29,697 bases of DNA, from the IMG/VR virus record IMGVR_UViG_3300032677_000122, positions 1 to 29,697 of that record. One strand, 5' to 3'. The notes beneath the pieces were generated by a model. The model had not been told where the DNA came from. It saw only the letters and a list, made by a program, of their open reading frames with translations, and did no database searches. Position numbers and translations under genes: made by a program. How positions within the stretch are numbered: the stretch's first letter is position 1; each line of letters opens with the position of its first letter. Below, piece after piece: positions 1-29,697 of the stretch. This DNA is from a virus.

Positions 1-32
1 AGAATGTCCAGTGCTTTGTCAGAATCGGCCAT
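1..32 (-). CDS. Start of a tail-region gene, cut by the left edge
   Basis: Only the first ten codons are present, reading MADSDKALDI from an ATG at 32. The gene lies in line with the leftward tail genes. In Mu-like and siphophage gene orders a tape-measure or other tail gene would be expected here, but ten residues cannot identify it. A string of CTGAAAA repeats lies just upstream at 44-80, between this start and the stop of the previous gene. Confidence 0.4.
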   Translation of the reverse strand, partial: MADSDKALDI

Positions 33-43
33 AGGTCAAAAAA

Positions 44-80
44 GAAAAGCTAAAAAGCTGAAAAGCTGAAAGGCTGAAAA
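44..80. repeat. CTGAAAA tandem repeat in a gene junction
   Basis: Four imperfect 8-10 bp units of the type AAAAGCTGA fill the gap between the stop at 90 and the next start at 32. The same kind of string recurs at 1450-1486, 7943-7975, 8648-8677 (a TGTTGAATG variant), 8961-8987, 21381-21413 and 21496-21528. All of these lie at gene boundaries. Confidence 0.7.
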
Positions 81-89
81 GGGCGGCGC

Positions 90-962
90 TCATTGGAAAA
101 TGTTGGTCTGGCAAACGCCGTTGGCGTAGGTAATGACGTTATAGTGGGGACCAGCGGTAATAACCGTCGCCCCGTAACTCACACTTAACGCCGTGCTGCC
201 AAAGGAAGGGCGCAACATTTCCCAGTCAGCATTGGTCGCGGGCGTGTCAGCCACGGTCGTATCGAAAAACGCAAGATTGGCATCATAGTCCAAATTGGTG
301 GCGAGTATCCAGAATCCGCCATCAAACGCGTCGGGCGAAAAAAGCAAAAAGGTTTGACCGTTTACATTGGAATACACCAAACCGCCAGCGGCGTTAAATA
401 TGGCGTTAGTGGAATTGAATTGCAGAAATCTACCGTTTGCGGCGCTCAATTCGCAGTTGGTGACAACGGCAATGGCCGTGTTCAGAACGCTTGTGCTGTT
501 GGTCAAAATCACGGCCAGATTAGTGACCGTTCCCGTGAATCCGGCGACCGCGAATGGATTCCAATTGGTCAAGGTCAAGAGCCCGTTGGTGATGAGGTTG
601 AGCACGTTGAGCGTGTTGGTGCTCAAGGGCACGGGGAAGCGGAGCGGCTGCCGCGCGTCAGAAAACGTCAGCAAATAATTGTTCGGCGTGAGTTGGACGA
701 CGGGATTGGTGCCGCCAGACGGGGTCACCAGCTTGGAGGTTCCGGCGTAGAGGTTGACGCCGTCCGTGATGACTGGATACTGCGCCGTCAACGTGAACGG
801 TCTGACGTATTGAGCACCACCATACATCTGGGCGACGGGAAACGTGACCAGTGTGGCGGGAGCGGAAAAGGACAGGATTAACAGGATGGACAGGATGGGG
901 AAAAGGGGAGATTTCATCCTGTCAATCCTGTTCATCCTGTCTTTTTTGGGGGTGTGTTTCAT
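90..962 (-). CDS. Thr/Asn-rich exported protein in the tail region
   Basis: A 290-aa protein with an N-terminal export signal: a basic start (KHTPKKDR), a hydrophobic stretch around residues 22-34 (PILSILLILSF) and a possible cleavage site after SAPA. The remainder is rich in T, N, V and L, like exported or beta-rich surface proteins of Verrucomicrobiota. Residues 8-31 are encoded by a GACAGGAT palindromic repeat, so the signal sequence is largely repeat-derived. It follows the 158-aa gene by three bases and is probably co-transcribed. Its place among tail genes suggests a fibre or tail accessory protein, but no family is recognised; a lysogenic-conversion surface protein is an alternative. 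Confidence 0.7.
   Translation of the reverse strand: MKHTPKKDRMNRIDRMKSPLFPILSILLILSFSAPATLVTFPVAQMYGGAQYVRPFTLTAQYPVITDGVNLYAGTSKLVTPSGGTNPVVQLTPNNYLLTFSDARQPLRFPVPLSTNTLNVLNLITNGLLTLTNWNPFAVAGFTGTVTNLAVILTNSTSVLNTAIAVVTNCELSAANGRFLQFNSTNAIFNAAGGLVYSNVNGQTFLLFSPDAFDGGFWILATNLDYDANLAFFDTTVADTPATNADWEMLRPSFGSTALSVSYGATVITAGPHYNVITYANGVCQTNIFQ
871..941. repeat. GACAGGAT palindromic repeat, copy 1, in frame in a CDS
   Basis: Two 26-bp arms, each three GACAGGAT-type units, face each other around a 19-bp centre. The arms match at 24 of 26 positions. Read on the minus strand, the first arm gives DRMNRIDRM and the second gives ILSILLILS. Other copies are at 3292-3351, 14084-14143 and 23647-23718. 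Confidence 0.9.
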
Positions 963-965
963 AAT

Positions 966-1442
966 TTAAAAAGGCGAAACGGTGCTGATTAATCCGCCGT
1001 TAAAGGTGTAGTCAAAGGCGGGCGCGGTGCCGAGCCAGTCAGCCAGGCTGATGCCTTCCACCGCGCAGTTGAGCAGGTACAAGGTGACCTTGGTGCTGAC
1101 CTGGCCGACGAGCTGGATGCGCAGGGTGCCCGTGGTGGGGAATTGCGCGGGCTGTTGCAGGGCAAAGGCCAGCGCCGCCTCCGGATCCACGAAGGCGGCG
1201 CTGGTGAAGTCCAGACCGCGCCGGACTTTTAGCGAGAGGGTGTTGCGCCAGTTGCCGAAGTCTTGGGCTAGCGCGGCGCTGCCGCTGCCCAGCGCGGTGG
1301 CAAGCTGTTCCACGCTCACGCTGCGCTTGTGGTTGAACTTCACGTCCAGCTCGGTGAGCGAACGGGACGTGTTGCAGAGCACAAGCACGCCGGCGGCGCT
1401 CCAGGAAGAGCTGCCGTCAGGGGCGTAAGCGAGATTGATCAT
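966..1442 (-). CDS. Tail-region protein of unknown function
   Basis: A 158-aa protein with no signal peptide and no membrane segment. It contains a run of predicted beta strands (GTLRIQLVGQVSTKVTLYLLNCAVEGI, described here only as strand-rich, about residues 105-132). It starts at the ATG at 1442 with no clear ribosome-binding site; a CTGAAAA repeat string separates it from the upstream gene. The position between tail-tube-like and fibre-like genes suggests a tail assembly or baseplate role, but no family is recognised. Confidence 0.6.
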   Translation of the reverse strand: MINLAYAPDGSSSWSAAGVLVLCNTSRSLTELDVKFNHKRSVSVEQLATALGSGSAALAQDFGNWRNTLSLKVRRGLDFTSAAFVDPEAALAFALQQPAQFPTTGTLRIQLVGQVSTKVTLYLLNCAVEGISLADWLGTAPAFDYTFNGGLISTVSPF

Positions 1443-1449
1443 TTCAAAA

Positions 1450-1486
1450 TAAAAGCTGAAAAGCTAAAAAGCTAACAAGCTGAAAT
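1450..1486. repeat. CTGAAAA tandem repeat in a gene junction
   Basis: Units of AAAAGCTGA, AAAGCTAA and ACAAGCTGA fill the 53-bp gap between the stop at 1496 and the start at 1442. The string ends about 8 bp before the downstream ATG, so it forms that gene's upstream leader. Confidence 0.7.
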
Positions 1487-1495
1487 TTTAGCGCC

Positions 1496-2209
1496 TCAGA
1501 GTCCGCTGGCTCCAACGCCGTTAGTCCAACTGCCGGTCGTGGCATTGGTCCCGGTTCCAAACGTGCCCCAGACTTGGTTCGTGCCGATCCAATAAAGCGA
1601 GGGAATGGGAATGTACGCGGTACATCCGTTGGTAAAGCCATTGCCCGCGCTGAAGTTGGTCGTACCCGACGAACCCGAAATCAAATTCGTGCCAGCGGCG
1701 CCGTATTCCTGCGAGCCAAAACTGTAGTAATACGTCTGGTTGGTATTGACGTTCGTGATGCTCAAAGTGAAGGGCGGAGTTTGGATCGTGCAGATGGACA
1801 AAATCGGCGCATAGGCGTGAACCATCTGCGTCGTGTTGGTAGTGCCGGCGATCAACGTATAGGTAGGCTGGAATTGAGCGCGGGCCGGCGTAGCCAGGAA
1901 GAGCGAGAGCAGCAGCAGAATGGCAGCTACGAGTGTGCCCGTGGGCGGCTTGGCAACCGCAGCGGCCTGGGCGGCCAGCTTGGCGGCGTGAGTGGCCGGC
2001 GAGTCTTGTTTGGACCAGGCTTCCAGCAATCCAATTTGGTTATTGAAGCACTGTTCCCAGTTGGGATAGTCGGCGCGGTCGAATTCGGCTTCCATGAATT
2101 TGGTGAGCTTGTGCTGTTGGATTTCAAAGCCGCTGGCTTTAAGAGCGGCGGCTTCGTTGGCGGCGGCTTGGGCGGACAGTACGATGTCAGCGAGCGTTGT
2201 ATTTTTCAT
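1496..2209 (-). CDS. Tail-region protein with an internal export signal
   Basis: A 237-aa protein in two parts. Residues 1 to about 92 are soluble and helix-rich (Ala/Lys/Glu, WEQCFNNQIGLLEAW). A strong hydrophobic segment follows at about 95-107 (TLVAAILLLLSLFLA), ending in a signal-peptidase-like TPARA site before QFQPTYT. The rest is a Thr/Asn/Gly-rich beta-type domain like that of the 290-aa protein downstream. The N-terminal part resembles the short helical proteins found after tail-tube genes, but I cannot name it. Either an exported domain has been fused to a phage protein or the whole is a membrane-anchored tail protein. The ATG at 2209 is the first in the frame. Confidence 0.65.
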   Translation of the reverse strand: MKNTTLADIVLSAQAAANEAAALKASGFEIQQHKLTKFMEAEFDRADYPNWEQCFNNQIGLLEAWSKQDSPATHAAKLAAQAAAVAKPPTGTLVAAILLLLSLFLATPARAQFQPTYTLIAGTTNTTQMVHAYAPILSICTIQTPPFTLSITNVNTNQTYYYSFGSQEYGAAGTNLISGSSGTTNFSAGNGFTNGCTAYIPIPSLYWIGTNQVWGTFGTGTNATTGSWTNGVGASGL

Positions 2210-2217
2210 TTTTGATT

Positions 2218-2244
2218 GTAGCGGCGTCTCGGAAGAGCGCCGCC
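2218..2244 (+). repeat. GTAG-headed REP-like hairpin, intergenic copy
   Basis: Begins GTAGCGGCG and ends CGCCGCC around a CTCGGAAGAG centre, giving a hairpin with an unpaired 5' GTAG head. The copy at 25465 inside the transposase gene differs from it by one base. It lies just upstream of the 237-aa gene. Confidence 0.75.
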
Positions 2245-2278
2245 GTTATTTTTTGGTTGATGGTTCGGAACGAGATTT

Positions 2279-2307
2279 ATGAGGATGAGGATGAGGATGA
2301 GGATGAG
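2279..2307. repeat. ATGAGG hexamer tandem repeat
   Basis: Nearly five copies of the hexamer ATGAGG lie between the stop of the 318-aa gene at 2314 and the hairpin at 2218. It is a simple-sequence repeat and encodes nothing on the transcribed strand. Confidence 0.85.
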
Positions 2308-2313
2308 TCCAAA

Positions 2314-3270
2314 TCAGGCAATCGGCGTGGTGAAGAACGCGCCGCGGACGCCGGCGGTCACAGCGGGCAGCGCCTCCCAGGCGACTTCGCCTTCCCGGAG
2401 TTGTTCGACGCCGTTCTGGAGCTTGCTCCTGACGAGCTGGCCCAGCGGGAAGCTCAGATAGACTTTGCCGTCCGCGCCGGTGACCGTCACCGAATAGGCT
2501 TTAGCCGCGCCGCTGGCGCCACGCACCGCGCCGGTGCCCTGGATGGCAAGCTGGGTGTCAATCATGGTGCGCGTCAGGCCGATCGGGATGCCGCGCAACA
2601 TGCCGCCGACGCTCTTGATGCGTTTGTTGAACAGGCCGTGGACGGCGACGTTGTCGTCCACGAACTCCACCTTGGGCTCGAAGGTCAGTCCGTCATAAAA
2701 GTCCATGCTGGACCAGCCGGTGACCGCGCCCCAGGTGAGCTGGTAATCTTGCGTGATGATGCCGGCGGCGCTGAAGGTGGCGTCGGTGAATGTGCCGCCG
2801 GCATTGGCAAAGGTGCGAAGCGATCCGGCCGTGGACCAGGGATTGACCGCGCCGGCCGTGGTGCTGCGCAGACAAAGCAGCTTGAGTTTATCCACCAAGG
2901 TTTTGCTCGGATGGAAGTTCGCTTTGGGCATTTCCACCACGGCGGCGGCCGGGTGCGTGTCCAGCGAGCTGTCATTGCCGTGCACGACGGCGGGCACGTC
3001 AACGGCCGGGAAGATGCCCGTGCCGAGCGTAGGGTTGCCATACGGCCACAGCACGGCGGCAATGGCCGTGGTCATGCGGCCGTCCGGGGTGATGGAGATT
3101 TCGTCGTAAGCTTCCTTGTCGCGGTTGTCAATTTTGCCGAGGCCCGCCGCGCCGATGGCTTCCTGGCTGTACACCAGGTCAGTGTCAATCGTGGTGCCGT
3201 CTTTCGAGTAGATGCTGATGCCGTTAAAGGCCAGTCGGCCGGGGACGCGGTTTAAGGAGGATCGTTGCAT
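2314..3270 (-). CDS. Probable tail tube (major tail) protein
   Basis: A 318-aa protein rich in beta strands and acidic/polar turns, with no signal peptide. It follows the head-tail connector genes, where the major tail protein of long-tailed phages is expected. The N-terminus (GRLAFNGISIYSKDG) and the strand-loop pattern fit tube-type proteins, and the C-terminal part contains a GADGKVYLSFPLGQLVRSKL segment. The assignment rests mainly on gene order and size rather than a diagnostic motif. The ATG at 3270 has no Shine-Dalgarno sequence, and its leader includes a GACAGGAT palindrome at 3292-3351. Confidence 0.6.
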   Translation of the reverse strand: MQRSSLNRVPGRLAFNGISIYSKDGTTIDTDLVYSQEAIGAAGLGKIDNRDKEAYDEISITPDGRMTTAIAAVLWPYGNPTLGTGIFPAVDVPAVVHGNDSSLDTHPAAAVVEMPKANFHPSKTLVDKLKLLCLRSTTAGAVNPWSTAGSLRTFANAGGTFTDATFSAAGIITQDYQLTWGAVTGWSSMDFYDGLTFEPKVEFVDDNVAVHGLFNKRIKSVGGMLRGIPIGLTRTMIDTQLAIQGTGAVRGASGAAKAYSVTVTGADGKVYLSFPLGQLVRSKLQNGVEQLREGEVAWEALPAVTAGVRGAFFTTPIA

Positions 3271-3291
3271 GGTGTTTTATTGGTTGTTTTT

Positions 3292-3351
3292 GACAGGATA
3301 AACAGGATTGCCAGGATGATTCTTCATCCTGTTCATCCTGTTCATCCTGTC
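3292..3351. repeat. GACAGGAT palindromic repeat, copy 2, intergenic
   Basis: A 60-bp element with opposed arms of three GACAGGAT-type units each. It fills most of the 89-bp gap between the gp37-like gene (stop at 3360) and the tail-tube-like gene (start at 3270). It is the only one of the four copies outside a reading frame. Confidence 0.9.
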
Positions 3352-3359
3352 GTTTTGTT

Positions 3360-4145
3360 TCATTGCCAGAAATTTGCGGCGGCTGTATCGCTGCCGGATT
3401 TGCCGCGCGCGAACGCCCGCGCGCGGAACAGACCGGAGGACGTGATCGCTACTGGTCCCGTGTACGGGGTTGCGGCGGCGTTGCCTTGGTAGGGATGGGA
3501 ACCGTCCGTCGTGTAAAAAATCGTGTCGGCGTCGGGGGCGGTCACCGTGACCAAACCTCCGGCCGGGCTCGTGAGCTGGTAGCTGTTGGTCTGGGAACTC
3601 GCGGGCGAGACGCCCGCGCCACTAACGCTGATCTGCGGCCGGTTCACCCGGATAAACGGACGGAAATCCGCTTCAATGGCGGTGAACTCCACCATGCCCA
3701 CGCGCAAAGCCTTGTTCGTATTGTCGGTGAATTCGCGAATGACCGGGACCGCCGGCACTAAATTTGAAGTCAACCCGACCGGCGTATAAAGCTTCAAAAT
3801 CTTTTCACACCAGGCGGCGTACACGCGGATCGGCGTGCCCGTGCCTTGCGCGGAATTGTTGATCGTCACATTCTCCACCCATTGAATGGTGATCGTCAAT
3901 TTGAGCGGGCCGCCCGGCGCGGCGGTATTTTCATCAGTCGCCTTTTCGATGGCCATCACCAGGAAGCCGACGCCGTTTTTGCCGTCCAAACCAGCGCCGA
4001 CCACGCGCGCGAGCTTCTCGTTTATTTTGCTGGTGATGTCGCCCGGCTCAATCAGCACGCCGGCGCGCGTGCCCAGGAAGTCATCCGCCTGGATCGCGCC
4101 CAGGATGTCCGCCTGGATGGCCGGCCAAAGATCCTGGTATTTCAT
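3360..4145 (-). CDS. gp37-like tail terminator fused to a CHB_HEX-type beta domain
   Basis: A 261-aa protein. Residues 1 to about 170 resemble Mu gp37-like or tail-terminator proteins: an N-terminal helical start (YQDLWPAIQADILGAI), then a beta core with VTINNSAQGTGTPIRVYAAWCEKIL. Residues about 190-261 look like a chitobiase/beta-hexosaminidase C-terminal domain (PF13290 type), with the signature IFYTTDGSHPY, a Y-T-G-P turn and a final FRARAFARG strand. The two parts are joined by a repeat-encoded peptide GAGVSPASS (residues about 174-184). A clear ribosome-binding site, GGGAGG, lies six bases before the ATG at 4145. The added domain could be displayed on the particle to bind a surface polymer. 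Confidence 0.7.
   Translation of the reverse strand: MKYQDLWPAIQADILGAIQADDFLGTRAGVLIEPGDITSKINEKLARVVGAGLDGKNGVGFLVMAIEKATDENTAAPGGPLKLTITIQWVENVTINNSAQGTGTPIRVYAAWCEKILKLYTPVGLTSNLVPAVPVIREFTDNTNKALRVGMVEFTAIEADFRPFIRVNRPQISVSGAGVSPASSQTNSYQLTSPAGGLVTVTAPDADTIFYTTDGSHPYQGNAAATPYTGPVAITSSGLFRARAFARGKSGSDTAAANFWQ
3594..3624 (-). repeat. 31-bp hairpin repeat encoding GAGVSPASS, copy 1
   Basis: A 31-bp sequence identical, in reverse complement, to 28661-28691. It contains a hairpin with a 7-bp stem (GCGGGCG and CGCCCGC) and a 3-nt loop. In both genes it is read in the same frame and gives the same peptide. Here it separates two protein domains. Confidence 0.9.
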
Positions 4146-4771
4146 GAGGCACCTCCCTTACTGACGCGCTCAATGATCGCGTCCAGGGTTTCGTCCGCCA
4201 CCTGCATGATGTCCTGATCGGCGGGAATGACGCTCGGGTCCGGCTCCTGGTGAACCGATTTCACCAGCCAGAAGAAAACGCCACCGCCCACAACCTCCGT
4301 GCTGAAATCGCGAAAGCCAGCCTTGTTCTGTCTGCCCCAATTGATTTTCGTGGCCTGATTCTCAACCAGCGCATAGGCGCCAGCCCGGCTGTAACCGACC
4401 TTGAGATTGTCAAACTCGCTGGGCGCGTGGCCGTAAGCCTCGGCGCGCGCCGGGATGGCAAGATACTTGTGATCGCCGGTCGGGAAAATATCGCCGCCCT
4501 GGAGCCGTTGGCGCACGCCAATCTGATTGACGCTAATGACGATGGCGTTGGCGGAAGCTTTGGCGTTGGTGGCCGCCGATGCGTCTTTCCAAAAATCTGT
4601 GGTCGGGTACCCGGCTTTGTTCGCGGGAGCATTCTCGAAATGCGCCTTGAAAAGGAGTTCCTCCGCCGCGCCGATTTCCTTGGCGACCGCGAGCGGCGAT
4701 AACGCGCCCTCCAACCCGGCCAGGGCCGGCCCAGCGGTGTCGCTGATATTGACTTGAACGCTAATTGCCAT
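4142..4771 (-). CDS. Phage virion morphogenesis / tail completion protein
   Basis: A 209-aa protein starting MAISVQVNISD at the ATG at 4771. It resembles the gpG/gp10-like virion-morphogenesis family: a helix with LFKAHFENAPANKAGYPTTDFW near residues 38-60, then the basic/aromatic segment IPARAEAYGHAP near residues 110-121. Such proteins cap or complete the head-tail junction. An upstream in-frame extension exists, but the chosen start overlaps the preceding stop by 11 bases and leaves a normal-length family member. Its stop overlaps the start of the gp37-like gene, so the two are coupled. Confidence 0.7.
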   Translation of the reverse strand: MAISVQVNISDTAGPALAGLEGALSPLAVAKEIGAAEELLFKAHFENAPANKAGYPTTDFWKDASAATNAKASANAIVISVNQIGVRQRLQGGDIFPTGDHKYLAIPARAEAYGHAPSEFDNLKVGYSRAGAYALVENQATKINWGRQNKAGFRDFSTEVVGGGVFFWLVKSVHQEPDPSVIPADQDIMQVADETLDAIIERVSKGGAS

Positions 4772-5585
4772 TGTCGTCAGTGGAAAATAGGTTTGTGAGG
4801 TCCAAAGGATGCGCTTGCGCCTTTTGGCCAGGCTCAATGAGCCCCAATTCTTCCGCGTCTTTACGCGACACATTGCGAGTCCACATGCCGCTGTTGAACG
4901 CGAACGGCGGATATGGATTGCCCAGCGTGTCGTCATAATCGCCCGCGCCGTCACCCAGCGAATCCCAGATGGGCGATGCCTTCAGCGCCACCATACGTCC
5001 GCTGTCTTCCAACGCCGCGTCCGCGTCGGTGTCGCCAGATTCATCGGCAGCCGCCTGCCAGCGCTCTTCCCAGTCCCGGACCTTCACGCGGCCCTTGAGC
5101 CGGTAAAGCTCCAGCGCGGGAAAACCGTCCAGCACATCCGCATTGTTCTGTTGGATGAAACTGCCCGCCCCGCGCGCAATTTCCGTGTTGGTGCGCAACA
5201 CGAGGATAATGCGCTGGTTGCTGGACAAATCCTTGATCGTGCCCGCCTCGTCAGGCTCGGGCTGGTAATCCATGTCGCGCAGCAACTGCTTGATGCCGGC
5301 GCGCGCGTACGTCGGATTGATGCCGGTGGTGACGTTCCCCTCGGGATTCTGTTCTGTCACGCGATCCGCGCGCTGTACCGTGACGGGATTGATGATGCTC
5401 GCGATTTTGTCTTTATAGCTCTGGAGCAAATCGGTGAGCAGTGTTTGCGCGGAAAAAAAGGATTGGCGCCGCAGTGAGGCATCGAGCGCGCGAATGCCCG
5501 CGCTGTCCAGCGACGTGGGCATGAGCTTTTTCTGCGCTAGAAATTTCACGGCTTCGGAAAATGGAACTGGAGCGTCGAGTAGCAT
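4761..5585 (-). CDS. Phage minor head / morphogenesis-type protein
   Basis: A 274-aa protein. The C-terminal third contains the block SPIWDSLGDGAGDYDDTLG followed by NPYPPFAFNSGMW and a SRKDAEELGL segment. This resembles a block found in phage minor head (gpF-like) or related structural proteins, in my recollection especially from Planctomycetes/Verrucomicrobia phages. The N-terminal part is helical (FSEAVKFLAQKKLMPTSL). It lies between gp36-like and virion-morphogenesis genes and overlaps both, so it belongs to the head-to-tail module. The exact role is uncertain. Confidence 0.65.
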   Translation of the reverse strand: MLLDAPVPFSEAVKFLAQKKLMPTSLDSAGIRALDASLRRQSFFSAQTLLTDLLQSYKDKIASIINPVTVQRADRVTEQNPEGNVTTGINPTYARAGIKQLLRDMDYQPEPDEAGTIKDLSSNQRIILVLRTNTEIARGAGSFIQQNNADVLDGFPALELYRLKGRVKVRDWEERWQAAADESGDTDADAALEDSGRMVALKASPIWDSLGDGAGDYDDTLGNPYPPFAFNSGMWTRNVSRKDAEELGLIEPGQKAQAHPLDLTNLFSTDDNGN

Positions 5586-6040
5586 CAGATGAGACCGCCA
5601 AGCTTGTGGGCGGTGGCCTTGCGGGGCTGGGCGTGGGATTCGACCGGGTTGGCGGATTGCATCACGGCTCCGCTCGGCTCGGGATTATCCGGGCTATCCA
5701 CCATGTCTTTGCCATCGGCGATGCGGTCCAGATCATCCACGCGGCGTTTGAGCGTGTCGCGTTCGTCCTGGCTCAGCTCCATTTGCAGCGCGGTTTTCAG
5801 CCGGCAGTAAATGATGTCAATCGCCAGCGTCTTGAGGCCGCCGGGGATCTTGGTGCCATCCATGTCCAGCGAGTTGCTCTTGGCGACCTTGCGACGGATC
5901 TCCAGGGTGACATCGGCAATGGTGCCCGTCACGCGGTCGGCTTGATTGGCGCCCAGGGCGACACTGTTGGCGGCGTCAATGAGCGGAGCGACCTGACTGT
6001 TGTACAGGTCAGCGATCGTGATGGCGATCCATTTGGACAT
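5585..6040 (-). CDS. Mu gp36-like head-tail connector protein (DUF1320 type)
   Basis: A 151-aa protein directly downstream of the capsid module. It has the architecture of gp36/DUF1320 proteins: a short N-terminal helix (ITIADLYNSQVAPLIDAA), a central DVTLEIRRKV helix and an ALDIIYCRL-like helix (here LAIDIIYCRLKTALQ, about residues 71-85), followed by a variable polar tail. Members are adaptors between capsid and tail. Its TGA overlaps the ATG of the next gene at 5585. A hairpin at 6070-6092 precedes it. Confidence 0.65.
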   Translation of the reverse strand: MSKWIAITIADLYNSQVAPLIDAANSVALGANQADRVTGTIADVTLEIRRKVAKSNSLDMDGTKIPGGLKTLAIDIIYCRLKTALQMELSQDERDTLKRRVDDLDRIADGKDMVDSPDNPEPSGAVMQSANPVESHAQPRKATAHKLGGLI

Positions 6041-6069
6041 AATGCGTAAGCGCGATGCGCGAAAAGCGA

Positions 6070-6092
6070 GGCGGCGACAAGCTGTCGCCGCC
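6070..6092. repeat. GACAAGCTGTC hairpin
   Basis: A perfect 10-bp stem (GGCGGCGACA with TGTCGCCGCC) around the triloop AGC. It lies between the exported-protein gene (stop at 6101) and the gp36-like gene (start at 6040). A near-identical design recurs at 6687-6711 on the other side of that gene. No T tract follows, so a rho-independent terminator is not indicated. Confidence 0.75.
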
Positions 6093-6100
6093 CCGATGAA

Positions 6101-6652
6101 TCACGGAATGATGCCGACGAACGTATTGGTCGGATCAAAGATGCAGGGCGCGCCGGAGGCGGTGATAATGGAGTACAGCCGCCCGAGCGCCACGTTTTGG
6201 ATCGTGGTGCCGGCATTCATCACGGTGCAATACACCTCGTTGGTGCCGTTGCAGGCGACGCCGGTGTTGGTGACAAAGGGCGAATTGTCCCAATTGGTCA
6301 CCCAGGCGCCGCTCAACTTGACCGGCGTGGCGAATTGAAAAACGAAGCTCGGCGCGACGGTGGCCAGGTTCGTGGAGTAATAACCATAATTCCCGGCAAA
6401 GCCGCGGTCCCGGTACATCGGGAAGGGCGTGGACAGGATGTTTGAGACGGTGCTGGCCGGGATGGTCAGCGCGTTGGTGGCCGCGAACGTCGCGGTGTTG
6501 GTGCCGACCGGCGATGCGGTCAGCGTATAGACCTTCGGCGTAGCGGCCTGGGCGTGAAGGGAAGGAACGGCGGCGGCGGCGCAGACAGCGACACCGATGC
6601 CAATGACAACCGCGCGCGCGGCGCGGCTAAGCGTTTTGAATGTTTTTTTCAT
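6101..6652 (-). CDS. Exported protein inserted between capsid and gp36-like genes
   Basis: A 183-aa protein with a textbook Sec signal peptide: basic MKKTFKTLSRAARA, hydrophobic VVIGIGVAVCAAAAV, then SLHAQA as the likely cleavage site near residues 35-38. The mature part is Thr/Asn-rich with four cysteines after the signal and beta-type sequence. No family is recognised. It interrupts the usual capsid-connector order and is bounded on both sides by related hairpins (6070-6092 and 6687-6711), suggesting an acquired cassette. The start shares the sequence AAATTGACCATGAAAAA with that of the capsid gene. Confidence 0.7.
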   Translation of the reverse strand: MKKTFKTLSRAARAVVIGIGVAVCAAAAVPSLHAQAATPKVYTLTASPVGTNTATFAATNALTIPASTVSNILSTPFPMYRDRGFAGNYGYYSTNLATVAPSFVFQFATPVKLSGAWVTNWDNSPFVTNTGVACNGTNEVYCTVMNAGTTIQNVALGRLYSIITASGAPCIFDPTNTFVGIIP

Positions 6653-6686
6653 GGTCAATTTAATTTGGTGTTAATGATGGTTAAAT

Positions 6687-6711
6687 GGGCGGGGACAGGC
6701 TGTCCCCGCCC
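6687..6711. repeat. GACAGGCTGTC hairpin
   Basis: A perfect 11-bp stem (GGGCGGGGACA with TGTCCCCGCCC) around the triloop GGC, between the capsid gene stop at 6718 and the exported-protein start at 6652. The core GACARGCTGTC matches the hairpin at 6070-6092, with stem bases changed in pairs. In the direction of transcription it is followed by ATTTAACC rather than a T run, so it could pause but is not a clear terminator. Confidence 0.75.
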
Positions 6712-6717
6712 CATGGT

Positions 6718-7932
6718 TTATTGATTGGCGATGACGAGCTTGCGGATGCCACCGGCATAGGTGACGACGATTTTCTCGTAAAATTCCACCGAGATGGCCA
6801 CGAGCTTGGCGCTGATCTGCTGGACGTACACGCGGAACAATCCGCCGCCCTGTTCGGCGTCGAACGTGGAGACGAACCGCTTGATGTTCGAGGGGTCCTC
6901 AGTGTCCACATTGTCCTGGGCAAAGAACGTATAGACGTTTGCACCCAGGATTTCGGACTTGACGGCCGCGCCCGACTGGTAGCGTTCGCGGCTGATCATC
7001 ACGCGGTCCACTTGGAGCGCGGCGGCCATGGCGGCGGCGGCGCCGGACTTGGGATCGTAGCCGAGATACCCGGCGGGGTTGTTTTGCGCGCCATACGCTT
7101 GCTGGCGATACAGGAACGCGGAATCACCATAGAGCACGCGGTTGTTACGGATGCCCGTGAGGGTCGTCTGCGCGACCAGGTCGGCCTGCACGTCCATGTC
7201 GGGATTGACGGGCACAACGCCGGGATTCACCGGCTGGACGCTCCAGGTGAGCGGGACGGTGACGGCGGAGGCCGACAGCGCGGCGATGGCGCGGCGGAAC
7301 GAATTGCGGTACAGGCGGCGCGTGAGCTTGGCCACGGCGTTCTGCTGCCAGCTCGGGACCAGGCCGGCCCCGGCGCCGGTTTCCTGGACGTTGTCCAGGT
7401 CCACAATCAGCGTCAGGCCGCGATTGTAGGTTTTGTCGGTCACGTCCGCGCCGGTGTATTTAACGGACTTGAAGTCCGCGCCGATCGCCCGGGCGTCGTC
7501 CACGATTTCCGACAGGAACTCTTCGGCGTTGGCGGCTTGCTTCCACTCGAAGCGGCGGCCCACCGGTACGGCCGGGGCGACGAATTGCAGCGAGGCTTCA
7601 ATATCGTTCGGATCCCGCCAGCCGACCGTGTAATTGGTCAGCGGCTCGCTGTAGTAGGTTTCCAGGAAGGCGCCCGCGTTGCAGAATTGCGCCGCGATGT
7701 CCTGGCGGCCGTTCAGCCATTCGGTCAAGCGCTGGTCGTAGGCGCCGGGATGATAGCTCTCTTCGTTGGCGAAGAAACATTGGCCGGGGCGATACCCGCT
7801 GCCCCGGTCAATGCCGTGGATGGGTTCGCCCTTGTCAATCGCGTTGGCGAATTCGGGCAAGACAATCTTGCCGAAGCGCAGTGCGCGGGAATTCGGAATC
7901 CCGCCCTTTTTCAATTTGGTTGCATTTTTCAT
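6718..7932 (-). CDS. Major capsid protein
   Basis: A 404-aa protein placed after protease/scaffold and decoration-like genes and before connector genes, the expected slot for an HK97-fold major capsid protein. It has no signal peptide. The first 85 residues are an arm with three F-X-N motifs (EFAN 27-30, FAN 54-56, QFCN 82-85). A long helical/beta shell-like region follows, including an ALSASAVTVPLTW stretch and a C-terminal beta strand set ending KIVVTYAGGIRKLVIANQ. The ATG at 7932 is preferred over the in-frame TTG two codons upstream. The leader is a CTGAAAC repeat and lacks a Shine-Dalgarno sequence. Confidence 0.8.
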   Translation of the reverse strand: MKNATKLKKGGIPNSRALRFGKIVLPEFANAIDKGEPIHGIDRGSGYRPGQCFFANEESYHPGAYDQRLTEWLNGRQDIAAQFCNAGAFLETYYSEPLTNYTVGWRDPNDIEASLQFVAPAVPVGRRFEWKQAANAEEFLSEIVDDARAIGADFKSVKYTGADVTDKTYNRGLTLIVDLDNVQETGAGAGLVPSWQQNAVAKLTRRLYRNSFRRAIAALSASAVTVPLTWSVQPVNPGVVPVNPDMDVQADLVAQTTLTGIRNNRVLYGDSAFLYRQQAYGAQNNPAGYLGYDPKSGAAAAMAAALQVDRVMISRERYQSGAAVKSEILGANVYTFFAQDNVDTEDPSNIKRFVSTFDAEQGGGLFRVYVQQISAKLVAISVEFYEKIVVTYAGGIRKLVIANQ

Positions 7933-7942
7933 GGTCAATTTA

Positions 7943-7975
7943 TTTCAGTGTTTCAGTGTTTCAGCTTTTCAGCAT
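7943..7975. repeat. CTGAAAC tandem repeat before the capsid gene
   Basis: On the minus strand this reads as four units of the type GCTGAAAA, GCTGAAACACTGAAACACTG (units of 9-10 bp). It fills the gap between the decoration-like gene and the capsid start, so it forms the capsid gene leader. Confidence 0.8.
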
Positions 7976-7990
7976 TTGGTTTAGGGCGGC

Positions 7991-8635
7991 TCAGAACGGG
8001 GCTTTGAGCGGGAGGTTGGGAATGATCTCGATGGCATCGCCGGCGTTGGCAGAGGTGTCCGTCCCGATGATGGCCACGCCAATCACGACGTTGGTGCTGA
8101 CGGCCAGGGTGCCCTGGCCGTTGGCGCCCGTGGTTACTTTGCTGCCGTTAACCAGCGTGCCGTCAGTGACGATGCGCGTGGTCCCGACCGTGGCGCCGAA
8201 CAACTTGATGGTGATCGGCATATCCAGCGCGCTGGCATCCGCCAAGTCATCCGATGATCCCAGGGGAATGTCCCCGGCGCCGCAGACGGCGCAATGATCA
8301 CCGTCGCTGCCGATCTTATACAGCAGGTAGCGTGAGGTGGTGGCCGCATCCGGGATGTAGGACTTGTGTCCGTTCTCGTGGACGCCTTCGCCGATGTTGC
8401 AGAATTGGACGCCGCCATGCGGCTGACGACTCAAGCCCAGCCACCAGGTGAAGCGCTCAAACAGGAGCGGAGCCAGGTGCAGCTTGCGCACTTGTGACCG
8501 GAAGAATTTCCGGTTGATGTTGCCGACGCGAAAGCGCGGGCGGTCAATTTGCCGTTGGAAGCGAGTGACGAACCGGGCAAAGAGGTACGCCGCAAGCGCG
8601 ATGATCGCGATCAGTGCGAATAACAGTGTGTTCAT
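7991..8635 (-). CDS. Membrane-anchored capsid decoration-like protein
   Basis: A 214-aa protein with two parts. Residues 4-20 form a transmembrane helix (LLFALIAIIALAAYLFA) followed by a very basic stretch. From about residue 81 the sequence resembles small phage head-decoration proteins of the DUF2190 type: GHKSYIPDAATTSRYLLYKIG, PLGSSDDLADAS, and a terminal repeat of short beta strands including VVIGVAIIGTDTSANAGDAIEIIP. The motif QFCN (77-80) lies exactly between the two parts. It precedes the capsid gene. A membrane anchor on a capsid decoration protein is unusual, so either the head matures at the membrane or the N-terminal part is removed. Confidence 0.65.
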   Translation of the reverse strand: MNTLLFALIAIIALAAYLFARFVTRFQRQIDRPRFRVGNINRKFFRSQVRKLHLAPLLFERFTWWLGLSRQPHGGVQFCNIGEGVHENGHKSYIPDAATTSRYLLYKIGSDGDHCAVCGAGDIPLGSSDDLADASALDMPITIKLFGATVGTTRIVTDGTLVNGSKVTTGANGQGTLAVSTNVVIGVAIIGTDTSANAGDAIEIIPNLPLKAPF

Positions 8636-8647
8636 TTTTTGTTTTGT

Positions 8648-8677
8648 TCAGTGTTGAATGTTGAGTGTTGAATGTTT
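8648..8677. repeat. TGTTGAATG repeat in a gene junction
   Basis: Three units of the type GTGTTGAAT or GTTGAGT lie between the 80-aa gene stop at 8688 and the decoration-like gene start at 8635. The sequence differs from the CTGAAAC strings but occupies the same kind of position. Confidence 0.6.
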
Positions 8678-8687
8678 CCTGGCGGTT

Positions 8688-8930
8688 CTATTTCTTGGCC
8701 TTGGCCTTTTGGGCGGCGGCGTGGGCTTTACGGTCGGCGAGCACTTGCACGGCGGCATCGCGGCTGAGCGCGTTGCCCGATTCCGCGATCAGGGCGCGGA
8801 TTTCTTTTTCGCCGGCGGCCAGGACCGACGCTTCCGAGAGCCTGGACTTGAGGCCGGAGACGGCGCTAATGACATCAGCGTCGCTGGCCTTGGGATCAAG
8901 CCCAAGGATTTGGATCAATTGTTCTTTCAT
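8688..8930 (-). CDS. Small helical protein between protease/scaffold and decoration genes
   Basis: An 80-aa protein, almost entirely helical, starting MKEQLIQILGLDPKASDADV and ending in an Ala/Lys-rich tail (AAQKAKAKK). The LGL-D-x-x-A-S-D-A-D-V-I-S-A-V block resembles the short helical modules seen at the C-terminus of phage gpI scaffolds. It is therefore a candidate second scaffold or head-assembly protein, but the similarity is weak. It is flanked by tandem repeats on both sides (8648-8677 and 8961-8987). Confidence 0.6.
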   Translation of the reverse strand: MKEQLIQILGLDPKASDADVISAVSGLKSRLSEASVLAAGEKEIRALIAESGNALSRDAAVQVLADRKAHAAAQKAKAKK

Positions 8931-8960
8931 TTGCGTTATCAGTTATTGGTTTGATTTCGA

Positions 8961-8987
8961 TGTTTCAGTGTTTCAGCGTTTCAGTTT
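8961..8987. repeat. CTGAAAC tandem repeat overlapping a gene end
   Basis: Three units of TGTTTCAG (CTGAAACA on the other strand). It lies in the 50-bp gap between the protease/scaffold gene and the 80-aa gene, and its last bases run into the stop of the protease/scaffold gene. Confidence 0.75.
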
Positions 8988-10294
8988 TTGGACCGGGGCA
9001 GTTTGATTTCCACGTGGGGGATGTTGGCGAACAGGGCCGGGTGCCGCTGTTGGGCGATGGCGGCGATGCGCCGGGCATCCTTCGCGGGATCCAACTTTAG
9101 TTCGGCGGCGATTTCCGTCTGGACTTCGTTGACGAACTGGCGGCGCACGCGGGCATCCGACACGTCCACCTGCATCTCGCGTCCGCCGCGATTGACGGTG
9201 ACCGACGCGGTTTTAACCACGGGCTTGAGCGCAGCCAGGGCGGTGCTTTCGTTGGCGAACTGCGCCGCGACTTTCAGCCGGCCTTCCCAGACGGGCTTGT
9301 CGGCGGCGGTGATGCGGCCGGTGGCGAGCGCGGCGCCCACGAGGTCCCCAATGCGCGCGGTGCGTTCGTTGGCGAACTCGGCGCGGGCGGCGGCCGTGGC
9401 GGCTTGCGCGGCCGTCAGGTCGTTGGCGAGCTTGGTTTTTTCGGTTTCCAAACCAGTGACCTTATCCGTCAGGGTTTGTTTTTCATTCGCGAACGCCACG
9501 ACTTTTTCATTGATCAAGTCGAGCGCCGTTTCCGTTTCGCCTTCAGTCGGTTCGTTGGCATTGGCGAACTGAGGCTTGAGTGAGAGCGCTGCAAGCAGCG
9601 CGATCAGTTTCTTTTTCATCGTGGCGTTGTGTTTGTTTTTGGTTGTTACGTTTGCCGAATCCACACTGGATTCGGCGAGAGTGTCATCCGCATTGAAAAA
9701 TTCGACGGGCAGGTGCGGATAGGGCGTCAGGCCGGCGCTGACAATCTTGGTGGGGCAATAGACCGGCAACCCGTTGGACTCGCCGTCAGGAACGGAATCC
9801 ACCAGCCGTCCGGAGAAGCCGCGCACCTTCTGGCCATTGACCAGCTTGCGGCCTTCCACCAGGTCCATGCCTTCGTTGGTGAATACGGGCAAACCGTAGA
9901 TGCCCTTCTCACGCACGGCCATGTCAGCGAAAACGCCTTTGGAGGTTTTGTCCGGGTAGCGGCTTTCCAGGCCGGGCATATCAGGATGGCCCAGATAGAT
10001 ATTGCAGCCGCGAATGAATTTCTTGAGGCCCGCGCGTGAATTGTGAAATTGCGCGACCATGCCCTCGGCTGATTCCTTGGTGATGCGCTGGATGGCTTTC
10101 TGGCGCTTCAACCCGCCGCTGTCCGTGGGCAGGAGCGCTTCGCTGGGGAAGTCGCCCAGGGGCGCGATCATGGCCCAGCCATCGGCGTCAATGGTGAGCT
10201 CGTTGACAAAGCAGAGGGTGGCGCCCGCCGTCGCTGCGCTTTGGCGCGGCAAGCCGGTGTTGCAAAATTGGGGGTTGTATGTTTTGGATTTCAT
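8981..10294 (-). CDS. gpI-like prohead protease with C-terminal scaffold
   Basis: A 437-aa protein in the position of Mu gene I, between portal and capsid. Residues about 25-205 resemble the gpI protease domain (NELTIDADGWAMIAPLGDFP at the start, GLPVYCPTKIVSAGLTPYPHLPVEFF near the end). Residues about 226-437 are a helical, Ala/Glu/Lys-rich scaffold with coiled-coil character (EKVVAFANEKQTLTDKVTGL). An internal in-frame ATG at 9619 (M226) could start a separate scaffold, as the nested Z product does in Mu. The protein holds eleven F-X-N motifs. The start at 10294 is chosen because an upstream extension would overlap the portal gene. Confidence 0.75.
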   Translation of the reverse strand: MKSKTYNPQFCNTGLPRQSAATAGATLCFVNELTIDADGWAMIAPLGDFPSEALLPTDSGGLKRQKAIQRITKESAEGMVAQFHNSRAGLKKFIRGCNIYLGHPDMPGLESRYPDKTSKGVFADMAVREKGIYGLPVFTNEGMDLVEGRKLVNGQKVRGFSGRLVDSVPDGESNGLPVYCPTKIVSAGLTPYPHLPVEFFNADDTLAESSVDSANVTTKNKHNATMKKKLIALLAALSLKPQFANANEPTEGETETALDLINEKVVAFANEKQTLTDKVTGLETEKTKLANDLTAAQAATAAARAEFANERTARIGDLVGAALATGRITAADKPVWEGRLKVAAQFANESTALAALKPVVKTASVTVNRGGREMQVDVSDARVRRQFVNEVQTEIAAELKLDPAKDARRIAAIAQQRHPALFANIPHVEIKLPRSKN

Positions 10295-10374
10295 GGTAAG
10301 TTGTTTTGCGCCGCGCGTCTTGGACGTCTGCGCGAAGCCTGCCTTAGGGCAGTAGCACGTAGCTACGGCGCGCT

Positions 10375-12738
10375 TCATTTGGTTTTCATCTTGTACATGG
10401 TTTTTGCGGCAAGCAGTTTTTCCCGGGCCCAAATTTCCTCCACGTAATAAGTGGTTCCGTTGTAACGCTTGGAATATCTGACGGCCGGTATTCCACGAGC
10501 GCTCTGACCTTTCTCGACTGTATCGGGATGGGAAACAATCTCCGGAATCTTCTCAATGTCATCACGGGAGATCGGCAGATGATCTTCCTGATCCTCATGA
10601 CCAACGCCATGTTGTTTGTCAATGTGGACCAATTGGCTGTGTTCAACAAAATGGTGGTAGCCCGAAACATTCTGGCCGGTCGCGGCCCGGATCTTGGCCG
10701 CAACGTCTGCCGTGACGGGAGCGTAAACCGCTTCATCCAGCTTGCCGCTCATCACGTCTTTGAGTTTTTGGACCGGCGATCCCGCGCCCGGCGCGCTGCC
10801 GCCAACCTGGCCAGGACGGCCAGTGTGACCGGGATCACTGTTGGCGAACTCCGGCTTTTCCCCGGCCAATCCATTCGCCAGATTCGCCGACAGGATTTTG
10901 TAGATGGCCTGGGCCACGGCGGGATCGTGATGGAGATTCTTTTCCAGCTTGTCGAGATCCGCCAGGATCGCCGCCAGTTTTTGCTTTTGCAGGTCGGCGT
11001 CGTCAATCTTGGCCACCGCCGCCAGGCGTTCATTGATGGCGCCGAACTCGGATAGGATGGCTTCGATCACCAGTTCCTGGCTACCGGCGTCCAGAGAGTC
11101 GGCGGCTCTCTGCCGAGCTGCCGCTACGTTGCCGAACTCGGGATTCTTGTCAGTCGCGCCGGGCGGAACCGGCGGCTGGCCGTTCGGTCCTGCGGTACCA
11201 GGTTTGCCGTTTGGATCAGCCGCCGGCGCTGCCGATGTCAGCACGTCTTCATCGGGTTTGGGCAGCGGGCGCGAGTAGCGTTCCAAGGTTGCTTGCGTGC
11301 CCAGCAAGCCCTTGCCCGCCTCGTCTTTGAAGCCCGCCAGGAAAGTATCCACCGAAATATCATCCTGAATGTTCCGGCGCGGCGTGGAGCGCAGTTTGAT
11401 GTAGGCGAGCTGGGGCGTGTCCGGGCCAAACTTCCACGCGAGCGCAAACTTGGTGACCTTCTGATCTAGGGTCTCTTCGATGTTTTTGCCATCATCGGTT
11501 TCCAGGATTTCCGTTTCATCCTGTTGCAGACTCGCGCCGGTGCTGTGCTGGCCGGACTTGGTGCCCAAGTCGCCACCGCGCCAGAGCTGCGTAATCGCCC
11601 GGTCGAAAACTTCCAGCGCCTTTTCAAAACCCGCGTCGCCGGTGGCCTTGGCTTCGATCAGGGAAAGCTCCGCGCTCCGGTTGGTCACCGCGCTCCATTC
11701 CTGGGCGAAGTCCTGAACCGCCGCGACAAAATCATTCCATTCCGGCGAATCCTTGACCGCGTCCGTTTTGCCGTGAATGCCGGGCATCCCAAATTTGTCC
11801 AGGAACGAGATCCAAGATTTAAGCATCAAGGATTTCATCAGGTACAGCACGCTGCACGCTTCCATGATGCCGTCGCCGCAAGTGACCAGCCATTCGCCGG
11901 GAACCATGTCGTTGCCGTAGATTTGGAATTCGCTGGGCAGGAAGCGCAGCTTGCCACGCGTGCCTTCGAACCACCAGACCGGGCAGAAGATGAACTTGGC
12001 GGTCAAGGTGCCATCCGGCAACGGCTGCCAAACTATTTCGTGGACCGCGTAGTATTTACCCACCGCGTCCATCATTTGGCGGACCAGCAAACTGAACCCG
12101 CCCTCTTCATCCGGGTTCAACGCCGTGGTCACCCGGGCGTTGCCGTAAAAGTTGGACAGGAAATCCTTTTGCTGTTGCGCCAGCGCCGCCTGGCCTTCCG
12201 CCACATCATCCCGAATCAAAATGTCATAGCCATGCCGCGCCACGCTCTTGAGACGTTTGGGCCGGACAATCTGGATCTGATAATCACGGCGCTCCATCAC
12301 ATCCCAAGCCATGCCGGCCTGGCGGAAGAATCCGACGCGCCATTGATCCAGGTAGCTGACCAGGCGTTCAAAGGTCAGCCCCTTGATCATGTTGGTGCGC
12401 ATCCGCACCGACAGGGTGATGCGCGCCGGCGTCAGGCTGTCGTCAGGAGCATCCTTGAACTTGCCCGGTTGGCTGCGCGGAGCCCGGAAATAATCCACTT
12501 CGTCCGGGGATGGATTGGTGAATTGGCTGGTCGCCGGCCGTCCATCCTTCGCGCCGCCGCTACGGAGGCCAGGCTGATCGGCGCCGCGCGATTGCCGGGA
12601 CGAATTGCCCAGCTTGGGATTCGTCGGCCCCTGATCGCTGATCATGGCGTTGACGAACTGGCGCTGTTCGGCACGGGTTAGTTTGCCGAAGGCGGAGACC
12701 AGTTTCTGGACTTTGGGCACCAAGGAAGTCTGTTTCAT
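10375..12738 (-). CDS. Mu gp29-like portal (DUF935) fused to a PBECR-type nuclease domain
   Basis: A 787-aa protein. Residues about 100-500 match the DUF935/gp29 portal family: VRMRTNMIKG, LLVRQMMDAVGKYYAVHEIVWQ, FLPSEFQIYGND, LMKSLMLKSWISFLDKFGMPG, and the late THTQLAYIKL-like segment (here DTPQLAYIKLRS). Residues about 670-787 resemble the phage-encoded Barnase-EndoU-ColicinE5/D-RelE-like nuclease group (PBECR): HHFVEHSQLVHIDKQHG, a PISRDDIEKIPEIV block, then strands ending in YYVEEIWAREKLLAAKTMYK. A Pro/Gly-rich linker with EFGN and EFAN motifs joins them. A strong Shine-Dalgarno sequence GGGAGG precedes the ATG at 12738 by seven bases. It is longer than usual portals because of the added domain. 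Confidence 0.8.
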   Translation of the reverse strand: MKQTSLVPKVQKLVSAFGKLTRAEQRQFVNAMISDQGPTNPKLGNSSRQSRGADQPGLRSGGAKDGRPATSQFTNPSPDEVDYFRAPRSQPGKFKDAPDDSLTPARITLSVRMRTNMIKGLTFERLVSYLDQWRVGFFRQAGMAWDVMERRDYQIQIVRPKRLKSVARHGYDILIRDDVAEGQAALAQQQKDFLSNFYGNARVTTALNPDEEGGFSLLVRQMMDAVGKYYAVHEIVWQPLPDGTLTAKFIFCPVWWFEGTRGKLRFLPSEFQIYGNDMVPGEWLVTCGDGIMEACSVLYLMKSLMLKSWISFLDKFGMPGIHGKTDAVKDSPEWNDFVAAVQDFAQEWSAVTNRSAELSLIEAKATGDAGFEKALEVFDRAITQLWRGGDLGTKSGQHSTGASLQQDETEILETDDGKNIEETLDQKVTKFALAWKFGPDTPQLAYIKLRSTPRRNIQDDISVDTFLAGFKDEAGKGLLGTQATLERYSRPLPKPDEDVLTSAAPAADPNGKPGTAGPNGQPPVPPGATDKNPEFGNVAAARQRAADSLDAGSQELVIEAILSEFGAINERLAAVAKIDDADLQKQKLAAILADLDKLEKNLHHDPAVAQAIYKILSANLANGLAGEKPEFANSDPGHTGRPGQVGGSAPGAGSPVQKLKDVMSGKLDEAVYAPVTADVAAKIRAATGQNVSGYHHFVEHSQLVHIDKQHGVGHEDQEDHLPISRDDIEKIPEIVSHPDTVEKGQSARGIPAVRYSKRYNGTTYYVEEIWAREKLLAAKTMYKMKTK
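11101..11127 (-). repeat. GTAG-headed REP-like hairpin inside the portal gene
   Basis: On the minus strand it begins GTAGCGGCAG and ends AGCCGCC around CTCGGCAGAG. It encodes VAAARQRAA (residues 538-546) in the linker before the nuclease domain, right after the EFGN motif. The frame is the same as for the copy in the transposase gene at 25465. Confidence 0.75.
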
Positions 12739-12878
12739 GGCTGCACCTCCCTAAATCGAGTCTTAACTACCCCGTTAAAATCGTTTCTTTGCCCTTCTTT
12801 AAGCCCTTTAAAGCCCCTTTGGCATCCGGGACGATACACTGTGGCCCCCCCCGGCAAATTGAAATGGTTTGATGTCAT
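12735..12878 (-). CDS. Small coupled ORF between terminase and portal
   Basis: A 47-aa ORF starting MTSNHFNLPGGATVYRPG. Its ATG overlaps the terminase TGA (ATGA) and its TGA overlaps the portal ATG (ATGA), the classic arrangement of translationally coupled phage genes. The sequence is polar and basic with no recognised family. It accounts for the 136 bp that would otherwise lie empty between two large genes. Support is positional only; the strong ribosome-binding site of the portal gene lies inside it. Confidence 0.55.
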   Translation of the reverse strand: MTSNHFNLPGGATVYRPGCQRGFKGLKEGQRNDFNGVVKTRFREVQP

Positions 12879-14944
12879 ACGAGACCGCCTTTTTGACGCC
12901 CGATTCCGGCCCGGCCTGGAAGCGCGATTTTGGTGTAACCGAATTTGCCGGTGATGTTCCCGGCGCACACGATTTGCGCCAGCGCGGAGTAACCGTCCGC
13001 CAGCATGAAATGGTTCTCACATCCATCCACATAATCCCCCAGCGTGCCGTCCTCTTCCTTCTCCCGTTCGCTGCCGGTGATGAGGTGGGCTTCGACGGTG
13101 TCCAGGATAGGCGAATGTCCTGGCGTGATGCGCGGCATCAGCATGGCCGGCGTCTCGCGCACTTTGCCTTTGACGACTTCGACCACGCCTTCAGCCGGCG
13201 TCAGGAATTCACGCACGGCGCGGTCAATCGTCTCGAACCGGTTGCAGGCGATGCACGGCACAAACTTGGTCTGGCCGCCTTCCTCGAAAAACACAATGGT
13301 CTGTTCGATGCCCGCCCCGAGTTTATTCTTGGTGAACCGCACAACGGCGCATTTCAGGTTCAGCCAGCGGGCATTCTTGCCGTCCCAGGTCAAACCGCCG
13401 GGCAGGGTAATATAGGCATCGTTCGGATTCGTGATGCGCGGCCAGTTGGCTAGCGATTGCAGGCCATTAAGGGCGAGCGCAATCGTGCGGGACTCATTCA
13501 CCAGCGGCCGCTCGTCTATGAACAGCGCCGATAGGCCCAGGCGTTGAAAGTGCGCTTGCGCCTGTGCCACCACGTCGCCCGCCGCAATGCGATGCGCGGC
13601 CAGCAAACGCTTCTGTCCATCCGGCGCTGCCTCGCGTGCCAGCAGCCAGCAGCGGTCGCCCATGTCCAATCCACCGAACGCGGCGCGGCCTTCATGCACG
13701 TGCGGAGCCAGGTCGAACACTTCCACCGAACGCGCGCGGTCCATAACCGCCGGGGTGATCGCCTGCGCCGTGCTCTGGGGCAGGCCCAGCACGTCGCAAC
13801 GGAACACGATCATTTCCTCGGGGTCGGCAATCGCCGCCTGGAAGCGGCCCACGATTTGCGACAGGTCAATGGCGCCGATCGCGAGTTGGGAGATTCGGAA
13901 TGACCACTTTCTTTGCTTCAACTGCGCCGGCTGCCGGTGCTGTTCAATTGGCCGGTGGCGGTCCAACTCGGCACCGCACGCCACGCAACCAAGGTAGTAT
14001 ATATGGGTGGGATCGTGGACGGCGGCCACGTCGTCAGAGCCATCGCGTTTGAAGTCACCGGCCCAGGTAAGCCGGGGAGCATTGACAGGATGAACAGGAT
14101 TTACAGGATTGTTTTCCATCCTGTCCATCTTGTTAATCCTGTCTCCATTTTCCCGGTACCGCACGATGCCCGGAAACTCTTCCTCGGCACAGTGCAGGCG
14201 TCCGCACGCGGGGCAAGCGAACGTGAACACGCCTTGCGAACCATCCTTCCACGCCTTGTTCATCCCGCGTCCGTGAACGCGTTGGGTGCCGATCTTGAAG
14301 ATGAACCGCAAATCGCTCGCCGTTAAACGACCGCGCACGAACTTCATCATCTTGGGCTGGATGTCATCCACTTCATCCATCGCCGCCGCATCCATCGAAA
14401 AGGTAGTCGGCACTTTGCCCAGGCCGCGAATCATGCCCACGGACTTGCGCTGGCCGTCCGTCACCAGGAACGCGCCCTTGCGGTTCACGGCCTTGCCGGA
14501 CTTGTTCAGCGCCTTGCCCACCTGGACCATTTCCGCAAACCAATCAATCTGATCCACCACGTCGGGGCGGAACTTGGAATCCACGATGCCCTCAACGAGA
14601 TCGTCATCCGGCAAGTACAAGCCAAAGTTGCGAAAACTTTGGCTGGTAATGTAGGCGGCCAGGTTCAGTTCGAGAATCGTTTTGCCAAACTGAGCGCCGC
14701 CTGCCAGGGAAAGTTCCGCGTCCGCCAGCTTCTCTGTCACGATGCGGTCAATGACACGGACCACGGACAACAATGCCTCGCGTCCTTCAAACGAATAGGG
14801 ACCATGCAGGCCGCGCCCGGACGGCACGCGCGCATCATACAGAAGGAATTCCTCAAACGATTTCCGCAAGGGCGCTTTGACGCCGCGCTGGTCGCCCAAG
14901 GCAACATCCGCCGTCTGCTCAAACGATGGTGCGCGCTTTTTCAT
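12875..14944 (-). CDS. Large terminase subunit (packaging ATPase-nuclease)
   Basis: A 689-aa protein that drives DNA into proheads. The Walker A-like motif GGAQFGKT lies at residues 82-89 and the Walker B MDEVDD at 189-194. Paired cysteines CPACG (244-248) and CVACG (320-324) form a probable zinc finger, as in GpA-type terminases. Acidic residues in FGGLDMGD (D427) and FIDERP (D476) are candidates for the nuclease site. Residues 268-287 (starting DRINKMDRMENN) are encoded by a GACAGGAT palindrome lying between the two cysteine pairs. The ATG at 14944 overlaps the small terminase stop (ATGA), so the genes are coupled. Confidence 0.85.
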   Translation of the reverse strand: MKKRAPSFEQTADVALGDQRGVKAPLRKSFEEFLLYDARVPSGRGLHGPYSFEGREALLSVVRVIDRIVTEKLADAELSLAGGAQFGKTILELNLAAYITSQSFRNFGLYLPDDDLVEGIVDSKFRPDVVDQIDWFAEMVQVGKALNKSGKAVNRKGAFLVTDGQRKSVGMIRGLGKVPTTFSMDAAAMDEVDDIQPKMMKFVRGRLTASDLRFIFKIGTQRVHGRGMNKAWKDGSQGVFTFACPACGRLHCAEEEFPGIVRYRENGDRINKMDRMENNPVNPVHPVNAPRLTWAGDFKRDGSDDVAAVHDPTHIYYLGCVACGAELDRHRPIEQHRQPAQLKQRKWSFRISQLAIGAIDLSQIVGRFQAAIADPEEMIVFRCDVLGLPQSTAQAITPAVMDRARSVEVFDLAPHVHEGRAAFGGLDMGDRCWLLAREAAPDGQKRLLAAHRIAAGDVVAQAQAHFQRLGLSALFIDERPLVNESRTIALALNGLQSLANWPRITNPNDAYITLPGGLTWDGKNARWLNLKCAVVRFTKNKLGAGIEQTIVFFEEGGQTKFVPCIACNRFETIDRAVREFLTPAEGVVEVVKGKVRETPAMLMPRITPGHSPILDTVEAHLITGSEREKEEDGTLGDYVDGCENHFMLADGYSALAQIVCAGNITGKFGYTKIALPGRAGIGRQKGGLV
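14084..14143. repeat. GACAGGAT palindromic repeat, copy 3, in frame in terminase
   Basis: A 60-bp element with two 26-bp arms of three units each. It adds exactly 20 codons to the terminase gene, read as DRINKMDRM in the first arm and NPVNPVHPVN in the second. It lies between the two zinc-finger half-sites, probably in a surface loop. Confidence 0.9.
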
Positions 14945-15579
14945 CCGTTCGTTATTTGGGCGGGAAGTGGCGACGGACCGTCGCCACCCCGGGGCGGCGC
15001 CAGCTTGTCGCCGCTCCTGGCTTGCTTCAGCGCGAGAAATGCCTGGCGGAATAACTCCATCACGGCGGGAAATTCTTTCGCTTCCTCCAGGGAGTATTCC
15101 AGCGCCTTGGTCCATTCGTCCTTCTTGGTTTCCTCGTACTTCCGTTCGTCCAGCGTCAGCTCGCGCTCCTTGAACGCCGCTTTCGTCTGGCCGGAAATAA
15201 AGTCGCAGACCGTCTGGGTCAGCGTATTGGCCAGGGACAACATCTCCGGATCCGCCGCGCCCTTGACCGTCAATTGAAATATCAGCGTCTTGAACAGCTT
15301 GATCAGCGTTTCCAGTTGCGGCTCGGGATGCTTGGCAAACGCTTGATCCACTTCGTCGCACTGCGCCGAGCCGCTGACCACCATCTCCAAAACCCGCTCC
15401 TGGGCCTGCGAAGAGCGCAACGATTCCAAAAAGCGCGAGATGGTGGATTGCACCACGGTGACGCCTTCCTGCGCCAGCCAGGATTGCATTTCCGCCAGCG
15501 TCTTGGGCGGATTCTCGCGCTCCATCGCCTGCAACGATTCGGCGTAGCGGTCCAGCTTGGATTCGATTTTTTTGGGCAT
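14941..15579 (-). CDS. Small terminase subunit, gp27-like (DUF3486 type)
   Basis: A 212-aa protein directly upstream of the large terminase. The N-terminal part has the pattern of DUF3486/gp27 proteins: SKLDRYAESLQAM, a conserved LAEMQSWLAQEGV helix and a STISRFLESL recognition-type helix (about residues 44-55). Long helices follow. The last 25 residues (starting SGDKLAPPRGG) are encoded by GC-rich hairpin repeats (about 14967-15022), one with a perfect 9-bp stem and 3-nt loop. The start at 15579 is chosen because it sits just after the previous gene and begins the family-like sequence. Confidence 0.75.
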   Translation of the reverse strand: MPKKIESKLDRYAESLQAMERENPPKTLAEMQSWLAQEGVTVVQSTISRFLESLRSSQAQERVLEMVVSGSAQCDEVDQAFAKHPEPQLETLIKLFKTLIFQLTVKGAADPEMLSLANTLTQTVCDFISGQTKAAFKERELTLDERKYEETKKDEWTKALEYSLEEAKEFPAVMELFRQAFLALKQARSGDKLAPPRGGDGPSPLPAQITNG

Positions 15580-15586
15580 GGTGCAT

Positions 15587-15838
15587 TTAGCCGAGTAGTT
15601 TGGCTTTGTGCTGGCCTTTGACCGTGAGCGCGCAGCTTGGCGGCAAAATCCCATCCGGGTCGCTTTCGCGCGTGATCAAGCCCAAGTCGTCCAAGTCGCG
15701 CAACTGTTCGGCGACCGTGCTGGAATGGCATTCCGGGCCGAACACCTCTTTGGCCACCACGATCAGTTCCGCTTCCGACTGCGGCGAGCGGCGGCGCAAA
15801 GCGCGGAGTAAAATGGAGTTTAGCGTTGAGGTAGTCAT
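15587..15838 (-). CDS. Small winged-helix-like phage protein
   Basis: An 83-aa protein starting MTTSTLNSILLRALRRR. The segment SSTVAEQLRDLDDLGLITRESDPDG resembles the recognition helix and wing of a small winged-helix domain. In Mu-like phages one or two small proteins occupy this slot before gp27. It may take part in packaging or regulation, but no family is certain. It starts three bases after the stop of the spanin-like gene. Confidence 0.55.
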   Translation of the reverse strand: MTTSTLNSILLRALRRRSPQSEAELIVVAKEVFGPECHSSTVAEQLRDLDDLGLITRESDPDGILPPSCALTVKGQHKAKLLG

Positions 15839-15841
15839 AGC

Positions 15842-16168
15842 TCAGTCCTCTTCGGATTCGAGTTCGCGCAAGATGTCATCCATCTGGCTTTGGTGTTTGT
15901 CCAGGGCGACGCCGACCTTGCCGGCAATCAGCATCTGGCCGGCCAGCAGCCGGTTGATGCGCTTGTGGAGTTTCTCTGTGCGTTTCTCCATCAAGTCTTC
16001 GATGTTGGTCATGCGCTCCTTGACATCGTCCATTTCGCGGCGCGTGGCGAAGTAGCTGCCGATGGCAATCAGCGAGAGGATCATCCCGATGAACACGGCG
16101 GCACACAGGACGAACATGCCAATGTCGCTCGTGGCGGGTGCGGTCGGTAATGTGTCGGCGAGCATCAT
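15842..16168 (-). CDS. Small membrane protein with coiled coil, spanin- or holin-like
   Basis: A 108-aa protein with one transmembrane helix at about residues 17-38 (GMFVLCAAVFIGMILSLIAIG), followed by an aromatic/basic junction and a long charged coiled coil (about 45-105). This N-in membrane plus periplasmic coiled-coil layout fits an inner-membrane spanin (Rz-like) or an accessory holin. It sits in a cluster with a two-helix membrane protein and an NlpC/P60-like hydrolase, which supports a lysis role. ATG codons are present at 16168 and 16165; the first overlaps the preceding stop. Confidence 0.55.
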   Translation of the reverse strand: MMLADTLPTAPATSDIGMFVLCAAVFIGMILSLIAIGSYFATRREMDDVKERMTNIEDLMEKRTEKLHKRINRLLAGQMLIAGKVGVALDKHQSQMDDILRELESEED

Positions 16169-16527
16169 GGGAGTGGATTGGTGGATGATTGGATGGGTGG
16201 ATTGCTGGGTAGGAACGGCGCCAGCTTGTCGTTCGGAGAATGTGCGGGGGCGGCAGTTGGCTCGGCGCCGGTACCAGGCGTTGCGGGGCTGCCGCCCCCT
16301 GTGTTTTTATAGAAATCCGAAATGGGATGCGCGTCCAAATAGGCCAGCAGCGCGCGGCCAAAGGCGATGAAGAACAGGGTGACGAGCTGCTGCACGTTCA
16401 GAGCCGGCACCGAATCCATCACCTGATGCGTGCCCGCCACACCGCAGAAGAGCACCAGGGCGTGAATGGCGCTGTCGAACGCCGTGGCGTTCATCGCCAG
16501 TAGGTAACGGATGATTTGATTTTTCAT
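16165..16527 (-). CDS. Two-helix membrane protein, holin candidate
   Basis: A 120-aa protein starting MKNQIIRYLLAMNATAF. Two hydrophobic helices (about residues 17-35 and 47-63) are separated by a short polar turn, and the C-terminal tail is Pro/Ser-rich. The size and two-helix layout fit small holins. Its ATG overlaps the stop of the NlpC/P60-like gene (ATGA). The last residues are encoded by a GGATTGGTGGAT-type repeat at 16170-16207. The identification rests on topology and neighbours only. Confidence 0.5.
   Translation of the reverse strand: MKNQIIRYLLAMNATAFDSAIHALVLFCGVAGTHQVMDSVPALNVQQLVTLFFIAFGRALLAYLDAHPISDFYKNTGGGSPATPGTGAEPTAAPAHSPNDKLAPFLPSNPPIQSSTNPLP
16170..16207. repeat. GTGGATTG tandem repeat at a gene end
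   Basis: Imperfect units of GTGGATTG and ATGGATGG-like sequence encode the Pro/Ser-rich C-terminus of the holin-like protein. They stop just before the overlapping start of the next gene. This is another repeat string placed at a gene junction. Confidence 0.6.
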
Positions 16528-17054
16528 GACAAACGAAATGCGGACTTGCGCCGACGAATGAGCAGCGGGGACATGCGCAGCATCGCCGGGCTTGCATAGT
16601 CCTGGTATTCGAGTCTGACGAGCGGTTGCTTGCCGGCCGGCAAACACTCCCGGATGCCTTCGAGCACGAACATCGAACAAAACCCGCGTTGGCCTGGCAA
16701 CGGCGGTTTATTCGCGGCGAACCGAAATAAATCCCGGATGGAATACGTCGGCGGCCGGCGCAGCTCGCGCGCGAACCAATGCTCCAGCGCCAGCCAATCA
16801 GCCGGCGTTGAACCCGCGATTCGATATTCTTCCGTCTGGCGGCGCTCGCCTTCGTTCCACCCGCGCACCCGGACCCGCGGATAGAAATTCTCCACAATGT
16901 TGCCATCCCCGCGAATGAACATCGCGTGCGTGCCGATGCCGTGACTGAACAATTTGATCAGCCGGGACAGCAAATCATTGCCGCGCACAATGCCGACCAG
17001 CACCTCGCCGGGCTGCGGTTCACCGAACCAATGGCATTGTTGGGAGGTCATCAC
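16524..17054 (-). CDS. NlpC/P60-like (permuted papain-fold) hydrolase, possible endolysin
   Basis: A 176-aa protein. It contains the elements of YiiX-like permuted NlpC/P60 enzymes: an N-terminal PGEVLVGIVRGNDLLSRLI block, a His in GIGTHAMFI (H43), and a Cys in QRGFCSMFVLEGI (C126) as candidate catalytic residues, with an IRDLF segment between. Such enzymes cleave peptide or amide bonds, often in peptidoglycan. Adjacent holin- and spanin-like genes support a lysis role. A GTG at 17054 preceded by GGGAGG at seven bases is the best start; an ATG lies one codon later. Confidence 0.6.
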   Translation of the reverse strand: MMTSQQCHWFGEPQPGEVLVGIVRGNDLLSRLIKLFSHGIGTHAMFIRGDGNIVENFYPRVRVRGWNEGERRQTEEYRIAGSTPADWLALEHWFARELRRPPTYSIRDLFRFAANKPPLPGQRGFCSMFVLEGIRECLPAGKQPLVRLEYQDYASPAMLRMSPLLIRRRKSAFRLS

Positions 17055-17404
17055 GCTTGCGCCTCCCGTTCCATCCAGCGGGTCACGTCCAGGATGAGCT
17101 GGTGACTCCGCACCTTGAGTTCGGCAATCTGCGCCTGGGGCCGGAACGCGGGCGGCAGCGCGTGCAGACGTTCGTACTCGCGCCGCAGAAAATCTTCCAC
17201 CGCCGCGAACATTTGCAGTTCCGATTGAATGGCGGCGGACGCCAGTCCGCCGCTACGGGAAAGGGGTTGCTGGCTGCCCACTTCAGCTTGCGAGAGGGCT
17301 TGGCTCGCCCGGCGCTTCAACGTCCGGTGAGTGACTTCGCAGCCGGCCAGCGCGGCGCTCGGTTTCGAATGCCCTTTCGGGCTCATGTTAGAATCGTGTG
17401 ACAC
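17051..17404 (-). CDS. Small helical protein upstream of the lysis genes
   Basis: A 117-aa protein, basic and repeat-encoded in its first half and helical in its second half (LQMFAAVEDFLRREYERL, then IAELKVRSHQLILDV). No family is recognised. It may start at the GTG at 17404 or the ATG at 17386. Residues 50-58 are encoded by a GTAG-headed hairpin repeat. It overlaps the downstream hydrolase by GTGA. Confidence 0.5.
   Translation of the reverse strand: MSHDSNMSPKGHSKPSAALAGCEVTHRTLKRRASQALSQAEVGSQQPLSRSGGLASAAIQSELQMFAAVEDFLRREYERLHALPPAFRPQAQIAELKVRSHQLILDVTRWMEREAQA
17231..17257 (-). repeat. GTAG-headed REP-like hairpin inside the 117-aa gene
   Basis: On the minus strand it begins GTAGCGGCGGAC and ends GTCCGCCGCC around TGGC. 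The 21708-21734 copy has the same loop but GGTC/GACC in place of GGAC/GTCC, so both stem positions changed together. Confidence 0.8.
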
Positions 17405-17415
17405 GATTAAGGTTG

Positions 17416-17658
17416 TCAGGCAATGTGTTCAGTGAAGTCCACGTAGAATGTCATCTGTGGCTTGATCTTCCCGGAAAGATCGGGGTTGGTGATCATCAGC
17501 TTCAATTCGCCGGAGGGACTGTATCGGGCGAATGTGTTGTCCTCGCTCTCGCCGTTGGGGCCGAAAGGTTTGTTGCCGCAGACGGGGGCCATGACGACTT
17601 CTTGGCAGTTGTTTCCGAAGTCGGTCACCCGGCTGACCAGCATTTTGGCTCGCATCAT
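17416..17658 (-). CDS. Conserved small phage protein of unknown function
   Basis: An 80-aa protein with the pattern MRAKMLVSRV, a central EDNTFARYSPSGELKLMITNP block and a final TFYVDFTE. From memory this resembles short conserved phage proteins annotated as hypothetical, sometimes near lysis or packaging genes. No enzymatic motif is seen. Start codons at 17658 or 17655 follow the sequence CGAATAAAAAT, which comes from a CACGAATTAC-type repeat. Confidence 0.6.
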   Translation of the reverse strand: MMRAKMLVSRVTDFGNNCQEVVMAPVCGNKPFGPNGESEDNTFARYSPSGELKLMITNPDLSGKIKPQMTFYVDFTEHIA

Positions 17659-17692
17659 ATTTTTATTCGCGTTAATTGGAGTAATTCGCGGA
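17659..17692 (-). repeat. CACGGATTAC-family repeat forming a gene leader
   Basis: On the minus strand this reads CCGCGAATTACTCC, AATTAACGCG and AATAAAAAT up to the ATG at 17658. A 15-bp stretch CGAATAAAAATATGA, including the start codon, is identical at 27419-27433 before the 73-aa gene. A further copy lies at 18737-18764. Confidence 0.65.
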
Positions 17693-18478
17693 TCAAAATC
17701 CCTTCTGGTACGACAGGAAGAAGTGGTACCTGTGCCCGCTTTCTTTCCCCGCGTTCATCCATTCGCCCCAGGTAATGCCGGTCCCAAACCGCCCGCCCAT
17801 CCAGTGGCCGAATTTGATTTGCATCCCCGTATCCCAGATGGTTGCCGCGCCTTGGTTCCCGCCGCTCATCGGCGTGCCCACGCCGACGAGCGCGAAGGGC
17901 GTCACCGTGATGTTGGTGATGTAGGCCGGCAGTCCCGCCAGCCAGGTGATGTGTGCCAGCGGATGCGTGTCCGACTGGATGGTGATGTTGCCGGACACCA
18001 GCGACCAGTCGCCCAGCCAATCCGCGCCCAAGGCTGCGCCAACTGAGCCCAGGTTGCCGGTGAGCTGCGGCACATTGTAGATCGCCAAAACGCCCCCGCC
18101 GATTTTGTCGGCGGCAGCCGGCGCGTAGGTGGCATACGGCGCGACCGCCCAGTTGGTGGCCTGGAGGATGTCGGACTTGTCAATGGCGCTCCAGAGGTTG
18201 CCGAGCGCGCCGGACACGCCGAGGTCAGCCAAGATGTTGGTGGGCGCGGTCGCCGTGTTGACGCCGGTGCCCGTGATGGTGGTGACGGCGGGCACGGTGG
18301 CCACGGTTTGGGTTGCCCCGCTGGCCGTCTGCACGACCACCGAGCCGGGGCTGTTCGTCGTGGGCGGCGTGTAGATGCAGTTGGTGCAAGGAACTTCACA
18401 GATGGTCTGCGCCTGGCCGCTGAGGGTGATCGTTGCCAGCGCGAACGCCGCAACGCCGATGATTTTCAATTTATTCAT
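17693..18478 (-). CDS. Exported protein, possibly a surface or outer-membrane protein
   Basis: A 261-aa protein with a clear signal peptide: MNKLKIIGVAAFALATITLSG with a likely SGQAQ cleavage site. After a short Cys-containing segment (CEVPCTNC) the sequence is Thr/Gly/Ala-rich with alternating hydrophobic strands and ends in an aromatic strand (YHFFLSYQKGF), as in outer-membrane beta proteins. The start at 18478 is chosen over a 57-codon extension because it begins the signal peptide. The C-terminal aromatic strand suggests a beta-barrel; a lysogenic-conversion factor is plausible. No family is recognised. Confidence 0.65.
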   Translation of the reverse strand: MNKLKIIGVAAFALATITLSGQAQTICEVPCTNCIYTPPTTNSPGSVVVQTASGATQTVATVPAVTTITGTGVNTATAPTNILADLGVSGALGNLWSAIDKSDILQATNWAVAPYATYAPAAADKIGGGVLAIYNVPQLTGNLGSVGAALGADWLGDWSLVSGNITIQSDTHPLAHITWLAGLPAYITNITVTPFALVGVGTPMSGGNQGAATIWDTGMQIKFGHWMGGRFGTGITWGEWMNAGKESGHRYHFFLSYQKGF

Positions 18479-18736
18479 GTTCGATGTATGATTGATGGTT
18501 GACTGCGACGGGCGGGGAAACAGATCACCGCTCGGGTTCGCGCAGGCCAGTGCGGTCGAAGTCCCAAGCGGCGATGAGGGCCGGGCGAGATGAGCTAACG
18601 CCCGGAGAATCGGGAGATTGGTTTCAATGTTGCATTTGGCCTGCACCACGCGAAGATGACACAGGCCCGGAAAAACCGTGAGTTCCCAAGGAACCCAACC
18701 GCAAGAAGGAAGAAAAACGAAGCGGAAACTATCTAA

Positions 18737-18764
18737 CCGCGGATTCCACGGATGTCACGGATTA
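18737..18764 (+). repeat. CACGGATTAC-family repeat
   Basis: Units read CGCGGATTC, CACGGATGT and CACGGATTA. The same family appears at 17659-17692 and 27399-27430. I associate it with intergenic filler repeats of environmental PVC bacteria. Confidence 0.7.
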
Positions 18765-18770
18765 TTTCAA

Positions 18771-18803
18771 GTGCGGAATTCGGAATGCGGAGTGCGGAAT
18801 GCG
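18771..18803 (+). repeat. GCGGAATGCGGAGTGC tandem repeat
   Basis: Four 7-9 bp units of the type GTGCGGAATTC and GAATGCGGA follow each other within the gap. They are not palindromic and no function is apparent. Confidence 0.75.
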
Positions 18804-18871
18804 GGGGAGCGCACGCGCCTCCCCCGAAAGCTTTCGGGGCCCGTCCGCCGCGCCCCGTCACCCGCCGCAAA

Positions 18872-19270
18872 TTATTTCGCGCGCTTGAAGATCAAATAGA
18901 TATTCAGCGTGCGGACATTGCTGAATGCCACGTTTAAATCCGTCTTAGCGCCGCCGATCGTTTCCGTCTGCGGCACTGCCGCAACCAGTTCCCATCCCTC
19001 CTCGCCAAGCGTGGCCAGGTCCGGTTCAATGTTCTTTAAACCCGCAATCGGCGGCTTTTCCTCAAGATTGAAAAACCCCGACTGATAATCCGCGTATGCC
19101 GACTTTTTGAGCCATTCCTCACTGGTATTCGTCCGGACCATAAAAGCCTCGCTACGCTCAATGCTGGCAGAATTCTCGAAACGCAGCACCCGGTATTCCC
19201 ATTGCTGGCGGTGGCAGCCGCACAGCAGCGCGGCAGCAAGGATGCAAAGCAAAATTTTCATTCTTGGCAT
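18872..19270 (-). CDS. Lipoprotein with a DUF4177-like domain
   Basis: A 132-aa protein with a lipoprotein signal: MKILLCILAAALLCGC, where the lipobox LLCGC gives a lipidated Cys at residue 19. The mature part has the DUF4177 pattern WEYRVLRFE at its start and LGEEGWELVAAVP followed by a YLIFKR strand near its end. DUF4177 proteins are small domains of unknown function, common in Verrucomicrobiota. Starts at 19270 or 19261 are possible. It lies next to the regulatory region and may be a lysogeny-expressed cargo gene. Confidence 0.7.
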   Translation of the reverse strand: MPRMKILLCILAAALLCGCHRQQWEYRVLRFENSASIERSEAFMVRTNTSEEWLKKSAYADYQSGFFNLEEKPPIAGLKNIEPDLATLGEEGWELVAAVPQTETIGGAKTDLNVAFSNVRTLNIYLIFKRAK

Positions 19271-19290
19271 CGGAATTATTCACCGAAAAA

Positions 19291-19333
19291 ACAAGTTGTT
19301 GGACACTTGTTCCCTTGGACTGTATATGTCCAA
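19291..19333. promoter_or_regulatory. Palindrome cluster with TTGGAC half-sites
   Basis: Two inverted repeats lie side by side: ACAAGT/ACTTGT with an 8-bp spacer (19291-19310) and TTGGAC/GTCCAA with a 7-bp spacer (19315-19333). A third TTGGAC is at 19299-19304; with TATATG at 19323-19328, spaced by 18 bp, it could be a rightward promoter. The cluster lies upstream of the lipoprotein gene and of the small rightward ORF at 19355, so it may be an operator for either. Confidence 0.4.
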
Positions 19334-19354
19334 CCCGCCCGCGAAACTGTGTGC

Positions 19355-19528
19355 ATGATAAGCATTGAAAACGAATCGGACTTTGATCGTTCCGATCTCT
19401 TTGAACTGGCGGATAAATTGGAAAAACGCGCTCATGAGATCAGGCAGCAGATTTGCGCCGATTGCGGATTGTGCGCTTCAACTCCTCCTCGATTTTGTCG
19501 GCAGCGGCCTGAACCTTGGCGGAATTAA
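19355..19528 (+). CDS. Doubtful small ORF facing the RHH gene
   Basis: A 57-aa ORF starting MISIENESDFDRSDLFELADKL, with an amphipathic helix (LADKLEKRAHEIRQQI) and a CADCGLC motif. It overlaps the end of the convergent RHH gene by 89 bp. A possible promoter lies 27 bp upstream. The overlapping half is likely a shadow of the RHH gene, so only the first 28 codons look independent. Confidence 0.3.
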   Translation: MISIENESDFDRSDLFELADKLEKRAHEIRQQICADCGLCASTPPRFCRQRPEPWRN

Positions 19529-19739
19529 TCTTTTTTGCAAAATCCGTGCGGACCCGCGCCGGGGCGCTAGATTCAGAATCTGAAACTTCAAAACCTTCGG
19601 ACCGAAGCAGCGCGGCTATCGCATCCCTCACCCATTGAGATCGCGGCGTCCCCTTGCGGGCGGATTCAATTTTCTGGCCTAAGGATGCGGAAATCCAGAT
19701 GCCGATAAAAACCTGGTCTGCGGCGCGTTGATTTGCCAT
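19440..19739 (-). CDS. Ribbon-helix-helix regulator, leftward
   Basis: A 99-aa protein. Residues 9-45 have the ribbon-helix-helix pattern: a strand VFIGIWISASL, a helix GQKIESARKG, a turn, and the helix PRSQWVRDAIAALLRSEG. The C-terminal half is charged and helical. It shares the F-I-G-x-W strand start and a second-helix pattern with the rightward 60-aa protein at 19821. The pair is probably the control switch of the phage. Its start lies 7 bp from an operator half-site (19747-19757), and no ribosome-binding site is visible. Confidence 0.7.
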   Translation of the reverse strand: MANQRAADQVFIGIWISASLGQKIESARKGTPRSQWVRDAIAALLRSEGFEVSDSESSAPARVRTDFAKKINSAKVQAAADKIEEELKRTIRNRRKSAA

Positions 19740-19746
19740 GGGTATT

Positions 19747-19800
19747 GTTTAACACCCCGCAGCAAAAAAAACAATAAAAAGTGTTGACTGGGTGTTAAAC
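19747..19800. promoter_or_regulatory. Divergent operator and rightward promoter
   Basis: A perfect 11-bp inverted repeat has arms GTTTAACACCC (19747-19757) and GGGTGTTAAAC (19790-19800), 32 bp apart. The right arm lies inside a promoter formed by TTGACT (19784-19789) and TAACTT (19807-19812) with a 17-bp spacer. The left arm overlaps the possible -10 of the leftward promoter. This is the layout expected for a shared operator read by one or both RHH proteins. Confidence 0.6.
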
Positions 19801-19820
19801 TGTGTGTAACTTGGTTGCAA

Positions 19821-20003
19821 ATGGCACAACAAAAACAGAAACGCGGAGCTTACCGACGACAGGATTGCACCTTCATCGGCACTTGGATTCCCAAGGACTG
19901 GTTGCCGAAAATCAACCAACTTGTCAGCAGCGAGGACTCTGATCGAAGCAAAATAGTTCGACGGGCGATCGAACGAAAACTCCGCGAAGTGGGAACAGTA
20001 TGA
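19821..20003 (+). CDS. Ribbon-helix-helix regulator, rightward
   Basis: A 60-aa protein beginning MAQQKQKRGAYRRQDCTFIG. It carries the ribbon-helix-helix layout: a strand TFIGTWIPKDW, a helix PKINQLVSSED and a second helix DRSKIVRRAIERKLREV. It is paralogous in layout to the leftward 99-aa protein. The start lies only 8 bp after a predicted -10 box, so the transcript may be leaderless. Its TGA overlaps the ATG of the next gene. It probably controls the early operon it heads, as a Cro-like or repressor protein. Confidence 0.65.
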   Translation: MAQQKQKRGAYRRQDCTFIGTWIPKDWLPKINQLVSSEDSDRSKIVRRAIERKLREVGTV

Positions 20004-20155
20004 AACCCGGCGACACCATCATCGTTTATTCCGGCGCCCATTACGGACGTCTGCACCGGATCATCGAGATCATCGGCAACCGCGTCCACGCCTACCAGGT
20101 GGACACGCGCGACTGGGTGTGCGCCCTCGTTTGCGACTGCGAGGTGGTGGCGTGA
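20000..20155 (+). CDS. Small early protein of unknown function
   Basis: A 51-aa ORF starting MKPGDTIIVYSGAHYGRLHR. It overlaps the RHH stop (ATGA) and the next gene start (GTGA), so it is embedded in a coupled operon. The beta-rich sequence (DTIIVYSGAHYGRLHRIIEI) is KOW- or SH3-like in feel, but no family is certain. Confidence 0.5.
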   Translation: MKPGDTIIVYSGAHYGRLHRIIEIIGNRVHAYQVDTRDWVCALVCDCEVVA

Positions 20156-20625
20156 AAGCAGATATTCGCAACGGCAAACTCTGCGGAGAGTGCCAGGCCA
20201 AACTTTGTTCCGAATGCAAGTCGCGCATGAGCGACCAATATCGCCTGCGGGCCGCCACCATCCGGCGCGAACTGCGCCGGCATCATTTGAGCGAGCGGGA
20301 GCGGCATCTGGCGGAGGTGATCCTTGACATGTCCTTTGGCTGGCAGCGGGACAGCATCATCATCCCCCAGCTTCAATGCTTCACGGATATTACGGGTATC
20401 GGCAAGACGCATGTCAGCGAGGGCATCAACGATCTGCACCTGATGCGCATCATCCGCGTGGTCACCGAGAAGGGCCAGCCGGTTTATTCGATTCGGGAGG
20501 ACGTGGAGAATTGGAAGGTGAAGCCGCGCGTGTCCGAATCGGCGATGGCGGGCAGCATCAACCTGGTCCGCGAATGGAACGGGATGAAACCGCTGGTCGC
20601 GCCGCTGGAGGCCATCGCAAATTAG
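20152..20625 (+). CDS. Replication protein O-like DNA-binding protein
   Basis: A 157-aa protein starting at the GTG at 20152. A small cysteine cluster (CGECQAKLCSEC, C11/C14/C19/C22) is followed by a winged-helix region like the N-terminal domain of phage replication protein O: LSERERHLAEVILDMSFGW, then IIIPQLQCFTDITGIGKTHV as the recognition-helix region. Such proteins bind the phage origin and recruit the helicase. A DnaB-like helicase gene begins at 29451 in the same operon. An extra start eleven codons upstream exists, but GTGA overlap with the previous stop favours 20152. Confidence 0.65.
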   Translation: MKADIRNGKLCGECQAKLCSECKSRMSDQYRLRAATIRRELRRHHLSERERHLAEVILDMSFGWQRDSIIIPQLQCFTDITGIGKTHVSEGINDLHLMRIIRVVTEKGQPVYSIREDVENWKVKPRVSESAMAGSINLVREWNGMKPLVAPLEAIAN

Positions 20626-20667
20626 GCGTTCCCGTGAGCCAGGAATTGCCGCAGTTATTTTGAGATT

Positions 20668-20949
20668 ATGAACCCCCCCTTTGAAAACGAATGCCCGGCC
20701 TGCCATGTGCGCGCGAAGGAAATGGAATCGTACCGGCTCTGTGCGGTTTACCTCTGCCAGACCGTCAATTGCGCCGTGGTCTCGTTTTTCCCGCGCAAGA
20801 CATATTCTTCCGCGCCTGTTCCGAAAACGACCAAGGGCAAAGGAATGAACGGCAAGGGAATGAAGAATTCCCCTGCCAATCATTCCCCTGCCAAAGGCCC
20901 GGTCCTGACGGCAGCGGAAAAGGAAATCATTCTGGGAGGTGCCAAGTGA
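20668..20949 (+). CDS. Small zinc-finger-like protein
   Basis: A 93-aa protein with CPAC (C9, C12) and further cysteines at 25, 30 and 35, consistent with a small zinc-binding fold. The rest is basic and repetitive (KTTKGKGMNGKGMKNSP) and probably unstructured. No family is recognised. It starts 43 bp after the RepO-like stop and overlaps the next gene by GTGA. Confidence 0.5.
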   Translation: MNPPFENECPACHVRAKEMESYRLCAVYLCQTVNCAVVSFFPRKTYSSAPVPKTTKGKGMNGKGMKNSPANHSPAKGPVLTAAEKEIILGGAK

Positions 20950-21239
20950 GCCGCAACAAATACGTGATCGTCGAACCGGCGCCCGGCCTGCCCGTGGCGA
21001 TCCTGGTGCCGGAAATCGTGCTGCACAAGCAGGCGATTGACCGCAGCTTGCTCAAGCCGGTCAGCGCGGGATTTTTCTCGCTCGTAAACGGCTACGTGTG
21101 TGTGTTCGGTGAGTCCATGTCCCTGGGTCTGCGCGCGCGGACGGAAGATGCAAAAATCATTTGCGACACGCTATGTTCAATGGGTCTCGCGCAATTGCCC
21201 GAACCCTCCACCCGCAGCTCTCAACTCTCAACCTTTTAA
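20946..21239 (+). CDS. Small early protein of unknown function
   Basis: A 97-aa protein beginning at the GTG at 20946, preceded by a strong GGGAGG six bases upstream. The sequence has a beta-type start (NKYVIVEPAPGLPVAILVPE) and an amphipathic end. The Shine-Dalgarno sequence and the GTGA overlap decide this start over an upstream in-frame extension. No family is recognised. Confidence 0.55.
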   Translation: MSRNKYVIVEPAPGLPVAILVPEIVLHKQAIDRSLLKPVSAGFFSLVNGYVCVFGESMSLGLRARTEDAKIICDTLCSMGLAQLPEPSTRSSQLSTF

Positions 21240-21404
21240 ATGAAATCTTCCACCGCCGCAAATGCCCGCACCGCCTCCTGGCTTGCTGATTCAAGCTCTA
21301 AAAGGTGCGTGGGAAGGGGTCCACATATGAATTCACTGGCCCGCGCTTGCCGGCCTGGGTCCCTCGGCGGCTTCTCTTCAAAAGCTGAAAAACTGAAACA
21401 CTGA
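21240..21404 (+). CDS. Doubtful 54-aa ORF
   Basis: This ORF starts one base after the previous stop (MKSSTAANARTASWLADSS) and runs into the CTGAAAC repeat at 21381. The second half is low in structure and partly repeat-encoded. It may be a decayed or spurious gene; it is listed because of its placement in the coupled operon. Confidence 0.3.
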   Translation: MKSSTAANARTASWLADSSSKRCVGRGPHMNSLARACRPGSLGGFSSKAEKLKH

Positions 21405-21413
21405 AATACTGAA
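21381..21413. repeat. CTGAAAC tandem repeat, rightward copy 1
   Basis: Units AGCTGAAAA, ACTGAAACACTG and AAATACTGAAA run up to the ATG at 21414, again at a gene boundary. The orientation matches the direction of transcription, as for the minus-strand copies. Confidence 0.8.
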
Positions 21414-21509
21414 ATGAAAACCGTGCTGCAACTGATTGATTGGCTCCAATGGCGGCTCGCCTGCCTGCGGATGGACTTGCGGCTCTTGGGGAAAATGCTG
21501 AAACGCTGA
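21414..21509 (+). CDS. 31-aa ORF, possibly a small peptide
   Basis: This encodes MKTVLQLIDWLQWRLACLRM followed by a basic tail. It has an amphipathic aromatic helix and lies between two CTGAAAC repeat strings. Short size and lack of a ribosome-binding site make it uncertain. Confidence 0.3.
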   Translation: MKTVLQLIDWLQWRLACLRMDLRLLGKMLKR

Positions 21510-21528
21510 AACCTGAAACACTGAAATG
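21496..21528. repeat. CTGAAAC tandem repeat, rightward copy 2
   Basis: Units ATGCTGAAACG, CTGAAACCTG and AAACACTGAAA overlap the end of the 31-aa ORF and lead to the next start. Confidence 0.8.
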
Positions 21529-21531
21529 CCT

Positions 21532-21678
21532 ATGAACAATGAACCGATTGAATTCCTGCCCGTCCGCCGCGACTGGCTGAAACCCGCGCAAACCAACCGC
21601 ACGCGCGATTTGTGCTGGGGCATCGTGATCGGCAGCGTGGTGACCGTGGCCGTGGCCGTCATCCTGATCCTGGTATGA
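21532..21678 (+). CDS. Small single-pass membrane protein
   Basis: A 48-aa ORF starting MNNEPIEFLPVRRDWLKPAQ and ending in one transmembrane helix (WGIVIGSVVTVAVAVILILV). An alternative start two codons upstream is at 21526. Its stop overlaps the ATG of the HTH gene (ATGA), so it is coupled. Function is unknown. Confidence 0.5.
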   Translation: MNNEPIEFLPVRRDWLKPAQTNRTRDLCWGIVIGSVVTVAVAVILILV

Positions 21679-22142
21679 GCATGACCGAAACCGGACTCCG
21701 GATGAATGGCGGCGGTCGCCAGACCGCCGCTACGCAACCCGGCCTGCCCCTGCTGGTGAGCCAGCGCACCGTGTTCCTGCCCGTGGACGCGGTGCGCGCC
21801 AAGTTCGGTTGCGACGCCGAGAGCGTGTTCGCCATGGTGGATAACGGCGAGCTGCGCTGGGCCTTCAACCTGGGGATTGACGGCAAGCGCGCCGAGTGGC
21901 GGTTCTGGACGCGCGAGATCATCGCGCCGGAAACCACGAAAGACGTGGAGTTGCCCCAAGTCCTGGCCAGCATCCTGGGCGCGCATAAATTTGAGTTGCG
22001 GCGCGGCGAAATTGAGCGCCAGTGGATCGTGTCCGCGCAACATGTCATGCGGCTGGTCAAGGCCGGTTGGTTGGAATTGTCCCGGCCGGGCCACGTCACC
22101 CGCGCCAGCGCGGCGGCGTTTCTGAAAGGGCGCGCATTATGA
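21675..22142 (+). CDS. HTH protein with an excisionase-like C-terminus
   Basis: A 155-aa protein. Residues 12-20 (GGGRQTAAT) come from a GTAG-headed hairpin repeat. The central part has a FLPVDAVRAKFGCDAESVFAMVD block. The C-terminal 35 residues, SAQHVMRLVKAGWLELSRPG then a final AAAFLKGR, have the layout of a small excisionase or MerR-like helix-turn-helix. It may regulate the early operon or assist recombination. Confidence 0.55.
   Translation: MSMTETGLRMNGGGRQTAATQPGLPLLVSQRTVFLPVDAVRAKFGCDAESVFAMVDNGELRWAFNLGIDGKRAEWRFWTREIIAPETTKDVELPQVLASILGAHKFELRRGEIERQWIVSAQHVMRLVKAGWLELSRPGHVTRASAAAFLKGRAL
21708..21734 (-). repeat. GTAG-headed REP-like hairpin near the HTH gene start
   Basis: On the minus strand it begins GTAGCGGCGGTC and ends GACCGCCGCC around TGGC. 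Its stem differs from the 17231 copy by a compensating pair of changes, and the loop is identical. Confidence 0.8.
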
Positions 22143-22324
22143 ACTATCAATCCCGCTCCGCCCGTGTGTACCGCCTCGCCGAAAAACGGCTCCGCGATGC
22201 CCGCCGCCGCAAATTACAGGCGCTCGGGGATATTGTCAGGACAGCAATTCCCAAGGCTGGCAAGGCGGGGTCACAGTCGGCAGGGTGCGTAGAATTTTCA
22301 GGAGGTTCATGCCTGCCAGCTTAA
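22139..22324 (+). CDS. Small basic protein
   Basis: A 61-aa ORF starting MNYQSRSARVYRLAEKRL. It is very basic in the first half and low in structure after that. ATGA overlap with the HTH gene and immediate adjacency to the next start argue that it is translated. No family is recognised. Confidence 0.45.
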   Translation: MNYQSRSARVYRLAEKRLRDARRRKLQALGDIVRTAIPKAGKAGSQSAGCVEFSGGSCLPA

Positions 22325-23053
22325 ATGTTTCCATCCATGAATAAACTCCAAAAACTTGCCCCGTCCCTGAAAGTGGTCGCCGACGATGTCGCCGCCGCCA
22401 AGCTCCGCGAACTGCTCAAAGACGCGGACGACGGTTTCCGCCGCGTGGTGAAAGCCGGCCTGTACATCGAATGGATCGCCGCCAATGTGCCGCATGGGCA
22501 ATTCCAGCCTTGGATTGAAGCGCATTGCCCTGATGTTCCGCATGTCACTATTCACCGATGGCGCAGTCTGGCCAAGAACCTCTGCGAGTGGTCTGGCCTC
22601 AAATTGTCCAACTTGGACAATTTGACCGTGCCGGCGGAAAATCTGCTGACATTGCCGGTGGCGGAACTGCCGAAAAACTTGCAGGCCGCGCGCTCCAAAA
22701 TGGACGAAGTGTTGGACTCCGCGCGCACGCCCAAGCAACTCTTCCTGGACATTGGCTTCAAGCAGGGCGAGCTGGGCGCGGACGGCTATCCCCGCGCCAA
22801 GCGCGGGAACAAGAGCGGCCAAGGCTGCACGAAGGCGATGCGGATGCAGGCCAAATATGCGAACGACCAAGAGCGGCTGATCGCGATGGAGATCAACGCG
22901 GGGATCTTCATCAACTGGGTCAAAGAGAACCTCACGCTGAACGGTTTCCCGCGCATGGATGAAGCGCCCGGCGGCAAAAAGACGTTGCTGGCCTTCAAGG
23001 CGGCCGTCAAAGAGGCGCACCTGTTTTTTGTCAATCTTGAAAGGCCGCAATGA
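22325..23053 (+). CDS. DUF3102-like phage protein
   Basis: A 242-aa protein. Residues about 43-80 (VKAGLYIEWIAANVPHGQF, then PHVTIHRWRSLAKNL) resemble the core of the DUF3102 family, which pairs a helical region and an HTH-like segment and is found in phage and plasmid DNA-metabolism genes. Its basic central part contains RAKRGNKSGQGCTKAMRMQA. The segment KLSNLDNL is encoded by a 27-bp palindrome at 22599-22625. Starts at 22325 or 22337 are possible. It overlaps the next gene by ATGA. Confidence 0.5.
   Translation: MFPSMNKLQKLAPSLKVVADDVAAAKLRELLKDADDGFRRVVKAGLYIEWIAANVPHGQFQPWIEAHCPDVPHVTIHRWRSLAKNLCEWSGLKLSNLDNLTVPAENLLTLPVAELPKNLQAARSKMDEVLDSARTPKQLFLDIGFKQGELGADGYPRAKRGNKSGQGCTKAMRMQAKYANDQERLIAMEINAGIFINWVKENLTLNGFPRMDEAPGGKKTLLAFKAAVKEAHLFFVNLERPQ
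22599..22625. promoter_or_regulatory. 27-bp near-perfect palindrome inside a CDS
   Basis: Two 13-bp arms (TCAAATTGTCCAA and its complement TTGGACAATTTGA) flank a single C. The half-site core TTGGAC matches the three half-sites at 19299-19333. It may be a binding site for a phage regulator, or the palindrome may be a by-product of the encoded KLSNLDNL repeat. Confidence 0.4.
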
Positions 23054-23541
23054 AACCAGTCACTGTCAAGCAATGGGAAAAGATGCCCGCCCGGCCCAAG
23101 TCCTGGCTCGTGAGGAAGGCGCTAGGCACGTTCTGCACGGTTTACTGGCAACTTGAGACGCCCGCCAAACCCGGCGACTGCATTCCCGGCACCGGCAGCT
23201 ATCAGACGGAGAAATTCGCGAAAGAGGTTTTGGAGTATAATCGGAAAAAGCTGCCGCAAGATGCGTGCGTTCGTCGCTCCCTTTGCTTCCTGTATTTCGT
23301 GGACGCCGCTGGCCACAACCTCAATCCGGCGCACACGCTGATTGAGGAAATGGTCAAACGCGGTTGGCGTTGCAATGTTTGGTTCAATCCCGCCAATTGC
23401 GAGAAATCGCATAGCGCTCAATTTTACCGAGCTCCCGGGGATCACGGCGACAGCTTTTTTTACGACAGCAATAATGTGACGGACGCCATTGCCGCCGCCG
23501 CCTTGCAAGCGCTGGGTCTGATGCAGCCATATCCGTTTTGA
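23050..23541 (+). CDS. Possible ABA-sandwich-type phage protein
   Basis: A 163-aa protein. The C-terminal half (NPAHTLIEEMVKRGWRCNVW, then NNVTDAIAAAALQALGL) resembles the small phage ABA-sandwich domains found in early operons, where a helix pairs with a beta sheet and a final Ala-rich helix. The N-terminal half has VKQWEKMPARPKSWLVRKAL and no known motif. It lies between the DUF3102-like gene and the transposase and overlaps the former. Confidence 0.4.
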   Translation: MKPVTVKQWEKMPARPKSWLVRKALGTFCTVYWQLETPAKPGDCIPGTGSYQTEKFAKEVLEYNRKKLPQDACVRRSLCFLYFVDAAGHNLNPAHTLIEEMVKRGWRCNVWFNPANCEKSHSAQFYRAPGDHGDSFFYDSNNVTDAIAAAALQALGLMQPYPF

Positions 23542-23544
23542 ATC

Positions 23545-26112
23545 ATGATCTCCGATCTCAACATTTTGGGCGACGCCAACCAAGCAGGGGAGCCACGTAC
23601 ACAAACCGTCCCGATTGCAAGCGCGGCGTCGCCCGATTCTGATTCTGACAGGATGAACAAGATGGACAGGATGGAGCAAGCGGCCCCGTCTTATCCGGTT
23701 AATCCGGTTAATTCTGTCCAAATTGTTCCACATGGAATGGGTTTGCAGTTCAGCGCGCCGCTGATCCAGCCGGTCCACGACGTGCGCGAGTACCTGGCCG
23801 CGCGCCAGCCGGTGATGTTTTACCAGGACGAACTGCCGTTGCTCATCACCTTGCCGGAGAATGATGAACGGAACATTCATGTGCGGTCCGAAACCCGCGC
23901 CTTGTGCAGCGCGTGCGAATTGGTGCTGGCCCGCGTCAAAAATCGTGAGAGCGTGAACAGCGCCTGCAAGGCCGTGCTCAAACTGTTCCCGCTGGCCAAT
24001 TGGAAATTGGGCACCTTCCGGCAAAAGTATGATTGGTGGATTGAAGCCAAGGATTGGACTGTGCTGGTCAACTGCTCACGCGCCGGCGGCGATTGGATTG
24101 ACCGCGCCACCGCGTTGCCGGCCGCCTTCGTGGTCTATGCCCTGAACCGCGTGGATGAACTGGACGGCCAGTTGCAAGAAGCCATCCGCAGTCTGCGGCG
24201 CCAATGGCAGACCGGGCTGAACCATGCCGGCCAGGCGGAGGCCATTGCGGGCTATGACTGGAAGAGCAGGGACGTGCGCAGAATGCCGGAAGGCTGGGGC
24301 CACAACAATTTGTCCCGCCATCTCAAGCGCGAGTTCAAGCTCCGCGCGCTCCCGCCTGAATTTATTCAGTTCTGGAAACTGCTCTGTGAACTTCACCAGC
24401 GCGTGAGCAGCAACGCCCGCCAACAATTGCTGGCGCTCTGGCAAACCAAACTGCCCTTTGAAATCAACGGCCAGGCTTACGAGCTGATCCCCGGTTACAC
24501 CGACTGGCCCGCCGCCGATCCGCGCACGGACGTGCCCACCGGCTGGACCGAATCCAACCTGAACCGTCATCTTCCGGATGCCTACGAGCTGGCCGCCGCG
24601 CGCATCGGCATCAAGCAGGCGGGCAATCTGGGCTTCAAGATTCGCACGTCGCGCCTGGGCTTGAAGCTGGGCGAGTTCATGGAGTTTGACGATCACGAGT
24701 TCAACGTGAAGGTGAACTTCCCCGGCCAATTGCGCGCCCTGCGTCCGCGCTGTTTTGGCGCGGTGGATGCGTTGTCGGACTGCATGTTTAGCATGGTGAT
24801 CAAGCCCACCTTTTGGGATCTCGAAGCCGAAGCCAAGCGCACCCTGACGGAAAAAGATTTCATGTGGTTCATCGTGGCCGTGCTCACGCATCGCGGCTAT
24901 CGCGCGGATGTGGGCACGATGCTGCTGTGCGAGTGGGGCACGTCGGCGATTCGCGGCAACCTTAAACTCAAAATTAACGACCCGTTAAGAGACGATTTTG
25001 AGAAGCGGATTTTTGATTGCACGGGCGGCAAGGTCCGCGTGGATCGCGGCGGCCGGTTCCGCAAGGCGGCCCATCCCGGCCAGTTCGCTCCGCCCGCGGG
25101 CGGCAATTTCCGGTTCAAGCCGCACGTCGAACAATTCTGGCGGATGCTGGATGACTGGTTGGATGCGCTCAAGGGCCAGGTGGGCAAGAGCCGCGATTTC
25201 GCCCCGGAGGAAATGGAGCGGGCCGACGCCTATAACAACAAGCTGCTCAAAGCGGCCCGGCTGATGGGCGTGGACCAGGCTGCCAGCCTGATCCTTCCGC
25301 GCATGACTTTTGCCGAGTTTACCCAGGCGGCCAATCGGGTGATGAACCTGGTGAATGACGATCCCGATCATGAATGCAATTCGTGGGAGCAATGCGGCTT
25401 CGTCACCAAGGAATTCCGCGAGATTGAATCCGCGCCCTGGCAACCGCTGGCCGCCCTGGCTAACGTAGCGGCGTCTCGGCAGAGCGCCGCCATTCAAGCC
25501 ATCCAGGCCAACGATCTCCTCTTTCGCGCCCGTCGGATGACCCGCGCCGAAGCGGATAAGACTCAGCGCCATCAGCTCACGCCGCTGCCGATGATGATGA
25601 TTCCCGCGCTGGTGGGACCGCAATTCGCCCGCCCGGCCGTAACGGTGCGCAAGGGCAAATTCGAGATCCAGGATCGCAATGAGTTCTGCACGCCGGATGC
25701 CCTGGTGTTCGTGGCCATTGACGCCGAAGGCCGTCCTTTGCCCGAGGGCGAGCAATACACGCCCTACATCAACCCCATCTCCCCCGACGCGCTGGTGATC
25801 TGCGACGCGCGGGGTTCCGTGGTCAGTGTCTGCCCGCCGGACCTCCAGCCCGCGCGCAATGACGATCACGGCGTGAAAGAGGCCATGGGCGTGAAAAACC
25901 ATTGGCAGGCTCTGAAGCTGGCTCCCCAACGCGAGCGCCATGCCGCCGCCGGCGCGGGCGTGGAGTTCATGCGTCTGCACAACGCCCAACTGACGCCCGC
26001 AGCGGCACCTAGGCAGAGTGCCGACGAAATGACCCAGCCAGTCCGCGTGGACGATTGCACGGAAGACACTTTGGCGCGGGAATACACCGCGCCCACAACA
26101 CAGTTCGACTAA
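23545..26112 (+). CDS. MuA-like DDE transposase (phage integrase)
   Basis: An 855-aa protein in the position and size class of MuA, directly followed by a MuB-like gene. N-terminal DNA-binding-type regions (residues about 85-230) precede a transposase core. The first catalytic Asp is probably D382 in EFDDHEF; the last acid is E529 in KPHVEQFWRML. The second lies either at D455 (GYRADVGT) or at E463 in CEWGTSAI, which replaces the usual D-N-G motif. Residues 35-58 are a GACAGGAT palindrome product, and 641-649 and 819-827 derive from GTAG hairpins. A start at M65 (23737) would exclude the palindrome, but the first ATG lies three bases after the previous stop. Confidence 0.75.
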   Translation: MISDLNILGDANQAGEPRTQTVPIASAASPDSDSDRMNKMDRMEQAAPSYPVNPVNSVQIVPHGMGLQFSAPLIQPVHDVREYLAARQPVMFYQDELPLLITLPENDERNIHVRSETRALCSACELVLARVKNRESVNSACKAVLKLFPLANWKLGTFRQKYDWWIEAKDWTVLVNCSRAGGDWIDRATALPAAFVVYALNRVDELDGQLQEAIRSLRRQWQTGLNHAGQAEAIAGYDWKSRDVRRMPEGWGHNNLSRHLKREFKLRALPPEFIQFWKLLCELHQRVSSNARQQLLALWQTKLPFEINGQAYELIPGYTDWPAADPRTDVPTGWTESNLNRHLPDAYELAAARIGIKQAGNLGFKIRTSRLGLKLGEFMEFDDHEFNVKVNFPGQLRALRPRCFGAVDALSDCMFSMVIKPTFWDLEAEAKRTLTEKDFMWFIVAVLTHRGYRADVGTMLLCEWGTSAIRGNLKLKINDPLRDDFEKRIFDCTGGKVRVDRGGRFRKAAHPGQFAPPAGGNFRFKPHVEQFWRMLDDWLDALKGQVGKSRDFAPEEMERADAYNNKLLKAARLMGVDQAASLILPRMTFAEFTQAANRVMNLVNDDPDHECNSWEQCGFVTKEFREIESAPWQPLAALANVAASRQSAAIQAIQANDLLFRARRMTRAEADKTQRHQLTPLPMMMIPALVGPQFARPAVTVRKGKFEIQDRNEFCTPDALVFVAIDAEGRPLPEGEQYTPYINPISPDALVICDARGSVVSVCPPDLQPARNDDHGVKEAMGVKNHWQALKLAPQRERHAAAGAGVEFMRLHNAQLTPAAAPRQSADEMTQPVRVDDCTEDTLAREYTAPTTQFD
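23647..23718. repeat. GACAGGAT palindromic repeat, copy 4, in frame in the transposase
   Basis: The first arm has GACAGGATGAACAAGATGG units; the second arm is diverged, with ATCCGGTTAATCCGG in place of ATCCTG units. It is read as DRMNKMDRM followed by YPVNPVNSV. The frame is open throughout despite divergence. Confidence 0.8.
25465..25491 (+). repeat. GTAG-headed REP-like hairpin inside the transposase gene
   Basis: Begins GTAGCGGCGTC and ends GAGCGCCGCC around CTCGGCAGAG. It encodes VAASRQSAA, read in the same frame as the portal copy (VAAARQRAA). Confidence 0.8.
25999..26025 (+). repeat. Degenerate REP-like hairpin near the transposase end
   Basis: A diverged copy, GCAGCGGCACC at the start and AGTGCCGAC at the end around TAGGCAG. 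It encodes AAPRQSAD, in the same frame as the other coding copies. The head has changed from GTAG to GCAG. Confidence 0.5.
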
Positions 26113-26139
26113 CCGCCGATCATCGGCACCAACAAAAAA

Positions 26140-27156
26140 ATGAGCACCGAAAACACACAGGTCACCAAATGGAAACCCTCCCCCGAACAGCACGCGCTGC
26201 TATCCGCGCTTCTGGAGGAATCGAAAAAAGAAAAATCCACCGCCGACTTTGCGCGCAAGTTCCTCCCGTTCGGGCGGAGTCTCTTTGACCAGATCATGGA
26301 CGCCCTCGACGCGGGCCGCCCCGAAAGCTATCTGGACAAAGTCTCCGAAGAGCGTCGGCGGAGCCTCTTTGATGAGTTGGAGCAAATCCTGTCCGAGATC
26401 CCGCGCAAGCGCGCCCTGATGACCCGCGTGCAAGAACTCGACATTTTCTTGACTAGTAAAATTCGCGCGGTCGAAACCGCCGTGGCCGAATGCAGCGTCA
26501 AACAGGGACCGGAGCGGCTCATCTTGTTTTTGGCCCCGACAGGCGGCGGAAAAACCATGCTATGCAATCACCTGCAAGCCGAAAAAAACGCGCGCATTGT
26601 CCAGGTGCGCGCCGCCTGGCGACGGAGCGAGAGCGGCCTGGTACCACTCATTGACATCTGCCGCGCTGTGGGAGTGCGCGTCGGGAAAAACCCGCGCGTT
26701 GCCAAGATGGAAGACGACCTGATTAAATTCTGTCAGAGCCGGCAGCTTTTGTTGGTTTTCGACGAAGGGGAGCATTTTGGAAAATCCGCGCTCAACCTGA
26801 TCAAATTCTTATTAAACGAAACCAACATCGTCATCGTGCTCTGTGCGGTCCCGGGTGAATATGACAAGTGGTTTGACTTCTTTCCCAACGAGGCCGAACA
26901 GGTGGCGCGTCGCAACCATGCGGTGTATGAAACCAGCCTGCTGCCCGAAAAAGACGTGGCCCTGTTTTTTCCCAAACACCAATTCGACGACGAAGCCGCG
27001 GCGCTCAAGAAGATCGCCACCGAGGCCAGCACCTTTGGCCATTACAGTTTGGTTCGACGGGTGGCGGTCCGCCTGGCGAATATCAAAAACGTGAAAGAAG
27101 GCGACGTGGCCGCCGCGCTCAAGAGCGCCCAGGCGGAGATGAAACGCAAATCGTAA
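26140..27156 (+). CDS. MuB-like AAA ATPase (transposition target selection)
   Basis: A 338-aa protein directly after the transposase. The Walker A motif APTGGGKT lies at residues 132-139 and the Walker B LVFDEGEHF at about 205-211 (D208, E209). The N-terminal 90 residues are helical and basic with a FLPFGRSLFDQIMDAL segment like the MuB DNA-binding N-terminus. MuB-type ATPases coat target DNA and bring it to the MuA transpososome. The gene has no Shine-Dalgarno sequence (AACAAAAAAATG). Confidence 0.8.
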   Translation: MSTENTQVTKWKPSPEQHALLSALLEESKKEKSTADFARKFLPFGRSLFDQIMDALDAGRPESYLDKVSEERRRSLFDELEQILSEIPRKRALMTRVQELDIFLTSKIRAVETAVAECSVKQGPERLILFLAPTGGGKTMLCNHLQAEKNARIVQVRAAWRRSESGLVPLIDICRAVGVRVGKNPRVAKMEDDLIKFCQSRQLLLVFDEGEHFGKSALNLIKFLLNETNIVIVLCAVPGEYDKWFDFFPNEAEQVARRNHAVYETSLLPEKDVALFFPKHQFDDEAAALKKIATEASTFGHYSLVRRVAVRLANIKNVKEGDVAAALKSAQAEMKRKS

Positions 27157-27170
27157 ATCATTTATCGCAA

Positions 27171-27398
27171 ATGATCACCAAAGGCCATTGGTTTTGCGAC
27201 CACTGCGACGATGTCGTCTTTATGACCTTCGAGCGGCGGACGCAAACCAATGTGCCTTGCCCGGTCTGCGGCCATCTGGCCTGCAACTTCATCCCCGCGC
27301 CGATCACCCGCCGGATGTTACCGGCGGAATGGTTCGCGGCCATGCGCCGCGCCGTGGATGAAGCGACCCAGCCCGAATTGCCAACCAGCAAGTTTTAA
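27171..27398 (+). CDS. Small zinc-ribbon protein
   Basis: A 75-aa protein with C9-x2-C12 (WFCDHCDD) and C30-x2-C33 (VPCPVCGHL), the spacing of a zinc ribbon, and a C-terminal helix (PAEWFAAMRRAVDEAT). Such proteins bind DNA or proteins; the role here is unknown. It begins 15 bases after MuB. Confidence 0.6.
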   Translation: MITKGHWFCDHCDDVVFMTFERRTQTNVPCPVCGHLACNFIPAPITRRMLPAEWFAAMRRAVDEATQPELPTSKF

Positions 27399-27430
27399 CC
27401 ACGGATTACACGGATTACACGAATAAAAAT
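27399..27430 (+). repeat. CACGGATTAC-family repeat forming a gene leader
   Basis: The units CCACGGATTACACGGATTAC and ACGAATAAAAAT lead straight into the ATG at 27431. The 15-bp end CGAATAAAAATATGA is shared with the start of the 80-aa gene at 17658. Confidence 0.85.
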
Positions 27431-27652
27431 ATGAGCATAACCTTATCCCCCGCCGCCCAGGCCGCCGAAAACAAGCTGGTCGAAAAACTTCCGACCGCAT
27501 TTTTCATGCTGGCCAAACACGATCAGCCCCTGGCCATCGCGCTGCACGCGCAAGTGGACCTGATCGAAGAGCGCGACTTCAAAGCCGCGCTGAAACTGAA
27601 CCGCGCCATCGCCACCAGGCTGGAGCTGCTGGCGGTGAACCAAGAAGCATGA
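27431..27652 (+). CDS. Small early protein
   Basis: A 73-aa helical protein (AENKLVEKLPTAFFMLAKHD, then LALHAQVDLIEERDF-type helices). No family is recognised. It lies in the string of small genes between MuB and Gam and overlaps the next gene by ATGA. Confidence 0.5.
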   Translation: MSITLSPAAQAAENKLVEKLPTAFFMLAKHDQPLAIALHAQVDLIEERDFKAALKLNRAIATRLELLAVNQEA

Positions 27653-27846
27653 GCATGAACATCACCCTTGTCACGTTCCATAAGACCGCCGAAAAATGCC
27701 ATTTAGCCCGGCTGCGCGAACTGGACGCGCGCCTGGCGGCCTGCCAGAGCATGGAGGCCGAAGCCCAAGTCCAGCAACTAATCGAAGCCGAAAACAACCG
27801 CTGGACAACCGTCCAGCAAACCGGAGAGAAAAAAAATGAGCACTGA
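27649..27846 (+). CDS. Small early protein, coiled-coil-like
   Basis: A 65-aa protein starting MSMNITLVTFHKTAEKCHLARL. It is largely helical and charged (RLRELDARLAACQSMEAEAQ). It overlaps the 73-aa gene start-to-stop and the next gene by 11 bp. No family is recognised. Confidence 0.5.
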   Translation: MSMNITLVTFHKTAEKCHLARLRELDARLAACQSMEAEAQVQQLIEAENNRWTTVQQTGEKKNEH

Positions 27847-28120
27847 AAGCAAAGATCAAAGCAAGCGGGTGGCGCAAATCGCCATCCTGCAACTGGTCGT
27901 CGCGCAACACGCGCTGGCGATTGAAACGCAACGCCTCCTGTTGAACAACATGGAGGCCAAACAAGTCAACCGGCTCGCTGAATTGCGAATGCAAAAGCTG
28001 TTCCTCGTGAACGCCGAACGCGCCCGCCTCCGATCGGAAGCTGCGGGGAGCACACGCGCCTCGCGTGTGCCGGCGGACGCCCCGTCCGCCGGACCCCAAG
28101 GCGCCTCGCCAGTTTTGTGA
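27836..28120 (+). CDS. Small helical protein with a repeat-encoded tail
   Basis: A 94-aa protein. The first 68 residues are a helical pair (VAQIAILQLVVAQHALAIET, then NNMEAKQVNRLAELRMQKL). The last 25 residues (starting GSTRASRVPADAPSAG) are encoded by two back-to-back hairpins at 28051-28090, so the tail is repeat-derived. It precedes the Gam-like gene by 34 bp. Confidence 0.5.
   Translation: MSTESKDQSKRVAQIAILQLVVAQHALAIETQRLLLNNMEAKQVNRLAELRMQKLFLVNAERARLRSEAAGSTRASRVPADAPSAGPQGASPVL
28051..28090 (+). repeat. Two adjacent triloop hairpins at a gene end
   Basis: The stems are CACACGCG with CGCGTGTG around CCT (28051-28069), and GGCGGACG with CGTCCGCC around CCC (28072-28090). Both are perfect 8-bp stems with 3-nt loops. 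They lie inside the end of the 94-aa gene. Confidence 0.75.
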
Positions 28121-28154
28121 GCCAAAACCGAAACCAAAAAAAGAAAGACACACC

Positions 28155-28709
28155 ATGAACGAAATGACTGTAATCGAAAACAACTGCCGTGATCTCGCGG
28201 CCAGCCGCGCCCGCCTGCGAAAATTATTCGAGGCCCGGCAAAAGGCCGTCAACCTCGCCACGCGCGAATTTGACGATAACATCCGCATCATCCAGAACGA
28301 TTGCGCCGCCTCGCGCGCCTCCTTGCTGGCCAACCTCCAAACGGGCCGAGACCTGTTCGTCAAACCCAAAACCCGCGAAATTGCCGGCATCACCGTGGGC
28401 TTCGAGAAAGAGCGCGACACCATCACGCTCCCGCCGGAAGAAATCCTGGTTGACCGCATTGAAACGTTGCTGCCGGCCGCCCAGGGCAAAACGCTCTTGG
28501 ACCGTTCCGTCAGTGTCATCAAGGCCGCGTTCAAGAAGCTGCCCAAGGAGATCCTCCAGAAACTCGGCTGCAACATCGTGTCCGGCGCCGACAAGGCCGT
28601 CGTGCGCGCCAATGACGATGACATTGAAACCTTGGTGCAGAAATCGCTCGGTGAGGCGGCTAGTGGCGCGGGCGTCTCGCCCGCGAGTTCCAAGGAGGTG
28701 CAATCATGA
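28155..28709 (+). CDS. Mu Gam-like (host nuclease inhibitor) protein
   Basis: A 184-aa protein. A long coiled coil (about residues 10-70, RARLRKLFEARQKAVNLATR) is followed by the Gam-type block: EIAGITVGFEKERDTITLPP, then a helix starting FKKLPKEILQKLG and an acidic end. Gam proteins bind DNA ends and block exonucleases; Ku and Gam are related. The last residues (GAGVSPASS, 169-179) are encoded by a 31-bp repeat also found in the tail gene. The start at 28155 follows an AAAGAAAG tract. Confidence 0.65.
   Translation: MNEMTVIENNCRDLAASRARLRKLFEARQKAVNLATREFDDNIRIIQNDCAASRASLLANLQTGRDLFVKPKTREIAGITVGFEKERDTITLPPEEILVDRIETLLPAAQGKTLLDRSVSVIKAAFKKLPKEILQKLGCNIVSGADKAVVRANDDDIETLVQKSLGEAASGAGVSPASSKEVQS
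28661..28691 (+). repeat. 31-bp hairpin repeat encoding GAGVSPASS, copy 2
   Basis: Identical over 31 bp to the reverse complement of 3594-3624. It encodes the C-terminal tail of the Gam-like protein, and a strong ribosome-binding site for the next gene follows it. Confidence 0.9.
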
Positions 28710-29026
28710 GCGCCGAAAAATGTACCTTCAACGAGTGGGCGTTGGTCGAACTATTCGGCCACCAGAAGATTGTGGGCAAAGTCAGCGAGTCCACAATCGC
28801 CGGCGGCGCGTTTCTGCGCGTGGACGTGCCCAGCTACGACGGCCAGCCCGCGTTCACACGTCTGTACGGCCCAGGCGCGATCTATTCCATCAATCCGGTA
28901 AGCGAGGAAGTGGCGCGCGGTTTGATGGACCACTACCGCAACGAACCGGTCAGTCGGTTTGAACTTCCGCAACTCGCGGAAAAATGCGGCAGCGACGCAA
29001 CCGGCAGAATGGAGGATTTGGAATGA
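28706..29026 (+). CDS. Conserved phage protein of unknown function
   Basis: A 106-aa protein with the block VELFGHQKIVGKVSEST then FLRVDVPSYDG and a YGPGAIYSINPVSEEVAR segment. I recall similar short proteins in many phages and PVC genomes, annotated only as hypothetical. A strong Shine-Dalgarno sequence (AGGAGG, seven bases upstream) precedes the ATG. Its stop overlaps the next start (ATGA). Confidence 0.65.
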   Translation: MSAEKCTFNEWALVELFGHQKIVGKVSESTIAGGAFLRVDVPSYDGQPAFTRLYGPGAIYSINPVSEEVARGLMDHYRNEPVSRFELPQLAEKCGSDATGRMEDLE

Positions 29027-29304
29027 ATAAGATCATCATCAAACTCGTCAGTCCCCACGGCCAGGACACCAAACGCTATCGCGCCTTTAGCGCGAGCGCC
29101 AGTTTGGGCGGGGCGGATTATTCCCTAGGCGTTGCCGCCAGTTGCACGTCCGACCCCGCGAGCATCGGCGCGGGGCATTGCGCCGCCAAAGCGTTCATAA
29201 AATTCGCGGAACCGACTGCCGACCGCGACGAAATCGAGACGCGGATCGCCTTGAAGGAAATTGCGCCGGGCTGTGGCATCTGGGAAGCAACGCTTCACCC
29301 GTAG
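29023..29304 (+). CDS. Small early protein of unknown function
   Basis: A 93-aa protein beginning MNKIIIKLVSPHGQDTKRYR. It is beta-type in the first part (AFSASASLGGADYSLGVAAS) and contains CAAKAFIKFAE and an acidic segment. No family is recognised. The stop codon is part of a GTAG-headed hairpin starting at 29301. Confidence 0.5.
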   Translation: MNKIIIKLVSPHGQDTKRYRAFSASASLGGADYSLGVAASCTSDPASIGAGHCAAKAFIKFAEPTADRDEIETRIALKEIAPGCGIWEATLHP

Positions 29305-29350
29305 CTGCGACGCCCCGTCGCAGTGCGGTGCCATCGGCGCCCTCGCCGAT
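29301..29350 (+). repeat. GTAG-headed hairpin and a second hairpin in a gene gap
   Basis: GTAG is followed by a perfect 8-bp stem (CTGCGACG with CGTCGCAG, loop CCC, 29305-29323). A second stem ATCGGCG/CGCCGAT with loop CCCT lies at 29333-29350. Nothing convincing encodes protein in 29305-29450 except a 20-aa ORF (29375-29437) of doubtful value. Termination or pausing is possible but no T tract follows. Confidence 0.55.
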
Positions 29351-29450
29351 AGCAACCGATCTGGCGACTTTACAATGGCAATGACATTCTCAAACAACCT
29401 TGAGGAAGCGGCTTGCTTCTTCGCTGAAAACAAATGACCGAATAGGTCCC

Positions 29451-29697
29451 ATGATCGAATCCGTCACAGACCTGAAACGCACCCGCCGCCAGCGCGGCGA
29501 TTCCGCAAATGCCGCCGTGGACCGGCTGCCGCCCCACGACCTGCAAATGGAAATGGGCGTGTTGGGCTGCTGTCTGATTGACCCCAACACCTGCATTGGC
29601 CAGTGCATAGAAACCCTGAAAGACGACGGCAAGGCCGCGTTCTACGATCTCCGCCATCAGACCATTTACGAGCTGCTGGCGGAGATGTTCAACGCCC
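29451..29697 (+). CDS. DnaB-like replicative helicase, N-terminus (cut by the right edge)
   Basis: The first 82 codons, starting MIESVTDLKRTRRQRGDSAN. Residues about 30-80 have the DnaB N-terminal domain pattern: PHDLQMEMGVLGCCLIDPN, then FYDLRHQTIYELLAEM. The ATPase domain lies outside the window. With the RepO-like gene it suggests that the phage carries its own helicase-loading system in addition to MuA/MuB. Confidence 0.7.
   Translation, partial: MIESVTDLKRTRRQRGDSANAAVDRLPPHDLQMEMGVLGCCLIDPNTCIGQCIETLKDDGKAAFYDLRHQTIYELLAEMFNA

Follow-up and report, generated by a model that had tools for sequence, protein, structure and literature searches.

Recurring F-x-N tripeptides in the head proteins of an uncultured phage as probable cleavage sites of its Mu gpI-type maturation protease

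The window analysed corresponds to one entire IMG/VR virus record (29,697 bases), on whose minus strand the genes for terminase, portal, protease/scaffold, a small protein, cement (decoration) protein and major capsid protein (MCP) follow one another; all features described below lie on that strand. The 787 aa portal protein (10375..12738) contains a Portal_Mu domain at residues 145-443 (Pfam, E = 2e-45) and ends in a PBECR3 nuclease domain at residues 679-787 (E = 7.6e-17). The 437 aa product of 8981..10294 is a maturation protease (residues ~41-190) fused to a scaffold (~221-437) in one reading frame; its structure model is beta-rich from 41 to 190 and helical from 221 to 437. It matched phrog_328 (head maturation protease) at 1.7e-8. 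A profile search gave no PF10123 match for the window protein itself; 22 of its 35 aligned relatives matched this family, the best at 1.8e-29. The model's best PDB match is T4 gp21 (5jbl) and is weak (E = 2.8e-3, probability 0.99, TM-score 0.47 by target). H103 and S161 are invariant in all 35 aligned proteases and are candidates for the catalytic His and Ser. A separate scaffold of 212 aa (8981..9619), similar to Mu Z, may be translated from the internal Met226, which is aligned in relatives and lies near the Mu Z start; no Shine-Dalgarno sequence was seen at this Met. The cement protein (7991..8635), with an N-terminal arm of ~80 aa, was assigned through its relatives, 13 of 35 of which matched Phage_cement_2. 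The MCP (6718..7932) has the HK97 fold: its structure model matched 3bjq (Foldseek E = 7e-14) and further capsid proteins, and 25 of 36 MCP relatives matched phrog_1005 (major head protein).

The tripeptide F-x-N is found 11 times in the 437 aa scaffold protein, four times in the portal, three times in the MCP and once in the cement protein. The original prediction had described a recurring [QE]F-x-N motif in these proteins, and the copies it named were all present at the residues given. The counts are above those of shuffled controls in each protein. The scaffold has 11 F.N against a shuffle mean of 0.85, a count reached in 0 of 5000 residue shuffles; the portal has four [QE]F.N against 0.10 expected (0 of 5000 shuffles reach 4); and residue shuffles gave 0.11 for the two MCP copies of [QE]F.N (P = 0.004) and 0.025 for the single cement copy (P = 0.025). 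The seven other genes tested by shuffles have 0 or 1 [QE]F.N each, and the other structural genes were not enriched. When every residue-pair pattern at spacings 1-4 was scanned unprompted, F.N ranked first in the window scaffold (P = 1.7e-9 before correction for ~1600 patterns); as a control, the same type of scan put L.E at the top in T4 gp22. The motif is also commoner in head than in non-head phage proteins: in nine related loci, with their other long ORFs as the background control, the four head proteins contain 7.9 copies of F[ACSTVGH]N per 1000 residues, and the other long ORFs 0.64, which is ~12 times fewer. The claim that codons differ between copies was only partly right, as QFCN is encoded by identical codons in the MCP and cement genes and two scaffold copies are identical at 21 of 22 bases.

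We do not regard all 11 scaffold copies as sites. QFHN 82-85 (10040..10051) and VFTN 137-140 (9875..9886) lie within the folded protease, their Asn is found in 8 and 13 of 35 relatives, respectively, and they are probably not sites. For these two, the predicted placement of the copies in arms and between domains fails; it holds at the MCP, cement and protease/scaffold junctions. The last of these carries EFFN 198-201 (9692..9703), whose Asn (named P1 below) is present in 35 of 35 relatives and whose Phe position (P3) is Leu in 25 and Phe in 8. Near the N-terminus, QFCN 9-12 (10259..10270) is in an arm modelled at low confidence, and CFVN 28-31 (10202..10213) has Asn in 34 of 35 relatives. The scaffold half has QFAN 242-245 (9560..9571), AFAN 267-270 (9485..9496), EFAN 306-309 (9368..9379), QFAN 345-348 (9251..9262) and QFVN 386-389 (9128..9139), and also LFAN 421-424 (9023..9034), which is absent from the aligned relatives.

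The MCP copies are EFAN 27-30 (7843..7854), FFAN 53-56 (7765..7776), whose aligned counterpart in shorter relatives is the junction motif, and QFCN 82-85 (7678..7689), the final copy ahead of the core. All three fall in the first 85 residues of the protein, in an N-terminal arm for most of which the model has low confidence (residues 1-68 and 76-105). The cement copy, QFCN 77-80 (8396..8407), is at the arm/core junction, and hydropathy shows a hydrophobic helix in the arm (residues 4-20) that is kept in 30 of 35 relatives. Related phages do keep the motif at the same junctions: where the variable N-terminal arm meets the conserved core, alignments show an invariant Asn in the MCP (36 of 36) and the cement protein (35 of 35), as at the protease/scaffold junction. 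At the junctions, P3 is F, L or, more rarely, I or A, and Ala predominates at P2. The junction Asn is followed by Glu, Asp or Ala in the MCPs and mostly by I, N or V in the cement proteins; a cut one residue later, after N-E, was rejected on account of these cement residues, which favour Asn as P1. Glu as P1, the T4/phiKZ-type specificity, was not encountered, the junction residue being the invariant Asn. Among the phages compared, motif-bearing MCP and cement arms were seen only in the Verrucomicrobia-associated family.

In the portal, QFVN 27-30 (12649..12660) is an N-terminal candidate site, and relatives of the F clade have RFAN-, QFAN- or AFVN-type motifs near the N-terminus. QFTN 72-75 (12514..12525) is weaker, being shared by only one aligned relative (L003). 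EFGN 534-537 (11128..11139) was placed by alignment in the linker between the crown and the C-terminal helical region; this linker forms one alignment region in which relatives have VFAN, EFAN, QFSN, EIAN, ALAN or QLGN. EFAN 630-633 (10840..10851) lies ahead of the PBECR3 nuclease, a layout also found in the portal of L017, where QFAN precedes a PBECR3 domain (5.4e-19). The MuF proteins of L003 and L017 have motif copies ahead of the MuF domain.

Searches with the MCP and the protease yielded ~40 distinct loci. Five lie on contigs from bacterial genomes: one from Verrucomicrobia subdivision 3, two from Pedosphaera, and one each from Spartobacteria and Kiritimatiellaeota. In 50,697 cultured phage records, no match was found to the MCPs of the window and of L052 or to the scaffold of L011. 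Scaffolds of the window's clade favour F.N, others L.N (for example L057, 12 vs 1.7), and that of L047 A.N (13 vs 4.3); in L047 the MCP and the cement protein likewise have A-x-N. The same P3 is used by MCP and cement protein in 27 of 33 loci (14 Phe, 12 Leu and 1 Ala); the discordant loci include L030, L058, L043 and L029. Sorted by MCP P3, the scaffold F-versus-L excess is +6.0 vs -2.8 (permutation P <5e-5, ignoring phylogeny). On a tree of MCP cores, whose deep forks are weak, the F type is seen twice, in the window's clade and in L048, and the A type in L047. Since the deep forks are weak and the tests ignore phylogeny, independent concordant switches of P3 perhaps number only two or three.

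An automatic test was also performed in which the motif was picked from the scaffold alone and sought in the other head proteins of the same phage, the control being motifs shuffled among phages. The scaffold-derived motif was present in the phage's own portal C-terminal third in 26 of 45 cases (13.7 shuffled, maximum 23 in 5000), in its own cement protein in 23 of 33 (13.7 shuffled) and in its own MCP in 29 of 33 (22.5 shuffled). The automatic choice puts other patterns first in JBD30, JBD25, RcapMu, SuMu, L043 and L047.

Repeated scaffold tripeptides are also found in cultured Mu-like phages: F-[ASG]-E in B3, PhiKM and phiSHP3, F-A-A in Lsp-JY19, and L-S-A in Mu and a Vibrio phage. The B3 scaffold has nine F.E against 1.1, that of PhiKM five FAE, that of Mu six LSA against 0.24, and that of ZX4290 seven LSA. 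In five phages one copy of the phage's own scaffold tripeptide is located in the aligned portal linker, as FAE in B3, PhiKM, phiSHP3 and YPCBV1 and as LSA 429-431 in Mu. The last 124 residues of the Mu portal are missing from the virion cryoEM structure (PMC11915804), an absence that its authors ascribe to protease I with reference to Grimaud 1996; LSA 429-431 falls within this stretch. No motif was found in the JBD30 portal, in the JBD25 portal linker, or at an N-terminal arm of the MCPs of cultured Mu-like phages. Two candidate substrates were rejected: Mu gpT, which has no motif and whose start is confirmed by sequencing (GenBank note), and the unresolved residues 1-52 of the JBD30 minor capsid protein as a cleaved arm, the candidate gene having no L-[ST]-A there.

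F-x-N, in the general form [F/L]-x-N (P3-x-P1), is very probably the motif that the phage's own Mu gpI-type maturation protease recognises and cuts; the original prediction had proposed cleavage or docking by a gpI-like enzyme. Cleavage is preferred because the Asn is invariant at the arm/core junctions, P3 co-varies among the proteins, the portal linker bears each lineage's tripeptide, and the motif is rare elsewhere. The cut most likely falls after Asn, to judge from SPN3US gp245, whose cut follows A-x-E (PMC10052503), and from T4; the P3-x-P1 logic is established for both (PMC10052503, PMC5694885).

Enrichment in head proteins and co-variation are also predicted if F-x-N is a short linear motif that docks scaffold, MCP, cement protein and portal to the protease or to each other and is left uncut, and repetition within a scaffold fits such docking too. 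We consider this unlikely, however, as the placement of copies between variable arms and conserved cores and the invariance of the junction Asn fit cutting better, and so does the homologous linker of the Mu portal, the C-terminal part of which is reportedly removed (PMC11915804). Helix-plus-QFAN modules are repeated in the scaffolds of relatives such as L003 and L026 and, together with the two nearly identical window copies, could make the motif a by-product of module duplication and shared ancestry with no function of its own; but four unrelated proteins carry the motif, with MuF as a fifth in L003 and L017, and its P3 switches are concerted across proteins, which makes this account very improbable. 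The motif, linked to the enzyme here by sequence comparison, might instead mark another modification, or processing by a host protease rather than the phage enzyme. This is scarcely credible for a motif that varies with phage lineage, is dense in a scaffold fused to a phage protease and follows the same P3-x-P1 scheme as the sites of other head proteases of phages.

If F-x-N is cleaved by the phage protease, maturation might proceed as follows. The prohead would assemble first, and the protease (~41-190) would then free itself from the scaffold at EFFN 198-201. The scaffold would be cut at about six sites (242, 267, 306, 345, 386 and possibly 421) into pieces that can exit. The protease would also strip the MCP of its N-terminal arm, and the cement protein of its arm together with the hydrophobic helix in it. 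Cement proteins normally bind to the exterior of the head, beyond the reach of an internal protease, and this counts against the cement arm as a substrate; one possibility is that the cement protein joins the prohead early via its hydrophobic arm, so that the protease could reach it. The portal would be trimmed at the N-terminal 27-30 and at 534-537 and 630-633. As 630-633 precedes PBECR3, cleavage at this position would release the nuclease within the head. Related phages appear to have re-tuned P3 (F, L or A) with P1 Asn fixed, and other Mu-like lineages would use F-x-E or L-S-A.

The system resembles Mu gpI/gpZ (PF10123) in its fused protease and scaffold, in the order portal - protease/scaffold - MCP, in its repeated scaffold tripeptide, and in a candidate site for portal trimming, which falls in the same C-terminal linker when the portals are aligned. 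It differs in that the Mu tripeptide is L-S-A, not F-x-N, and the Mu MCP, with its sequenced start, has no arm motif. Phages of the B3, RcapMu and BcepMu type have a repeated F-small-x at homologous scaffold places, and several have one portal C-terminal copy, but they have Glu (or Ala) at P1 where the window has Asn, and no motif in an MCP arm. T4 gp21 ([LI]-x-E) and SPN3US gp245 share with the window the P3-x-P1 form, a fixed P1, a lineage-specific P3 and several sites in scaffold or propeptide. Furthermore, T4 and SPN3US remove MCP arms, and SPN3US also portal arms, as is proposed for the window. These enzymes differ in having Glu as P1 and in belonging to other protease families by sequence, and the SPN3US sites are proven by mass spectrometry whereas those of the window are predicted.

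The cleavage reading seems to extend to Mu-type proteases generally. We regard it as reasonably probable that all PF10123 proteases follow a lineage-specific tripeptide code readable from their own scaffold (F-x-N, L-x-N or A-x-N in phages associated with Verrucomicrobia; F-x-E or F-x-A; L-S-A in Mu), that enzyme and substrates switch together, and that the Verrucomicrobia-associated code also governs removal of the MCP arm and the membrane-helix-like cement arm and release of the portal nuclease. To our knowledge, the cleavage specificity of the head protease has been established, by experiment, in few phages; in the present case it is apparently readable from the scaffold alone and transferable across lineages. 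A search of the open-access literature found no account of these tripeptides. For Mu, the analysis predicts a precise cleavage position open to testing, directly after residue 431 of the portal, and for the uncultured family it predicts the ends of the mature proteins; the P1 residues Asn, Glu and Ala would represent a natural series of protease/substrate co-evolution.

Portal-PBECR fusions are known and have been proposed as delivered effectors (PMC5512222). The window portal is like the portal- or MuF-PBECR fusions described there among polyvalent proteins in having a PBECR RNase-like domain on the portal. Unlike those fusions, its linker carries candidate protease sites, which suggests release during maturation and would offer a mechanism for freeing the packaged nuclease.

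The N-terminus of the cement (decoration) protein (7991-8635 of the window) forms a hydrophobic helix that is present in 30 of 35 relatives (alignment A4), an unusual feature that is atypical of capsid decoration proteins. The scaffold half of the fused protease/scaffold contains an internal duplicated module in some of the related virus loci (L003, at 4898-6232, L026 and L004), consisting of a helix and then GIxFANEAEITDPAAT; compared with these three loci, the window scaffold has no such module. Downstream of the head genes, L004 (13990-14721) and another related locus, L006 (13978-14514), carry an ORF with tandem 14-residue repeats, the C-terminal end of each unit being P/LFWDER.

Intergenic runs of 8-base units, for example CTGAAACA and CTGAAAAG, are found in the window at 29-88, 1443-1494, 7931-7987, 8943-8999, and 21372-21527, and one run lies upstream of the major capsid protein gene. 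A palindromic repeat, GACAGGATGAACAGGATGGACAGG ... CATCCTGTTCATCCTGTC, occurs in four copies (871-946, 3292-3365, 14075-14148, and 23647-23723). Two of these are in frame within genes, an 855-aa gene and the terminase, where the copy translates as DRINKMDRMENNPVNPVHPVN; the repeat has the appearance of a hairpin element inserting into coding regions. The 855-aa gene, without any profile match, may encode a transposase; it lies beside the gene for an AAA ATPase (26140-27156) related to DNA transposition proteins (phrog_296, 6.9e-13; AAA_22, TniB-like).
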